Shown: positions 1-64,000 of the stretch, in pieces
How the letters are laid out: the number at the start of each line of letters is the position of its first letter
Position numbering within the stretch: the first letter of the stretch is position 1
NCBI GenBank assembly: GCA_001464915.1
Contig: LNED01000038.1
Coordinates: 62,001-126,000, forward strand
Direction of reading: 5' to 3'
DNA from: Sphingomonadales bacterium Ga0077531
GTDB taxonomy: Bacteria; Pseudomonadota; Alphaproteobacteria; Sphingomonadales; Sphingomonadaceae
DNA length: 64,000 nucleotides
Program-made: the position numbers and the translations under genes
Notes under the pieces: generated by a model
Told to the model about the DNA's origin: nothing
What the model saw: the letters and a program-made list of their open reading frames with translations, nothing else
Database searches by the model: none

Positions 1-36
1 CAGATAATTGCTTTGAATATCCTTTCAAGTCGCCAC

Positions 37-54
37 ATTGGCACGCTTGCTGCC
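37..54 (+). promoter_or_regulatory. putative sigma-54 (-24/-12) promoter of rtcBA
   Basis: TTGGCACGCTTGCTGCC with GG at 40-41, exactly 10 nt, then GC at 52-53; matches TTGGCACG of the -24 consensus, -12 element is CTGC instead of TTGC; lies upstream of rtcB. Confidence 0.65.
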
Positions 55-60
55 TTAGAT

Positions 61-94
61 GTCACGCCGGGTTGGTCGAACACCCGGCAGTGAC
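61..94 (+). promoter_or_regulatory. leader hairpin 1 upstream of rtcB
   Basis: GTCACGCCGGGT ... ACCCGGC-A-GTGAC inverted repeat (12 pairs with one bulged A). Confidence 0.6.
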
Positions 95-101
95 GAGGCC
101 C

Positions 102-129
102 GGGGTGGCTGGAATGGGCCAGCCACCCC
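102..129 (+). promoter_or_regulatory. leader hairpin 2 upstream of rtcB
   Basis: GGGGTGGCTGG-AATGGG-CCAGCCACCCC, perfect 11-bp stem with 6-nt loop. Confidence 0.65.
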
Positions 130-151
130 CAAGGGACACTCGCAAAGGATT

Positions 152-1384
152 ATGATGATGAGCACCAGCGGATACGAACTGCACGAAGTAGAAGGCGGAT
201 CGCCGATCAAAGCGTGGACGCGCGGCGTGCCCGTCGACGATAAGGCGCGCGCTCAGCTCGCCCGCGCGGCGCAGATGCCGTTCATCTTCAAGCATGTCGC
301 GGCGATGCCTGACGTCCACGTTGGGATCGGTGCGACAGTAGGCTCAGTCATCCCGACCAAGGGCGCGGTGATACCGGCGGCGGTTGGCGTCGATATCGGC
401 TGCGGCATGATGGCGGCGCGCACTTCGCTGATGGCGAGCGACCTGCCCGACAACCTTGAAGGCGTGCGCTCGGCGATCGAGCGTGCCGTCCCGCATGGTC
501 GTTCCTCAGGACGCGGTGGGCGCGACAAGGGCGCCTGGGGCGATCCGCCGTCCGAAGTGATCGAAGGCTGGACCACGTTGGTTCGGCGTTTCGACCAGAT
601 CGTGGCAAAATACCCGCGGCTCGAACGCACCAACCACCTCGTGCATCTTGGCACGCTCGGCACTGGCAACCACTTTATCGAATTGTGCCTTGATGAGGCG
701 CAGCGGGTGTGGGTGATGCTTCATTCGGGCAGCCGCGGGGTGGGCAACGCGATCGGCACGTTCTTCATTGAACTGGCCAAGCAGGACATGCGCAAGTGGC
801 ACATCAACCTGCCCGATCAGGATCTCGCCTACTTCCCCGAAGGCACGGATCACTTCGATGATTATGTCGAGGCGGTCGAATGGGCGCAAGACTTTGCGCG
901 ATTGAACCGCCAGGTGATGATGACCCATGTCATCGCCGCTCTGCGCGGCCAGATCGCCAAACCGTTCGAGGCGCAATGCGAAGCGGTGAACTGCCACCAC
1001 AATTATGTGACGCGCGAAAACCACTTCGGCGAGAATGTGCTCGTCACCCGCAAGGGTGCGGTGCGCGCGGCCAAGGGCGTGATGGGGATCATTCCCGGTT
1101 CGATGGGAGCGAAGAGCTTCATCGTGCGCGGGCTGGGCAACCCCGATAGCTTCGACAGCTGCAGCCACGGGGCGGGTCGCATCATGTCGCGCACCGAAGC
1201 CAAGAAGCTGGTCACGCTCGACGAGCACATCGCCGACACGGCGGGTGTTGCCTGCCGCAAGGACGAAGGTGTGATCGACGAGACCCCGAAGGCCTACAAG
1301 CCGATCGAGAAAGTGATGGCCGCGCAGGCCGATCTGGTCGAGATCGTGCACACGTTGAAGCAGGTGGTGTGCGTGAAGGGTTAG
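152..1384 (+). CDS. rtcB: RNA-splicing ligase RtcB
   Basis: RtcB motifs (DVHVGIGATVGSVIP, GVDIGCGMMA, HLGTLGTGNHFIE, NCHHNYV, SHGAGR); ATG at 152 preceded by AAAGGA; the longer ORF start at 59 would read through the leader hairpins. Confidence 0.93.
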   Translation: MMMSTSGYELHEVEGGSPIKAWTRGVPVDDKARAQLARAAQMPFIFKHVAAMPDVHVGIGATVGSVIPTKGAVIPAAVGVDIGCGMMAARTSLMASDLPDNLEGVRSAIERAVPHGRSSGRGGRDKGAWGDPPSEVIEGWTTLVRRFDQIVAKYPRLERTNHLVHLGTLGTGNHFIELCLDEAQRVWVMLHSGSRGVGNAIGTFFIELAKQDMRKWHINLPDQDLAYFPEGTDHFDDYVEAVEWAQDFARLNRQVMMTHVIAALRGQIAKPFEAQCEAVNCHHNYVTRENHFGENVLVTRKGAVRAAKGVMGIIPGSMGAKSFIVRGLGNPDSFDSCSHGAGRIMSRTEAKKLVTLDEHIADTAGVACRKDEGVIDETPKAYKPIEKVMAAQADLVEIVHTLKQVVCVKG

Positions 1385-1396
1385 CGCCCTTCACGC
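1371..1396 (+). promoter_or_regulatory. hairpin spanning the rtcB stop codon
   Basis: GCGTGAAGGG-TTAGCG-CCCTTCACGC perfect 10-bp stem; no T tract follows. Confidence 0.5.
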
Positions 1397-1425
1397 CGCC
1401 ATTTGGACAAAAGAGAAGAACCGAT

Positions 1426-2442
1426 ATGATAACCATCGACGGCTCCGAAGGCGAAGGCGGCGGACAGGTGCTGCGCTATGCTTGCGCGCTTTCGCTCCTA
1501 ACCGGCGAGCCTTTCACGATCGAGAAAATCCGTGCCGGGCGCGATCAGCCAGGGCTGATGCGTCAGCACCTGACCGCGATCGAGGCCGCCTGCGTGGTCG
1601 GCGGGGCCGAGTGTGAGGGGCTGGAGCTCGGCTCCAACCGCATCGCGTTCCGCCCGGGCCGGGTGCAGCCGGGCGATTACCGCTTCGCCGTCGGCACGGC
1701 GGGATCGACCGCGCTCGTCCTCCAGACGCTGCTGGTGCCGCTGGCGCTTGCCGATGCGCCTTCGCGCCTAGTGATCGAAGGCGGCACCCATGCTTCAATG
1801 GCGCCGCCGTTTGATTTCGTGGCGCGCTGTTTCCTTCCCGTTTTCGAGCGGATGGGGCCCCGTGTCACCGCGACCATCAAGCGCCACGGCTTCTTCCCGC
1901 GGGGCGGCGGCCGGATCGAGATCGGGATCGAACCTGCGCCGCTGCGCCGGATCGAGTGCCTCGAGCGCGGCGATCAGGTCTCGCGCGGCGGAACGGTTCT
2001 GTTCGCCTCGCTCGATGGGGACATCGCGCGCCGCATCCGCAAGGCGGCGTTGAAGAACCTGCCAGGCTGGACAGAGGACGACATTGTCCTACGTGAACTG
2101 CCCGCCGATCAGGGGCCGGGCGTGGCGCTGCTGCTGGAGGCCGGGTTCAATCATGTTACCGAGGTCGTTTCTGGCTTCGGCAAGCTCGGCCTGTCCGCCG
2201 AAAAGATTGGCGCGACGGCGGGCAAGCGGATGGCGGGTTATGAGGCGTCAAGCGCCTTCGCCGGCCCATACCTTCAGGACCAATTGCTTCTACCGATGGC
2301 GATCGCCGGCGGTGGTGCGTTCACAAGCGTCAAGATAAGCGAGCACACGCGCACTGCGGCGAGGCTGATCCAGAAGTTTACAGATCGGGCCACACGATTC
2401 GGAGAAGATGAGCAGGGGCGGCAGCTGGTTGAGGTCGGGTAA
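1426..2442 (+). CDS. rtcA: RNA 3'-terminal phosphate cyclase RtcA
   Basis: MITIDGSEGEGGGQVLRYACALSLLTGEPF, HxxAxxPFD-type cyclase sequence; immediately downstream of rtcB. Confidence 0.92.
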   Translation: MITIDGSEGEGGGQVLRYACALSLLTGEPFTIEKIRAGRDQPGLMRQHLTAIEAACVVGGAECEGLELGSNRIAFRPGRVQPGDYRFAVGTAGSTALVLQTLLVPLALADAPSRLVIEGGTHASMAPPFDFVARCFLPVFERMGPRVTATIKRHGFFPRGGGRIEIGIEPAPLRRIECLERGDQVSRGGTVLFASLDGDIARRIRKAALKNLPGWTEDDIVLRELPADQGPGVALLLEAGFNHVTEVVSGFGKLGLSAEKIGATAGKRMAGYEASSAFAGPYLQDQLLLPMAIAGGGAFTSVKISEHTRTAARLIQKFTDRATRFGEDEQGRQLVEVG

Positions 2443-2452
2443 CCACCCAAAA

Positions 2453-3551
2453 TCAGCCATCCATGGCATCATGAGCGCTTCCCGAAACGGGCTGGGCAGA
2501 TCCACCCGTTTCGTCACCAAGAATTGCCATCCAACGAGCGACACAATTACGGACAAGTCCCGCTCCGATCGACGAAATGCCAGCGTGTTCCCAGACATTG
2601 GTGCGGTAGCCCCCGCTGTCGCCCAGCCCGAAGGTGATTGTGTGCGGCGCAGTGCCATGTTTGAACACGAAGATCAGCTCGTGCTTAGAGCGATAGAATG
2701 TGCCCCTGCCACCATTGGTCTTGTTCCAGGCCACGACGTTCTTGAGCTCCGTGGAGGCATGACGTTCTGCCGTCATGAACTCGCCCATGTGACGCCAGTC
2801 CATGCAGACGAAGGCAATCGCGCCGTCGCGCATCACGGAGGCCGCATTGCCAAGAGTGTCGCAGAGGAACCGCGTGAACTCATCCTCGCTCATCTCGCCG
2901 CTGGCGAAGGCGAACTCGCGATGCTTCACGGAACCGAGCCCGCAGACATTGCCATCAATGCGGACGTTGTAGGGTGGGTCAGTGAACACAAGGTCGGCCT
3001 TGCGGCCATGCATGAGCCTGGCGAAGTCAGCCGGTTCGCGAGCGTCGCAGCACAGCAGGTAATGCTCTCCTAGTTTCCAAAGGTCGCCGCGTTGGGTGAC
3101 GACGGCGTCGGAACGCTCAGGCAATGCATCTTCGGGCGCATCGCGCGTATCGGGGCTGGCCTCCCTTGCCTCGTCAGCACCAGATCAATCTCCGCCCGAC
3201 TGAACCCGATTAGGTCCAAGTCAAAGTCGATATTGATCAAATCCCGGAGCCCCTGCGCGGGCAGGTCCGGATCCCAATCTGCATTGAGCGCGAGCTTGTT
3301 GTCCGCCAGCATGTAGGCCCGGCGCTCTGCGGGCGACAGATGCGACAGGGTGAGCGTTGGCACATGCTTGAGGCCAAGCAGTTTCGCCGCCTCGCCCCGG
3401 ACACATGTCCGTGGGTCAATGTATAGATAGCTGCGAGAGGGGATGAATTTCGGTCGAAACTCCCGAACGCAAGCGACGGACCGCTCTGCCTTACGCGGAA
3501 ATTCCCTCCTGATTTCAGACTTATGTGCACCCCATCTGTGTGGGCCTGCAA
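2453..3551 (-). pseudogene. decayed ParB-like domain plus N6/N4 DNA methyltransferase
   Basis: minus-strand ORF 3070-3363 has VPTLTLSHLSPAERRAYMLADNKLALNADWDPDL (ParB-like domain) and ORF 2453-3124, in another frame, has GDLWKLGEHYLLCCDA...DLVFTDPPYNV...GGRGTFYRSKHELIFVFKHG (methyltransferase with DPPY); frameshift about 3150-3190 and loss of homology after SSIGAG. Confidence 0.7.
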
Positions 3552-3614
3552 TGAGAGGCGATTCTGGCGCGCAATGAATTGCTCCCTTCGGACAGGGGGC
3601 GGCGCGGATTTGCG

Positions 3615-4469
3615 CTAATCACTCAACCAGTCAGCTGTGATGGCGCCCTTATGACCTTCGGGTGCCAGCTCAGCGCGCAAGGCCTCCAACAAGGGCGTCA
3701 GCCCTTGGGTGAAGGCGTATGGCGGGTTGACGATGAAAAGGCCCGCGCCATTATAGATTCCGGGCTGATCGGCATCATACAGCCAATGCTCCACGCTCAT
3801 CAATTTCGGGATGCCGAGACTGCGTAGCTTGTCCTTCCAACGCAGATGCGCCGCGCGGTCTTTCAGCGGATACCAGATCACCGTCACTCCGTGCGCCCAT
3901 TTGCGCATGGCGGCGGCGAGGGTGGCCGTGATCCGGGCGCGTTCGTCCGTCTGCTCGTAGGGCGGGTCGACCACCACCACGCCGCGCGGTGTTCGGGTTG
4001 GCAGCATCGCCAGCCATAGCTCGTAGGCGTCACGCTCATGCACGGCAGCGGGTATGCCGCGCATCGCGCCGCGCAAGGCGTAGGCGTCCTCGGGGTGCTT
4101 TTCGTTGAGGATCAGGACATCCTGCGGGCGCAATAGCTGCGCCAGAATGCGTGGGCTTCCGGGGTAGAGGCGCGGCCCAAACCCACCATCCGCCCCGCCA
4201 TCCACCCCGACATTCACGGCGCTTACAGCGGCGCGATAGTCGTCCAGCAGCGGGTTCGAATCGGTATAGGCCCGCAGCACGCCCTGCGCGGCCTCACCGG
4301 TGCGCCCGGCTTCCTCGCCGTGAAGGTCGTATAGCCCGCAGCCGGCATGGGTATCGATCAGCGTCAGCGGGCTCTCTTTGAGCTGCAAGGCGCGGATGAG
4401 GGCAATCAGCAGGCAATGCTTCACAACATCGGCGCTGTTGCCAGCATGGAAGGAGTGGCGATAATTCAT
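3615..4469 (-). CDS. rlmJ: 23S rRNA (adenine2030-N6)-methyltransferase RlmJ
   Basis: MNYRHSFHAGNSADVVKHCLL start and VVVDPPYEQ motif. Confidence 0.88.
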   Translation of the reverse strand: MNYRHSFHAGNSADVVKHCLLIALIRALQLKESPLTLIDTHAGCGLYDLHGEEAGRTGEAAQGVLRAYTDSNPLLDDYRAAVSAVNVGVDGGADGGFGPRLYPGSPRILAQLLRPQDVLILNEKHPEDAYALRGAMRGIPAAVHERDAYELWLAMLPTRTPRGVVVVDPPYEQTDERARITATLAAAMRKWAHGVTVIWYPLKDRAAHLRWKDKLRSLGIPKLMSVEHWLYDADQPGIYNGAGLFIVNPPYAFTQGLTPLLEALRAELAPEGHKGAITADWLSD

Positions 4470-4668
4470 TGGGATCCAAAATTCTGACAATGGGCATTTA
4501 AACGATCTGCCAGCCTCACCTAGGCAAAGATTGCTGCTATGTCTCCAGCCCCATGCGGACGCTGGACAGGCTGCCCCATCCCCCCGCCCCCACAAAATTG
4601 ACGATACGCCCCGCCCCCCCACTCGGCTATCCCTGCAAGCTACAACCGCGACCAGGGAGAGGTGCGCT

Positions 4669-5433
4669 ATGGATCTGGGACTCAAGGGCAAGAAAGTCAT
4701 CATGAACGGCGGGGCGCATGGCCTTGGCCTGGCATCGCTTAAACTGTTCGCGGCTGAGGGCGCGGATGTGGCGTTTTTCTCGCGCAAGGAAGACAAGATC
4801 GCCGCCGCCGTCGCCGAAATCGACGCGGCCGGGCCGGGCAAGGTGTTTGCCGAAGTGTTCGACATGGCGACCGGAACCGATGCCTATCAGGCGTGGCTTG
4901 AGAAAGCCGCTAAAGAACTCGGCGGGTGCGATATCTTCGTCCACACCGCCAGCGCTTCGGGCACCGGCGGGGCGGGGGATTGGCAGGCGTGTTTGGATAT
5001 GGACATCAAGGGCGCGGCCTATGCGGTCGAGACGCTCACGCCTTACCTCGAAGCGTCGGGCACCGGGTCGATCGTGATGCTCTCATCCACCGCCGCGCTC
5101 GAAACCTTCATCGCGCCCAACCCGTTCAACGCGCTGAAAGCCGCGCTGATCACCTATGCCTCGCAGCTGAGCCAAGCCTATGCGTCGAAGGGCATCCGGG
5201 TGAACACGGTCAGCCCCGGTGCGATCTATTACAAGGGCGGCAACTGGGAGATCATCGAGGAGCACATGAAGCCGCTCTATGATGGCACGCTGGCCAAGAT
5301 GCCGATGGGCCGGTTCGGCAACCCCGAGGAAGTGGCCAACGCCATCGTCTTCGTCGCGAGCCCGGCGGTGCCGTATATGACCGGATCCAACATCGTGGTC
5401 GATGGCGGCTTCACCCAGCGCGTCCAGTTCTAA
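4669..5433 (+). CDS. SDR family oxidoreductase
   Basis: MDLGLKGKKVIMNGGAHGLGLA, C-terminal SNIVVDGGF. Confidence 0.88.
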   Translation: MDLGLKGKKVIMNGGAHGLGLASLKLFAAEGADVAFFSRKEDKIAAAVAEIDAAGPGKVFAEVFDMATGTDAYQAWLEKAAKELGGCDIFVHTASASGTGGAGDWQACLDMDIKGAAYAVETLTPYLEASGTGSIVMLSSTAALETFIAPNPFNALKAALITYASQLSQAYASKGIRVNTVSPGAIYYKGGNWEIIEEHMKPLYDGTLAKMPMGRFGNPEEVANAIVFVASPAVPYMTGSNIVVDGGFTQRVQF

Positions 5434-5461
5434 ACCTCGCATACCTCTAAAGGTGACAAAC

Positions 5462-6430
5462 ATGGCTCAGATCGACCGCGACAAGCTGCTCGACATCTAC
5501 ACCCGCACGATGAAGGTGAACCGCACCGACGAAAAATTCCGCGAGCTGCTGATGGGCGGCAAGGTGGCGGTAATGTATTACTGCGTGCGCGGGCAGGAGC
5601 TGGTCTCGGCTGCGGCGATGGCGGCGCTGGAGCAGGACGATTACGTCGTCTGCACCTATCGCGGGCAGGGCGAACAGACCGCCAAGGGCATCCCGATGGA
5701 AAAGTGGTGGGGCGAATGCCTCGGCAAGGCGACCGGCACCTGCAAGGGTAAGGGCGGCACCATGCACATCACCGATCCCGAGACGGGAATCATGGTAACC
5801 ACCGGGGTGGTCGGCAGCGGCCTGCCGATTGCCAACGGGCTCGCGATGGCGAGCCAGAACAACGGCGATGGGCGCGTTACGGTGGTCAGCTTTGGTGACG
5901 GCGCGGCCAATATCGGCGGCTTTCACGAAGCGATGAACATGGCCCAGCTGTACAAGCTGCCGGTGATTTTCCTGTGCCAGAACAACCGTTACGGCGAGCA
6001 CACCGCCTATGCCGATCACACCGACAGCCGCAATATCGCCAGCCGCGCCGAAGGGTACGGGATGAAGGGCGTAACGGTTGACGGCAATGACGTCCACCAG
6101 ATCTACCCCGCGATGGTCGAAGCCGTCGCGCGGGCGCGGGCAGGTGAAGGCCCGACGCTGGTCGAGGCGATGTGTTACCGCATGATGGGCCACTTCTTCG
6201 GCGCCGATTTCAGCTATATGCCGCCCGAACATATCGCCGAAATGAAGCGCGAAGACCCGCTGCCCAAACTGCGGCAGGTGATGCTCGACTACCAGTTCAC
6301 CGAAGAGGAACTGGACGCCATCGTGGCCGATATCAACGCGCAGATCGATGCCGCGGTCGACCACGCGCTCGCCGCGCCGCTGCCGGATACTGATGAAATC
6401 TACAAAGACGTGCTGGAGGAGACCGCCTGA
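5462..6430 (+). CDS. thiamine pyrophosphate-dependent dehydrogenase E1 component, alpha subunit
   Basis: GDGAANIGGFHEAMNMAQLYKLPVIFLCQNN TPP-binding motif; overlaps downstream beta subunit start. Confidence 0.9.
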   Translation: MAQIDRDKLLDIYTRTMKVNRTDEKFRELLMGGKVAVMYYCVRGQELVSAAAMAALEQDDYVVCTYRGQGEQTAKGIPMEKWWGECLGKATGTCKGKGGTMHITDPETGIMVTTGVVGSGLPIANGLAMASQNNGDGRVTVVSFGDGAANIGGFHEAMNMAQLYKLPVIFLCQNNRYGEHTAYADHTDSRNIASRAEGYGMKGVTVDGNDVHQIYPAMVEAVARARAGEGPTLVEAMCYRMMGHFFGADFSYMPPEHIAEMKREDPLPKLRQVMLDYQFTEEELDAIVADINAQIDAAVDHALAAPLPDTDEIYKDVLEETA

Positions 6431-7416
6431 TGGCCCAGATCACCATGACCCAGGCGCTGAACCTCGCAATCGACGAGGCGATGGCCGACGATCCGGGCGT
6501 GTTCTGCCTCGGCGAAGATGTCGCCGCCAAACAGGGCGGCGGGGTGTTCAAGATCACCTCGGGCCTGACCGAGAAATACGGGCCGAACCGCATCCGCGCG
6601 ACGCCGATTTCCGAAACCGCGATTATCGGCGCGGCGGTGGGCGCGGCGCTCGCCGGACAGCGCCCGATTGCCGAGATCATGCTGATGAACTTCGTCGGCG
6701 TGTGCATGGACCAAATCGTCAACCACGCGGCCAAGCTGCGATTCATGTCGGGCGGGCAGACCCCGTGCCCGATCGTGATCCGCACCACCACCGGCGTCGG
6801 CGTCGGGTTCGGCGGGCAGCATTCGGATATGCTCGAAGCGTGGTTCGCCCACGTTGCGGGCATTCACGTGGTCACCCCGTCGAACCCCGCCGACGCACGC
6901 GGGCTGATGCGGGCGAGCATCGATGCGAATGACCCAGTGATCTTCATCGAAAACATCCTGTGCTACGGCCTTAAAGCCGAAGATCCCGGCCCGGGCTACC
7001 GCGTGCCGCTCGGCAAGGCAGCGGTCGCGCGCGAAGGCACCGATATCAGCCTCATCACCTATGGCCGCACGGTGCTCGATGCGCTGGAGGTGGCCAATGA
7101 ACTCGCCAAGGAAGGCATTTCGGTTGAGGTGATCGACTTGCGCACCATCGCTCCGTACGATGAGGCAACCGTGCTGGCGTCGGTGCGCAAGACCGGCCGC
7201 GCCATCACCCTGCACGAAGCGGTGCGCCCGTTCGGCACTGGTGCGGAACTGGCTGCCAACATTCAGGAAAAGTGCTGGGACAACCTCAAAGGCCCGGTGC
7301 GGCGCATCGGCGGGACGTTCTCTGCCGTGCCGTTTGCCTCGCACCTTGAGCAGGCATGGATCCCGCAAAAGTCGGACATTGTCGCACAGATCAAAGCATC
7401 GGTAGGTAAGGTCTAG
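6430..7416 (+). CDS. alpha-ketoacid dehydrogenase-type E1 component, beta subunit
   Basis: transketolase-like pyrimidine-binding and C-terminal domains (CLGEDVAAKQGGGVFKITSGL, VEVIDLRTIAPYD). Confidence 0.9.
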   Translation: MAQITMTQALNLAIDEAMADDPGVFCLGEDVAAKQGGGVFKITSGLTEKYGPNRIRATPISETAIIGAAVGAALAGQRPIAEIMLMNFVGVCMDQIVNHAAKLRFMSGGQTPCPIVIRTTTGVGVGFGGQHSDMLEAWFAHVAGIHVVTPSNPADARGLMRASIDANDPVIFIENILCYGLKAEDPGPGYRVPLGKAAVAREGTDISLITYGRTVLDALEVANELAKEGISVEVIDLRTIAPYDEATVLASVRKTGRAITLHEAVRPFGTGAELAANIQEKCWDNLKGPVRRIGGTFSAVPFASHLEQAWIPQKSDIVAQIKASVGKV

Positions 7417-7417
7417 A

Positions 7418-7651
7418 ATGGCATCCGAAATCCGCATCCCCAAGCTCGGCATGAGCGCTGTCGAAATGACCCTCGTCGAATGGATGTTCGGCGAGGGTGA
7501 GCGCGTCGAGAAGGGCGAGATCATCTACACCGTCGAAACCGACAAGAGCACCACCGAGATCGAAGCGCAGGCCAGCGGGATCATCCATCCCACCGGCGAG
7601 GAAGGCGCGGTCTACAAGGTCGGCGATCTGATCGGGACGATTGAGGAATGA
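7418..7651 (+). CDS. stand-alone lipoyl (biotinyl/lipoyl) domain protein
   Basis: 77 aa; IPKLGMSAVEMTLVEWMFGEGERVEKGEIIYTVETDKSTTEIEAQASG lipoyl domain only, no acyltransferase core. Confidence 0.88.
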   Translation: MASEIRIPKLGMSAVEMTLVEWMFGEGERVEKGEIIYTVETDKSTTEIEAQASGIIHPTGEEGAVYKVGDLIGTIEE

Positions 7652-7657
7652 TGCGCT

Positions 7658-8044
7658 GTGGCTAGTCCACGGGAGATGCTGGCGGCGGTCTATGCCACTG
7701 CCGGCACGCGCGATTGGGATGCGGTTGAGGCGCTGATCCACCCCGATTTCGTGCTCTACGAAGCCAATAGCCTGCCGTTCGCGGGCGAATGGCGCGGCAA
7801 GGACGCGCTGCAACGCTGCGCGGCGGCGATGTATGGCACTTGGGCCGATACCAAGCTGGAGATGCTCGACTGCACCGGAGGCGAGAGCTGGGCGGTGATG
7901 GTGATCCGCCTGACCATGCACCCCAAGGACGGCTCTGCGCCCTTCACCCAGACGATCTGCGAGGCGGGATGCTTCGAGGACGGATTGCTGCGCGAACTAC
8001 GCATCCACTATTTCGACGCAGCGGAGATCGCGGCGCGGGCGTGA
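7658..8044 (+). CDS. SnoaL/NTF2-like protein
   Basis: small alpha+beta barrel-like sequence (DWDAVEALIHPDFVLYEANSLPFAGEWRGKDALQ), GTG start, 6 bp after lipoyl gene. Confidence 0.75.
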   Translation: MASPREMLAAVYATAGTRDWDAVEALIHPDFVLYEANSLPFAGEWRGKDALQRCAAAMYGTWADTKLEMLDCTGGESWAVMVIRLTMHPKDGSAPFTQTICEAGCFEDGLLRELRIHYFDAAEIAARA

Positions 8045-8157
8045 GCCTGAATGTGAAGGGCTGCTTTCGGGCAACCCTGACGGGCCGGTGAATGACCGGG
8101 ATGGGTGGAGAGCGGAACGGCGGGTTCGAGCTAAACGTGCGAATGATGCGCCGAAGC

Positions 8158-8733
8158 TCAACCGACGGATATTGGCTCAATCCGACCGTTGGAAAGTCTC
8201 CAGATAACATCCTGAGGCACTGGCAGACTCAATGCTTCTGTTTTGGACAGCCCGCTGTATGCGCCTCTGATGATCCGGCTCACCAGCCCGTGAGACACGG
8301 CGACTGTCACACCCTGTCTTTCGCGCAACCAGCATTCGGTTCTCAGGAAAGCGGCGTCGTAGCTCTCCCCGTCAGGCGACCTAAAAAACCAATCGAATGG
8401 TGTCGAGCCATCTAGCAACCCCGGCCATTGTGCGTCGATATCGATGTGGGTCAAACCATCCCATGAACCCAAAGAAACCTCGGCAAGACGGTCATCACAC
8501 TGAGCGGCAGGAAGATTCGCGCTTTCAGCAATGATTGCTGCTGTCTGACGCGTTCTTCCCAGCGGGCTAGAGACGAACGCATCGAATGAGAGGCCCAACC
8601 CAGCGAGGCGTCTTCCGATAGCCCCGGCTTGCTTAACGCCAGTGGCAGTGAGGGCTGAATCCAGCTTTCCTTGGAAACGACCCTGAGCGTTCCATTCTGT
8701 TTCACCGTGGCGGAGCAGATAGATTTCATTCAT
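8158..8733 (-). CDS. histidine phosphatase family protein
   Basis: IYLLRHGETEWNAQGRFQGKLDSALTATG phosphoglycerate-mutase motif. Confidence 0.9.
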   Translation of the reverse strand: MNEIYLLRHGETEWNAQGRFQGKLDSALTATGVKQAGAIGRRLAGLGLSFDAFVSSPLGRTRQTAAIIAESANLPAAQCDDRLAEVSLGSWDGLTHIDIDAQWPGLLDGSTPFDWFFRSPDGESYDAAFLRTECWLRERQGVTVAVSHGLVSRIIRGAYSGLSKTEALSLPVPQDVIWRLSNGRIEPISVG

Positions 8734-8844
8734 CGGCGTCTTCAGTATGCCAATCGCGGGAGCGTGCGCAAACGTTCTGCAATGTCCGCAATGGGGTCGG
8801 TAGCCGAATGGCAGGTTCTGGCCCAAAAACGCTGATAGCGGACC

Positions 8845-9747
8845 TTAGCCCGTGGTCCGCTCCGCCTTGTCCTTTTCATTCGTGCCTTTGATCATGCTGC
8901 GCATCTGATCCCATTCGGCATCGCCCAGCGCGTGGAGCATCGGGTAGAACGTTCCGCCATTGGCCTGAAAGCCTGCGCCGTCGATCGCGATGGTTTGGCC
9001 GTTCACATATTCCGCGCCCTGCCCCATCAGGAACACCGCGAGGTTGGCGAGTTCGTGCATCTCGCCCGCTCGGCCCATCGGGTTGAGGTCATTCTTGGAA
9101 TTGCTGCCCTGCCCGCCGGGGGAGAGGCGCGCGCTCATCCCCTTGGTCGGGAAAAGGCCCGGCGCAATCGCGTTGAACCGCAGGCCATAGCGGCCCCATT
9201 CGGTCGCCAAGCTCTGTGTCATCGCGTTGATCGCGGTCTTGCTCATGGCGGAAGGCACCACAAACGCGCTGCCCGACCACACCCAGGTGGTAAGGATCGA
9301 CAGGAAGCTGGCGCGCTTTTTCTCGGCAATCAGCCGCTTGCCGATGTCGAGCGTGACGTAGAATGTGCCGCGCATCACGATATCGGCAATCGAGTTGAAG
9401 CCGTTGACCGACAAATCCTCGGTGCGGCTGATGAAATTGCCTGCGGCATTGTTGACCACCCCGGTCAGCGCGCCGCCATCGGCCCAGATCGCATCCACCA
9501 TCGCGTGGATCGCATCGGCGTCGCGGATATCGCAGGCCATGCCGACGATCTTTCCGCCATGGAGAGCGGTCAACTCCGCCGCCGTCTCGTCCAGCTTGTT
9601 CTGCCGCCGCCCGCAGATGTAGACCGTCGCGTCGAGTTTCAGGAACGCCTCAGCCATCTCGCGCCCAAGCCCCGTGCCGCCGCCGGTGACAAGGATGCGT
9701 TCGCCCTTCATCAGGCCGTCGCGGAACATCAGCTTCGATACGTCCAT
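8845..9747 (-). CDS. SDR family oxidoreductase (2,4-dienoyl-CoA reductase-like)
   Basis: GERILVTGGGTGLGREMAEAFL, NNAAGNF, DGAGFQANGG. Confidence 0.85.
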   Translation of the reverse strand: MDVSKLMFRDGLMKGERILVTGGGTGLGREMAEAFLKLDATVYICGRRQNKLDETAAELTALHGGKIVGMACDIRDADAIHAMVDAIWADGGALTGVVNNAAGNFISRTEDLSVNGFNSIADIVMRGTFYVTLDIGKRLIAEKKRASFLSILTTWVWSGSAFVVPSAMSKTAINAMTQSLATEWGRYGLRFNAIAPGLFPTKGMSARLSPGGQGSNSKNDLNPMGRAGEMHELANLAVFLMGQGAEYVNGQTIAIDGAGFQANGGTFYPMLHALGDAEWDQMRSMIKGTNEKDKAERTTG

Positions 9748-9760
9748 TGGTCGTGTCCTC

Positions 9761-10969
9761 TCAGAGACCAAGCACGGTCTTGGCGATGATGTTCTTCTGC
9801 ACTTCGTCCGACCCGCCGAAAATCGTCGCGGCGCGGTTGTTGAGGTAGCGGCCCATTGCGGTCTGGGCATATTCGCTGCCGACCGGTTCGGGCGCTTCGT
9901 TGCCATAAAGCGGGCGTTCGAGCGGCAATTGCAGCGCGTCCGGGCCGAGCAGCTCGAGCCGCAGCGTATCGACCTGTTGGCCGATGTTCGATCCGAGCAG
10001 CTTGACCAGCGAAGTCTGCGGCCCCGGCGAACGGCCCTTGGCGAGTTCGGCAAGGATGCGCAGTTCGGTCACTTCGAGCGCCTCCGCCTCCAACCGCACG
10101 CGTGCGAGCCGGTCGCGGAAGCGCGCATCATGCGCCAGCGCGCCGTTGACGCCCGAAGGCTGGGTCTGCGCCAGCGCCTCCAACCGGCCAATCGATTGCA
10201 GCAGGCGCGGGGCGTAGCACGATCCGCCGCGCTCGTTTTCCAGCAGGAACTTGGCGATGGTCCAGCCTGCGCCTTCGGTGCCGATCAGGTTTTCCGCAGG
10301 CGTGCGCGCATCGGTGAAGAACACCGCATTGACCTCGTGATCGCCCGACATCGAATGGATCGGCGTGACGCTGACGCCCGGCTGATCCATCGGCACCAAC
10401 AGGAAGCTGATCCCGGCCTGTTTCTTCACGGTGGCATCGGTGCGCACCAGTGCGAAAATCCAGTTGGCGTGGTGGGCGTGGGTGGTCCAGATTTTCGATC
10501 CATTGATGACGTACTCATCGCCATCGAGTCTTGCGGCAGTCTTGAGGCTGGCAAGGTCGGACCCGCTGCCGGGTTCGGAATAACCCTGGCACCAGTAATC
10601 ATCACCCGACAGGATGCCGGGCAGGAAGCGCGCCTTTTGTTCGGGCGTGCCGAACGCGCAGATCACCGGGCCCACCAACCGCAGGCCAAGGATAGCGAGC
10701 GCGGGTGCACCGGCCAGAGCGCATTCTTTTTCAAAGATGAATTTCTGCGTCGGCGACCAGCCAGTGCCGCCGTCTTCCTTGGGCCAATGCGGGGCGACCC
10801 AGCCTTGGCGAAACAGGATGCGGTGCCATTCCATCCCGATATCAGGCTCGACAAACACGCCCGGGGTGCGGCGCGCGCCATCGCGCAGCCGGTCGGGCAG
10901 ATTGTCATGCAAAAAGCTGCGCACTTCTTCGCGGAAGGCGATATCCTCGGCCGAGAAATCCATGTCCAT
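9761..10969 (-). CDS. acyl-CoA dehydrogenase
   Basis: CQGYSEPGSGSDLASLKTAARLDGDEYVINGSKIWTTHAHHA; C-terminal IFGGSDEVQKNIIAKTVLGL. Confidence 0.92.
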   Translation of the reverse strand: MDMDFSAEDIAFREEVRSFLHDNLPDRLRDGARRTPGVFVEPDIGMEWHRILFRQGWVAPHWPKEDGGTGWSPTQKFIFEKECALAGAPALAILGLRLVGPVICAFGTPEQKARFLPGILSGDDYWCQGYSEPGSGSDLASLKTAARLDGDEYVINGSKIWTTHAHHANWIFALVRTDATVKKQAGISFLLVPMDQPGVSVTPIHSMSGDHEVNAVFFTDARTPAENLIGTEGAGWTIAKFLLENERGGSCYAPRLLQSIGRLEALAQTQPSGVNGALAHDARFRDRLARVRLEAEALEVTELRILAELAKGRSPGPQTSLVKLLGSNIGQQVDTLRLELLGPDALQLPLERPLYGNEAPEPVGSEYAQTAMGRYLNNRAATIFGGSDEVQKNIIAKTVLGL

Positions 10970-11008
10970 GTCAGTCGAATCCCACTTGTCGCAGCCCCAA
11001 GCGCCCGG

Positions 11009-11764
11009 TTAGGCGCCGTCTCTCATGGCCCAGCGGATCGTGCGCCGCAGCAGGTCATAATAGACATCGTAATTCCACGCGCACATTTCTTTGTGCGGGT
11101 AGAAATCGGCCATGCCGGGCAGGTCATAATGGCCCCGGCAATGGCCCAACGCGTTGTAAACGATCTGACCGGCGCCGATATCCCTCGTATAAAGGATAGG
11201 CACGGCGGTCTTTTCCCAGTGGGCGTGGATGAACCCGGTCGCCTCGCCTTCAAAGGTGGTCTGCATCAGGGTGTTGATCGGCGCGGTGGTTTTGGAGAGG
11301 TAGAGTTCGTCCACCACCTCGAAATCCTCGATCCCCTGTGTGAGTTCGTGGGTTTTGTTCACGACTTCGACCGGGAATTTGCCGATGGGCGGATGTGCCT
11401 TGAACTGCGTGCCGAGCATGTCGAACACATCGGGGCGGCTCTCCGGCGCATCGACCAAACCTTCGGCAGTGAACACCAGGATCGAGTTGGTGCCGTGCAG
11501 CGCCATCCATTTGCCACCCTGCTCCATCCACGCCTTAATCTGCACGGCCTGTTCTTCGGTCGGCATCAGATCGCAGGTGTAGGTGATCAGGAACCGGCAT
11601 TTGTCGAGCCGCTCCAACCCCGAATAATCCGCCGCCACCGTGGTGCGAATATGCGGGTGTTCTGCCAGCAGCTTGAGGATTTCGAGCCGGGGGTAGTCGA
11701 TATCGTGATATTTGCCCGCAGCAATGAAATGCGCGTCGATACGAGTGGCGGGTTGTTCTGCCAT
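11009..11764 (-). CDS. ThuA-like domain protein (copy 1)
   Basis: YTCDLMPTEEQAVQIKAWMEQGGKWMALHGTNS and TGFIHAHWEKTAVPILYTRDIGAGQIVYNALGHCRGHYD. Confidence 0.75.
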   Translation of the reverse strand: MAEQPATRIDAHFIAAGKYHDIDYPRLEILKLLAEHPHIRTTVAADYSGLERLDKCRFLITYTCDLMPTEEQAVQIKAWMEQGGKWMALHGTNSILVFTAEGLVDAPESRPDVFDMLGTQFKAHPPIGKFPVEVVNKTHELTQGIEDFEVVDELYLSKTTAPINTLMQTTFEGEATGFIHAHWEKTAVPILYTRDIGAGQIVYNALGHCRGHYDLPGMADFYPHKEMCAWNYDVYYDLLRRTIRWAMRDGA

Positions 11765-11765
11765 G

Positions 11766-12554
11766 TCAGCTCCTGATGCTTCCGCCGCCATCGACAGTAA
11801 AATCGCAGCCGGTGGTAAAGCTCGCCTCGTCGCTGGCAAGGAACACCACCGCGCGGGCGACTTCTTCGGGTTCACCGATGCGGTTCATCGGGTGGGTGGC
11901 GGCAAAGTTGGTTTCGATATTCTCGGGGCTGTCGGCGCCCGAGAATTTGTAGCGGTTGTACATCGGGGTGCGGATTGCGCCGGGGTGGACCATGTTGGCG
12001 CGGATCGGCAGGCCGCGTTCGGCCAGATCGAGCGCGACGCTTTGGGTGAGACCGCGCAAGCCCGTTTTGGACGCAGAGTAGGCGGCGACGAAGGATGCAG
12101 GGCGCAGCGCGATCATCGATCCGATGTTGACGATGGCGCAGGCCTCGCCGCTCGCCTCCATCGCCGGGATTGCGGCGCGCATCCCGTAAAACGGGCCATG
12201 CAGGTTGATGTCGATGGTGCGCTGCCAGACGTCGAGCGACCCGTCGGGCACGTTGCCGGGTTCGGAAATGCCCGCGATATTGCACAGCACAGTCAGCTTA
12301 CCGAACCGGCCGCGCGTGGCGGAAACGGCGGCTTCCCATTGCGACAGGTCTCGCACGTCGAGTTGAACAGCCGCGGCGCGCTCTCCCAGTTCCGCCGCCA
12401 GCGCCTCAGCCTTTTCCAGCTGCACATCGCCCAGCATCACGCGGCCGCCCTCGGCCACGATCAACCGTGCGACCGCCGCGCCGATGCCTTCCGCGCCGCC
12501 GGATATCAGAGCGACCTTGCCCTGCATGCGTCCCTTGGTTTCTGGCAGGCTCAT
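11766..12554 (-). CDS. SDR family oxidoreductase
   Basis: GKVALISGGAEGIGAAVARL, YSASKTGLRGL, DFTVDGGGS. Confidence 0.88.
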   Translation of the reverse strand: MSLPETKGRMQGKVALISGGAEGIGAAVARLIVAEGGRVMLGDVQLEKAEALAAELGERAAAVQLDVRDLSQWEAAVSATRGRFGKLTVLCNIAGISEPGNVPDGSLDVWQRTIDINLHGPFYGMRAAIPAMEASGEACAIVNIGSMIALRPASFVAAYSASKTGLRGLTQSVALDLAERGLPIRANMVHPGAIRTPMYNRYKFSGADSPENIETNFAATHPMNRIGEPEEVARAVVFLASDEASFTTGCDFTVDGGGSIRS

Positions 12555-13714
12555 TCGCGCTCCAGAATCGCGACCGCCGACAGCCCCGGCGCGCCGTAGA
12601 CGTGGGAATAGCCAAAGCGCGGGCCGGTGCCCTTCTTGCCCGCCACTTGCCGCTCACCCGCGCGGCCGCGCAATTGTTCGACGTTTTCGTAGACTTGCCG
12701 CAGGCCCGACGCGCCCACCGGCTCGCCGCAGGCAAGGCACCCGCCATCGGTGTTGACCGGCAAGCGCCCGCCAATCTCCGACCAGCCATTGGCGAGCCAT
12801 TCTTCCTGATCGCCATCCTTGCAAAAGCCGTTTTCAGCCATGTGCATGATTTCTGCGCCGCTTTCGGTGTCCTGCAACTGCGCAACGCCGATATCCTCGG
12901 GGCCGACCCCGGCACGTTCAAACGCCGCTTGGCTGGCGAGCACGGTGGGCTTGCCGCCTTCTTCGATGCTGACGCCGGCCTGAAACACCTCGAACGAGTT
13001 GGGCGGACGGGTTTTTACCGCGATGCTGCGCACCTTGACGCCGTCCGCGCCCAGTTCCTTCATCTTCTTTTCGGACGCGAGGATCAGCGCCACCGCACCT
13101 TCGGCTGGCGAGCAGAACATGTATTTGGTCAGCGGGTCGTTGATCATCGGCGCATTGAGGATCGTTTCCAGATCAACCGGACTGCGCCGCCATGCATGCG
13201 GCGTCAAAGTGCCGTTGCGAAACGCCTTTTCCGCGACCCGGCCCAGCGTCGTGCGGCTGATGCCGTGCAATTGCATGTAACGCTGGATCTTGAGCGCGAA
13301 GAACTGCGTCGTCAGCATCATCCCGGTCTGGCCGTACCATTCGGGCAGGCCGTAATCGGAGGGCTTGGCATTGAATGCACCGCGCGGATGCTTGTCGAAC
13401 CCGACCGCGAGCGCGAGGTCATACATCCCGCTGGCGATCGCCTGCTGCGATGCGGCCAGCGCGCTGCCCCCGGTGGCGCAACCATTGGCGACATTTGTGA
13501 AGGGGAGCGAGGTCAACCCCAACTCGTTGACCATTATATCGGCATTGCCCGCCGCAGCGGAGCCGCCGTAAGCGCATTCGATATCGGGCCAATCGAGCCC
13601 CGCATCCTTTAGAGCCTCACGTACGGCATAGACCCCCTGCTCGCGGCCTGACCGACCGTCTGTGCGCCCGAAGGGATGGATACCTGCGCCGATGATATAG
13701 ACATTCTCGCTCAT
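12551..13714 (-). CDS. thiolase family protein
   Basis: thiolase-like fold (NVANGCATGGSALAASQQAIASGMYDLALAVGFDKHPRGAF; GGCLACGEPVGASGLRQVYENVEQLRG), followed by DUF35 gene. Confidence 0.85.
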   Translation of the reverse strand: MSENVYIIGAGIHPFGRTDGRSGREQGVYAVREALKDAGLDWPDIECAYGGSAAAGNADIMVNELGLTSLPFTNVANGCATGGSALAASQQAIASGMYDLALAVGFDKHPRGAFNAKPSDYGLPEWYGQTGMMLTTQFFALKIQRYMQLHGISRTTLGRVAEKAFRNGTLTPHAWRRSPVDLETILNAPMINDPLTKYMFCSPAEGAVALILASEKKMKELGADGVKVRSIAVKTRPPNSFEVFQAGVSIEEGGKPTVLASQAAFERAGVGPEDIGVAQLQDTESGAEIMHMAENGFCKDGDQEEWLANGWSEIGGRLPVNTDGGCLACGEPVGASGLRQVYENVEQLRGRAGERQVAGKKGTGPRFGYSHVYGAPGLSAVAILERE

Positions 13715-14136
13715 GCTGCTTTGCTTTCGCTTGCGGTGAGAGGTCGGAACGCGAAGGTGTCGTGCGTCGCGTTGAACGGCACGATGCAGAACTCCAGATC
13801 CATGCCCAGATGCAGGTCTTCGAGCCGCGCATCGACGATGCGGCTTTCGACGATCACTTCGCCGGGTAGCTCGACATAGCCGAGCAGGAACGGCTGAAAA
13901 TCGGGTGGGCCTTCACCGGGGCCAGAACCGGGGCCTTCATAGGGCTCCTTGGGCAGGAAGCCCTGCGACGTCCACGACCACAGCTTGCCCCGACGCGACA
14001 GCTTGTAGGGTTCAACCCCTTGCGCCGCATCGCCGACCGGCATCGGGAACACGATCTGGCCTGATGGCAGGCGCCCGCCCATCAGCTGCGGCTCGGCCCC
14101 GTCGCTCCACAGGTTCGGATCGATTTTCTGTCCCAT
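13711..14136 (-). CDS. OB-fold DUF35 protein (thiolase partner)
   Basis: LWSWTSQGFLPKEPYEGPGSGPGEGPPDFQPFLLGYVELPGEVIVESRIVD typical DUF35 OB-fold; overlaps thiolase gene by 4 nt. Confidence 0.75.
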   Translation of the reverse strand: MGQKIDPNLWSDGAEPQLMGGRLPSGQIVFPMPVGDAAQGVEPYKLSRRGKLWSWTSQGFLPKEPYEGPGSGPGEGPPDFQPFLLGYVELPGEVIVESRIVDARLEDLHLGMDLEFCIVPFNATHDTFAFRPLTASESKAA

Positions 14137-14159
14137 CGCGCGTTTTCCCTTTGGCCCTC

Positions 14160-15242
14160 TCAGGCCGCTATCGCATATTCGGCGAGCACGGTGTCGATGT
14201 CGCCAAACAGGCGGGTCAGCACCAGCACGCGCTTTAACGCATGGCCAATGGCGAGTTCATCGGTGATCCCCATGCCGCCGTGCATCTGCACCGCTTCACG
14301 CGCGATCGCGTCGACATTTTCGCTGATGAAGGCCTTCGCCCCGGCAGCAGCGCGCTGCCACTTGGCGGCGTCGGCCCGGTCAGTCAGCGCGGCGCGGAAC
14401 AGCATCGAGCGTGATTGTTCGCCGCGCGCATAGCAATCGACCAGCCGGTGTTGCAGCGCCTGAAAGCTGCCAATCGCAACGCCGAACTGTTCGCGCTCCT
14501 TCACATAGGTCAGCGTATCATCAAGCAAGCGTTGCCCCAGCCCGACCATTTCGGCGGCGGCGAGCAGGCGGATTTCAGCGGCGATGGCATCGAGCTCGGC
14601 GGCATCCAACGCCAGTTTAGCCGAGGCAGGCGTGCGGGTCAGTTTGATCTCGCCCGCGATGCTGCCATCGGCCAAGCGATAAGCGCGCACGTCCAGCCCG
14701 GCGGCATCGCGCGGCACGAGGAAGCAGGCGGTTTCCCCGCCCAGATCGGCGGTGACGATGAACAGGTCAGCGATCAGCGCGCCCATCACCATCGTCTTTT
14801 CGCCGGTCAGCACGAAACCGTCGCCGGCGCTTTCGGCCTTCATGCCTTTGGCTTTGAGGCTGTATCGCTGCCCGCGCTCGGTCCAGGCGAGGGTGGCGAT
14901 GGAGGTGCCCGCCAGCACGCCTTCCAGCGCCTCGCCCGCTCCGCCGCGTTCTAGCAGCAGTGTGGGCAAAACGCCGTGTTCGAGCAGCGGATCGGGCGCA
15001 TTGGCTTTGCCGATCGCTTCGGCCACCAGTGCCAGATCGACCGCCGACCCGCCCATGCCGCCCGCATCCTCGCTCGCGGCGAGTGCAATCAGGCCCAGCT
15101 CGGCCAATTGCTGCCAGCGCGCGCGGTCATACCCGGTGGGCGACAGGCGCAACTTGCGGCGCGCCTCGACATCAATCGGCGCGGCGAACCGCTCCACCGA
15201 TGATACGAACATTTCCTGTTCTTCGGACAGGTCGAAATTCAT
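14160..15242 (-). CDS. acyl-CoA dehydrogenase (second, shorter)
   Basis: MNFDLSEEQEMFVSSVERFAA ... VKEREQFGVAIGSFQALQHRLVD ... AVQMHGGMGITDEL. Confidence 0.9.
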   Translation of the reverse strand: MNFDLSEEQEMFVSSVERFAAPIDVEARRKLRLSPTGYDRARWQQLAELGLIALAASEDAGGMGGSAVDLALVAEAIGKANAPDPLLEHGVLPTLLLERGGAGEALEGVLAGTSIATLAWTERGQRYSLKAKGMKAESAGDGFVLTGEKTMVMGALIADLFIVTADLGGETACFLVPRDAAGLDVRAYRLADGSIAGEIKLTRTPASAKLALDAAELDAIAAEIRLLAAAEMVGLGQRLLDDTLTYVKEREQFGVAIGSFQALQHRLVDCYARGEQSRSMLFRAALTDRADAAKWQRAAAGAKAFISENVDAIAREAVQMHGGMGITDELAIGHALKRVLVLTRLFGDIDTVLAEYAIAA

Positions 15243-15245
15243 GCG

Positions 15246-16487
15246 TCAGGCTTTCCGGGTGAAGGTGATCGGCAGGTGGGTCACGCCGCGCAGCAGGATG
15301 TTGGGCAGGATCCGGATCGCGCTGTCGTCAGGCACCGCGAAATTATCGAGCCGTTCGAGCAGTTCATCAAACGCGACCAGCATTTCCTTGCGGCTGAGCA
15401 TGTTGCCCACGCACATATGCGGCCCCTTGCCGAAGGCGAGGTGCGTGCGGGCATTGGTGCGATCAATGTCGAACTTGTCCGGATCGGGGAAACGTTTGGG
15501 ATCGCGATTGGCGGCGGCATAGCGCAGCTGGACCACCGCGCCTTCGGGGATCGCCATCCCGCCCAGTTCGGTGTCCGACTTGACGATGCGCCACATGCCC
15601 GCGGTGGGGGTTTCGTACCGCAGCGCCTCTTCCACCAGATTGCCGATCACCTTGGGATCGCGCCCGCCGGCGGCCGCCTTGGCCTTCGCCATCTGATCGG
15701 GGTTGCGGATCAGCTGGAGCAGCCCGCCTGCTAGCGTGGACGTGGTGGTTTCATTCCCCGCCACCATAAACTGCTGCATCAGCGACATGATTTCGGGATC
15801 GGTCAGCGGGGTTTCGCCTTCGATCCGCGCTTCGACCAGATCGGTCAGCAGATCATTGCCGCCATTGGCGCGGCGATCATCAATCAGGCCTTTCATGTAA
15901 TGCTGGAATTCGACCAAGCTGCGCGCACATTCCAGCTTACGGTCGTGATCGACCATCTGGCTGAAGCGATCCACCGCTGCGTCCGACCATCTTTTGACCC
16001 GCTTAGGATCATTATCGAGCCCGATTTGCCCGGCGATCATCGCCACCGGCAACGGCACGCCGAACTCCTCGACAAATTCGCATTCCCCGCGGTCAGCAAA
16101 GGCTTCGATCAGCTCGATCGATTTGTCGCGCATTTCCGCTTCGATCGCATTCACGCGCGGGGCAGAGAAGGCGAGGTTCACCAGCTTGCGATTGCGGGTG
16201 TGGACGGGCGCATCGGCGGTCAACAGGGTGGGTAGGTCGGGCCAGCCTTCGGCTAGGATCGCCTGAATATCCTCATCCGCCTCACGCCCCATCAGCGAGG
16301 TAAAATCGTTCGAGAAGATTTCGGGCTTGGTGGTCGCCTCGCTGCACAGATCGTAGCTGTAGACGACCCAGGTGTTCATGCCTTCGAGGTGTTCGATGGC
16401 GATCCCGGCGTCATGCATGGCGCGGTAATAATCGAACGGATCGATCAGCGTTTCAGGCGCAAAGACATTGCCTTCGGGCTTGTTCAT
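15246..16487 (-). CDS. cytochrome P450 (1)
   Basis: I-helix MVAGNETTTSTLAGG, EEALRYETP, heme loop AFGKGPHMCVGNMLSRKE. Confidence 0.93.
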   Translation of the reverse strand: MNKPEGNVFAPETLIDPFDYYRAMHDAGIAIEHLEGMNTWVVYSYDLCSEATTKPEIFSNDFTSLMGREADEDIQAILAEGWPDLPTLLTADAPVHTRNRKLVNLAFSAPRVNAIEAEMRDKSIELIEAFADRGECEFVEEFGVPLPVAMIAGQIGLDNDPKRVKRWSDAAVDRFSQMVDHDRKLECARSLVEFQHYMKGLIDDRRANGGNDLLTDLVEARIEGETPLTDPEIMSLMQQFMVAGNETTTSTLAGGLLQLIRNPDQMAKAKAAAGGRDPKVIGNLVEEALRYETPTAGMWRIVKSDTELGGMAIPEGAVVQLRYAAANRDPKRFPDPDKFDIDRTNARTHLAFGKGPHMCVGNMLSRKEMLVAFDELLERLDNFAVPDDSAIRILPNILLRGVTHLPITFTRKA

Positions 16488-16584
16488 GTGAGGTGGCTCC
16501 AGACCCTTGGAATTATGAGGTGAGCCTAGCCATGTCGCCCCCCCTGATGCGATGCACGTTTGTGTTAGGGTTGCGCTGTGCGCG

Positions 16585-16962
16585 TCAAGCAGGCGCAAAT
16601 TCGCGGGCGAATTCGGCCATATCGAAATAGTCGCGCCACGCGGTGATCAATCCGTCTGCGCCCAGCTCGAATGCACCCATCACCCGGATAGCGGCGTGGC
16701 GGCCGTCTTTGAAGGTGAAACCATCGGTGCGCTCGGTCAGCACGGTGCTGCCATTTGCGGCGATGGCGTGAGTCTCCCAATCGCACTTAGCAATGTCGGC
16801 CATGAAGCCTTCGACCATGCTGCGCATCGCGGCGGTGCCATGGACCGGTTCCATCGGGATGTTGTGGTAGACGATCCCATCGGCACAAAGGGCGAGCATC
16901 GCATCAATATCGCCGCTGTTCCAATGGCCGATAAAAGCTTCGACGGTTTGCTGTGGTGTCAT
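16585..16962 (-). CDS. SnoaL/limonene-epoxide-hydrolase-like NTF2-fold protein
   Basis: MTPQQTVEAFIGHWNSGDIDAMLALCADGIVYHNIPMEPVHGTAAMRSMVEGFM. Confidence 0.8.
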   Translation of the reverse strand: MTPQQTVEAFIGHWNSGDIDAMLALCADGIVYHNIPMEPVHGTAAMRSMVEGFMADIAKCDWETHAIAANGSTVLTERTDGFTFKDGRHAAIRVMGAFELGADGLITAWRDYFDMAEFAREFAPA

Positions 16963-17747
16963 GCGGTTCCTCCTGAGGTGTAATCGAGCGCGTTCCCCAG
17001 CATCCGGCGCACGTGGGGGTTGGCGTAGGTGGCGGGGCCATCGCCGCATTGCAGGTAGACGAGCGGGGCGGGGCAGGTGCGGCTTTCCCACGCGATGCAA
17101 TTGCTTCCCGGCGGGTGATCCCAGCCTTCGCGGCTGAACATGTCGCCCGCCACGGCATTTGCGGCGGAGTAAAAATTGCCCACCGTGAAAGCGAACCCCT
17201 CTGCGCGGGCGAGCGGGATGACGGCGGCCTCGTCAATCGGGCAGAGGTAGAGTTCGTCGGTGACGGGGAAGCTTGCGGGAAGCCCGCGCGTCACCGGGTG
17301 ATCGGCGATGATCTGCGCTTCGTAAGCGACATCGTGGCGATAGCCCGAATCCGGCATGGCGCGGCCCCGCCATTCGCCCGGCTGATAAAGAAAGCCGCCG
17401 CCGAGCCATGCGTGCCATTCGGGCCAGAGCGCCCATCCGGCCAGCGCATGGTGCAGCGCCACCGCGCCCTTTCCTGCTGCGAAGCGTGCGGTGATGGCGG
17501 CGCGAAAGCCCTCTGACGGCGGGCGCATCGTCACCGCGCCATCGGCGAAGGTGTACCCCGCCATGTCATAGAACAGCAGCGCGTCTGCCGACGTGATGGC
17601 CTCTGCCGCGTCGGCCTCGCCGCCTTCGGGGTGGATCAGGTGAGTGATCTCCCACCCTCCAAGCGCCGCCAGCAATTCGGCAAACGGCCCCTCCTCGTAG
17701 GGATGGCCGCCTGACAAGACCAACAGGCTCCGACCGGCTTGGGGCAT
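16959..17747 (-). CDS. ThuA-like domain protein (copy 2)
   Basis: LLVLSGGHPYEEGPFAELLAAL ... GKGAVALHHALAGWALWPEWHAWLGGGF. Confidence 0.75.
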   Translation of the reverse strand: MPQAGRSLLVLSGGHPYEEGPFAELLAALGGWEITHLIHPEGGEADAAEAITSADALLFYDMAGYTFADGAVTMRPPSEGFRAAITARFAAGKGAVALHHALAGWALWPEWHAWLGGGFLYQPGEWRGRAMPDSGYRHDVAYEAQIIADHPVTRGLPASFPVTDELYLCPIDEAAVIPLARAEGFAFTVGNFYSAANAVAGDMFSREGWDHPPGSNCIAWESRTCPAPLVYLQCGDGPATYANPHVRRMLGNALDYTSGGTA

Positions 17748-18757
17748 CAGGCGATCTTGAGGATCATCTTGCCATCATTGGTACCCGCAAACAGCCGCAT
17801 GAAGCTGTCAAAGGCGCGCTCCAGCCCCTCGTCGATATGCTCGTCGATGGTCAGCCGCCCTTGCGCTGCCCACACGCCCATCTGCGCTGCGCCTTCGCCA
17901 AAGCGCGGGACGTAATCAGCCACCAGCAGCCCGCGGATCTGTGCGCGTTTGACGATCAGCTGCCACAGATTGCGGATGCCGCGCGGTTCGGTGTTATATT
18001 CGCTGATCAGGCCGCACAGCCCGACGCGCGAGTGCAGGTTGAGGTTCATCAGCCCCGCATCAAGGATGATCCCGCCGACATTTTCGAAGATCACATCCAC
18101 CCCATCCGGGCAGGCTTCGGCGATGGCGGCGGTCAATGCGGCTTCATCCTTGCCGCGGTAGTCGATGGCGGCATCAAACCCATATTTCTCGATCAACCGC
18201 GCGCATTTGGCTGGGCCGCCGGCGATGCCGACCGCGCGGCAGCCGTGGATTTTGGCAAGCTGGCCCACCAAAGAGCCTACCGCCCCCGCCGCGCCGCTGA
18301 CCAACACCGTTTCGCCTGCTTTGGGCTCGCACACCTCAAGGAACCCGAAATAGGCGGTCATGCCGACGGCGCCAAAGATCGACAGGTAGTTGGTGACGCT
18401 CGGCACCAGCGAGGGATCAATCGGCTGGGTGAACCCGCCGATCGCACTCACCGAGTAATCCTCCAGCGCATTCAAACCCATCACCCATTGTCCGGGCGCG
18501 AAGCCTTCGGCGCGGCTTTCCTCAACCACGCCGATGGTGCTGGCGCGCACCGGATCGCCCAAGGGGATCGGCGGCATGTAATTGCCCTCCGCATCCATCC
18601 ACCCGCGCATCGCCGGATCGAGCGAGGCGTAGTGGTTGCGGATCAGGAACTGCCCCTCCTCCAGCGCGGGGGTGGGCTCGGTGATCAGTTCGAAGTCGTC
18701 TTTGACGGGTGTGCCGTCAGGGCGGCGTTGCAACAGAAAGCGGCGATTGGTGGGCAT
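17747..18757 (-). CDS. MDR family NADP-dependent oxidoreductase (1)
   Basis: ETVLVSGAAGAVGSLVGQLAKIHGCRAVGIAGGPAKC. Confidence 0.9.
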   Translation of the reverse strand: MPTNRRFLLQRRPDGTPVKDDFELITEPTPALEEGQFLIRNHYASLDPAMRGWMDAEGNYMPPIPLGDPVRASTIGVVEESRAEGFAPGQWVMGLNALEDYSVSAIGGFTQPIDPSLVPSVTNYLSIFGAVGMTAYFGFLEVCEPKAGETVLVSGAAGAVGSLVGQLAKIHGCRAVGIAGGPAKCARLIEKYGFDAAIDYRGKDEAALTAAIAEACPDGVDVIFENVGGIILDAGLMNLNLHSRVGLCGLISEYNTEPRGIRNLWQLIVKRAQIRGLLVADYVPRFGEGAAQMGVWAAQGRLTIDEHIDEGLERAFDSFMRLFAGTNDGKMILKIA

Positions 18758-18781
18758 GTTTGTCCTTAAGGGTTCGAGAAA

Positions 18782-20920
18782 TCAGGCCGGTTCGAGCTTG
18801 ACCGGAATCGCGCTTTGCAAGGATTGCCCGGTGATCGGATCGTAATCGACCACCTCGCTCACCAGCCGGTTTGTGGATGATCCGCGTTCCCGCACATCCG
18901 CCTTGGTCGCATCGGCATCGCCGTAAGCATGGGCCATCGACACCAGCCCGCGGCGCACCTTGTCGCTCGCCTTGACCACCCCGTGGATGGTGGCGTGGGG
19001 CGAGGTGATCGCCACCAGCCCGCCTTCCTCCAGCCCCAGCGCCGCAATATCATCGGGGTGGATATAGGCCGGGTTGGTGGTGGTTCTCGCCTGCAATTTC
19101 TTGAGCGGGTGGCCGATCGAATTGAACCGGGTTTTTGACCGGCGGCTGATCAGGCGGAAGTCAAAGCCTTCGCGCGCCGTCCGGTTGTCGGCGTATTTCA
19201 GGATTTCGGATGGCATCGCGCCGACCGCCAGATCAAAGCGGTGGAATTCGCCTTCGTCCAGCGGTTCGACCTTGGGGTGAACCTCGGGATAAATCATCGC
19301 CGCGCCGCCATTGGCCTGGCAATCTGCCCGCACGTCACTGGGCTTCATCAGGCTGCCGGTGACCATCAGATCGAGGAATTCCTGCTTCGATGGCTTGCGA
19401 TCCATCGGCAGTGGGCCGCCGTTCAGCACCATCGTGATCCCGAGGTGATGGGCCAGCGTCCAGAACATCTCGTATTCGTCGATGCAGTCACCCGGCGCGG
19501 CAACCACCGGCTCGACATAGCGGGCATAGGGTTCTTCATGCCACCATTCGGACAGGTTGGTGATGTCCTCGCGCTCAAGGCATTGTGACGGGGCGAGCAC
19601 CACAGTGGCGCGCTTGGCACTCGCGCTCATCCACGGATCGATCTGCACGAACAGTTCCAGATCGTCCAATGCGCGGACCATCTTGGCCTGATCAGGGAAG
19701 CCGACTACCGGATTCCCGCCAACCGAAATCAGCGCGCGCACCTGCCCGTCACCCGGCGTCAGGATTTCGTCCGCCAGCACATTGCAGGGCATTTCCCAGC
19801 CCAGATGGCCCAAGCCCCGGAACCGCGATTTCGGCATCCCTTCGGCGCCGAACATCGGCACCGGCGGTGCCACCTGCGCGCGCCGCGCGTCCTGATAAGG
19901 GCTGAACACGCCGGGGATCGCGGCCTTCTCGCCTTCTTGCTTGAAGCGTGCGCAGATCGTGTTGAGGCAGGTGACGAGATATTCGGTCAGCGTGCCATTG
20001 CCTGCCATTTCCGGCCCGGTGCCGGTGGTGGCGCAGCCCTTGCTGCCGCCCGCAAACATCCGCGCGGCGGCGACCAGTTGATCCTTGTCCAACCCGGCAC
20101 GTTCCGCCGCCACTTCGGGCGGGAAGGCCTTCACTGCTTCGGCCAGCTCATCGAACCCATCGACATGCGCGGCGACGAAATTGCGATCATAGAGCCCTTC
20201 GGAAATGATCACATTGAGCATCCCCGCCAGCATCGCGGGGTCTTCGCCGGGTTTGACGGGCAGGTAGATATCGGCGAGCCGTGCGACGTCGCTTTCACGC
20301 GGGTCGGCGACGATCAGCTTCAATCCCTTCGCCTTCTGGTCGCGGATGCGGCGCGATGGGCTGAACGGCGGCACGCCGCCGACGGGGGAGTAATGCGACA
20401 CGATCGGGTTATTGCCGATGAACAGCGCCACATCGCTTTCGCTAAAGGTATTCGGCCCCGCCATCCACTTGCCGTAACGCTGGGTGGTGAACACCTTGGC
20501 CGGCTGATCGAGCGTCACCGAGGTGTAGAAATTGCGGCTGCCCACGGCCTGCGCAAAGCTGAGCGAAGCGGCCATTGCGGCGCTGTTTTGAAAGCCGCCC
20601 GATCCCATGAATACTGCGACCGAATTGGGGCCGTGGGTGTCGATGATCCGGCGCAGTTCGCTCGCCACATGGGCCAGGGCTTCGGGCATCGGGGTGGAGA
20701 CGAACTCGCCCGCTGCATTGCGCACCTGGCTGTGGTGCAGGCGGTTTTCCGAATTGTGCGAATCCGGCAGCTCGCGCCCCTTCATGCAGGTGTAGCCGCC
20801 ATAGACCGGGTCATCGGGATCGCCGCGCACCTCGATCACCTTTCCATTCTCCACATCCACTTCCATCGCGCAATTGGCGTGGCAGAAACGGCAGAAGGTC
20901 TTGTGAGTCTCGATACCCAT
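18782..20920 (-). CDS. molybdopterin-dependent oxidoreductase (DMSO-reductase family), single subunit
   Basis: N-terminal CRFCHANCAMEV...YTCMKGRE Fe-S motif; ALISVGGNPVVGFPDQ; C-terminal molybdopterin dinucleotide-binding domain. Confidence 0.9.
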   Translation of the reverse strand: MGIETHKTFCRFCHANCAMEVDVENGKVIEVRGDPDDPVYGGYTCMKGRELPDSHNSENRLHHSQVRNAAGEFVSTPMPEALAHVASELRRIIDTHGPNSVAVFMGSGGFQNSAAMAASLSFAQAVGSRNFYTSVTLDQPAKVFTTQRYGKWMAGPNTFSESDVALFIGNNPIVSHYSPVGGVPPFSPSRRIRDQKAKGLKLIVADPRESDVARLADIYLPVKPGEDPAMLAGMLNVIISEGLYDRNFVAAHVDGFDELAEAVKAFPPEVAAERAGLDKDQLVAAARMFAGGSKGCATTGTGPEMAGNGTLTEYLVTCLNTICARFKQEGEKAAIPGVFSPYQDARRAQVAPPVPMFGAEGMPKSRFRGLGHLGWEMPCNVLADEILTPGDGQVRALISVGGNPVVGFPDQAKMVRALDDLELFVQIDPWMSASAKRATVVLAPSQCLEREDITNLSEWWHEEPYARYVEPVVAAPGDCIDEYEMFWTLAHHLGITMVLNGGPLPMDRKPSKQEFLDLMVTGSLMKPSDVRADCQANGGAAMIYPEVHPKVEPLDEGEFHRFDLAVGAMPSEILKYADNRTAREGFDFRLISRRSKTRFNSIGHPLKKLQARTTTNPAYIHPDDIAALGLEEGGLVAITSPHATIHGVVKASDKVRRGLVSMAHAYGDADATKADVRERGSSTNRLVSEVVDYDPITGQSLQSAIPVKLEPA

Positions 20921-20970
20921 GGTGCTCTCCCTTTGGATTGGAGACTACCACAGGGGGCGAACCGCTCGAC

Positions 20971-20986
20971 TGACACTTTTGTCCGT
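20971..20986 (-). promoter_or_regulatory. shared island motif, copy m1
   Basis: + strand TGACACTTTTGTCCGT between divergent starts 20920(-) and 21040(+). Confidence 0.45.
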
Positions 20987-21039
20987 GGAGGCGTAGGCGC
21001 CGCGCTCGCAATAGGGCAGGTGAAACAAGGAGAGTTTTG

Positions 21040-22044
21040 ATGCCCACCACCACCCGCCAATGGCTCTTGAACGGACATCCGCGCGGTCGCGGGATTGAAA
21101 TCGACAATGATTTCAAACTGGTCACTACTGAACTGGGCGATCCCGCGCCGGGTGAGATGCTGCTGAAGCTGCATTATCTCGGCTTTGACCCGGCGCAAAA
21201 GGGCTGGATGGAGAACATCGCCGATTACGTCGCGCCGATGGCGATTGGCGATGTGATGCGAGGCAGCGGGATTGCCGAGGTCGTGGCGTCGAACGGCGGT
21301 CGGTTCGCGGTCGGCGATACGGTGTTTGGCACCACCGGCTGGACCGAATACCTCATCACCGATGGCAAGGAGCTGACGAAGGTCGAAACCGATCTGTCGC
21401 CCACCGCCGTCCTGTCCGTGCTGGGGACGACCGGGCTGACCGCCTATTGCGGGCTGTTCAAGGTTGGCAAGCCCGTGGCAGGCGATACCGTGCTGGTCAG
21501 CGGCGCGGCTGGCGCAACCGGCAGCATCGTCGGCCAACTCGCCAAGCTGGCTGGGTGCCGCGTGGTCGGCATCGCCGGCGGGCAGGACAAGTGCGACTGG
21601 CTTGTGCGCGAAGCCGGTTATGACGCTGCGATCGATTACAAGGCCGACAATGTGAAGGCGCAGATCAAGGAACTCTGCCCGCGCGGGGTCGATGTGATTT
21701 ACGACAATGTCGGCGGCAAGATTTTGAACGACATGCTCGCCTGCATTGCCACCAATGCCCGCGTGGTAATCTGCGGCGGGATCAGCCGGTACGAAACCGG
21801 CAGCCTGCCCGCCGGGCCGGAAAACTACTTCAACCTGGTGTTCCGGCGCGGCACGATGGCGGGTTTCATCGTGCTCGACTGGGCAGCTGAGTTTCCCACG
21901 CTCCGCAAGCGATTGGAAGGCTTCGTCAAGGATGGCAGCCTGAAATATCAGGAGGATATCCAGCACGGCTTCGAAAACGCGCCGCAGACTTTACAGCGGT
22001 TGTTCAGCGGCCAGAACCGCGGGAAGCAGCTCTTGAAACTCTAG
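21040..22044 (+). CDS. MDR family NADP-dependent oxidoreductase (2)
   Basis: DTVLVSGAAGATGSIVGQLAKLAGCRVVGIAGGQDKC. Confidence 0.9.
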   Translation: MPTTTRQWLLNGHPRGRGIEIDNDFKLVTTELGDPAPGEMLLKLHYLGFDPAQKGWMENIADYVAPMAIGDVMRGSGIAEVVASNGGRFAVGDTVFGTTGWTEYLITDGKELTKVETDLSPTAVLSVLGTTGLTAYCGLFKVGKPVAGDTVLVSGAAGATGSIVGQLAKLAGCRVVGIAGGQDKCDWLVREAGYDAAIDYKADNVKAQIKELCPRGVDVIYDNVGGKILNDMLACIATNARVVICGGISRYETGSLPAGPENYFNLVFRRGTMAGFIVLDWAAEFPTLRKRLEGFVKDGSLKYQEDIQHGFENAPQTLQRLFSGQNRGKQLLKL

Positions 22045-22553
22045 GCCAAATCCTCGGGCCGGTTCACGTTCATCAGGGGGGTGGGAAGTTCGATCCGGCG
22101 CGCGTTGATTGCGTCGGCGAAGCGGTAAAGCGACCGCCCCCCGCCGTGCAGAAACGCCTCGAGCGCGGGGAAAACAGCGACTGGCCATAGCCCGACCACC
22201 GGCTGGCTTTCGACAATCGCTGCGCCTTCGCCAGCCAGCGTTGCGGCCAGATCATGCGGTAGATCGGGCACATCGACCCCGGCGGAGAGCACGTGGGCGA
22301 ACCTGCTCATCTCGGCATGGCGCAAGGCCGCCGCCAGCCCGCCCAAGGGGCCAAGCCCAGCATCGGGCCAATCAGGGATGCACGTGAACCCCGGCTCCTC
22401 GCGCCCGCACACCACCACCGCGCCAGATTGCACGGCAAGCGCGGCGGCGACCCGGTCAATCAGCCGCGCGCCTTCGTACAATGCCTGCGCCTTGTCGCTG
22501 CCGAACCGCCGGGCCTGCCCGCCTGCGAGGATCGCTCCGAGGATTTTAGTCAA
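22041..22553 (-). CDS. mobA: molybdenum cofactor guanylyltransferase MobA
   Basis: KILGAILAGGQARRFGSDKAQALYEG nucleotidyltransferase motif; TTG start assumed. Confidence 0.83.
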   Translation of the reverse strand: MTKILGAILAGGQARRFGSDKAQALYEGARLIDRVAAALAVQSGAVVVCGREEPGFTCIPDWPDAGLGPLGGLAAALRHAEMSRFAHVLSAGVDVPDLPHDLAATLAGEGAAIVESQPVVGLWPVAVFPALEAFLHGGGRSLYRFADAINARRIELPTPLMNVNRPEDLA

Positions 22554-22887
22554 ACGCTTCCGTCGCTTGCCCTTCGGCGTTGTAGACCGGGCCTTCTGCG
22601 TCAACGCGGTATTTCGCGCTGGCCGCAGCCGTAATGCCGAACTGGCCGATGTGATCGCGCATCCCGGTATAGGCCGGATCGCGGAAATGCGCAGCGAGCG
22701 CCTCTTCACTTTCCCATTCCTCGAACACGTTGACCCGCGCCGGGTTCATCGAACAGGCGCTCCAATCATAGTGGATGCAGCCTGCCTCGGCGAGCGCAGC
22801 TTCGATATGGGGGCGGGCGCTGCGCAGCGCTTCTTCACGCTGGGCGGGATCGAGGTCGATTTGCGCGGAAATCAGAATCTTAGCCAT
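22546..22887 (-). CDS. antibiotic biosynthesis monooxygenase (ABM) domain protein
   Basis: MAKILISAQIDLDPAQREEAL...FEEWESEEALAAHFRDP. Confidence 0.82.
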   Translation of the reverse strand: MAKILISAQIDLDPAQREEALRSARPHIEAALAEAGCIHYDWSACSMNPARVNVFEEWESEEALAAHFRDPAYTGMRDHIGQFGITAAASAKYRVDAEGPVYNAEGQATEAFD

Positions 22888-22895
22888 GTGTCGAA

Positions 22896-23306
22896 TTACC
22901 CCTGAGCGCCGAATTCGGCGATGATTTTAAAGGTGCGGCTGGTGAACACCCAGCGCCCATCCACCTTGGCGAGTTCGTCTACGTAAAGCCCGCCGACATG
23001 GCGCGCGGGCGCATCTTTGGGTTTCAGGATTTCCTGCGTCTGCACCCGCGATTTCGCTTTGTTTCCGGTGACCTCGATCATGCAGGGAACGCATTGAAAG
23101 CTGACCGCTTCAAGCCCGCCCATTGCCCCGTTCCAGAAGGCAACGATGGCGTCCTTGCCCTTGGTCTTGTGGCCCATCAAATCCCAATCAGCATCATCGG
23201 CCCAGACGCTCCCCCAGGTGTCGGCATCGAACCGCACCACCCCGTCGGCATAGGTGCCGTTCAATTCAACGATCGCCACGCGATCTTCCAGTGGCCCTGT
23301 AAACAT
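22896..23306 (-). CDS. SnoaL/NTF2-like protein
   Basis: MFTGPLEDRVAIVELNGTYADGVVRFDADTWGSVWADDADWDLMGHKTKGKDAIVAFW. Confidence 0.82.
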   Translation of the reverse strand: MFTGPLEDRVAIVELNGTYADGVVRFDADTWGSVWADDADWDLMGHKTKGKDAIVAFWNGAMGGLEAVSFQCVPCMIEVTGNKAKSRVQTQEILKPKDAPARHVGGLYVDELAKVDGRWVFTSRTFKIIAEFGAQG

Positions 23307-23359
23307 TGCGCGCTCTCCCTCGGTTATGGCGTTGCTATCGAGCGCCGTCGGGGCGCGGA

Positions 23360-23379
23360 CAATGGACACTTTTGGGAAG
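23360..23379 (+). promoter_or_regulatory. shared island motif, copy m2
   Basis: CAATGGACACTTTTGGGAAG between divergent starts 23306(-) and 23429(+). Confidence 0.5.
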
Positions 23380-23428
23380 GGGGGCGCGCAGCGATGCGTG
23401 GTAGGCCTGCGGGCAGAGGAGAGACATG

Positions 23429-24238
23429 ATGGGACAATTGCAAGGCAAGACCGCAGTGGTGCTGGGGGCGGCATCGGAAGGCAACATGGGCCAGACCATC
23501 GCCCGCCTGTTCGCAAAGGAAGGTGCGAAGGTGATGGTGGCGGGCCGCAAGGAAGCCCCGCTCGCCGCGTTGGCTGAAGATATCGGCGGGGCCTATGCGC
23601 TGTGCGACATTGCCGACCGCGCGCAAGTCAATGCGCTGGCAGACAAGGCAATAGAAACCTTTGGCCGGGTCGATATCGCGATCAACACCACCGGCTGGGG
23701 GCTGCTCGCCAGCATGGAGGAGATCACCGAAGAACAGCTCGACCAGATCGTCGATCTGCAATTCAAGGGCGTGCACCATTTCTTGCAAGCGTTTGTGCGG
23801 GTGATGAGCGCGCAGCAACCCACCGGCGGATCGCTGATTTCGCTGTCTTCGGCGACGACCAAAGCGATCATCACCAACCACGCTGCCTATATCGGCACCA
23901 AGCGCGGCAGCGAGGCGTTGATCGAGTGTGTCGCCAATGATTACGGTCACTTGGGGATCAAGGCCAACACCGTTTCCCCCGCCTTCACCGATAGCCCGAT
24001 GACGCATGACAGCTTTCAGGTGCCCGGCCTGACCGATGCGTTCCTGCCGCGTTACCCGATGGGGCGGCTCAATACGGTGGACGATGTCGCCCATGCCTGT
24101 CTGTGGCTGAGCACCGATCAGGCCTATGTCACCGGGGCCAATATCCAGCCAAATGGGGGACTGGCGATGCGCGGCAATCCGCAGGCGGGCGATGTCGCAG
24201 CGGCGATTGGCGCGGCGATGGCGAAGTTGCAGCAATAG
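23429..24238 (+). CDS. SDR family oxidoreductase
   Basis: GKTAVVLGAASEGNMGQTIARLFAKEGAKV, YIGTKRGSEAL. Confidence 0.85.
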   Translation: MGQLQGKTAVVLGAASEGNMGQTIARLFAKEGAKVMVAGRKEAPLAALAEDIGGAYALCDIADRAQVNALADKAIETFGRVDIAINTTGWGLLASMEEITEEQLDQIVDLQFKGVHHFLQAFVRVMSAQQPTGGSLISLSSATTKAIITNHAAYIGTKRGSEALIECVANDYGHLGIKANTVSPAFTDSPMTHDSFQVPGLTDAFLPRYPMGRLNTVDDVAHACLWLSTDQAYVTGANIQPNGGLAMRGNPQAGDVAAAIGAAMAKLQQ

Positions 24239-24244
24239 GCCGCT

Positions 24245-24280
24245 GCCCTGCCGATGTTTCACGTGAAACATCGGCAGGGC
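24245..24280. other. parS centromere-like site (ParB-binding) embedded in a 36-bp perfect palindrome
   Basis: GCCCTGCCGA-TGTTTCACGTGAAACA-TCGGCAGGGC; core 24255-24270 is identical to the canonical 16-bp parS consensus; intergenic between convergent genes. Confidence 0.88.
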
Positions 24281-24340
24281 GTGGATCAAGCCGGGGTCAA
24301 GCAGGGGTCAAGACGGCACCAAGACCAGCCTAGCCCCGCA

Positions 24341-25129
24341 TCAATATTGCGCCGTCCCGCCATCCACGCTGATCTGCTGGCCGGTGATGCCGGCCCCAGC
24401 CTTGCTAGCCAGCAGCACCGCGACGGCGGCCACTTCCTCGACCGTGTTGGGGCGCTTGATCGCCGAATCGGCGGCGAACATCGCGATCATATCGTCCAGT
24501 TCCATCCCCATCGCTTTTGCGGTCGCCGGGCCGTTGTTCTTGATGATGTCGGTGATGACGATCCCCGGGCAGATCGCGTTGACGGTCACGCCTGACACGC
24601 CGACTTCGCGCGCGACGCTTTTGGTCATGCCGTTGACTGCGTGTTTGGCGGCGGAATAGGCGGTCAGCACCGGCTTGCCATGCTTGCCTTCCATCGACGA
24701 GATGTTGATCACCCGGCCATCACCCTTGGCGATCATGGTGGGGAGCGCGCGCCGCGTGGCCCAGAAGGTGGAATAGACGTTCCATTTCATCGCTTCGTCA
24801 AAGGCGTGATCGGACAGGTTGACCAGCGGCTGCAAATCGCCTGCGCCGCCGGCGTTGTTCACCAGAATGTCGAGCGTGCCGAAATGCTTGATCACGGCGT
24901 CGATGAAGCCTTCCAGATCGGCCTGCTCCATCACGTCGCCCGCGATGAAGATTGCGTTCTCTCCCGCGCCGAGTTCTTCGAGCACCTTCGCGCCCTTTTC
25001 GGCATTGCGGGCAAACAGTGCCACCTTGCCGCCCTCGGCCAGAAATGCCTCGGCAATCCCGCGCCCCATGCCTGCCGTGCCGCCGGTAATCGCGGCGATT
25101 TTGCCTTCCAGTTTATTGGCCAGTTTCAT
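24341..25129 (-). CDS. SDR family oxidoreductase
   Basis: MKLANKLEGKIAAITGGTAGMGRGIAEAFL, YSAAKHAVNGM. Confidence 0.88.
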   Translation of the reverse strand: MKLANKLEGKIAAITGGTAGMGRGIAEAFLAEGGKVALFARNAEKGAKVLEELGAGENAIFIAGDVMEQADLEGFIDAVIKHFGTLDILVNNAGGAGDLQPLVNLSDHAFDEAMKWNVYSTFWATRRALPTMIAKGDGRVINISSMEGKHGKPVLTAYSAAKHAVNGMTKSVAREVGVSGVTVNAICPGIVITDIIKNNGPATAKAMGMELDDMIAMFAADSAIKRPNTVEEVAAVAVLLASKAGAGITGQQISVDGGTAQY

Positions 25130-25180
25130 AGTGCAGCTCTCCTTTGACTGCAGGGGTAGCGGTCTGCGCGGCCAAGCGCA

Positions 25181-25201
25181 CCTTGCCAAAATGAGCAATT
25201 G
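25181..25201 (-). promoter_or_regulatory. shared island motif, copy m3
   Basis: reverse complement reads CAATTGCTCATTTTGGCAAGG; between divergent starts 25129(-) and 25234(+). Confidence 0.5.
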
Positions 25202-25233
25202 CCGCACTGCCCCCGCAGCGCCTCTATGCCCGC

Positions 25234-26853
25234 ATGAGAGAAACAGACGTCATCATTCTGGGAACGGGCGCGGCCGGCATGGCCGCTGCGCTGGCGGCAC
25301 ACGAAACCGGGGCGGAGGTGCTGCTGGTGGAAAAGTGGGACCGCGTTGGCGGCACGTCCGCCATATCGGGCGGGGTGATCTGGGTCGCCGACAACCCGCG
25401 GATGCGCGCTGCCGGAATGGCCGACAGCCGGGCTGATGCGCTCGCCTATTTTCGCAGTCTGGATCACGGCGATCTGGTGGATGAGACAATCGAGGCGTTC
25501 GTCGACTCGGGGCCGGAGGCGCTGGCGTTTTTGGAAAGCATCGATGCGCTCAGCGTCTCGGTCTTGCCGGGCTATCCCGATTACTACACCGACCGTCCGG
25601 GCGCGAAGCCGCAGGGGTCACGGGCGCTGGATCACGATCTGTTCGACCTCAACCATTTGGGCGAATGGGCGGCGAGGATCTACGCGATCGAAGAGCCCAA
25701 ACCGCTGATGCTGCGCGAAACCCCGATTGGCGGCGCGACCGAGATGGTCTCGGCACAGGTGATGGGCGAACGCATGGCGGCGCGGCAATGCGGGTTCGGC
25801 CAAGCAATGGTGGCGCGGTTGTTGAAGGCGTGTCTGGCGCGCGGGATCGAACCGCTGCTGGGCGTCACCGCCAAGGCGCTGCTGCGCGACGGCGGGCGGA
25901 TCACCGGGATCGAGGCTGAGCAGAACGGCGCACCGCTGACGCTGAAAGCGCGGCGCGGGGTGATTATCGCCACCGGCGGATTTGAGTGGGACACCGAACA
26001 GCGCCAGACTTTCCTGCGCGGCCCTGTCACCGCGCCCGCCAGCCCGCCGACCGCCACTGGCGAAGGGCTGAAGCTGGCGATGGCAGCGGGCGCAAAGCTC
26101 GGCAATATGACCAGCGCGTGGTGGGCACCCACGCTTGTCGCGCCCGATCAACCATGGGCCAGCGGGGAGCAGCGCGGGCAGATCGTCCTGATCGAACGCA
26201 CCGTGCCGCATTCGATCATGGTCAACCGCAAGGCTCAGCGGTTCTGCAATGAAGCGGCGAATTATTCGGCATTGGGCGGCGTGTTCCACCAGTTTGATCC
26301 GGCCAATTACGATTACCTCAATCTGCCCGCCTATCTGATCTTCGACGCGCAATATGCGGCGCGCTATCCGCTCGGCACGCGGATGCCGGGGCAGCCGATT
26401 CCCGATTGGGTGATGCGCGCGGAGACTTTGGAAGGGTTGGCGGAGCAGCTTGGGCTTGATGCAGCAACGCTCACCGAAACTGTGGCGCGCTTTAACGTCC
26501 ACGCCGACGAAGGGCATGACCCTGATTTCGGGCGCGGCACCAGCGCCTATGATCATTTCTACGGCGACCGCAGCCGCACCGGCACAGCAGTGACTTTGGG
26601 TGCGATCCGCGAAGCACCGTTTTACGCGGTGGAGATTCAATCCGGCCTGCTCGGTACCAATGGCGGCCCGCGCACCGATGGCGCGGGCCGGATATTGGGG
26701 CATGATGGCGCGGTGATCCCCGGATTGTTCGGCGCAGGCAATGCCATCGCTTGTCCGACGGGCGGGATTTACGCGGGGGCAGGCGGGACACTCGGCCCGG
26801 CGCTGACGTTTGGGTATCTGGCGGGGAGGGCTGCGGCGGCGGCGAACGCCTAA
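25234..26853 (+). CDS. FAD-dependent oxidoreductase (3-ketosteroid dehydrogenase / fumarate reductase-like)
   Basis: DVIILGTGAAGMAAALAAHETGAEVLLVEKWDRVGGTSAISGGVIWV; C-terminal GLFGAGNAIACPTGGIYAGAGGTLGPALTFGYLAGR. Confidence 0.87.
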   Translation: MRETDVIILGTGAAGMAAALAAHETGAEVLLVEKWDRVGGTSAISGGVIWVADNPRMRAAGMADSRADALAYFRSLDHGDLVDETIEAFVDSGPEALAFLESIDALSVSVLPGYPDYYTDRPGAKPQGSRALDHDLFDLNHLGEWAARIYAIEEPKPLMLRETPIGGATEMVSAQVMGERMAARQCGFGQAMVARLLKACLARGIEPLLGVTAKALLRDGGRITGIEAEQNGAPLTLKARRGVIIATGGFEWDTEQRQTFLRGPVTAPASPPTATGEGLKLAMAAGAKLGNMTSAWWAPTLVAPDQPWASGEQRGQIVLIERTVPHSIMVNRKAQRFCNEAANYSALGGVFHQFDPANYDYLNLPAYLIFDAQYAARYPLGTRMPGQPIPDWVMRAETLEGLAEQLGLDAATLTETVARFNVHADEGHDPDFGRGTSAYDHFYGDRSRTGTAVTLGAIREAPFYAVEIQSGLLGTNGGPRTDGAGRILGHDGAVIPGLFGAGNAIACPTGGIYAGAGGTLGPALTFGYLAGRAAAAANA

Positions 26854-28181
26854 CCCCCCAACCAGCGATCAATCGTATCGTGGAAGAACCGTACCCGCGC
26901 TTCTTGTCCGGCCAGATGCCCGCCGCGATAGCCGCGTGATCGCAGGCCCATTTGCTGCTCGCTCCAGATGCTGACATCCTGATCGATGCCGGGGCCGCAG
27001 CTGAGTTCGCCCACGCGCCCACGCAGGTGCTCCACCGGAACCGTGCGATCGACCTCCTGCCCCATGGAATAGGAGTAATATCGATCCTCGCCTTCGGGGA
27101 ACCACGTGAAATACCACATGTCGAACAGGCAGCGTTCGGGATCGGTCGGATGCGGATCGGCGCGCAGCCAGATGCAGCCATCGGGTTTCAGGCTGAAGCT
27201 GATGTTGGGGAAGACCGTGTAGTGGAAATGATCGGTCAGCTGTTCATCGTGGAAGTGGCTGAAATCATACCCCTTGGCCGCGCCGTGCTCGCGCTTGGCC
27301 GCTTGCAGGGCCTCACGCGTGCGCAGCGGATCATCACGGAAATCTTCGGGGTTGAGGCCCCAATAGGTCAGCTCCTTCGCCATCATGTCGAGCACCGTGT
27401 CGGTATGCCCGCGAAGGCTGCGCGCTGGGCGTGATCCCGGCATGAACATCCGCGCATGGCCGTGGGGCGCGTACATATCGAACTGGCAGTCCTTGTAGCT
27501 CTGCTCCATCACGAACCGGGTTTGCGGGTGGACGAAGGGCAGGTGATAGCTTTCGTTGAAATTGTCCTGCACGCACTTCCAGTTCCAGTCGCCCTCCAGC
27601 GTGACCCAATGGGTGCGGTGCATCTGCTCCATGCGGTAACATTCCAGCTGCGGCGCGATGGGGCCAAGGTGATCGCGGAGCGGGGTGGCGTGCGCGTCGA
27701 GGTTGACCCAGACGAAGCTGGCGAACACCTCGCAGCGGACCTCCTCCAGCGTCACCTTGCCGCACGGAGAGCCGCCCGCAAAATCCTCAGGGCAGGGGAC
27801 GAAATTGAGTTCGCCTTCGGGGGTGAAGCGCCAGCCGTGGTAGGAACAGGCGATGCGTTTGGAATGGCCCTGTTCTTCCAGAACCAGCCGTTTGCCGCGA
27901 TGCGGACAGACGTTGTAGAATGCCCGGATGCGGCCATCATCGCCGTGGGTGACGAGGATGGACTCGCGCCCGATGTCGTAGGTGAAGAAATCGCCCGGCT
28001 TCGCCACCTGCTGCGCCAGCCCGCCGATCAGCCAGCTGCGCGTCCAGATGCCGTCCCATTCGCGGTCCATGAAATCGCGCGACCAATAGCGGCTGCCTTC
28101 GATCGGTTTGGTCGAGAGCGCCGGCGCTGGCTGCGGGGTTTTGTCGATCCGCGTCGGCGCGGGTTTGAGCAAGGTGGCCAT
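26850..28181 (-). CDS. Rieske non-heme iron oxygenase, alpha subunit (1)
   Basis: CPHRGKRLVLEEQGHSKRIACSYHGW Rieske motif; NESYHLPFVH mononuclear iron motif. Confidence 0.92.
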   Translation of the reverse strand: MATLLKPAPTRIDKTPQPAPALSTKPIEGSRYWSRDFMDREWDGIWTRSWLIGGLAQQVAKPGDFFTYDIGRESILVTHGDDGRIRAFYNVCPHRGKRLVLEEQGHSKRIACSYHGWRFTPEGELNFVPCPEDFAGGSPCGKVTLEEVRCEVFASFVWVNLDAHATPLRDHLGPIAPQLECYRMEQMHRTHWVTLEGDWNWKCVQDNFNESYHLPFVHPQTRFVMEQSYKDCQFDMYAPHGHARMFMPGSRPARSLRGHTDTVLDMMAKELTYWGLNPEDFRDDPLRTREALQAAKREHGAAKGYDFSHFHDEQLTDHFHYTVFPNISFSLKPDGCIWLRADPHPTDPERCLFDMWYFTWFPEGEDRYYSYSMGQEVDRTVPVEHLRGRVGELSCGPGIDQDVSIWSEQQMGLRSRGYRGGHLAGQEARVRFFHDTIDRWLGG

Positions 28182-28182
28182 A

Positions 28183-29463
28183 TCAGCGTGCCTTCGCTTC
28201 AAAGGTGATGTTGAGCTGCTTCAGGCTCCGCAGCAGGAAGTGCGGGTGGTAGGCGAAATCATTCGCCCCTTCGGCAAAGTGCATATCCTCAAACCGGTCG
28301 ACCACCGCCTGGAACCCCCAAGTGAGTTCGCGCCGGGCGAGCGGCGCGCCGAGGCAGTGGTGCGTGCCCGAACCAAACGCCATATGCGCGCCTGCCTTGG
28401 GCCGATCCAAATCGAGCTTTTCGGGGCATTCGAAGAACCGCTCATCGCGGTTCGCTGCGCCGTAGCGGATGTTGACGACCGATCCGGCGGGGATCGTCAC
28501 CCCGTCGAGTTCGACGTCGGCGTGGGTGAAGCGCATGAGGCTCTGCACCGGGCTTTCCAGCCGCAGCACCTCCTCGACAAAGGGGCGCATATATTTGTCG
28601 GGATCAGCCTTGAGCCGGTGCCACACGTCCTTGTTCTCGATCAGCAGCTTCATCCCCGCCGCCAGCGCATTGGTGGTCGTTTCCGAGCCGCCGACGAAGG
28701 TATCGGCCATCATCTCGGCGTGGAGTTCTTCGTTGTTCAAAGGCCGCCCCCAGCCTTCGATCACGGTGTTGACCAGCACCGATATCAGCGAGCCATCGGG
28801 ATGTTCGCGCAGGCGTTCAAAGATCGGCTGAAAATAATGCTGCGCCTCGATCTCGCGGTCGACCATTTCGAGGTGCTTGTCCTCGGGCAGCATCAACGAA
28901 ATGCGATGGAAGAACGCATCAGTCCAGCCCTTGATCCGCCACATATCCTCGCGCGCCGCGCCCATCTGCTCGCCGATGATGAACAGCGGCAGTGGCACGC
29001 AGAACTGGCGCACCCAGTCGCAGTGGCCATCGGCGAGGAATTCGTCGATCAGCTCGAAAGCGAGGGTTTCGACGCGCGGGTCGATGGCCTTGATGCGGCT
29101 GGGCTTGAACGCCTCGTTGAACATTGCGCGCATCTGCTTGTGGTTCGGATCGTCGCGGCCGGCCAGCGTCGGCGCGGGCAACCAGCCTTTCTCGCGGAAC
29201 CGTTCGGCGACCTTGCGCCCGCGCTCGGCATCGGTTGGGCTGGCACGCAGCAATTCGTTGCTGGCGGTGGAGGGGAAGCGCGCCGGGTCCATCAACACCT
29301 CGCGCACGTGATCGTAACGGCTGACGACATAAATCTGCGTGCCGGGGATGTTGTAAACCGGAGCCTCGTCGCGCAGGGTTTTGTAGGCATCATAGGGGCA
29401 CTGTTGCAGCGCGGGATCGAACAGGTTGATGGTGGGCCCCATCTTACGTGGCTGCGTGTTCAT
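28183..29463 (-). CDS. cytochrome P450 (2)
   Basis: TFVGGSETTTNALAAG; heme loop AFGSGTHHCLGAPLARRE. Confidence 0.93.
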   Translation of the reverse strand: MNTQPRKMGPTINLFDPALQQCPYDAYKTLRDEAPVYNIPGTQIYVVSRYDHVREVLMDPARFPSTASNELLRASPTDAERGRKVAERFREKGWLPAPTLAGRDDPNHKQMRAMFNEAFKPSRIKAIDPRVETLAFELIDEFLADGHCDWVRQFCVPLPLFIIGEQMGAAREDMWRIKGWTDAFFHRISLMLPEDKHLEMVDREIEAQHYFQPIFERLREHPDGSLISVLVNTVIEGWGRPLNNEELHAEMMADTFVGGSETTTNALAAGMKLLIENKDVWHRLKADPDKYMRPFVEEVLRLESPVQSLMRFTHADVELDGVTIPAGSVVNIRYGAANRDERFFECPEKLDLDRPKAGAHMAFGSGTHHCLGAPLARRELTWGFQAVVDRFEDMHFAEGANDFAYHPHFLLRSLKQLNITFEAKAR

Positions 29464-30050
29464 CAGCGCACCTGAATCTTGTCGGCGCCCCAAGGCGCAA
29501 TCGCTTCGGCAGAGCGGAAGGCTTCGGGCAGCTCATCGACCATGTGATACGTCGCTGCGAGCCGTCCGAAGCCGACGAAGAACGCCACTGTCATGCCGAG
29601 CTCGACGATTTGCGCCTCGCTGAAATGCTGGCGCAGGTCGGCGTAGATCGCATCGTCGATGGCCAGATGATCGGTCGCCATCAGCTCACCGTAACGGATC
29701 GCTGCCTTCTCCGCCGCCGAGAGGTTCTCCGCCTCCTGCGGGCGCTCCAGCGAACACACCAACCCCTCGGTCACCCCGTCCGCCACCGCATCGGAATAGC
29801 GGATTGCCATGCAGGAACGGCACTGGTTGAAGAACGCGACCCGCAGCCGCACCAGCTCCACCAGCCGCGACGGCAGCGAGCGGTTCATTTTCAACGCCCC
29901 GCCAAACGCCATCAGCCCCAGCGCCTGTTCCGGACAATGGGCGAAATAGCGGGTGAGGCCTTGCTCAAGATCGGTCAGGTTCTCAGGGCGGATTGCGCTG
30001 ACCAGCCGTTCATCCCATTGTTCCGGCGGCAATTTGCTGATGCGGCTCAT
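29463..30050 (-). CDS. carboxymuconolactone decarboxylase / AhpD-like protein
   Basis: VRLRVAFFNQCRSCMAIRYSDA CxxC motif. Confidence 0.83.
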   Translation of the reverse strand: MSRISKLPPEQWDERLVSAIRPENLTDLEQGLTRYFAHCPEQALGLMAFGGALKMNRSLPSRLVELVRLRVAFFNQCRSCMAIRYSDAVADGVTEGLVCSLERPQEAENLSAAEKAAIRYGELMATDHLAIDDAIYADLRQHFSEAQIVELGMTVAFFVGFGRLAATYHMVDELPEAFRSAEAIAPWGADKIQVR

Positions 30051-30178
30051 GGTTTTCTCCGATGGGGGCACTGGCAAATTAGCCCGTTTCCGTAAGGTCA
30101 TGGCTGGGGGACAACCGTGGCCACGGCAATTGGCGGATTCGCTAAGCAGGCGAGGCGCCCCGCAAGGGAGAGGCGGCT

Positions 30179-31480
30179 TTGCAATCTGAGGCACCGCGCA
30201 CTTTGAGCCAGGTCGATCTGTTCGCCCCCGGCGCGCAGGAGCATTGGTATGCGGCCTATGCGATCCTGCACGAACAGGCCCCGGTGCAGATCCTGCCGGG
30301 CGAAGGGCTGACGCCGGGTAGCGATGCCTTCGTCCTTACCAAATACGAAGATGTCCGCCGCGTGGTGATGGATTGGGACCGTTTCCCGCCAACATTGTCT
30401 TTGCTGGTGGCGCAGATCCAGCAATCGGGCGAAATGCCAACGCATATTCCTGATCTCGACGCGATGATTGCCTCGATCGTGACTTTGCGCCCCGATCCGG
30501 AGCTGTGGCGCGCGCACCGGAAAGAACTGACCGATCCGTGGGTGGGGCCGGGGTGCACGCGGCACGCCGCGATGATCGCTGCCCACGTCGATGATCTGAT
30601 CGCCGGGCTGCTGGCAAAAGCGCGGGCCGGAGAGCCGGTAGATTTCGTCGCTGATTTCGCTCGCCCCCTGCCGCAGCGCGTGATGGCGAGCGTGCTGGGC
30701 TTCCCGATGGAGGACATCCCCCGGCTGGAGCAATGGGGCAATGCGCAGGTGATGTCCTATGTGATCGGGACGACCCACAAGAATATCCTGACGCCTGAAC
30801 AAACGGCGGAGAAGTTCGCGCTGTTGGCGGGGATGAAGGACTATGTGGCCGAGCAAACGCGGGCCAAACGCGCCAATCCGCAGGACGACATGGTGAGCTT
30901 CCTGACGCAGGTCGAATACGCCGCGCTGGGCCGCAAGCTCACCGATGATGAGATCAATGGCGTGGTCTATGCGATGGTGATCGGCGGGCTGGAGACGACC
31001 CAATATGCCATCGCCGAACAGGCACAATTGCTGTGCGAGCGACCGGGGCTGTTTGCCAACCTGAGGGGCGACCGCGCGGCGATCCGCACCTTTATCGAGG
31101 AAGGGATGCGGCTGCGTTCCCCCACGCAGGGGCTTTCCACCCGCATCTGTGCGCAGGACGAGGTTTTCCAAGGCGTCCACGTCCCCGCCGGATCAATGCT
31201 CCACCTGCGCTGGGCAGCGGCCAATATTGACGCGGAGGAATTCGACGATCCGCTCGAATTGCAGCTGACCCGCAAGGCTGCGACCCGCCACCTCGCGTTC
31301 AGCCAGGGGCCGCGGTCGTGCCCGGGATCGAACATCTCACGCCTCGAACAGATGATCGCGTGGGATCGCCTCGCCGATGCCTTCGCCGCCCTCGAATATG
31401 CGCCGGGCAACGACTTCCGCCATCAGGGCGGGATCATGCTCGGCATCCACCGCTTGATGCTCAACCTAACCCCCGCCTGA
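30179..31480 (+). CDS. cytochrome P450 (3)
   Basis: VIGGLETTQYAIAEQ; heme loop FSQGPRSCPGSNISRLE; TTG start assumed. Confidence 0.9.
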   Translation: MQSEAPRTLSQVDLFAPGAQEHWYAAYAILHEQAPVQILPGEGLTPGSDAFVLTKYEDVRRVVMDWDRFPPTLSLLVAQIQQSGEMPTHIPDLDAMIASIVTLRPDPELWRAHRKELTDPWVGPGCTRHAAMIAAHVDDLIAGLLAKARAGEPVDFVADFARPLPQRVMASVLGFPMEDIPRLEQWGNAQVMSYVIGTTHKNILTPEQTAEKFALLAGMKDYVAEQTRAKRANPQDDMVSFLTQVEYAALGRKLTDDEINGVVYAMVIGGLETTQYAIAEQAQLLCERPGLFANLRGDRAAIRTFIEEGMRLRSPTQGLSTRICAQDEVFQGVHVPAGSMLHLRWAAANIDAEEFDDPLELQLTRKAATRHLAFSQGPRSCPGSNISRLEQMIAWDRLADAFAALEYAPGNDFRHQGGIMLGIHRLMLNLTPA

Positions 31481-31495
31481 ACGAAAGGTGCCCCG

Positions 31496-31897
31496 ATGGC
31501 CACTCTGCTCGCCCACATCCAGATCCAGCCCGGCAAGGAGGACAAGTGGGAGGCGATCATGCACGACATGGTGCACCACACCTTTGGCACCGAAGAAGGC
31601 GTGATCCGCTACGAATACTGGAAGGGGCAAGAGCCGCTCTCGTATTATTGTCTGCTCAGTTTCAAGGACAAGTGGGCCTTCTATCACCACCAGATGTCCG
31701 ACCATCATGAAGGCCACGACTTTGCCGATGTGCTGGCGGGGATCAGGCTGGAGTATATCGATCCCGTGGACGGCGCGGGCGGGGGGCTGCCGCCGACGCT
31801 CGACCCGGCGCTGCCCGATGATGCCAACGCGGCGATGCGCACCGCGCAAGAACGCTTCCCGCTGGATATTCCGGCATGGTGGGGTGCGCGGGCATGA
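31496..31897 (+). CDS. antibiotic biosynthesis monooxygenase (ABM) domain protein
   Basis: MATLLAHIQIQPGKEDKWEAIMHDMVHHTFGTEEGVIRYEYWKGQEPLSYYCLLSFKD. Confidence 0.78.
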   Translation: MATLLAHIQIQPGKEDKWEAIMHDMVHHTFGTEEGVIRYEYWKGQEPLSYYCLLSFKDKWAFYHHQMSDHHEGHDFADVLAGIRLEYIDPVDGAGGGLPPTLDPALPDDANAAMRTAQERFPLDIPAWWGARA

Positions 31898-32412
31898 ACA
31901 TGGAAACGCAGCTTCAGGAACTGCTCGACAAGCAGGCGATCACCGATGTGCTGCAACGCTATTCGCGCACATTGGATTGGCTCGATGATGCGGGGCAGGC
32001 GGGGTGTTACTGGCCCGAAGCGCACATCGACTACGGGTTCTTCACCGGCACCGCCGCCGATTTCGTGCCGGTGGTGATGGCCATCGAACGCGCCAGCCAG
32101 CGGCGGTGGCATTTCCTTTCGGCTCCGGCGATCCGGTTCCATTCCGCCGATCAGGCCAGCGCCGAATGCTACGGCATGGCGACCGGCATCCGGCAGCAGG
32201 ACGATGGCAGCTGGTCGGGCGGGTTGTATGGTGGGCGTTATCTCGACGAATTCGAGCGCAGGGACAGCGAGTGGCGGATTGGCCGGCGGCAATACATCAT
32301 GGACTGGAAGACCCCGCTCGACGATCAGCCCGGCAACGAACCCAACCCCGATTTCCCTCTGCCGGTGTTGCAGATCATCGCCAGCGGGCATCCGGCCTAT
32401 CGGGTGATGTGA
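31894..32412 (+). CDS. SnoaL/NTF2-like protein
   Basis: LLDKQAITDVLQRYSRTLDWLDDAGQAGCYWPEAHIDYG; start overlaps upstream stop by 4 nt. Confidence 0.82.
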   Translation: MNMETQLQELLDKQAITDVLQRYSRTLDWLDDAGQAGCYWPEAHIDYGFFTGTAADFVPVVMAIERASQRRWHFLSAPAIRFHSADQASAECYGMATGIRQQDDGSWSGGLYGGRYLDEFERRDSEWRIGRRQYIMDWKTPLDDQPGNEPNPDFPLPVLQIIASGHPAYRVM

Positions 32413-32769
32413 TCACGCCTCGGCGGGCGGGTCCATGTAATCGCGGTAATAGGTCATCTTGCCGCCCTCGACCTTGTAGATACCGACTCCGCCGCGCGGC
32501 GCTGCGCCGTCCATGTGCATCGTCCAGCGCGCCCACACGGCATGATCATCGCCGCAGATTTCATCGACGGTGAAGTGGACTTTGCGCTCCCCCATCTCCT
32601 TGACCATCGTGGTCATGAAGCCGAGGATCGCGTCGCGCCCTTCGTAACGCCCCCAGATCGGGTCTTCGAGAATGGCGTCATCGGCAAACAGCGGCGCGAG
32701 TTTGGTGTAATCCCCATCGTCCTGAATGCGCCAGAATTCCTCGATCACGCGCTGTGCTTGGCCTGCCAT
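32413..32769 (-). CDS. SnoaL/NTF2-like protein
   Basis: MAGQAQRVIEEFWRIQDDGDYTKLAPLFADDAILEDPIWGRYEGRDAILGF. Confidence 0.82.
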   Translation of the reverse strand: MAGQAQRVIEEFWRIQDDGDYTKLAPLFADDAILEDPIWGRYEGRDAILGFMTTMVKEMGERKVHFTVDEICGDDHAVWARWTMHMDGAAPRGGVGIYKVEGGKMTYYRDYMDPPAEA

Positions 32770-32887
32770 CGTCTCGCCTCCCTGTGCTGGCGACAGTCTG
32801 CCATGACGCCGCGCGCCGCCCCCCTGTGAAAATGGCGAGGGCGCGCGGGCGGGCGGGCCTGTTATCCTTCCAGCCAAGGAGAAACCC

Positions 32888-33421
32888 ATGTCCACCATCC
32901 CGCGCGTATCTTCGGCCATTGCTGGCGAACCGGCGCATTTCGGTTCGGTGCTGGCGCATCAGCCAGAAATTTCGGCGAGTTTCTTCGCGCTCTATGGCCG
33001 GTTCTGGGGATCGGACGTGCTCGCCGCGCGGCTGAAAGAGGTCGCGCGGATGCGCAATGCGCGCGTCACTGAATGCGGGTTCTGCCGCAATGTCCGTTTT
33101 GACAAAGCGGTGGCGCAGGGCTTGGGCGAAGAGGTGGTGGACGATATCACCGATGGGTATGAGGCCTCGGCGCGGCTCACCGATGCTGAAAAGGCGGTGC
33201 TGAAATTCACCGATGCGCTGATCCATGATCCCGAATTGCTTAACCGAGATGCGCGTGCGGCGTTGCAGCGCCACCTGACCCCGGCGCAGATCGCCGAATT
33301 GGGGCTCGGCGTGACGCTGTTCCTCGCGCTCGCCAAGGCGTTGATCACGATGGGGCTGGAGCCGGACGCGATGGAGCGCACCGTGCTGCCCACGCCTGCC
33401 GTGCTGGAGGCAGCAGAATGA
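32888..33421 (+). CDS. carboxymuconolactone decarboxylase family protein
   Basis: VARMRNARVTECGFCRNVRFDKAVAQG CxxC motif. Confidence 0.83.
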   Translation: MSTIPRVSSAIAGEPAHFGSVLAHQPEISASFFALYGRFWGSDVLAARLKEVARMRNARVTECGFCRNVRFDKAVAQGLGEEVVDDITDGYEASARLTDAEKAVLKFTDALIHDPELLNRDARAALQRHLTPAQIAELGLGVTLFLALAKALITMGLEPDAMERTVLPTPAVLEAAE

Positions 33422-33789
33422 GCGGCCCCGTCCACGCTGCTCTGGCGGGTGACCCGGTTCTGGCCGAGCACTACGCTGCGTTCCGGGCCAAGGCCGAAAG
33501 CGCGCTCAACCCGCGCCTCGTGGCGTTGATCCGGCAGGCGATTGCCGCCGTGCACGGCATGGAAGCGGCGGCGATCGATGATGCCGCGCTCGATGAGCGC
33601 ACCCGCGTGTGCGTCGCCTATGCGCGGCGCATTCCCTTTGAACACACCGCGATCACCGATCCCGAAGCCGCCAGCGTGGTCGCACATTTGGGCGAGCCGG
33701 GGTTCGTGGCGTTCTCGGTGGTGGCGGCGTTGGCCGATGCCGAATGCCGCGCAGGCCTGGTCGATTTGGAGGGACTAGCGGGGGTTTAG
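33418..33789 (+). CDS. hypothetical protein, possible degenerate CMD-like partner
   Basis: ATGA overlap with upstream CMD gene; LNPRLVALIRQAIAAVHGMEAA resembles the CMD helix but lacks CxxC. Confidence 0.6.
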   Translation: MSGPVHAALAGDPVLAEHYAAFRAKAESALNPRLVALIRQAIAAVHGMEAAAIDDAALDERTRVCVAYARRIPFEHTAITDPEAASVVAHLGEPGFVAFSVVAALADAECRAGLVDLEGLAGV

Positions 33790-34310
33790 CCGAGCTCGCG
33801 CAGCAGGTTGCGCCCGTCCCACCCTCGCGCCGCCTCGGCCACGAAGTCGTAAAACCCGGTCAGCTGCGGCGTCGGCTCATACAGTTCCAGCATATGCCCT
33901 AGGGTCGCGCGGGTATCGACGAAGGCGAAGACCGTCCCGCCAGCGGTGACCGATAGTTGGGCGAGCGGTGCGCCCTCGGAAGTGAACCGGGCAATCGCCG
34001 CCTCCAGATCATCGACGAACAGCGCCGCGTGATGCAGCCCTTCCGCGCCCGAGCCATAGGGGAACATATCATGCAGCGCGGATGGATCAGGATTGTGCTG
34101 CACCACCAGCTCCACCATCACGCCGCCCCATTGGCCATAGGCGCTGGAATGGTCGAACGGGTGCTCGATCCCGCGATGCTGCGAGGAGGCGAGCGCGATG
34201 TGCCGCAGCACAAAGAACGGCCCCGATCCGAACTGCCGATGATGCGCCGCTGCCGCTGCTTCGAGATTATTAACCTTGTAGGCCAGCTGCTTGACCGGAA
34301 GCGTGATCAA
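33786..34310 (-). CDS. VOC (glyoxalase) superfamily protein
   Basis: VKQLAYKVNNLEAAAAAHHRQFGSGPF ... GLHHAALFVDDLEAAIARFTSEG ... GHMLELYEP; TTG start assumed. Confidence 0.8.
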   Translation of the reverse strand: MITLPVKQLAYKVNNLEAAAAAHHRQFGSGPFFVLRHIALASSQHRGIEHPFDHSSAYGQWGGVMVELVVQHNPDPSALHDMFPYGSGAEGLHHAALFVDDLEAAIARFTSEGAPLAQLSVTAGGTVFAFVDTRATLGHMLELYEPTPQLTGFYDFVAEAARGWDGRNLLRELG

Positions 34311-35899
34311 TTCACCGCCCGGTCTTTCCCCACCCAATAGGGCGCGCGCAGTTCGCGGCGCAGGATTTTGCCGCTGGGGTTGCGCGGCAGGGCGGGGATG
34401 AAATCGACCGTCTTGGGGCATTTGTAGCCCGCGATGTGTTGCCGCGCGTGGGCGATCAGTTCAGCCTCGGTCAGTTCCTCGCCCGGCTTCATCACCACGC
34501 AGGCCTTGACCGCTTCGCCCCACTTGGCGTCCGGCACCCCGATGACCGCGACATCGGCGACCTTAGGATGCGAATAGAGCGCGTTTTCGACCTCGGCCGG
34601 ATAGACGTTTTCGCCGCCGGAGATGATCATGTCCTTCACCCGGTCGTGGATATAGAGATAGCCGTCTTCATCCAGATAGCCCGCGTCGCCGGTGCGCAGC
34701 CAGCCCTCGGCATCGATGGTCGCAGCGGTGGCATCCGCGTTGTTCCAGTAGCCGCGCATGTTCTTGGATGATCGCGTGGCGATTTCGCCGACCGTGCCTG
34801 CGGGAACGTCATTCCCCGCCTCGTCGATGATCTTCAATTCCACGCCCGCCAGCGGCTTGCCGACCGACCTCATTCTCGGGCTGCCTTCGGGCACGTGATC
34901 TTCGGGATCCAATGCGACGATCGTGCCGCTGGTTTCGGTCATGCCGTACATCTGCACGAACCCGCAGCCGAGTACCCGCATCGCCTCGCGCATCAGTTCA
35001 AGCGGGATCGGCGACGCGCCGTAGGTGACGTATTTCAGGCGGCTGAAATCCACCTCGCCCACTTTGGGATGGTTGAGAAGGATCTGGATCGCGGCAGGCA
35101 CCAGAAAGATTTTCGAGATGTTGAAATTCTGGATCAGGTCGAGCGCCTTGGCCGGATCATATTCTGGCAGGACAATCGAATTGCTGCCCGCCACCATCGT
35201 GCCGATCCCGGTGCCGGTGCCGCTGATGTGGAAGCATGGCATGGCCAGCAGGGTGACATCGCCGGGGATCGGTTCCTGCCAGGTGCGCATCTCGCCGGCC
35301 GCCGCTGTCGCATCGCGGCTGGAAAGGATTGATCCGTGGGTCATCACCGCGCCCTTGGGCTTGCCGGTGGTGCCTGAGGTGTAGAGCTGCAAGGCATCGT
35401 CTTCGGCGCGCACGCGGTGGGCGGGGGGTGCCGGTGAAAAGCCATCGCGCCAGATACGGAAATCGGTGCCGGGATAATCGGGCGCATCGATGCCGATGAT
35501 TTGTTCGACGTGCGGACATGTCGCGCGGATGCTCGCCAGCACCTCGGCGAAGCCTTCGCCAACGAACACCACGCGCGCCTGACAATTATCGAGGATATAG
35601 GCAACCTCGGGCGGGGCGAGCCGCCAGTTGACCGGGGTCATCACCGCGCCAATCCGCGCCGCACCCAGCAGGGCCTCAAAATACAGCGGGTGGTTTTTGC
35701 CGAGGAACGCAACCCGCTCCCCCGGCTTTACGCCGAGCGCGACGAGGCCGTTCGCGACCCTGTTTGCGCCCGCGTCCAGTTCAGCGAAGCTGGTTTCCTC
35801 ATCGCCGTAAGTGAAGGCGATGATGTCCCCCTGCAAGCGTGCATGTTCGCGCACGACGTCACAAAAGGACTCCGCTGCCAGTGCTGTTTGTTCTCCCAT
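34307..35899 (-). CDS. acyl-CoA synthetase / AMP-dependent ligase
   Basis: LYTSGTTGKPKGAVMTHGSIL AMP motif; GWLRTGDAGYLDEDGYLYIHDRVKDMIISGGENVYPAEVE. Confidence 0.93.
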   Translation of the reverse strand: MGEQTALAAESFCDVVREHARLQGDIIAFTYGDEETSFAELDAGANRVANGLVALGVKPGERVAFLGKNHPLYFEALLGAARIGAVMTPVNWRLAPPEVAYILDNCQARVVFVGEGFAEVLASIRATCPHVEQIIGIDAPDYPGTDFRIWRDGFSPAPPAHRVRAEDDALQLYTSGTTGKPKGAVMTHGSILSSRDATAAAGEMRTWQEPIPGDVTLLAMPCFHISGTGTGIGTMVAGSNSIVLPEYDPAKALDLIQNFNISKIFLVPAAIQILLNHPKVGEVDFSRLKYVTYGASPIPLELMREAMRVLGCGFVQMYGMTETSGTIVALDPEDHVPEGSPRMRSVGKPLAGVELKIIDEAGNDVPAGTVGEIATRSSKNMRGYWNNADATAATIDAEGWLRTGDAGYLDEDGYLYIHDRVKDMIISGGENVYPAEVENALYSHPKVADVAVIGVPDAKWGEAVKACVVMKPGEELTEAELIAHARQHIAGYKCPKTVDFIPALPRNPSGKILRRELRAPYWVGKDRAVN

Positions 35900-35985
35900 G
35901 GCGGCAGGGATAGCGCCTGCGCGGGGGGCTTGTCATTGACACAATTCATAGCGGCGTTCGCGGCTGGGCGCGTTAGGTTGCTCCG

Positions 35986-36402
35986 ATGAACGATGCCACT
36001 GTTCCACCGGGGTTTGAACCCGCCGGTTTCACCCCCGGCTTCCTCGATCATGGCGGGCCGTATTATCTGGGCGCGGCAGTGGACGGCGTGCGCGTGGTCG
36101 GCCTCAGGATCATGCCGCACCACATCAATTATCAGGATGCCGCCCACGGCGGGGTGATCTCGACCTTCGCCGATGTCGCTCTTTCCCACGCGGTCTACGA
36201 TGCCGAGCGGCCCCGATTGGCGCCGTCGACCGTGACGCTGACGGTCAACTACCTCACCGGCGCAAAGCTGGGCGATTGGCTGGAGGCGCGGGTGCGGATT
36301 GATCGGCTGGGCGGGCGCACCGCCTACACCTCGGGCGCGATCTGGCGCGGGGATGAGCAAATCGCGACGATGTCAGGCGTGTTTTCGGTGCGGCGGAATT
36401 AG
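35986..36402 (+). CDS. PaaI-type hotdog thioesterase
   Basis: NYQDAAHGGVISTFADVALSHAVYD. Confidence 0.85.
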   Translation: MNDATVPPGFEPAGFTPGFLDHGGPYYLGAAVDGVRVVGLRIMPHHINYQDAAHGGVISTFADVALSHAVYDAERPRLAPSTVTLTVNYLTGAKLGDWLEARVRIDRLGGRTAYTSGAIWRGDEQIATMSGVFSVRRN

Positions 36403-36938
36403 CCCAGCCAGCGCGCCACCACCGGGGTCGAAGGGTCACGGTCGTCATGGAATCCGGCTGCGCCTTCGGGCGTGTCGCTGAGATCAACGCCTTCGACCAC
36501 CCGGAACTCGCGCCAGTCATATAGGCCGGTGCGCTGGGCGATGCGCCATTCGCCGCCTCGCTTCTCGAACCGGTCAACATAGCGCCCCGCAACGATGGCG
36601 GAATAGATCACGCCCTTGTCCGGGAACACCGCCGCCAGCGGATAGCCCGGCGGGATGGTGTGCATCGCGGTCATGTAGGTTTCGGTGTGGCACAGGTCGA
36701 CGCTCTCGAAACCGAATTGCACCTGCCCCAACTGGTGCTGGGTGGCGAGGCACGGGTCGATCACCGCGCGCGCCTGATCGACAAAGCCGCGCCAATCGCC
36801 TTCGATTGTGCCGAACTTGAAGGTCGCGTCCGCGTGGAACAGGCGCTCCATCATCTGCCACCGCCGCCGGTCAATCGCGTGGGCATAGGCGGCGAGAATG
36901 TCGCGGATGGCTTCGCGGTCTTCGAGCGTTCCTGTCAT
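36399..36938 (-). CDS. SnoaL/NTF2-like protein
   Basis: DREAIRDILAAYAHAIDRRRWQMMERLFHADATFKFGTIEGDWRGF. Confidence 0.83.
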   Translation of the reverse strand: MTGTLEDREAIRDILAAYAHAIDRRRWQMMERLFHADATFKFGTIEGDWRGFVDQARAVIDPCLATQHQLGQVQFGFESVDLCHTETYMTAMHTIPPGYPLAAVFPDKGVIYSAIVAGRYVDRFEKRGGEWRIAQRTGLYDWREFRVVEGVDLSDTPEGAAGFHDDRDPSTPVVARWLG

Positions 36939-37936
36939 TGCGGCAGCTCCACAATCACCTTGCCGATATTGCCGCCGGTGAACAGCTTGGCATAGGCGGT
37001 GAGGGTGTTTTCGAGGCCTGTGGTGACATCATAGGGCATTATCAGATCGCCCGCTTCGTGCCAGGCGCGCAGCCGCTGGGTCAAGGCTGGGCCTTCGTGC
37101 ATGAAATCGGGCGAGAAGAACCCTTCGATCCGCAAGCGGCGCATCAGCACCTGGTCGAATTCGCGTGGAGCGGTGCGGGCGCCGGAGGTGTAATCGGCCA
37201 ATAAGCCGCACACGGCCACCCGGCCATAGTGGTTCATGCGGGTGAGCACCTGATCCAGCAGCGCGCCGCCAACATTGTCGAAATAGACGTCGAAGCCGCC
37301 GGCAGAATCGAGCTGTGCGCCCACATCAGCGGCCTTGTAATCGACCGCGCCGGCAATCCCCAATTCATCGGTCAGGTAAGCGCACTTGGCCGCGCCGCCC
37401 GCGATCCCCCACGCCTCGCAGCCGAGCAGCTTGGCGATCTGCACTGCGAGAATCCCGGTCGCGCCCGCGGCGGCGGATACCAGCACGCGTTCGCCCGGCT
37501 GGGCAGCACCGGTCTGCTCCACGCCCCACAGCGCCGTCCACCCGTTCATGCCCAATGGGCCGAACCACGCACGGCGGTCGGTCACAGTGGGATCGAGCAC
37601 TAGCGCGCCCGACATGACGGCATCCACGGTTGAAACATCGCTCCACTGCCCGAACGCCCGCACCAGATCGCCAACCGCGAAACCCGCCGCGCGGCTTTCG
37701 ATCACTTCGCCCAGCACCAGCCCGCTCATCGGCGCGCCAACGGGCAGCGGCGGCTGGTATCCGTCCTCGCGCGCGGTCAGCCACAGCCGGGTGCCGGCAT
37801 CCATCGACAGGTGCGTGTTGTGGATGCGAATCTCGCCCTCACCCAAGGGGGTAAGCGGCGCATCGACCAGCTCCAGCGCGCTGGCGAAATCGATCCCTTC
37901 GGGGCGGCGGGCGATGCGCCAATAACGGTTCGTCAT
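36935..37936 (-). CDS. MDR family NADP-dependent oxidoreductase (3)
   Basis: ERVLVSAAAGATGILAVQIAKLLGCEAWGIAGGAAKC. Confidence 0.9.
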   Translation of the reverse strand: MTNRYWRIARRPEGIDFASALELVDAPLTPLGEGEIRIHNTHLSMDAGTRLWLTAREDGYQPPLPVGAPMSGLVLGEVIESRAAGFAVGDLVRAFGQWSDVSTVDAVMSGALVLDPTVTDRRAWFGPLGMNGWTALWGVEQTGAAQPGERVLVSAAAGATGILAVQIAKLLGCEAWGIAGGAAKCAYLTDELGIAGAVDYKAADVGAQLDSAGGFDVYFDNVGGALLDQVLTRMNHYGRVAVCGLLADYTSGARTAPREFDQVLMRRLRIEGFFSPDFMHEGPALTQRLRAWHEAGDLIMPYDVTTGLENTLTAYAKLFTGGNIGKVIVELPQ

Positions 37937-38003
37937 GGCGGCCACTTTTCGGCGCGCAGGCCGCGACGGCAACCCCGCCTTTTCGCTAGGGGCAGAGCGC
38001 GCG

Positions 38004-38023
38004 CGGCTATCACTTTGGCGCGG
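38004..38023 (+). promoter_or_regulatory. shared island motif, copy m5 (weaker)
   Basis: CGGCTATCACTTTGGCGCGG between divergent starts 37936(-) and 38081(+). Confidence 0.35.
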
Positions 38024-38080
38024 TGCACACGGGGGGCGCGCTTCCTAGTCTCGGCCCAACGAAATGAGGGAGAGAGACGA

Positions 38081-39028
38081 ATGGCACTCATCACAGTGAT
38101 CGGCGCGAGCGGTCGGCAGGGGCTGGCGCAGGTGCGCCAAGCGCTCGCCGCAGGATATGATGTGCGCGCGATTTCGCGCCGCCCGGATGCGCTGGAAGGC
38201 GCGCCGGTTGAAGGCGTTGAACGGGTCGATGTGCGGCCGATGGATCTGTATGACACATCGACCTTTCACGATGCGCTCGAAGGGTCGGATTACATCTTCT
38301 ACACCCACCCGCTGCAAGCCCGCGCCGACCGTGCGTACCTGATCGGCGAAGTCGGCAAAGCGGCAGCCCACATCGGCGTGAAGCGCGTGGTCTGGAACAC
38401 GTCGAGCTGGATCCCCGACAAGCCTGGCGATCCCTTCACCTATGGTGAGAATACCAAGGGCATCAACGCGCTGTGGCGTTCTGGCGCGCCGGGTACGGTG
38501 TTCGGATCGGTGCTGTTCATGGACAATCTGCTGACCAACTGGGCGCGGCCGTTCATCGTCAATGAAGGGCGCTATGTGTACCCGCACAACCCCAATCTTC
38601 AGGCCAACTGGATCAGCCTTGATGATGTCGCGCGCTTCATGCTGGCGAGCCTCGAGCGGCCTGACATGGAAGGCGCGTGGCTGAACATCGGCGGGCCAGA
38701 GCGGTTGGTCGGCAAGCAGGTGACGCAATATCTGTCGGACGCGCTGGGCAAGGACATCAAATACGATCCCTGCACCCCGGAAGAATTCGGCCGCTATCTG
38801 GTCGAGGCTGCGGGCGATACGATGGCACCCGAAATGCGCGATACCTTCGCCAAGGGAATTCAGGCGTTTTACGAGTATAACAACGACGCCCCGACCAAGC
38901 CCTTCGCGGTCGACATGGACCACGTCTACGAACGCTTCCCCGAGTTGGAGGGCAAGCTGGAGAATCTGGGCGACTGGACCAAACGGCAGGAATGGGGCGA
39001 GAGCAATTATCGTCCCGCATTTGGGTAA
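38081..39028 (+). CDS. NmrA-like NAD(P)-binding protein
   Basis: MALITVIGASGRQGLAQVRQALAAGYDVRAISR. Confidence 0.87.
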   Translation: MALITVIGASGRQGLAQVRQALAAGYDVRAISRRPDALEGAPVEGVERVDVRPMDLYDTSTFHDALEGSDYIFYTHPLQARADRAYLIGEVGKAAAHIGVKRVVWNTSSWIPDKPGDPFTYGENTKGINALWRSGAPGTVFGSVLFMDNLLTNWARPFIVNEGRYVYPHNPNLQANWISLDDVARFMLASLERPDMEGAWLNIGGPERLVGKQVTQYLSDALGKDIKYDPCTPEEFGRYLVEAAGDTMAPEMRDTFAKGIQAFYEYNNDAPTKPFAVDMDHVYERFPELEGKLENLGDWTKRQEWGESNYRPAFG

Positions 39029-39032
39029 CAGC

Positions 39033-39497
39033 ATGAGCGCGCTGCGTGAGGCGAATGTTGCGCTCGTGACGCGCTATTACGAGGCACTGGCGGCGGGCGA
39101 TTTCGATGCGCTCGCCGCGTTGCATTCTGATGATGTGGTGTTCAACCTGGTCGGCACCACGCCGGTTTCCGGGCGCTGGGTGGGCAAGGCGGAATGCTTT
39201 GGCCCGGTGGTGGCTGACGGCGTGATCGGCAAGCTGGTGGCAGACACGATCCGGTTTTCGCGCCAATGGCGGATCATGTGCGCCGATGACGAACGGGTGG
39301 TCGGCATCATGCGCGGCGGCGGGATGGGCGCCAACGGGCACGAATATCTGCAGACCTACTGCCAGATCCTCACCATCCGCGACGGCTTGATCGCGGAGCT
39401 GCACGAGTTTTTCGATACGGCGCTGGTCGAGCTGGCGCTCAACGACAATCCCACCGCCAAAGGGCCGAGCGTTCCCGTCCGACTCTTTGAGTTTTAA
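39033..39497 (+). CDS. SnoaL/NTF2-like protein
   Basis: LVTRYYEALAAGDFDALAALHSDDVVFNLVGTTPVSGRWVGKAE. Confidence 0.83.
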   Translation: MSALREANVALVTRYYEALAAGDFDALAALHSDDVVFNLVGTTPVSGRWVGKAECFGPVVADGVIGKLVADTIRFSRQWRIMCADDERVVGIMRGGGMGANGHEYLQTYCQILTIRDGLIAELHEFFDTALVELALNDNPTAKGPSVPVRLFEF

Positions 39498-39570
39498 GGT
39501 CCAATAGCGCCAGACCATGGTCTTCGGCGCGGCAGGGGCCCATGGCGTAGCGCAGGAACAGCCCCGAGGA

Positions 39571-39593
39571 GGAAGGCGCGGAAGGCGCCTTCC
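39571..39593. repeat. tandem GGAAGGCGC x2 ending in palindrome GGAAGGCGCCTTCC
   Basis: read directly; lies between convergent genes 39497(+) and 39598(-), possible terminator hairpin. Confidence 0.5.
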
Positions 39594-39597
39594 CAAA

Positions 39598-40827
39598 CTA
39601 CTCCGCCGCTTGCCGGTGCTCCTGCGCAAAGATCGCCACCAATTCCTCATCGCTCGCCGCAACCAGCCGTTCCACCCAGCCGTGAAACACCTGTCCGCCC
39701 TTTTCATTGCGACCGAACAATACCTCTTTCATCAGCCCCGATGCCAGAGCCTGTTGCTGGCGCTTGCCGGTGGCGTAATCTTCATCGCGGACCACGATTT
39801 CGAGGAAGTTGAACTGGTCGTGCGCCGCCTGCACCTGCTCGGGCGTCTCGGGCTGGTTTTCCATGACGAAATATTGCGTGGTGAAACTCTCGCCTACGGT
39901 CGCGCCGGGGAACAGCTGGCTGATCATCGCCCCGCGTTGCCCGCCGCCATAAAAGCTGGCGATCGAGATGTGCGGGAAGATCGTCCACACGCCCTGCACC
40001 AGCACGTCCTGCGGCAGATCATCATCGGAGAGTCCGGCCAGATCTATCTGCTGATCGTCATCGCTTTGCACCTTGATCGCAAACTGTGACGGGGTCGACA
40101 GGCGCTGGTGCGGGCCAAAAGCGAAGTAATTGGCGCGGTTGTAGAAATCCGCGCCAAACGTGTCCTTGTGCAGCACCGGCAGGTGGTAGAAATCGAGGTA
40201 ACCGTCATAGGCCGTTTTCCAGTTCGGCCCTTCCAGTGTGCGCTGCGAAAACAGCGTCCAGCCATCGAATTCGAACGCCTTCAGCAGATCGTCAAACCCA
40301 CACAGATAGTCGGCAATATCGAGCTTTGACGCCGGGTCGAGCGTCACCCAGATCAGTCCGGCGGCCTCGTACACAGCGAACTTGGTCAGGCAATGCTGGC
40401 TCTTGTCGATTCGCCCGAAATCCTGCGGGCTGGCGACGCCGATCAGGTCGCCATCGGCCTTGAATGTCCAGCCGTGATAGCCGCAGGTGAAGCGGCTGGC
40501 ATTGCCGCATCCGGCCGCCAGCGGGTTGCCGCGGTGGGTGCACATGTTGAGGAATGCACCCATGCTGCCGTCTTTCTGGCGGCTGAGCAGCAGCGGCACG
40601 CCGCAGATGTCCATCGCCTTGAAATCGCCGGGATTGGGCAATTCGCACGACGGCGCAACCATCAACGGCAGGCGGCGGAAGATGCGTTGTTTCTCAAGCT
40701 CGAACAGGGCCGGGTCAGTGTAGGCACTGGCGGGAATGCGGACGATATCGTCGGCATATTCCATCGTGTCGGCCGCGCCGTGCGCCACCAGATTGCGGGT
40801 CATTTCGACCAGAGTTTCGCGTGACAT
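39598..40827 (-). CDS. Rieske non-heme iron oxygenase, alpha subunit (2)
   Basis: CTHRGNPLAAGCGNASRFTCGYHGW; LDFYHLPVLH. Confidence 0.92.
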   Translation of the reverse strand: MSRETLVEMTRNLVAHGAADTMEYADDIVRIPASAYTDPALFELEKQRIFRRLPLMVAPSCELPNPGDFKAMDICGVPLLLSRQKDGSMGAFLNMCTHRGNPLAAGCGNASRFTCGYHGWTFKADGDLIGVASPQDFGRIDKSQHCLTKFAVYEAAGLIWVTLDPASKLDIADYLCGFDDLLKAFEFDGWTLFSQRTLEGPNWKTAYDGYLDFYHLPVLHKDTFGADFYNRANYFAFGPHQRLSTPSQFAIKVQSDDDQQIDLAGLSDDDLPQDVLVQGVWTIFPHISIASFYGGGQRGAMISQLFPGATVGESFTTQYFVMENQPETPEQVQAAHDQFNFLEIVVRDEDYATGKRQQQALASGLMKEVLFGRNEKGGQVFHGWVERLVAASDEELVAIFAQEHRQAAE

Positions 40828-40879
40828 GGTATTCCTCCCAAGCTTTGACGCGAAGCATCCGCCTTACCCAGCGGAAGGG

Positions 40880-40900
40880 CAATGCTCACTTTTGGCAGAG
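40880..40900 (+). promoter_or_regulatory. shared island motif, copy m4
   Basis: CAATGCTCACTTTTGGCAGAG upstream of 40827(-). Confidence 0.5.
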
Positions 40901-40984
40901 TTCAATTCCGCAAAGCCATGGGGCCAAAGGAAAGTGGCGGGCCATTGCTGGCCCGCCCCTCACTTGTCCCCCCGTTGGACGCTA

Positions 40985-43522
40985 TCAGAACTTGAAGCTG
41001 ACTTCCGCAAACACCTGACGGCCGCGGTTCTGGGTCAGCACGATATCGTCCCCGCCGGGCGGCAGGAACGGACGCCCGCCCGATGTGATCACGAAGATTT
41101 CATCGGTGAGGTTGGTCGCCACCAGTGCCAGCTTCCAGTTGCCATCAGGATGCCCGATCGACACGTTGGTATCGAGCGTCCAGAAGCTCGGCTGGACAAA
41201 GTCGTTCAGCGAGGCTTCGTCGGTGATGTAACCGTCGTTGTACGCAGCGTTGCCCGACAGAAACAGCTCAAGGCTATCGCTGAGCGGCACAGTCCAATCG
41301 ACCGCGAAATTGCCCGCCCATTCGGGTGCCTGGCTGCCGCGCCGACCGTTCAGGTCAACCGTGCCGCCAGCCCCGCCCGGTTGCAGGAAGGTGTCGGTGT
41401 ATTGCGCATCAAGATAAGACAGGTTGGCCGACAACCGCAGCCCGTCCACCGGGGTTCTCCAGCTGCTTTCCAGTTCAACACCCTTGGTGGTCAGTTCGCC
41501 GGCATTGCTGGTGATGAACTGCACGGTGGAGGCGTTGAAGTTCTGCACCTGAAGATCGGTGAAGACATATTGGTAGATCGTGGCGTTAAGCGTGAAGGTG
41601 CGATCAGCCCATTGCGATTTGACCCCGATTTCACCGCCGATCGCCTCTTCCGAACGGAAGATCAGCGAGCTGAAGTCGCCGCTCAGCGCGGCCGCGCTGA
41701 GGCTGTTGGACGGCAGCGCCGAGTTGTCGATCCCGCCCGATTTGAACCCGGTCTTGAACGAGGCGTAGATGTTGATGTCATCGGTCGCCTGATACTTCAG
41801 GGTTGCTTCGGGTGAGAAGTTGTCATCGGCAAAGTTGATCGGGCCGGAGAAGAACCCGCTTTGCAGGAACGCCGGGCTGGGCCGGAACGTACCGGGGTTG
41901 TTGGCATCCGGAACATAGGCCAGCAGGTTGTGGACGTAAGGGACATCGATCGTCTGCACCTTGCGTTCGTCAGTCCAGCGGACCCCGCCCGACAGTTCCA
42001 GCTGGTCGGTGATGTCGATCACCACCGATCCGAAGAACGACAGGGCCTCGGTCTTGGTGACGTGGGTCTTGTCCCAGTCGTAAGTGAAGCCGGTGCCCAC
42101 TGCAAAACCGCCGCCGAAATCGGGTGAGATCGGTAGGGTCGGATCAGGGCTGACGAAAGAGATGTTCACGCCCTGCTGCGCGGTGTCGAAGGTGAAGGTG
42201 CGATCTTCGTAGAACGCGCCGAGCATGAAGTTGAACGGCCCGTCAAAGTCCGACGCGAGCCGGAGTTCCTGGCTGTATTGTTCCAGCTGGTTGATCGGGT
42301 CCGAACAGCCTGCGCCGCCCGGGATGATGGTGCCGTTCGGCCCCGGGAACACGCCGCCGTAGGAATAGCAATCGAAGTCGATCGCATCGAGGTTAAGCAG
42401 GCCCGTTACCGAGGTCAGCGTCAGCGCGTCGGACAGATCGAGTTCGAACTGCAAGCGGCTGAACCACACTTCGGTTTCGCCAAACGGCACGCCGTTGCGG
42501 CCTGCCGCCGGGGAATCGCCCGGAACGCCGGGGGCGAGCTGCGGGGCGGCATCGGGCAGGAAGTAGCGTTGGTCAGTGACGTTGCAGTCATAGCCGGCGG
42601 GGATTTGCAGTCCGCCGCCCAGCAGGAACACCGAATCCGCCACGCCATTGGCGCCGCAGCCGATTTCCGCCGTGCCGATCGCGCCGTCGTTTTCGTTCTT
42701 GGTGTATTGCACCTTGAAGTTGGCCCGGAACCGGTCGGATGGTTGCCAATCGAGCGTGCCGCGCAGGATCAGGTCGGTCAGCCCGCGTTCCTGATTCACC
42801 GCAGGCGTGTTGTCCTGCAGGATTTGGAATTCTTCGATGTCATTGAACTGGCCGGCGATGCGGATGCCGAGGGTATCGGTCAACGGGCCGGAGATATAGC
42901 CACCGATCAGGTAGCCCTTTTCCTCGAATTCATATGATCCGCGCACGCCCACTTCCCAATCGGAAGTAGGGTTGGCCGAGCGGAGTGACAGCACGCCAGC
43001 GGTGGCTGATTTGCCGAAGAACAGCGATTGCGGGCCGCGCAGCACGTCAACCTGTTCGACATCGAAGAAGCCCGCCTGCACCAGTCGCATCGACGAGACG
43101 ACGACGCCGTCATATTCGAACGCCACAGCGGAATCGAACGCGGCCGAAATGTTGGATGAACCCACGCCGCGAAGGCTAAGCTGGCCGCCCGAACCCGAAC
43201 CGCCGACCTGCACGTTCAGCGTCGGTACCCGGCTGGTGAAATCGGCGACCTGATCGATGCTGTAGCGCTCCAGCGTCTCGCCGCCGATCGCGGTCACCGA
43301 CACAGGCACTTCCTGCAAGGTTTCGTTCTGGCGGCGGGCTTGCACCACGATCACGCGTTCTTCGGGAGCATCCTCAGCGGTTTCGGCGTCTTGCGCATAG
43401 GCGATGCTTGGCATTGCGGTCAGACCGCTCAGCGCGGCTCCGCAAAGCAAGGCGCGTCGCAGGCCTTGGCTTGGGCCGCCTGAGCGGGCGCCAGATGCAA
43501 TACGGGCACGAAGTCTATTCAT
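40985..43522 (-). CDS. TonB-dependent receptor
   Basis: signal-peptide-like N-terminus, ERVIVVQARRQNETLQEVPVSVTAI plug, beta-barrel, C-terminal FKF. Confidence 0.93.
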   Translation of the reverse strand: MNRLRARIASGARSGGPSQGLRRALLCGAALSGLTAMPSIAYAQDAETAEDAPEERVIVVQARRQNETLQEVPVSVTAIGGETLERYSIDQVADFTSRVPTLNVQVGGSGSGGQLSLRGVGSSNISAAFDSAVAFEYDGVVVSSMRLVQAGFFDVEQVDVLRGPQSLFFGKSATAGVLSLRSANPTSDWEVGVRGSYEFEEKGYLIGGYISGPLTDTLGIRIAGQFNDIEEFQILQDNTPAVNQERGLTDLILRGTLDWQPSDRFRANFKVQYTKNENDGAIGTAEIGCGANGVADSVFLLGGGLQIPAGYDCNVTDQRYFLPDAAPQLAPGVPGDSPAAGRNGVPFGETEVWFSRLQFELDLSDALTLTSVTGLLNLDAIDFDCYSYGGVFPGPNGTIIPGGAGCSDPINQLEQYSQELRLASDFDGPFNFMLGAFYEDRTFTFDTAQQGVNISFVSPDPTLPISPDFGGGFAVGTGFTYDWDKTHVTKTEALSFFGSVVIDITDQLELSGGVRWTDERKVQTIDVPYVHNLLAYVPDANNPGTFRPSPAFLQSGFFSGPINFADDNFSPEATLKYQATDDINIYASFKTGFKSGGIDNSALPSNSLSAAALSGDFSSLIFRSEEAIGGEIGVKSQWADRTFTLNATIYQYVFTDLQVQNFNASTVQFITSNAGELTTKGVELESSWRTPVDGLRLSANLSYLDAQYTDTFLQPGGAGGTVDLNGRRGSQAPEWAGNFAVDWTVPLSDSLELFLSGNAAYNDGYITDEASLNDFVQPSFWTLDTNVSIGHPDGNWKLALVATNLTDEIFVITSGGRPFLPPGGDDIVLTQNRGRQVFAEVSFKF

Positions 43523-43668
43523 GATCGTCTCTCCCCAGTAGGCTGCGGCTATCCCGCATACCCAGATTTCCCATCCCGCCAGCGTGTCTCCTCACGCCTT
43601 CCGGTATGCCTTGCAGATGTATGACGGCGCGCCGTGCGCACCATCAGCAAAAGCGATAGTGATCCGGA

Positions 43669-43685
43669 CAAAATGCGACATTTTG
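43669..43685. promoter_or_regulatory. 17-bp inverted repeat upstream of TonB receptor
   Basis: CAAAATG-CGA-CATTTTG perfect 7-bp arms, 147-163 bp upstream of the receptor start. Confidence 0.45.
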
Positions 43686-43732
43686 GTCACAGCCGCACGC
43701 CAAAGCCGCCAAAACGAATGTGTGCCGTAGCG

Positions 43733-45058
43733 TCATTCCGCCGCCTCGCAGGTGTCGGCGCCCTCACGCTTTAGCTCTTTGGCCATCTGCTCGACACGCG
43801 GATCATTGGGCCACACCCACTCCGATCCGATCACCTGTTCGACCCTGAGCGGTGCAGGCACGTTATCGATCCCGATCATCCGGTCGAGGCTTTGGTGGAA
43901 CGAATAGATTCGTGCTTCCTGATAGGACAGCGGAACCGACCGGAACGCCGAGCCCTGCATTGACAGCTGGATCGCTTCGCCGAACTGGGTGTCTTCCAGG
44001 ATGATCGGGCTCATCTGGCGGCCATTGGGCTGCGTCGCGTCGGGGACCGTCCACAGGTCAGGCGCGGGTGCATCGCCCCAATCGATCGCCATCGTCACCA
44101 GTTCGAGCCGGGTGGTGTTCAGCGAGGTCGGCCAGAACACCAGCGGCGGGACGAAGTAATTCGATAGCGGCGAGACCCAGTTGGGGAATAGGGTATAGCT
44201 CTGGGTGCAGGTGCGCCCCAACTCGCCCACGCTTTCGATCTGTTGCCAGCCCGGCGGCGAATCGATGGCGCGCACGTGTTCACGGTCGGTGGTGCGCGGC
44301 GGCGGGGCCAGCATCCGGGCATGGCCATTGGGATAAATGGTGTTGAGATTGCGCTGGCTATCCACCAGCGGCGCGACCGTATTGGGATGGATGAAGGGCA
44401 CGTGGTAGACCTCCATGTTGGCCTCCATCGCCACCTTCCAGTTGCATTTGAGATCGAAGGAATAGCGCGCGCCAAGGCGGATCCGGTCGAACGCAAACTC
44501 CTCCCACTCGCGCGCCACCGGGCCGAGCCAGTCGAGCAGCGACATCGCCTCCATGTCGAAATTGACGTAGATGATCTTGCCAAACAGCTCGCACCGCACC
44601 GGCAGCAGGCCGCGGCAGCTCATGTCGAAATCGGCGGGGAAATCGCGCTTTTCAGGCACGCCGATCAGGCTGCCGTCGGTCTTGTATGTCCAGTTGTGAT
44701 AGCCGCACATCAGGCGCGATGATTTGCCGCGATCCTGCGTCACCACCGGCGCACCGCGATGGCGGCAGGTGTTGTGGAACGCGCGCACCACGCCGTCCAT
44801 GCCATGCACGATGACGATCGGATCGCCGGCATTGTGCCAGCGCATGTAGCACCCGGGTTCGGGGATTTCGTCCATGTGGCCGGCAAACAGCCAGCTTTTG
44901 CGGAACACGTGTTGCTGTTCGAGAGCGAAGTATTCGGCGCTGGTGTAGCGTCCGGCGGGCATGTCGGGAAGCGCGGGAAAGCCTGTGGGCGGCGCGGTGC
45001 GTGTGCCCTCCCATTCCATCAGCGCTTTCAGCTGTGCGATCTCGCCTGCGTCCATCAT
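43733..45058 (-). CDS. Rieske non-heme iron oxygenase, alpha subunit (3)
   Basis: CRHRGAPVVTQDRGKSSRLMCGYHNW; EVYHVPFIH. Confidence 0.92.
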   Translation of the reverse strand: MMDAGEIAQLKALMEWEGTRTAPPTGFPALPDMPAGRYTSAEYFALEQQHVFRKSWLFAGHMDEIPEPGCYMRWHNAGDPIVIVHGMDGVVRAFHNTCRHRGAPVVTQDRGKSSRLMCGYHNWTYKTDGSLIGVPEKRDFPADFDMSCRGLLPVRCELFGKIIYVNFDMEAMSLLDWLGPVAREWEEFAFDRIRLGARYSFDLKCNWKVAMEANMEVYHVPFIHPNTVAPLVDSQRNLNTIYPNGHARMLAPPPRTTDREHVRAIDSPPGWQQIESVGELGRTCTQSYTLFPNWVSPLSNYFVPPLVFWPTSLNTTRLELVTMAIDWGDAPAPDLWTVPDATQPNGRQMSPIILEDTQFGEAIQLSMQGSAFRSVPLSYQEARIYSFHQSLDRMIGIDNVPAPLRVEQVIGSEWVWPNDPRVEQMAKELKREGADTCEAAE

Positions 45059-45218
45059 CAGCGCCTCTCCCTCGGGACAGGACAATACGCCCAAGCGGCA
45101 CGGCACGGCGACTGCGACTTATGCGAGGTTGCTGCCGGGATATGCGCGCTTTCGACAGTGGCGGCGATGGTGACGCCCGATAGGCTGGCGACATAACAAC
45201 GCTTTTGGGAGAGAGCAT

Positions 45219-45998
45219 ATGGTGGGCAGGGTCGCGGGCAAGGTAGCGCTCGTAACAGGCGGGGCGATGGGGCTGGGCAAGGCCGATTGCGAAGTGCTGG
45301 CGCGCGAGGGGGCGACCGTAATCGTCACCGACCGCGATGCCGAACTGGCGCACAAGGTCGCCGACAGCATCGGTGGCAATGCGATGGCGCTCGACGTCAC
45401 CAACGAAGAGCAATGGGCCGAGGTCATGCGCGCGGTTCACGAACGCCACGGCGGGCTCGATATCCTCGTCAACAATGCGGGCAATGTGATCTTCGAAAGC
45501 ATCGAAGAATGCAGCCTCGCGCATTTCCGCCTGCATCTTGAGATCCACGTGGTCGGCACGTTTCTGGGCTGCAAATATGCGCTGCCGTTGATGAAGAACC
45601 GGCACGAGACGGTCGGCGGCGGCGGTTCCTCGATCATCAATATGGCATCGACTGCGGCGCTGATGGGCTATGGCAACATCCCCGCCTATGCCGCGTCCAA
45701 GGCCGGCATTGCCGGCATGACCCGCAGTCTCGCGGTGGATTTTCAGGACAAGGGTTACGGCATCCGGGTCAACGCGTTGGCGCCCGGAGGGATTGAAACG
45801 CCGATGGTGATGGGCATTTCGGGCCGCGGCGGCGAGAAGCCGATGGATATCCCTGAAGGGCCGCTGGCCGCTGATGCGCTGGGCCATCCCAAGGATGTGG
45901 CAGCCTGCGTGCTGTTCCTCGCGTCCGACGAGGCGCGGTTTCTGAATGGCCTGACGATCCCGGTGGACAATGGCCTCTACGCCCGCCCCCATCACTAA
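45219..45998 (+). CDS. SDR family oxidoreductase
   Basis: GKVALVTGGAMGLGKADCEVLAREGA, YAASKAGIAGM. Confidence 0.88.
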   Translation: MVGRVAGKVALVTGGAMGLGKADCEVLAREGATVIVTDRDAELAHKVADSIGGNAMALDVTNEEQWAEVMRAVHERHGGLDILVNNAGNVIFESIEECSLAHFRLHLEIHVVGTFLGCKYALPLMKNRHETVGGGGSSIINMASTAALMGYGNIPAYAASKAGIAGMTRSLAVDFQDKGYGIRVNALAPGGIETPMVMGISGRGGEKPMDIPEGPLAADALGHPKDVAACVLFLASDEARFLNGLTIPVDNGLYARPHH

Positions 45999-47271
45999 GG
46001 AGCTCACCGGAACGTACCGCTGGTACGTGCTCGGCCTGTTGACGCTGACGAGCGCGTTCAGTGTCGCGGATCGGCTGGTGTTCGGCATCCTGGTTGAGGA
46101 TATCAAGGCCGAGTTCCAGCTATCCGATCTTCAGATGGGGCTGCTGGGCGGGCTGGCGTTCTCGTTGGTCTATGTCCTCGCAGGCTTTCCTGCGGCGCGG
46201 CTGGCGGACCGGTCGGCGCGCAAGAACATTGTGGCCGCCGCAATCGGGTTCTGGAGCCTGATGACCGCAGCCTGCGGGCTCGCCACCGGGTTCTGGACGC
46301 TGTTTGCCGCACGCACCGGGGTCGGCGTGGGCGAAGGCTGTTCCGGCCCATCATCGCAAAGCCTGGTCGCCGATTATTTCACGCGGGGTGAACTCGCCAA
46401 AGCGATGGGGTTCCTCACCATCGGGGCGACGATGGGCACGGCAGGCGGCCTGATTATCGGCGGGCAACTGGCCGAGATCTTCGATTGGCGCTGGGCGTTT
46501 GTGCTGATGGGCCTGCCGGGGCTGCTACTGGGCGGGATCATCTACCTCACCGTGCGCGAACCTGTGCGCGGGCGCTATGCTCCGGCGGGCACCGACATGG
46601 CGCAATTGCCGCTCGGGCGCACGATCATGAGCCTGCTGGGAAACCGGGTGTTCATGGGGCTGGCGATTGGTTGGGCGGTGCAGATCATGATCGGCTATGG
46701 CCTCGCCTTCTGGATGGCGGCGGTCATGCTGCGGCAGTTCCCGATTTCGACCGGCGATGTCGGCCTGTATCTGGGCTTCACGTTCTTTCTGGGCGGGATA
46801 CCGGGGCCGATCATCGGCGGATATCTGACCCATTGGCTGACTTTGCGTGATGAACGCTGGCGCGCATGGCTGCCGGGGTTGGTGAGCCTCGGCTGCGTGG
46901 TGCCGCTGGGGTTGAGCCTGTCATCGGGCAGCTTTGCCGGGTTCCTCGGATGGTTCGGCGTTGCTTACGGGATTTATGTCGCCAGTCAGGCGGGGATCAT
47001 GTCGGGCATACAGGCGGCGGTCGAACCGGCGAGCCGGGGTTTTGCCGTCGCCATCGCGCTGTTTTTCAACAACCTGATCGGCCAGACGCTGGGGCTGGGG
47101 CTGATCGGCGGGATCAGCGATGCGCTGGTGCCGACGCAAGGCGCGAGTTCGCTGGCGGTGGCGGTATTTGGCGTGTGTCTGGTGTCCGGTGTGTTGTCGC
47201 TGGCGATCTTCGCATGGACGGCGGCGCAGATGGGACCGACCGGCTATCTGGATAAAATGCGCGGCGAGTGA
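45970..47271 (+). CDS. MFS transporter (spinster-like)
   Basis: YRWYVLGLLTLTSAFSVADRLVFGILVEDIKAEFQLSDLQMGLLGGLAF, 12-TM pattern. Confidence 0.88.
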   Translation: MASTPAPITKELTGTYRWYVLGLLTLTSAFSVADRLVFGILVEDIKAEFQLSDLQMGLLGGLAFSLVYVLAGFPAARLADRSARKNIVAAAIGFWSLMTAACGLATGFWTLFAARTGVGVGEGCSGPSSQSLVADYFTRGELAKAMGFLTIGATMGTAGGLIIGGQLAEIFDWRWAFVLMGLPGLLLGGIIYLTVREPVRGRYAPAGTDMAQLPLGRTIMSLLGNRVFMGLAIGWAVQIMIGYGLAFWMAAVMLRQFPISTGDVGLYLGFTFFLGGIPGPIIGGYLTHWLTLRDERWRAWLPGLVSLGCVVPLGLSLSSGSFAGFLGWFGVAYGIYVASQAGIMSGIQAAVEPASRGFAVAIALFFNNLIGQTLGLGLIGGISDALVPTQGASSLAVAVFGVCLVSGVLSLAIFAWTAAQMGPTGYLDKMRGE

Positions 47272-48051
47272 TCAAAACCCCGGATGGATCGCCATCGCTG
47301 CGCCATCGACCAGCATTTCCGCGCCGGTCATGAACGGGCATTCGTCACTGGCGAGAAACGCTATCGCAGCGGCTGTTTCCGCCGGATCGGCAAGGCGGTT
47401 CAGCGGCGAGGTTTTCGCCACCGCTGCAATCAACCCCGGCGTCTGCAGTTCCGCCGCCTGTAAAATCCCCGTCATCGTCGCGCCGGGGATCACGGTGTTG
47501 CAGCGAATGTTGAGGCCATGTTGCGCGCACCATGTGGCCACCGATTTCGACAGCACCCGCACCGCGCCCTTGCTGGCCGAATAGCCGACATCGGTGGGCA
47601 ACGGAGCAATCGCGGTGGTGGAGGCGATGTTTACGATCGCACCTTTGGAGCCACCCGGATTGGCGCGCATCGCCGCAATCGCTGCTCGGCAGCCCGCCAT
47701 CGTTCCGGAGAGGTTGACGGCGAGCACCTGATCCCACGCGGCGAACATCGCGTCATCATCAAGGTCGCCGATCCCCGCGCCCGACACCATCCCGGCGTTG
47801 TTGACGAGAATATCGAGCCGCCCGAACGCCTCCACCGCGCGGGCGACGATCTGCGGCCATAACGCGCGGTCAGACACGTCCTGCACCGCAAACAGCGCGC
47901 CAACCTCGGCACACAAGGCCGCGCCGCGTTCTACACTGATATCCGTGCCGAGCACCTGCGCCCCGTCCGCCACCAACCGCCGCACCGTTGCCGCGCCGAT
48001 CCCGCTGGCGCAGCCGGTTACGATGGCGACCTTACCGGACAGGTCGGGCAT
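47272..48051 (-). CDS. SDR family oxidoreductase
   Basis: MPDLSGKVAIVTGCASGIGAATVRRL, YSASKGAVRVL. Confidence 0.88.
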   Translation of the reverse strand: MPDLSGKVAIVTGCASGIGAATVRRLVADGAQVLGTDISVERGAALCAEVGALFAVQDVSDRALWPQIVARAVEAFGRLDILVNNAGMVSGAGIGDLDDDAMFAAWDQVLAVNLSGTMAGCRAAIAAMRANPGGSKGAIVNIASTTAIAPLPTDVGYSASKGAVRVLSKSVATWCAQHGLNIRCNTVIPGATMTGILQAAELQTPGLIAAVAKTSPLNRLADPAETAAAIAFLASDECPFMTGAEMLVDGAAMAIHPGF

Positions 48052-48698
48052 TACTCCGCTTGCGTCCAGATTGCCGCACATGGCCGCTGATTGTGCGTTT
48101 CCACAAACCGCGCGAGGTTATCCGTCCCCTCAGGCAGTTTCCAGCCGACGGTGAAGCCGAAATTGGCGAAAGCGAACATGATCAGGTCGGCAAAGGTAAA
48201 CTGGCCCAGCGCGATGTGATTGCTCTCCCCCAGAAAGCCGTCGAACATCCGCCATTTTTCGTCCGCCATCGCGAACAGTTCCGCGCCTGCCTCCGGTGAG
48301 ACGACGCTCATGCGCGGTTCGAACATCGGGCGGCCTGTGGTGGCACGGAAACCCATGGTCATTGGAACGACCACCTCTTGATCGAACAACCGCGTCCATT
48401 TGCGCACCGTGGCACGCTCCAATGGGGTTTCGCCGAACAGATTGGGGGTGGGGTGCAGTTCCTCGACATATTCGCAGATCGGCCAGCTTTCCGTGAGGCA
48501 TGTGCCGTCATCCAACTCCAGCGTCGGCGTGGTGCCGAGCGGGTTTTTGGCGACATAGCCCGCATCCTGCCGGTTCGCGCCGGTGATGATGTCGTAGTGC
48601 ACGCGCGTGAAATCGCGACCTTCCTCCAACCCCTTTTCGATCATGAACATCCGCACGAGGCGGGGATTGGGGCCAAGGCTGGAATGCAAGGTGGTCAT
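48051..48698 (-). CDS. glutathione S-transferase family protein
   Basis: GPNPRLVRMFMIEKGLE...NPLGTTPTLELDDGTCLTESWPICEYVEE. Confidence 0.88.
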   Translation of the reverse strand: MTTLHSSLGPNPRLVRMFMIEKGLEEGRDFTRVHYDIITGANRQDAGYVAKNPLGTTPTLELDDGTCLTESWPICEYVEELHPTPNLFGETPLERATVRKWTRLFDQEVVVPMTMGFRATTGRPMFEPRMSVVSPEAGAELFAMADEKWRMFDGFLGESNHIALGQFTFADLIMFAFANFGFTVGWKLPEGTDNLARFVETHNQRPCAAIWTQAE

Positions 48699-48844
48699 GA
48701 TCGTCTCTCCCGATGGGTTTGGCGGTGGTTCTAAGGGCGCGAGGCCTGCCCGTCGCCCTCATAAATGCGCTAGGGCACGGGTGCATGACCCGCACAGAGC
48801 AAAATCGCTTGCGCGCGCGCACTGTGTTGCGCAAGTAAGGCACT

Positions 48845-49372
48845 ATGGATCAAACTATTGCATTAGCCCCCGAACCCGCCGCGCCCGATCAATCGCTTGA
48901 TGATGGCGAGCTGACCAAGCTGAACCCCAACTATGCCCATGCCCTGCGGGTGCAGACCGCGTTGATGGCGATCCCGGTGCTGATCGGGTCGCTGGTGCTT
49001 GAAGCGATCATGCGTGAAAATGCGCTGTTGCCTCCCGGCGTGATCGCCGGGCCGGTGCTGTTGATTGCGATTGCGCTTATCATCCGCATCCCCAGCCGCC
49101 GTTACAGTGCGCGCGGATACCAGATCAGCGCGGATCGGCTGCGCGTGGTGCGCGGGCTTTTGTTTCGGTACGATACCGTGGTGCCGTTCAGCCGGGTGCA
49201 GCATATTGATGTGAACCAGGGTCCGCTCGAACGGTTTTTCGGCATCGCGACCTTGACGTTGCACACGGCGGGCAATCACAATTCCAGCGTCGCCTTGCCC
49301 GGCCTAGGTGAGCCGCTGGCGCGCGAGATGCGCGAGACGATCCGTGCCCATATCCGCCGGGACAGCCTGTGA
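48845..49372 (+). CDS. bacterial PH domain membrane protein (YdbS-like)
   Basis: two TM segments; GYQISADRLRVVRGLLFRYDTVVPFSRVQHIDVNQGPLERFFGIATLTLHTAG. Confidence 0.82.
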   Translation: MDQTIALAPEPAAPDQSLDDGELTKLNPNYAHALRVQTALMAIPVLIGSLVLEAIMRENALLPPGVIAGPVLLIAIALIIRIPSRRYSARGYQISADRLRVVRGLLFRYDTVVPFSRVQHIDVNQGPLERFFGIATLTLHTAGNHNSSVALPGLGEPLAREMRETIRAHIRRDSL

Positions 49373-50943
49373 GCGAACACCTTCGCACTGCCCCGGTCAG
49401 CGTCGTGCTCGGCGCGATCGGCAGCTTGCGTCAGGCGATCATTCCGGCGCTGGCGATCGGATTTTCGGGCATTGGCGAAGGAATGGGTCGCGGACTGCTG
49501 GCAATCGGCGTCGGGATCGCGGCAGCGGTGATCGGCACCGTGATCAGCTACATCGGCTGGAGGCGGCTGACCTATACCATCGGTGAGACGGATATCCGGG
49601 TCGAAAGTGGCATCCTCAGCCGTTCGGCCCGGTCGGTGCCGTACGAACGGATTCAGGACGTCAGCTTGGAGGCCAAGCCCCTGCCGCGCCTGTTCGGGTT
49701 GGTGTCGGTCAAATTTGAAACGGGCGCAGGCGGGGGCGAGGATCTCAGCCTCAACTACCTGACCAAAGCCGAGGGTGAACGCCTGCGCCAATTGGTGCGC
49801 GAACGCCGCGATGATGAAGCCGCCGTGGTCGCGGCAGCCGATCCCGCTGTGCCGCAAACCGCCACCACCGATGAGGGCGATGTGCTGTTCGAGATGGGCC
49901 CGGCGCGGCTGATCAATTTCGGGCTGTTCGAATTTTCGCTGGCGATTTTCGCGGTGCTCGGCGGTCTGCTGCAATATGTCGACAATGTTTCGGATGTCGA
50001 CATCTGGAACGTCGATCTGTGGCGCGGCTGGCTGGAAGAACAGGGCAGCTTTGTCGCCAGCCTTGGCCCCTATGCGCAGGCGGCCGGGGTGGTTGCAGGC
50101 CTGTTCGGGCTGGTGATCATCGGCATGGCGAGCGGGATCATCCGCACCTTTTTGCGCGATTGGGGCTTCACGCTCACCCGTTCGGCGCGCGGGTTCCGGC
50201 GGCAGCGTGGGCTGTTCACCCGCACCGATGTGGTGATGCCCGCGCACCGGGTGCAGGCGGTGGTGATCGGCACCGGCTTTGTGCGCTACCGCTTCGGCTG
50301 GCATGGCTTGAGCTTTGTCAGCCTAGCGCAAGACGACAAGAACGAGAGCCACGTGGTCGCGCCATTCGCCACGATGGAAGAAATCGCGCCGATCGTGCGT
50401 GCGGCGGGGTTCCACCTGCCGGACGGTGGTTTGCACTGGCAGCGCGCCAGCAAGCGTCATCTGACCGATACCACCTTCACCGCCCTATTGGCCTGCGTCG
50501 TCGGGGCGGTTGCGGCGGCTTTGTTTGCGCCGTTCGGGGTTGCTTTCATCCCCTTGGGCGCGGCGGTGCTGATCGCCGGCGCGAACCTGTATGCGTGGGA
50601 GTTCCGCCGCCATGCGCTCGACGCGACGCAGATTTTCGCGACCACCGGGATGATGTCGCCCACCAGCCGGATCGCCACCCGCCTCAAATTGCATTCGGTC
50701 GAGATTGCGCAGGGGCCGCTCGCCCGGTGGCGCGGCTATGCGACGGTGAATTTGGGGCTAGCGGGGGGGACGTTTGCGATTCCGGGCGTGCCGCTTGAAG
50801 ATGCCCGAAAGCTGCGCGCCAGCGTGATCGAAACCATTGCGGCGACGGACTACTCGCGGCTCGATGCCCCGCTTGACCAGCCGCAGGATCAGGCCTTGAG
50901 CGGCGCCCAGTCGGGGTTGTCGGTGAATTTCTTGGCGACGTAG
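49369..50943 (+). CDS. bacterial PH domain membrane protein (YdbT-like)
   Basis: repeated bPH2 domains (VESGILSRSARSVPYERIQDVSLEAKPLPRLFGLVSVKFETG); overlaps upstream gene by 4 nt. Confidence 0.82.
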   Translation: MSEHLRTAPVSVVLGAIGSLRQAIIPALAIGFSGIGEGMGRGLLAIGVGIAAAVIGTVISYIGWRRLTYTIGETDIRVESGILSRSARSVPYERIQDVSLEAKPLPRLFGLVSVKFETGAGGGEDLSLNYLTKAEGERLRQLVRERRDDEAAVVAAADPAVPQTATTDEGDVLFEMGPARLINFGLFEFSLAIFAVLGGLLQYVDNVSDVDIWNVDLWRGWLEEQGSFVASLGPYAQAAGVVAGLFGLVIIGMASGIIRTFLRDWGFTLTRSARGFRRQRGLFTRTDVVMPAHRVQAVVIGTGFVRYRFGWHGLSFVSLAQDDKNESHVVAPFATMEEIAPIVRAAGFHLPDGGLHWQRASKRHLTDTTFTALLACVVGAVAAALFAPFGVAFIPLGAAVLIAGANLYAWEFRRHALDATQIFATTGMMSPTSRIATRLKLHSVEIAQGPLARWRGYATVNLGLAGGTFAIPGVPLEDARKLRASVIETIAATDYSRLDAPLDQPQDQALSGAQSGLSVNFLAT

Positions 50944-51206
50944 GAACAGTCGGGGCGGATCAGGAAATCCTGCCGCTGGGCATCGTCAATCAAGCGATCA
51001 ACCAAGGCCGCCGCCACCCCGCGCCCACCAATCGCGCGCGGCACGATGGTGTGCGCGGCGACCCGCACTTCAGTGCCATCGCGCTCCCCGCCCGGTTCCC
51101 ATTCGAGATAGCCTTCTTCAGCCGCGCCTTCGAGCACCGCGACATAGCGACCGCCCTGGCCGGTGACGTGGTGGGTGATTGTCAGCTTTAAGCTTTGATC
51201 GTTCAT
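50889..51206 (-). CDS. GNAT-like N-acetyltransferase (small YidJ/NATD1 type)
   Basis: YLEWEPGGERDGTEVRVAAHTIVPRAIGGRGVAAALVDRLIDDAQRQ...DCSYVAKKF. Confidence 0.82.
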   Translation of the reverse strand: MNDQSLKLTITHHVTGQGGRYVAVLEGAAEEGYLEWEPGGERDGTEVRVAAHTIVPRAIGGRGVAAALVDRLIDDAQRQDFLIRPDCSYVAKKFTDNPDWAPLKA

Positions 51207-51259
51207 GCCGGTCTGCTCCCACTTGTCATGCCCGCGCTGGCGGTTAGAGGCGTTTGGCC

Positions 51260-52279
51260 ATGACCCTTGCCAAACCCTTCCTGTCCGACAATGCCGCTGC
51301 CGTCCACCCCAAGCTGTGGGAGGCGATGCGCGCGGCCGACGCGCCCGACAATCCCTATGATGGCGATGCACTATCGGGGGGATTGGACGCGCGCTTTACC
51401 GCGTTGTTCGGGCGCGAATGTGCCGCGCTGTGGGTGGCGACCGGAACAGCGGCGAATTGTCTGGCGCTCGCCACGATGTGCGCGCCGCACGGCGGGGTGG
51501 TGTGCCACCGTGAGGCGCATATCGAGGTTGATGAAGGCGGTGCGCCGGGGTTCTACCTCCACGGCGCGAAACTGATGCATGCCGACGGCGATGGCGCCAA
51601 GTTGACGCCTGCCGATCTCGCCGCGGTGATCGATCCGATTCGCAACGATGTGCATCAGGTGCAGCCGCATGCCATCGCGATCACGCAGGCAAGCGAATAT
51701 GGCCGCGCCTACACGCCGCAAGAACTCGCGGCGCTGGGTGCATTTGCCAAGGAGCGGCGGCTGGGCTTGCACATGGACGGGGCGCGGTTCGCCAATGCGG
51801 CGGCGCACCTTGGCGGTTCGCCCGAGGATGCGGCGCGCGCGGCCGCCGGCCCGGTCGATAGCCTCGCCTTCGGCTTCATCAAGAACGGCGGGATGGGTGC
51901 GGAGGCCGTGGTGCTGTTCGATCCCGAAGCCGCGATGCAAGTCCGCTATCGCCGCAAGCGCGCCGGGCATCTGCAATGCAAGGGCCGCTATCTCGCCGCA
52001 CAGATCATCGCGATGCTCGACGATGGGCTGTGGCTCGCCAATGCGGCCCACGCCAATGCCGCCGCGCGCGAAGTCGCGGCAGGGTGCGCCGATCGCCTGC
52101 TCCACCCGGTCGAAGCGAATGAGCTGTTCGTGCGCTTGAACGAGTCCGAGCGTGCCGCGCTCAGGGCGCAGGATTTCGCGTTCTATGATTGGGGGCCGGA
52201 ATCGGCCCGCTTCGTCACTGCATGGAACACCCGCGCTGAAGACGCGCAGGCATTGGGCAAGGCCATCGCCGCGTTATGA
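51260..52279 (+). CDS. low-specificity L-threonine aldolase / beta-eliminating lyase family
   Basis: FLSDNAAAVHPKLWEAM, GTAANCLALATMCAPHGGVVCHREAHIEVDEGGAPGF, LGLHMDGARFANAAAHLG. Confidence 0.88.
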   Translation: MTLAKPFLSDNAAAVHPKLWEAMRAADAPDNPYDGDALSGGLDARFTALFGRECAALWVATGTAANCLALATMCAPHGGVVCHREAHIEVDEGGAPGFYLHGAKLMHADGDGAKLTPADLAAVIDPIRNDVHQVQPHAIAITQASEYGRAYTPQELAALGAFAKERRLGLHMDGARFANAAAHLGGSPEDAARAAAGPVDSLAFGFIKNGGMGAEAVVLFDPEAAMQVRYRRKRAGHLQCKGRYLAAQIIAMLDDGLWLANAAHANAAAREVAAGCADRLLHPVEANELFVRLNESERAALRAQDFAFYDWGPESARFVTAWNTRAEDAQALGKAIAAL

Positions 52280-53202
52280 CCCAAGCCGCCGCGCCGGAGT
52301 TGTCTGGCCCTTCCATGCTCAGCCCCCGCGTGCTGATCCCCTTCATGCTGACCGGCACGATCTGGGGTTCAACCTGGTTCGTGATCACCGGCCAGATTTC
52401 CGATGTGCCCGCCGCGTGGGGGGTGTTCTACCGCTTCATGCTGGCGACCCCGGCCTTGTTCGTACTCGCAGTGGTGATGGGCAACCGGCTACGGCTGAAC
52501 CGGCCCGAACACCTGTTGGCGTTCGGCGTTGGGATTGCGCAGTTCAGCGGCAATTTCCTGTTCGTCTATCACGCTGAGGCACACATTACGTCGGGCATCG
52601 TCGCGGTGATGTTTGCGCTGTTGATGGTGCCCAATGCGGTGTTCGCGAACATATTCATTGGCGAGAAAGTGCAGCCCGGATTTATCGGCGGGAGCCTTGT
52701 GGCGATTGTGGGCGTGGCGCTGCTGCTGGTGCACGAATGGCGCGTTGCCCCGCTGGATGGCAACGTGGGCCTCGGGATCGTGCTGGCGATTGGCGGAATG
52801 CTGGCGGCTTCGATCGCCAATGTGGTGCAGGCCAACCCGACCGGGCGCGGGGTGCCGATGGTGAGCTTTCTGGCGTGGGCAATGGTTTACGGCACGCTGT
52901 TCGATCTGGCTTTTGCGTTGATCACGGTCGGCCCGCCGGTCGTGCCGCAGGCGTGGCAGTTCTGGGCGGGGACCGCCTATCTCGCCATCATCGGATCGGT
53001 GGTGACCTTTCCGCTGCACTACAATCTCGTGCGCGAGATTGGCGCGGGGCGCACGGCCTATAACGGGATCGTCACCGTATGCGTGGCGATGCTGCTATCG
53101 ACGCTGTTCGAAGGCTATCGCTGGACGTGGCTCACTGCGATAGGCGCGGCGCTGGCACTGCTGGGGATGGGGCTGGCGTTGCGGTCAAAGCAGCGCCGCT
53201 AA
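52276..53202 (+). CDS. DMT (EamA) family transporter
   Basis: MLTGTIWGSTWFVITGQISDVPAAWGVFYRF; duplicated EamA pattern. Confidence 0.85.
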   Translation: MTQAAAPELSGPSMLSPRVLIPFMLTGTIWGSTWFVITGQISDVPAAWGVFYRFMLATPALFVLAVVMGNRLRLNRPEHLLAFGVGIAQFSGNFLFVYHAEAHITSGIVAVMFALLMVPNAVFANIFIGEKVQPGFIGGSLVAIVGVALLLVHEWRVAPLDGNVGLGIVLAIGGMLAASIANVVQANPTGRGVPMVSFLAWAMVYGTLFDLAFALITVGPPVVPQAWQFWAGTAYLAIIGSVVTFPLHYNLVREIGAGRTAYNGIVTVCVAMLLSTLFEGYRWTWLTAIGAALALLGMGLALRSKQRR

Positions 53203-53979
53203 GCCTTCGACATAGGTCGGGAAACGCGGCCGCCAGCCCAGCACGCGCTTGGCCTTGCCATTGGCGACCCGGCGGTTTTCGGCATAGAACCCGCGCGCCA
53301 TTTCGGAGAGGTTGGCTTCTTCCAAAGTCTCCAGCGGGGGCGGCTCCAGCCCCAGCAGGCGGCAGGCGTGTTCGGTGACTTCATTGCCGCTCGCAGGCAA
53401 ATCATCGCCAAGGTTATAGGCACCCGGCGGCGCATCGTGCACCATCGCTGCCACCACGCCGCTGACAATGTCATCGACATGGACGCGGCTGAAGACCTGG
53501 TCCGGTAAGTCGATGCGCCGCGCCTTGCCCTCCCGCACCCGGTCGAGCGCGCTGCGGCCCGGCCCGTAGATGCCGGGCAGGCGGAACACCCTAGCTCCCA
53601 TGCCAAGCCACGCCAGTTCAGCTTCGGCGCGGGCGTTGCGGCGGCCTTCGCCCGATTGGGCGATGGTCGGGGTCGCCTCGTCAACCCACGCGCCTTGCTT
53701 GTCGCCGTAAACTCCGGTCGAGGATAGGTAGAACAGCGGCTTGCCCGTCAGCGCATCGCCATAGTCATCGAGCACGGGATCACTGCCGGTGGTTCGGTCG
53801 GGCGGGACAGACGAAAGGATGTGCGTCGCCTTGCCCAGCGCGCCCAGCACCGCATCAAAATCAGCAAAGGCGATATCGCCAGCACTGCCGGTCGCGCTGA
53901 CATGCCACCCGCGCTCCCGCATCGCAGCGGCAATGCGCGCAGCGGTGTAGCCGAGGCCAAAGATCAGGAGATTGTTCAT
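53185..53979 (-). CDS. NAD-dependent epimerase/SDR-like protein
   Basis: MNNLLIFGLGYTAARIAAAMRERGW, YLSSTGVYGDKQGAWVDE. Confidence 0.85.
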   Translation of the reverse strand: MNNLLIFGLGYTAARIAAAMRERGWHVSATGSAGDIAFADFDAVLGALGKATHILSSVPPDRTTGSDPVLDDYGDALTGKPLFYLSSTGVYGDKQGAWVDEATPTIAQSGEGRRNARAEAELAWLGMGARVFRLPGIYGPGRSALDRVREGKARRIDLPDQVFSRVHVDDIVSGVVAAMVHDAPPGAYNLGDDLPASGNEVTEHACRLLGLEPPPLETLEEANLSEMARGFYAENRRVANGKAKRVLGWRPRFPTYVEGLAALL

Positions 53980-53992
53980 GCCTCTCACCTTG

Positions 53993-54057
53993 CCGTTCGC
54001 CCCGAGCAAAGTCGAGAGGTCGGGCGAATGTGTCTCGACTACGCTCGACACGAACGG
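53993..54057. repeat. REP-like imperfect inverted repeat
   Basis: CCGTTCGCCCCGAGCAAAGTCGAGA (53993-54017) versus TCTCGACTACGCTCGACACGAACGG (54033-54057): 20 of 25 positions pair. Confidence 0.6.
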
Positions 54058-54071
54058 GTAGAGAGCGCGTC

Positions 54072-56732
54072 ATGGACATCGCAACCACCCCCATCAGCCC
54101 CGAAGCCAACCCCGAACTCGCGGATGCCGCGCCGACCCCGCACGCACCGCCTGTCATTCTGCGCGAGGATTATCGCCCGTTCGGCTGGTTGGTGCCCGAT
54201 GTGAAACTCGATTTCGCGCTTGGCATCAATGCTACCCGCGTTCGCGCCGAACTGACGGTGCAGCGCAATGCGCGGGCTGATCATGCCGATACGATCCGCC
54301 TCAATGGCGACAGCCTCACGCCGCTTTCGGTAATGGTCGATGGCGTGCCTGCCGATTGGCGCATGGACGGGGCCGACCTGATCGTGCCGTTGCGGGAGGA
54401 CAGCCACCTGATCGTGGTAGAAACCGAAATCGACCCCGCGGCCAACACCCAGCTGATGGGGCTTTATGCCTCGGGCGGGATGCTCTGCACCCAATGCGAG
54501 GCCGAAGGCTTCCGCCGCATCACCTTCTTCCCTGATCGTCCCGATGTACTGTCGACATATTCGGTGCGGATGACGGGCGATAAGGCCGCTTTCCCGGTGC
54601 TGCTGTGCAATGGCAACCGCACGGCGGCGGGCGATAATTCCGATGGCACCCACTGGGCCGAATGGCACGACCCTTGGCCCAAGCCGTCCTATCTCTTCGC
54701 GCTGGTCGCGGGCGATCTGGTCGCCAACTCCAAGCCTTTCACCACGGTTTCGGGCCGCGAAGTCGAATGCAACGTCTGGGTGCGCGCCGAAGACATCGCC
54801 CGCACCGATCACGCGGTCGAATCGCTCCACCGTTCGATGGCGTGGGACGAGCAGGTGTTCGGGCGCGAATATGATCTTGATCTCTACAACATCGTCGCGG
54901 TCAGCGATTTCAACATGGGGGCGATGGAGAACAAGGGCCTCAACGTCTTCAACACCAAATATGTACTGGCCGACCCCGACACCGCCACAGATGCCGATTT
55001 TGACGCGGTCGAAGGCGTGATCGCCCACGAATATTTTCACAACTGGTCAGGCAACCGCGTGACCTGCCGCGACTGGTTCCAGCTGAGCCTCAAGGAAGGT
55101 TTCACCGTGCTGCGCGATCAGCTTTTCTCGCAGGATATGCGGGGCGAGGCGGTCAAGCGGATTGAGGATGTGCGGATCCTGCGCGCGGCGCAGTTCCCTG
55201 AGGATGGCGGGCCGCTCGCCCACCCGATCCGGCCCGACAGCTACCGCGAGATCAGCAATTTCTACACCGCGACGATCTATAACAAGGGCGCCGAAGTCAT
55301 CCGCATGATGCGGACGATGTGCTGCGTCGAGCGGTTCCGCGCTGGCACCGACCTCTATTTCGACCGCCACGACGGCCAAGCTGCGACGTGCGAGGATTTC
55401 GTCAAGGCGATTGAGGATGGCGCGGGCCTCGACCTCACCCAGTTCCGGCGCTGGTATTCGCAGGCCGGAACGCCGCGCGTCACCGTGCGCCAAGCGGTGG
55501 ATGGCGATGCGCTCACGCTTACCTTCAAACAGCACGTGCCTGCCACCCCCGGCCAACTCGACAAGCTGCCAATGCCGATCCCGCTGCGGGTTGCGGTGCA
55601 TTCGCGTTCAGGCGCTCTCGGTGCAGAGCAGTTGATCGTGCTGACCGAGGTGGATCAGAGTGTCTCCCTGCCGCTCACGGGCCCCGATCCGGTGGTATCG
55701 ATCAACCGCGGCTTCACCGCCCCGGTGGTGATTGATCGCAGCCTGGCGCGCGAAGACCTCGTGTTCCTCGCCGCTTTCGATAACGACCCCTTCGCCCGCT
55801 CCGAAGCCTTGCAGGAACTGGCGGTCAGCCACCTCGTCGGCACGGCAAGTGGCGAATTGTCGGCAGACGATCGGGCCGCAGGCGAAGCCGCGATCATCGG
55901 CGCTTTCCGCTCGAGCATCGCAGATGGCGCGCTCGACGATGCAATGCGCGGCGAACTGCTGCTGCTGCCTTCCGAAACCTATCTGTTTGAAGTGATGGCC
56001 ACGGGCGCGCGGCTGGCCGATCCCGGCGCGATCCACGCCGCACGCGAAGGATTGAAGGCAGCCATCGGCACCGCGCTGGCCGAGGAACTGCTGGCGCTGC
56101 ACGCCCGCGCTTCGGCGGTCACGCTGGACGATCCGGCAGGCAGGGGTGCGCGCAAGGTCAAAACCACCGCGCTCGCGCTGATTGCCGCTGCCGATCCGGC
56201 GCTCGCCGCCACGCTCGCCGCTGCGCAATATGATGCTGCCGACAACATGACCGACCGGCAGGGCGCTCTGATGGTGCTGTGCGGGCTCGATTGTCCGCAG
56301 CGGGCTGAGCGACTGGCATCGTTCTATCAACGTTACACCGGCAATGATCTGGTAATCGACAAGTGGTTCACCTTGCAGGCCCTCTCGCTCCACCCACAAG
56401 TGATCGCGCAGGTACGCGCGCTGGCCGAGCATCCCGATTTCACGATGAAGAACCCCAACCGCGTCCGATCGCTCCACATGGCGTTTGCGGGCAATCCCAA
56501 GGGGTTTCACGCGGCGAGCGGCGAAGGCTATCGGATGGTGGCTGATGTGATCCTCGCGCTCGATCCGATCAACCCGCAGACCGCCGCCCGGTTTGTGCCC
56601 TCACTCGGGCGGTGGCGGCGGATTGAGCCAGTGCGCGCTGGGCTGATGAAGGGCGAGCTTGAACGGATCATGGCGGCGGGCAACCTGTCGCGCGATACGT
56701 TTGAACAGGTCAGCCGCAGTCTTGAGGGGTGA
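54072..56732 (+). CDS. pepN: aminopeptidase N
   Basis: GAMENKGLNVFN, VIAHEYFHNWSGNRVTCRDWFQLSLKEG. Confidence 0.95.
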   Translation: MDIATTPISPEANPELADAAPTPHAPPVILREDYRPFGWLVPDVKLDFALGINATRVRAELTVQRNARADHADTIRLNGDSLTPLSVMVDGVPADWRMDGADLIVPLREDSHLIVVETEIDPAANTQLMGLYASGGMLCTQCEAEGFRRITFFPDRPDVLSTYSVRMTGDKAAFPVLLCNGNRTAAGDNSDGTHWAEWHDPWPKPSYLFALVAGDLVANSKPFTTVSGREVECNVWVRAEDIARTDHAVESLHRSMAWDEQVFGREYDLDLYNIVAVSDFNMGAMENKGLNVFNTKYVLADPDTATDADFDAVEGVIAHEYFHNWSGNRVTCRDWFQLSLKEGFTVLRDQLFSQDMRGEAVKRIEDVRILRAAQFPEDGGPLAHPIRPDSYREISNFYTATIYNKGAEVIRMMRTMCCVERFRAGTDLYFDRHDGQAATCEDFVKAIEDGAGLDLTQFRRWYSQAGTPRVTVRQAVDGDALTLTFKQHVPATPGQLDKLPMPIPLRVAVHSRSGALGAEQLIVLTEVDQSVSLPLTGPDPVVSINRGFTAPVVIDRSLAREDLVFLAAFDNDPFARSEALQELAVSHLVGTASGELSADDRAAGEAAIIGAFRSSIADGALDDAMRGELLLLPSETYLFEVMATGARLADPGAIHAAREGLKAAIGTALAEELLALHARASAVTLDDPAGRGARKVKTTALALIAAADPALAATLAAAQYDAADNMTDRQGALMVLCGLDCPQRAERLASFYQRYTGNDLVIDKWFTLQALSLHPQVIAQVRALAEHPDFTMKNPNRVRSLHMAFAGNPKGFHAASGEGYRMVADVILALDPINPQTAARFVPSLGRWRRIEPVRAGLMKGELERIMAAGNLSRDTFEQVSRSLEG

Positions 56733-56733
56733 G

Positions 56734-57486
56734 GTGACCGCTTTCCAGATCGAGACAAGCCCGCTGCTGGACGGCGTCCCGCACGGCTTTTTCGGCAGCG
56801 CGGGCGGCGCGCATCAGTTCGGCTTTGGCGGGCCGGGCGATTCGGCGGACGTGCGGTCGCTGAGAGCAGCGGCGGCCAATGTGATCAGGCCCGGCGGCAG
56901 GCTCGCCGCACCGCATCAGGTGCATTCACCCGATGTCGTGGTGGTGGACGCTGTATGGGATGATGCCGCCGAGGGCCGACCGGTCGCCGATGCGCTCGTC
57001 ACCGCGACCCCCGGCATTGTGCTCGGGATCGTGACTGCCGATTGCGGGCCAATTCTGTTCGCCGACGCCGAAGCAGGCGTGATTGGCGCGGCCCATGCCG
57101 GATGGCGCGGGGCGGTGGACGGTGTGCTTGAAAACACCATCGCCGCGATGGAAGCCCTCGGCGCGCGGCGGGCACGGATTGCTGCGGTGCTCGGGCCAAC
57201 GATTGCGCAGCCAAGTTACGAAGTCGACGCCGCTTTCCGCGACAAGTTTGATCCCAGCGCGAACCGCTTTTTCGCCGTAGCCCCGGCGCGCGACGGGATT
57301 GCACGCTGGAAGTTCGACCTGCCCGCTTACATCACCGCGCGGCTGGCCGATGCAGGCCTTAGCAAAATTGCGGATATTGGCCGGGATACTTTTTCTCACA
57401 TCGGGCGTTACCACTCTTACAGGCGCTCTACGCAAGCGGGCGAGGTGAATTATGGCAGGCAAATCAGCATGATCGCTTTGCCATGA
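56734..57486 (+). CDS. pgeF: peptidoglycan editing factor PgeF / polyphenol oxidase family
   Basis: VLGIVTADCGPILFADAEAGVIGAAHAGWRGAVDGVLENTI; GTG start. Confidence 0.9.
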   Translation: MTAFQIETSPLLDGVPHGFFGSAGGAHQFGFGGPGDSADVRSLRAAAANVIRPGGRLAAPHQVHSPDVVVVDAVWDDAAEGRPVADALVTATPGIVLGIVTADCGPILFADAEAGVIGAAHAGWRGAVDGVLENTIAAMEALGARRARIAAVLGPTIAQPSYEVDAAFRDKFDPSANRFFAVAPARDGIARWKFDLPAYITARLADAGLSKIADIGRDTFSHIGRYHSYRRSTQAGEVNYGRQISMIALP

Positions 57487-57718
57487 TCCGCACTTGCACG
57501 TTGCCGAACGGCGCTTGATCAAAACACGGTTGGATTCTGGATTGAATGCCGTTAATTGCCCCCCGCACGTTCCGGGCAGCCTGCGCAAGATTGGCGCATT
57601 CTGTTCGAAGCAGGGATCAATCAGACGGATCAGGCCGGAGGCTCCCGCCACCGGATTTGGAACACCACGCCGCGCAGGGCGTTACACCAGCGCGGCAATA
57701 CGAGCAGGGTATTTGACG

Positions 57719-58300
57719 ATGGCTGAGATGAGCGGTGCCACCACTCCCGCAGGTGCCTCGGAAATGACGGACGGCGCAGAAGGCGTGCGCCGCCGTGACT
57801 GGATTCATATCGCTGCACTGAGCACGGCGGGTGTCGGCGGTGCATCGCTGCTGTTCCCGCTGGTTAGCCAGATGGCGCCATCGCAAGACGTACTCGCCGC
57901 GAGCTCGACCGAAGTCGATATTGGCGCGATTGCCGCTGGGCAGAGCATCAAGACAACCTTCCGCAAGCAGCCCTTGTTCGTCAAGCGTCTGACGCCAGAA
58001 GAAATCGCCGCCGCCAAGAAGGATGACGGTGCCAGCATGCGCGACCCCGCGACGCTGGCCGAGCGCACCAAGGAAGGCCACGAAGACATCCTTATCACTA
58101 TGGGCGTGTGCACCCACCTGGGTTGCGTGCCGCTTGGCGCGGCTGAGGGTGAGGTCAAGGGTGAGTTCGGCGGGTATTTCTGCCCTTGCCATGGCTCGCA
58201 CTACGACGTTGCTGGCCGCATCCGCAAAGGCCCGGCGCCGCTCAATCTGATGGTGCCGGAATACGCATTTAAATCTGACACCGTCGTCCGCGTCGGCTGA
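57719..58300 (+). CDS. petA: ubiquinol-cytochrome c reductase iron-sulfur subunit
   Basis: CTHLGCVPLGAAEGEVKGEFGGYFCPCHGSHYD Rieske motif, RRDWIHIAALSTAGVGG leader. Confidence 0.94.
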   Translation: MAEMSGATTPAGASEMTDGAEGVRRRDWIHIAALSTAGVGGASLLFPLVSQMAPSQDVLAASSTEVDIGAIAAGQSIKTTFRKQPLFVKRLTPEEIAAAKKDDGASMRDPATLAERTKEGHEDILITMGVCTHLGCVPLGAAEGEVKGEFGGYFCPCHGSHYDVAGRIRKGPAPLNLMVPEYAFKSDTVVRVG

Positions 58301-58367
58301 GCTTGCGTATCTACACCATAACAATAATCGACCCGACCCGTAACATCGATCATTTCGAGAGAACGCT

Positions 58368-59729
58368 ATGAGTTTCGCCTGGGCAAAGCAGTACGAACCG
58401 CAATCCGCTTTCACCAAGTGGCTTGACGAAAAATTGCCGCTTCCGCGGCTTGTGTACAGCGCGGTCGGGGCCGGGTATCCGGTGCCGCGCAATCTGAACT
58501 ACATGTGGAATTTCGGCGTTCTCGCCGGCTTCTGCCTGATGTTGCAGATTGTGACGGGCGTTGTCCTGGCGATGCATTATGCCGCCAATGCGCAGGTTGC
58601 GTTCGCAACGACTGAGCACATCATGCGCAACGTCAACTCCGGCTGGATGATGCGTTATGCGCACGCCAACGGGGCGAGCTTCTTCTTCATTGTGATCTAC
58701 CTGCACATCTTCCGCGGGTTCTTCTATTCGTCCTACAAGGCCCCGCGCGAGATGATCTGGCTGCTGGGCGTGGTGATCTTCCTGTTGATGATGGCGACCG
58801 CTTTCATGGGTTACGTGCTGCCGTGGGGCCAGATGAGCTTCTGGGGCGCGCAGGTGATCACTGGGTTGTTTGGCGCCATTCCGTTTGTGGGTGAGCCATT
58901 GCAGGTGTGGCTGTTGGGCGGCTTTGCGCCGGATAACGCCGCATTGAACCGCTTCTTCTCGCTGCACTTCTTGCTGCCGTTCGTGATTGCCGGTGTCGTT
59001 ATCCTGCACATCTGGGCGCTGCACATCCCCGGCTCGTCGAACCCGACTGGCGTGGAAGTGAAGAGCCAGAGCGACACGGTGCCGTTCCACCCCTATTACA
59101 CGTCGAAGGACGGATTCGGGCTGGGCGTGTTCCTGATCGCCTTCACCGCGATGGTGTTCTTCTTGCCAAACGCGCTGGGTCACCCGGATAACTACATCGA
59201 AGCCAACCCGCTTTCGACGCCGGCGCTGATCGTTCCGGAATGGTATTTCTATCCGTTCTACGCGATCCTGCGCGCCTTCACCGGCGATCTGACCATTCCG
59301 TTTACCGGCATCGTGTTGATCCCGGCCAAGCTGCTGGGCGTGATCGGGATGTTCGGTTCGATCCTGATCTGGTTCATCCTGCCGTGGCTGGACAAGAGCC
59401 CGGTGCGTTCGGGCCACTATCGCCCGCTGTTCCGCAAGTTCTTCTGGTTCGGTCTGATCCCGACCATGGCGGCGCTGTTCTACCTCGGCGGTGCGCACGC
59501 GGAAGAGCCGTACATCATGCTCAGCCAGATTTTCACGGCCTATTACTTCATGCACTTCCTGGTGATCCTGCCGATCATCAGCCAGATCGAAGTGCCAAAG
59601 CCGCTGCCCTTTTCCATCACTGAAGGTGTGCTGGGCAAGGCTGCAACGGCTGATGCACCGCGCACTGGCACGGTGGATGGCGATGACGCTGGCGCCGCAC
59701 CCGATGGTTCGCTGCAACCGGCCGAGTAA
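58368..59729 (+). CDS. petB: cytochrome b
   Basis: [60 protein letters not shown]. Confidence 0.95.
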
Positions 59730-59783
59730 TCGGCCGGGGCAGTTTCCAAGCTATTTGATCCGATAACCAGAAAGAGTTCGGTC

Positions 59784-60641
59784 ATGTCTATTCGTCTCGG
59801 AGGCATCATTGCAGGCCTCGCCATCACCGCCATACTGGTGCTGTGGTCGCTGGTGCCCGGCGTTTACAACTTTGCCTTTGGCCCTCCTGCTGAAAAGCCG
59901 GCGTCCTATGCGTTTTACGAACACGGCAAAGGCCCGGAAGGCGGCTTCTCGTTTGATGGCGCGATGGGCAAGTGGGACGTGGCCCAGCTGCAACGCGGTT
60001 ATCAGGTCTACAAGGAAGTCTGCTCGGCCTGCCACAGCCTGAAGTTCGTGGCGTTCCGCAACCTCCAGCAGCTCGGTTACACCGAAGCTGAAGTTGACGC
60101 GGAAGCGGCGACCTGGACTGTTCCGGGCATCGATCCCGCCACTGGTGAGACGTCGACCCGTCCGGGTGATCCGACCGATTACTTCCCGATGCCGTTCCCG
60201 AACGCCATCGCGGCAGCGGCGGCGAACAACAACGCCATTCCGCCCGATCTTTCGCTGATGACGAAGGCGCGGCATGACGGTTCGAACTACGTCTATTCGT
60301 TGCTGACCGGTTACGGCGAAGCTGACCCCGAAAAGGCCGCCAAGGTCGGGTTTGAAACGCCTGCTGGGCTGTATTTCAACAAGCACTTCCCCAACGTGAA
60401 TATTGCGATGGCCCCGCCGCTCGCGATTGATGGGCAGGTGACCTACGCCGACGGTACCGAATCGACCATCCCGCAGATGGCCGAAGACGTCGCCGCCTTC
60501 CTGACCTGGACGGCCGAACCTTCGCTGGTCGAGCGCAAGCAGACCGGTTGGTTCGTCATCGGCTTCCTGCTGTTCGCCACCGCGCTGGCGTTCCTCAGCT
60601 ACAAGCAGATCTGGGCCGGGATGAAGCCGAAGAAGGCGTAA
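59784..60641 (+). CDS. petC: cytochrome c1
   Basis: VCSACHSLKFVAFRNL heme motif, C-terminal TM anchor. Confidence 0.94.
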   Translation: MSIRLGGIIAGLAITAILVLWSLVPGVYNFAFGPPAEKPASYAFYEHGKGPEGGFSFDGAMGKWDVAQLQRGYQVYKEVCSACHSLKFVAFRNLQQLGYTEAEVDAEAATWTVPGIDPATGETSTRPGDPTDYFPMPFPNAIAAAAANNNAIPPDLSLMTKARHDGSNYVYSLLTGYGEADPEKAAKVGFETPAGLYFNKHFPNVNIAMAPPLAIDGQVTYADGTESTIPQMAEDVAAFLTWTAEPSLVERKQTGWFVIGFLLFATALAFLSYKQIWAGMKPKKA

Positions 60642-60735
60642 GCTTCTCCGGCACGGCAAACGCTAACGGCGCCCCGTCATCCTCTTGCGGATGGCGGGAC
60701 GCTCTGCTTTTAGGGGTTCGAAGGGGCTTTTCGAC

Positions 60736-61287
60736 ATGACACCGCCGCATCTCTCTGCCGAAGAGCTCAAAGCGCTGGTGCGAACCGTGCCCGATTTCCC
60801 GCAACCGGGTATTCAATTCCGCGATATTACCACGCTGATCGGCCACCATCAGGGCATGGCGGCGAGCGTTCACCACCTTGCCGCGCTGGCGGATAGCGCT
60901 GGGGCGCACAAAATTGCCGGGATGGAGGCGCGCGGGTTCATCTTTGGCGCCGCCGTGGCGGTGCAGCTGGGTGTCGGCTTCGTGCCTGTGCGCAAGCCCG
61001 GCAAGCTGCCGATTGCCACGATCGGGATCGACTACGCACTCGAATATGGCACCGACCGGCTTGAGATGGATCCCACCGCGATTGAGCCTGGGCAAAAGGT
61101 CGTGATCGTCGACGATCTGATCGCCACCGGCGGCACCGCGCTCGCATCCGCAGAGTTGCTGCGCAAGGCAGGGGCGGTGATCAGCCACGCGCTATTCGTG
61201 ATCGATCTGCCCGACCTTGGCGGCGCGGCTCGCCTGCGTGAGGCTGGGATCAAGGTTAGCGCATTGATGGAATTCGAAGGCGACTGA
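60736..61287 (+). CDS. apt: adenine phosphoribosyltransferase
   Basis: VPDFPQPGIQFRDITTLI, GMEARGFIFGAAVAVQLGVGFVPVRKPGKLP, VVIVDDLIATGGTALA. Confidence 0.95.
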   Translation: MTPPHLSAEELKALVRTVPDFPQPGIQFRDITTLIGHHQGMAASVHHLAALADSAGAHKIAGMEARGFIFGAAVAVQLGVGFVPVRKPGKLPIATIGIDYALEYGTDRLEMDPTAIEPGQKVVIVDDLIATGGTALASAELLRKAGAVISHALFVIDLPDLGGAARLREAGIKVSALMEFEGD

Positions 61288-61298
61288 CTAGCCAAAAC

Positions 61299-62051
61299 TC
61301 ATCCGAGCTTGGCGACTTCCGCCAGCACCCGGTTCGCCCATTCAGGACGGCAAATGAGCAAATCCGGCATGAAGGTATCGGCCTGATTATAGATCAGAGG
61401 CGACCCATCGATCCGCGAACAATGCAGCCCATGCGCAAGCGCTACGGCGACCGGCGCGCAGCTATCCCATTCATGCTGCCCGCCGGAATGGAGATAGACC
61501 TCGGCCTCGCCGCGCACGACCGCCATTGCCTTGGCTCCGGCGCTGCCCATCGGCACCAGCTCACCGCCAAGCGCCAGTGCAACAACTTCCGCCTCACGCG
61601 GAGGGCGAGTGCGGCTGACGACGAAGCGTGGCCGGGCGGCGATTGGGGCAAGCGGTTGCGGCATGTCGGAGCACAGCACCACGCCGCTATCCAGTCCTGG
61701 AAGCGCCACAGCGCCAACGCTGGCGACACCATCCACTGCCAAGGCGACATGCACCGCCCAATCAGACCGTGCCTCGCCATATTCGCGGGTGCCATCGACG
61801 GGATCGACAATCCACACCCGCGATTGCCTCAGGCGGGCCGGATCGTCCTTTTCCTCTTCGGACAGCAACCCGTCATCTGGCCGCGCCGCGCGGATCGCGT
61901 GGCATAGGAACTGGTTGGCGGTCGCATCGCCCGCATTGCCGAGGGCTTTGCCATCCACCAGCCCGCTCGCTCGCACCTCCAGCAGCAACCGCCCCGCCGC
62001 CGCCGCCAAGCGTGCCGCCAATTCGCCATCGCTCAGCGCCGCTGCACTCAT
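61299..62051 (-). CDS. cysQ: 3'(2'),5'-bisphosphate nucleotidase
   Basis: [65 protein letters not shown]. Confidence 0.9.
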
Positions 62052-63961
62052 TTGAGCGGCAGGATCTGCTGGATGATGAAGCGCGCGGCTTCCTCAGGTG
62101 TCATGTCCACGGTGTTCACCCGGATTTCGGGGTTCTCGGGCGCTTCATAGGGGCTGTCGATCCCGGTGAAGTTCTTGAGCTGGCCGCTGCGCGCCTTTTT
62201 ATACAGGCCCTTCACGTCGCGGCCTTCGGCGACTTCCAGCGGCGTATCGACGAAAATCTCGATGAACTCGCCCGGCTCCAGCATCTCGCGCACCATCCGC
62301 CGTTCGGCCCGGAACGGCGAGATGAAGGCGGTGAGGACGATCAGCCCGGCATCCGCCATCAGCTTGGCGACCTCACCCACCCGGCGGATATTCTCGATCC
62401 GGTCGGTCTCGGTAAAGCCGAGATCGCGGTTGAGGCCGTGACGGACATTATCGCCATCGAGCAGGAAGGTGTGACGGTTCATCACGAACAGCTGCTTTTC
62501 CACCTCGTTGGCGATGGTCGATTTGCCGCTGCCCGAAAGCCCGGTGAACCACAGCACGCGGGCCTTTTGGTTCTTCATCCCGGCGTGATCATCCCGCGTG
62601 ATCGCGGTCGGCTGCCAATGGACATTGTCCGCGCGGCGCAGGCTGAATTCGATCATCCCAGCAGCGACCGTGGCGTTGGTGAACTTGTCGATCAGGATGA
62701 ACCCGCCAAGCGGGCGGCTCGCGGCGTAAGGTTCAAACACGATCGGCCTGTCGGTGGCGAATTCGGCGACCCCAATCGCGTTGAGGCCCAGCGTCTTGGC
62801 CGCAAGATGCTCAAGGCTGTTGACGTCGATTTCGTATTTGGGGGGCTGCACCGATGCGGTGACCATCTGCGTGCCAAGCTTGAGCCAGTACCCGCGCCCC
62901 GGTTTCAGCGCCTCTTCGTCCATCCACACAAAGGTGGCGCAGAACTGGTCGGAGGCCTGCGGCGGATCGCCCGCGGCGGCGATGGTGTCGCCCCGGCTGC
63001 AATCGACCTCGTCTGTAAGCGTCAGCGTGACCGATTGGCCTGCGACGGCTTCATCAAGGTCTCCGGACATACTGACAATCCGCGCCACCGTGCTGGTCTT
63101 GCCCGAAGGCACAATCCGCACCGCATCACCGGCCCGCACAACGCCGCTGGCGATCTGCCCGGCGAACCCGCGGAAATCGAGATTGGGGCGGTTGACCCAC
63201 TGCACCGGCATCCGCAGCGGCGCGGCCTGCGCAGCGGCGGCGTCTACCTCGACGCTTTCGAGATGTTCGATCAGCGCCGGGCCGCCATACCACGGCGTGT
63301 TGGCCGAGGGCGCAGTGGTGATGTTGTCGCCCTTGAACCCTGAAATCGGGATCGCGGTGAAGGCTTCGATCCCGATGCTGTCGGCAAAGGCGCGGTAATC
63401 CGCCACGATCCCGTCGAATACCGCTTGGTCATAGCCAACCAGATCCATCTTGTTCACCGCCAGCACCACGTGGCGAATGCCCAGCAGGTGGACGAGATAA
63501 GAATGCCGCCGGGTCTGTTGCAGCACGCCCTTGCGCGCATCGATCAGGATCACCGCAAGATCGGCGGTGGACGCGCCGGTCACCATGTTGCGGGTATATT
63601 GTTCGTGCCCCGGCGTATCGGCGACGATGAATTTGCGCTTTTCGGTGGTGAAGAACCGATAGGCGACATCGATGGTGATGCCCTGCTCGCGTTCCGCCGC
63701 AAGGCCATCGACCAGCAGTGCGAAGTCGATTTCCTGCCCTTGCGTCCCGTGCCGCTTGCTATCGCTTTCGAGCGCGGCGAGCTGATCTTCGAAGATCATC
63801 TTGGAATCGTAAAGCAGCCGCCCGATCAGGGTCGATTTGCCATCATCCACGCTGCCGCAGGTGATGAAGCGCAGCAGGCTCTTGTGCTGATGCGCGGCGA
63901 GATAGGCGTCGATATCCTCGGCAATCAGCGCATCGGTCTGGAAGGATGAGGGGGTGTCCAT
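62048..63961 (-). CDS. cysNC: bifunctional sulfate adenylyltransferase subunit 1 / adenylylsulfate kinase
   Basis: CysN GTPase ([34 protein letters not shown]) fused to APS kinase ([23 protein letters not shown]). Confidence 0.95.
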
Positions 63962-64000
63962 CAGAAATACCCCTCCTGCTTCTTCTTCTCCATGCTGGCG
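63961..64000 (-). CDS. cysD: sulfate adenylyltransferase subunit 2, C-terminal fragment (runs off window)
   Basis: minus strand encodes ...[12 protein letters not shown], typical CysD C-terminus; TGATG junction with cysNC. Confidence 0.75.

Follow-up and report, generated by a model that had tools for sequence, protein, structure and literature searches.

ParABS marks the origin of replication so that the origin is the first region of the chromosome to be segregated. The chromosomal parS sites known so far lie almost exclusively near ori (PMC5815017, PMC7022226), and in experiments on Caulobacter and Pseudomonas, parS sites outside the origin region proved harmful and were selected against. 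Caulobacter tolerates additional parS clusters only when they are placed within ~500 kb around the native one, and a parS site of Pseudomonas has to be within ~650 kb of ori (PMC5815017). Sets of ~50–70 palindromic sites dispersed round the chromosome are known from the ParB-fold protein Noc, with its NBS sites in B. subtilis (PMC4331003), and from SlmA, with its SBS sites in E. coli. In P. aeruginosa, ParB occupies many loci away from ori through half-parS binding, which involves 7-bp half sites, gives narrow peaks, and is weakly specific (PMC7022226, PMC10419367). Hairpins between convergent genes are also formed by REP elements and by convergent-gene terminators.

The locus described here is a palindrome in a window of 64,000 nucleotides, which is the whole stretch of DNA that was analyzed and forms part of contig C38 of genome G000 (2.84 Mb, 48 contigs). 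It shares with the ParABS systems of Caulobacter, Bacillus, and Pseudomonas the same 16-bp site, the position of parAB beside mnmG/rsmG, and an origin cluster, but differs from them in having 30–60 conserved single sites spread uniformly from ori to ter. This dispersal is like that of Noc/NBS and SlmA/SBS, whereas the site itself is parS and not NBS, and a dedicated paralog was not found in G000. Unlike the half sites of P. aeruginosa, the sites described here, identified by sequence, are full 16-bp palindromes that are conserved in position and evolve in concert. The window palindrome also resembles REP elements and convergent-gene terminators, being a hairpin between convergent genes at a junction where other species have such hairpins, but its parS core is invariant and most other dispersed sites carry no extra arms. 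We consider it very likely that the window site is a member of a conserved, genome-wide set of parS sites, at every one of which ParB-CTP would be loaded. While parS and ParB are already known, what we regard as a new variation is that one genus has gained a conserved, chromosome-wide set of full parS sites linked to a phased array.

The window palindrome and the parS sites of its genome

The sequence at positions 24245–24280 of the window is GCCCTGCCGATGTTTCACGTGAAACATCGGCAGGGC, a loop-less perfect palindrome of 36 bp, and its central TGTTTCACGTGAAACA (24255–24270) is an exact match to the 16-bp parS palindrome of the TGTTNCACGTGNAACA type, so that both observations of the earlier note were borne out. 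The occurrence of the exact 16-mer by chance, which that note had placed at the order of 1e-5 per 64 kb, was computed as 3–5e-6 expected copies per 64 kb using either base or dinucleotide composition, and the ten further complementary pairs have a chance probability of ~2e-6. The palindrome begins 6 bp past the stop codon of one gene and faces a second gene on the opposite strand, both of which were assigned to the SDR family by Pfam. The features of this junction are as follows:

23426..24238, + strand: SDR-family oxidoreductase, the convergent upstream gene
24245..24254, no strand: left arm of the extended palindrome, hairpin stem; perfect complement of 24271–24280, with arms that covary between species
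24255..24270, no strand: parS core TGTTTCACGTGAAACA, predicted ParB-CTP loading site; exact match, one of 22 exact copies in the genome
24271..24280, no strand: right arm of the extended palindrome, hairpin stem; complement of the left arm, with an RNA fold
24282..24334, + strand: array of 11-bp-spaced units, the G-rich strand running away from parS
24341..25207, − strand: SDR-family oxidoreductase, the convergent downstream gene, whose ortholog served to locate the junction in 114 genomes

The scan of the whole genome proposed earlier was carried out and yielded 22 copies of the exact 16-mer in G000, compared with 0 for the reversed control, as well as ~20 more copies with one or two mismatches. 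Six copies were located in the canonical origin neighborhood of mnmG, rsmG, and parA on contigs C46 and C47, two further copies, of which one is exact and the other has a mismatch, lie at the end of C43 and mapped to the origin cluster, and the remaining copies were scattered across many contigs. The window palindrome almost certainly carries a genuine parS site.

ParB homologs placed G000 with Erythrobacter/Porphyrobacter. The parA gene was found on contig C47, and the chromosomal parB, which lies next to parA in relatives, was absent from the assembly, where a gap follows parA on C47. Several breaks of this MAG assembly fall in the parS cluster of the origin (contigs C46, C47, and the end of C43). 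Within the origin cluster, parS sites are contained in the coding sequences of mnmG and rsmG (mnmE in relatives), where they are read as the peptides MFHVKH or NVSRETF (L017, positions 654, 1641, and 2277; L070).

Distribution and inheritance of the dispersed sites

The sites were mapped on two chromosomes that were each available as a single contig. G003 (3,090,363 bp) contained 52 exact and 11 one-mismatch parS sites, with the origin cluster at 950–955 kb and the terminus at 2.652 Mb according to the GC skew and a dif-like site, and G022 (2,979,257 bp) contained 56 sites, with the origin cluster at 418–423 kb and dif at 2.014 Mb. In species with dispersed sites, the origin cluster comprises 5–8 sites beside the canonical parAB and mnmG/rsmG. 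The dispersed sites were distributed uniformly from ori to ter in both genomes (KS p =.76 in G003 and.67 in G022), and thus an origin-proximal location, which is usual but not defining for parS, does not apply to the dispersed set. The closest pair of sites was 8.3 kb apart in G003 and 11.6 kb apart in G022, while random placing gives ~0.7–0.9 kb (P ~1e-4 and ~4e-5, respectively). This minimum spacing resembles the length over which ParB spreads in Caulobacter, which is roughly 10 kb (PMC5815017). Beyond the minimum distance, even spacing was not significant in G003 (CV 0.84, P 0.13) and weak in G022 (CV 0.75, P 0.025).

Terminus exclusion, as expected of a Noc-type system, was suggested by G003, in which no exact site lay within ~175 kb of dif and one-mismatch versions occurred there instead (Mann–Whitney p = 2.5e-4). 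However, avoidance of the terminus was rejected as a rule, because an ordinary site of G022 is located 45 kb away from dif, and several G022 orthologs of the near-dif one-mismatch sites of G003 are perfect. Seven of the 10 one-mismatch dispersed sites of G003 lie within 250 kb of dif (G003:C1:2403266-2855156). According to rough gene calls, 47 of the 55 dispersed G003 sites are located between genes, at 26 convergent, 18 co-directional, and 3 divergent junctions. The usual layout consists of the stop codon of gene A, ~10–30 bp, parS, the array, and the stop codon of gene B.

When the neighborhoods of the sites were compared, 24 of 34 dispersed G000 sites were, by our count, at junctions also bearing a site in G003, and the genes flanking these shared sites were mostly only ~72–85% identical. 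The counterpart of the window site is G003:762526. The window junction was fetched in relatives via the SDR gene, which gave 30 loci including that of G000, and a site was present in 20 of them, with the exact 16-mer in 13, whereas in 7 the T/A at position five was replaced by C/G in one half-site or in both. The loci lacking a site contained other inverted repeats or unrelated sequence; G010, for example, carries the inverted repeat CCCGTCATCCCGG..CCGGGATGACGGG and no parS. In species without parS, the gap between the SDR genes was seen to contain CGTCATCCCGGCGAAAGCCGGGATC-type inverted repeats, which are dispersed hairpins resembling REP elements (L273, L275–L277, L289, L291, L301).

On these comparisons, the dispersed sites, including that of the window, are vertically inherited. 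The earlier note had regarded the region as a catabolic island, whose parS implied either that the island had acquired it or that the location was origin-proximal. Acquisition by the island is ruled out by the orthologous positions, as the site is kept at the same SDR–SDR junction in many species. Proximity to the origin is not implied by the parS sequence, because dozens of identical sites occur all round the chromosome, yet in the genomes that have the junction and the origin cluster on one contig, the two are separated by 136 kb (G011), 196 kb (G025), 190 kb (G003), and 136 kb (G022).

The numbers of sites in the genus were determined in 114 genomes searched with TGTTYCAYRTGRAACA; the comparison genomes included E. 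cryptus DSM 12079 and E. colymbi JCM 18338. The genus splits cleanly into 66 genomes with 0–5 sites, which represent the origin cluster only, and 48 genomes with 9–75 sites, with no genome having 6–8. Of 395 alphaproteobacteria drawn from the whole class, almost all had 0–5 sites, and the outliers were G374 (79), G000 (27), G355 and G518 (18 each), G346 (13), G442 (10), and a few genomes with 7–9. Given the clean split of the genus and the low counts of nearly all genomes in the class, dispersed parS is a clade trait, perhaps with a few independent cases elsewhere, of which G374, G355, and G518 are possible parS expansions. The dispersed set very probably arose in the Porphyrobacter-like part of Erythrobacter. 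G374 is an unrelated alphaproteobacterium with a genome of 1.8 Mb and 79 TGTTYCACGTGRAACA sites.

Concerted change of the sites, hairpin arms, and alternative readings

The sequence TGTTTCACGTGAAACA does not occur anywhere in the genome of G022, where ~52 of the 56 sites read TGTTCCACGTGGAACA, whether they belong to the origin cluster or to the arms. A comparison of G022 with G003 indicated that TGTTTCACGTGAAACA was replaced by TGTTCCACGTGGAACA in place, both at comparable dispersed junctions and at origin-cluster sites; one compared stretch lay too far from the site for a decision, and G022 had no site at the G003 junction 2403266. The base change preserves base pairing within the palindrome, but pairing alone is insufficient to explain the switch, because it would not drive all sites to the same base pair. 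The ParB protein of G022 carries H197, F217, K221, and T222 in its HTH DNA-binding domain, residues found in none of the 55 other ParBs compared, and K221 replaces an arginine that is invariant in these 55. In our alignment via the conserved GHAR motif, residue 221 would correspond to R204 of Caulobacter, which is one of the residues that contact parS and are shared by ParB and Noc (PMC7383237). The domains of a cognate ParB (ParB_N, HTH_ParB, and dimerization) were recognized by Pfam in the G022 protein, and its altered HTH residues are candidates for having been matched to the new base. Because two positions changed together at ~50 loci, a trans-acting reader shared by the origin and the arms is indicated. 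The concerted switch and the HTH changes thus argue, indirectly, that one protein, ParB, must read the origin and the dispersed sites.

The earlier note had placed the 10-bp flanks outside the parS consensus and proposed that the other copies be checked for them, and this view was upheld, since arm complementarity was at chance over the dispersed G003 sites (3.51 vs. 3.39 of 10) and only slightly raised over the G000 sites. At the window junction, the arm sequences differ between species while their complementarity is kept (6.65 of 10 vs. 3.88 for swapped arms, 0 of 5000 permutations), in a permutation test that is conservative because arms were swapped between relatives. Over 20 species, two-sided changes were found in nine of nine arm pairs, and 75% of the arm cells were paired, compared with 48% when shuffled and ≤40% when slid, with the kinship of the species ignored. 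Extended arms were consequently rejected as a general part of the parS element, as they covary at the window junction and not over the dispersed G003 sites.

The RNA of the + strand folds with −55.2 kcal/mol (z −6.0), and that of the − strand with z −4.9. No U-tract follows the hairpin, and the palindrome was absent from the terminator-like sites of a terminator scan, so that an intrinsic (Rho-independent) terminator was rejected, its GC-rich hairpin being present and its T-run missing. A search of Rfam returned no family at gathering score and only sub-threshold hairpin look-alikes. The strong folds of both strands and the missing U-tract favor a Rho-assisted or RNA-end-protecting hairpin over an intrinsic terminator, and the window arms are probably a shared 3′-end structure for both convergent genes. 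The proposal that the flanks act as a hairpin or terminator for both genes therefore stands with respect to the hairpin, which covaries over 20 species, and falls with respect to the intrinsic terminator.

It is improbable that the palindrome is solely such a bidirectional terminator or 3′-end hairpin, with the parS match as an incidental or historical apex sequence. This reading would account for the covarying arms, for the position directly behind a stop codon between convergent genes, for the other inverted repeats in species without parS, such as G010, and for the 26 of 55 dispersed G003 sites at convergent junctions. However, the arms change freely around a constant 16-bp core, the 16-mer is also present at sites whose arms lack complementarity and inside coding genes of the origin cluster, the U-tract is missing, and G022 switched all of its sites at once, including the origin cluster. 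The outcome that the earlier note had named as a refutation of its parS reading, a palindrome that is only a terminator, is thus unlikely.

It is still less probable that transposition spread the dispersed copies as a mobile or REP-like repeat family containing parS. The composite of parS and array, its dozens of copies, and its patchy occurrence in the genus would fit such a family, but the flanks have no common sequence beyond parS and the array, positions are kept between species while the flanks diverge, non-orthologous copies with shared ends were not found, and the minimum spacing is unexpected for random insertion. An ancient burst of repeat spread with later fixation is a possible variant. 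That a protein other than ParB, such as an unrecognized Noc-like paralog, reads the dispersed sites in the manner in which Noc reads ~70 dispersed palindromic sites in B. subtilis (PMC4331003) is highly improbable, since the dispersed sequence is that of parS rather than of the Noc site, the search of G000 yielded just two ParB_N-domain genes, both on apparent mobile elements and neither of them a dedicated Noc-like paralog, and the origin and dispersed sites switched together in G022. The two ParB_N-domain genes adjoin recombinase-like genes (G000:C22:81349-81627, L068; end of G000:C32, L069) and probably belong to mobile elements.

The phased array and the possible role of the set

Most dispersed sites are accompanied on one side by tandem units of GGGGTCTAG/GGGGTCTGG with a period of 11 bp, also written (GGGGTCTAGNN)n, whose G-rich strand leads away from parS. 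The five units of the window begin at 24282, 24293, 24304, 24315, and 24326, with strong GGGGTCAAG units at 24293 and 24304 and the others degenerate, and this array is the sole occurrence of the pattern GGGGTC[AT]AG or its complement in the window. The units lie on an 11-bp grid counted from the edge of parS, with 92 of 92 strong G003 units within 2 bp of it, and the arrays of G000, G011, and G022 agree closely with the G003 grid out to ~70 bp. Arrays were found in 31 of 48 genomes with dispersed sites and in 1 of 66 without them (Fisher p = 1e-14, ignoring the kinship of the species), while at least 17 genomes with dispersed sites, for example, G035, G066, G105, G107, G109, and G136, have no array of this consensus. 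The origin-cluster sites carry no arrays, and no polarity of the arrays relative to replication was seen in G003. A literature search confined to open papers found nothing on the GGGGTCTAG array or on dispersed parS in Erythrobacter/Porphyrobacter. The array could bind one protein per helical turn, form a G-rich structure (G-runs spaced by 7 nt), or, on the C-rich strand, give a Rho-binding RNA, and because it is in register with parS, we favor something that touches ParB on the DNA.

In the mechanism that we propose, the ParB of the mnmG/rsmG/parAB parS cluster would also load as a CTP-dependent clamp at ~30–60 single sites. These loading sites would be found on both chromosome arms, at least one ParB-spreading length (~8–12 kb) apart, in gaps that are mostly behind gene ends, where promoters would stay undisturbed. 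At most dispersed sites in many species, the one-sided 11-bp array in helical register would be part of the element, and because the origin cluster has none, the array may hold a second protein or a DNA structure that limits or directs ParB/SMC at single sites. At the window junction, the arms would additionally form an RNA/DNA hairpin as the 3′-end structure of both converging genes. The cellular role of the set could be the loading of condensin (SMC) along the arms and/or a Noc-like coupling of DNA to division; other possible roles are gene regulation and a Noc-like restraint of division, which in alphaproteobacteria might act via MipZ.

In B. subtilis, SMC loading sites are tuned in number, strength, and distribution so that collisions of SMC are avoided (PMC8357415). 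In view of this tuning and of the limits on parS in Caulobacter and Pseudomonas, some dispersed sites could be weakly used, and the array may be part of the answer to how arm-wide parS is tolerated. More tentatively, ParABS may have changed in this clade from a centromere confined to the origin into a platform for ParB along the whole chromosome, with dozens of conserved sites, many of them insulated or directed by the phased 11-bp array and its partner, and with ParB doing the job of Noc in Bacillus and/or loading condensin along the arms.

Related species with ~3 or up to 75 parS sites constitute a natural experiment on the confinement of parS and on the tuning of ParB/SMC loading, and a genus with low and high parS numbers bears on how Noc-like dispersed systems could begin. 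The G022 switch offers a natural case of a DNA-binding protein and ~50 of its targets changing together, while the phased 11-bp array points to a factor working beside ParB.

Approximately 15 GGGGTCTAG arrays without a recognizable parS were also observed in G000 (L072–L101, e.g., G000:C22:204496, C13:31163, C15:16925, and C43:42196). Some of these lone arrays may be relics, since one of them, L088, maps to a G003 junction that retains parS.
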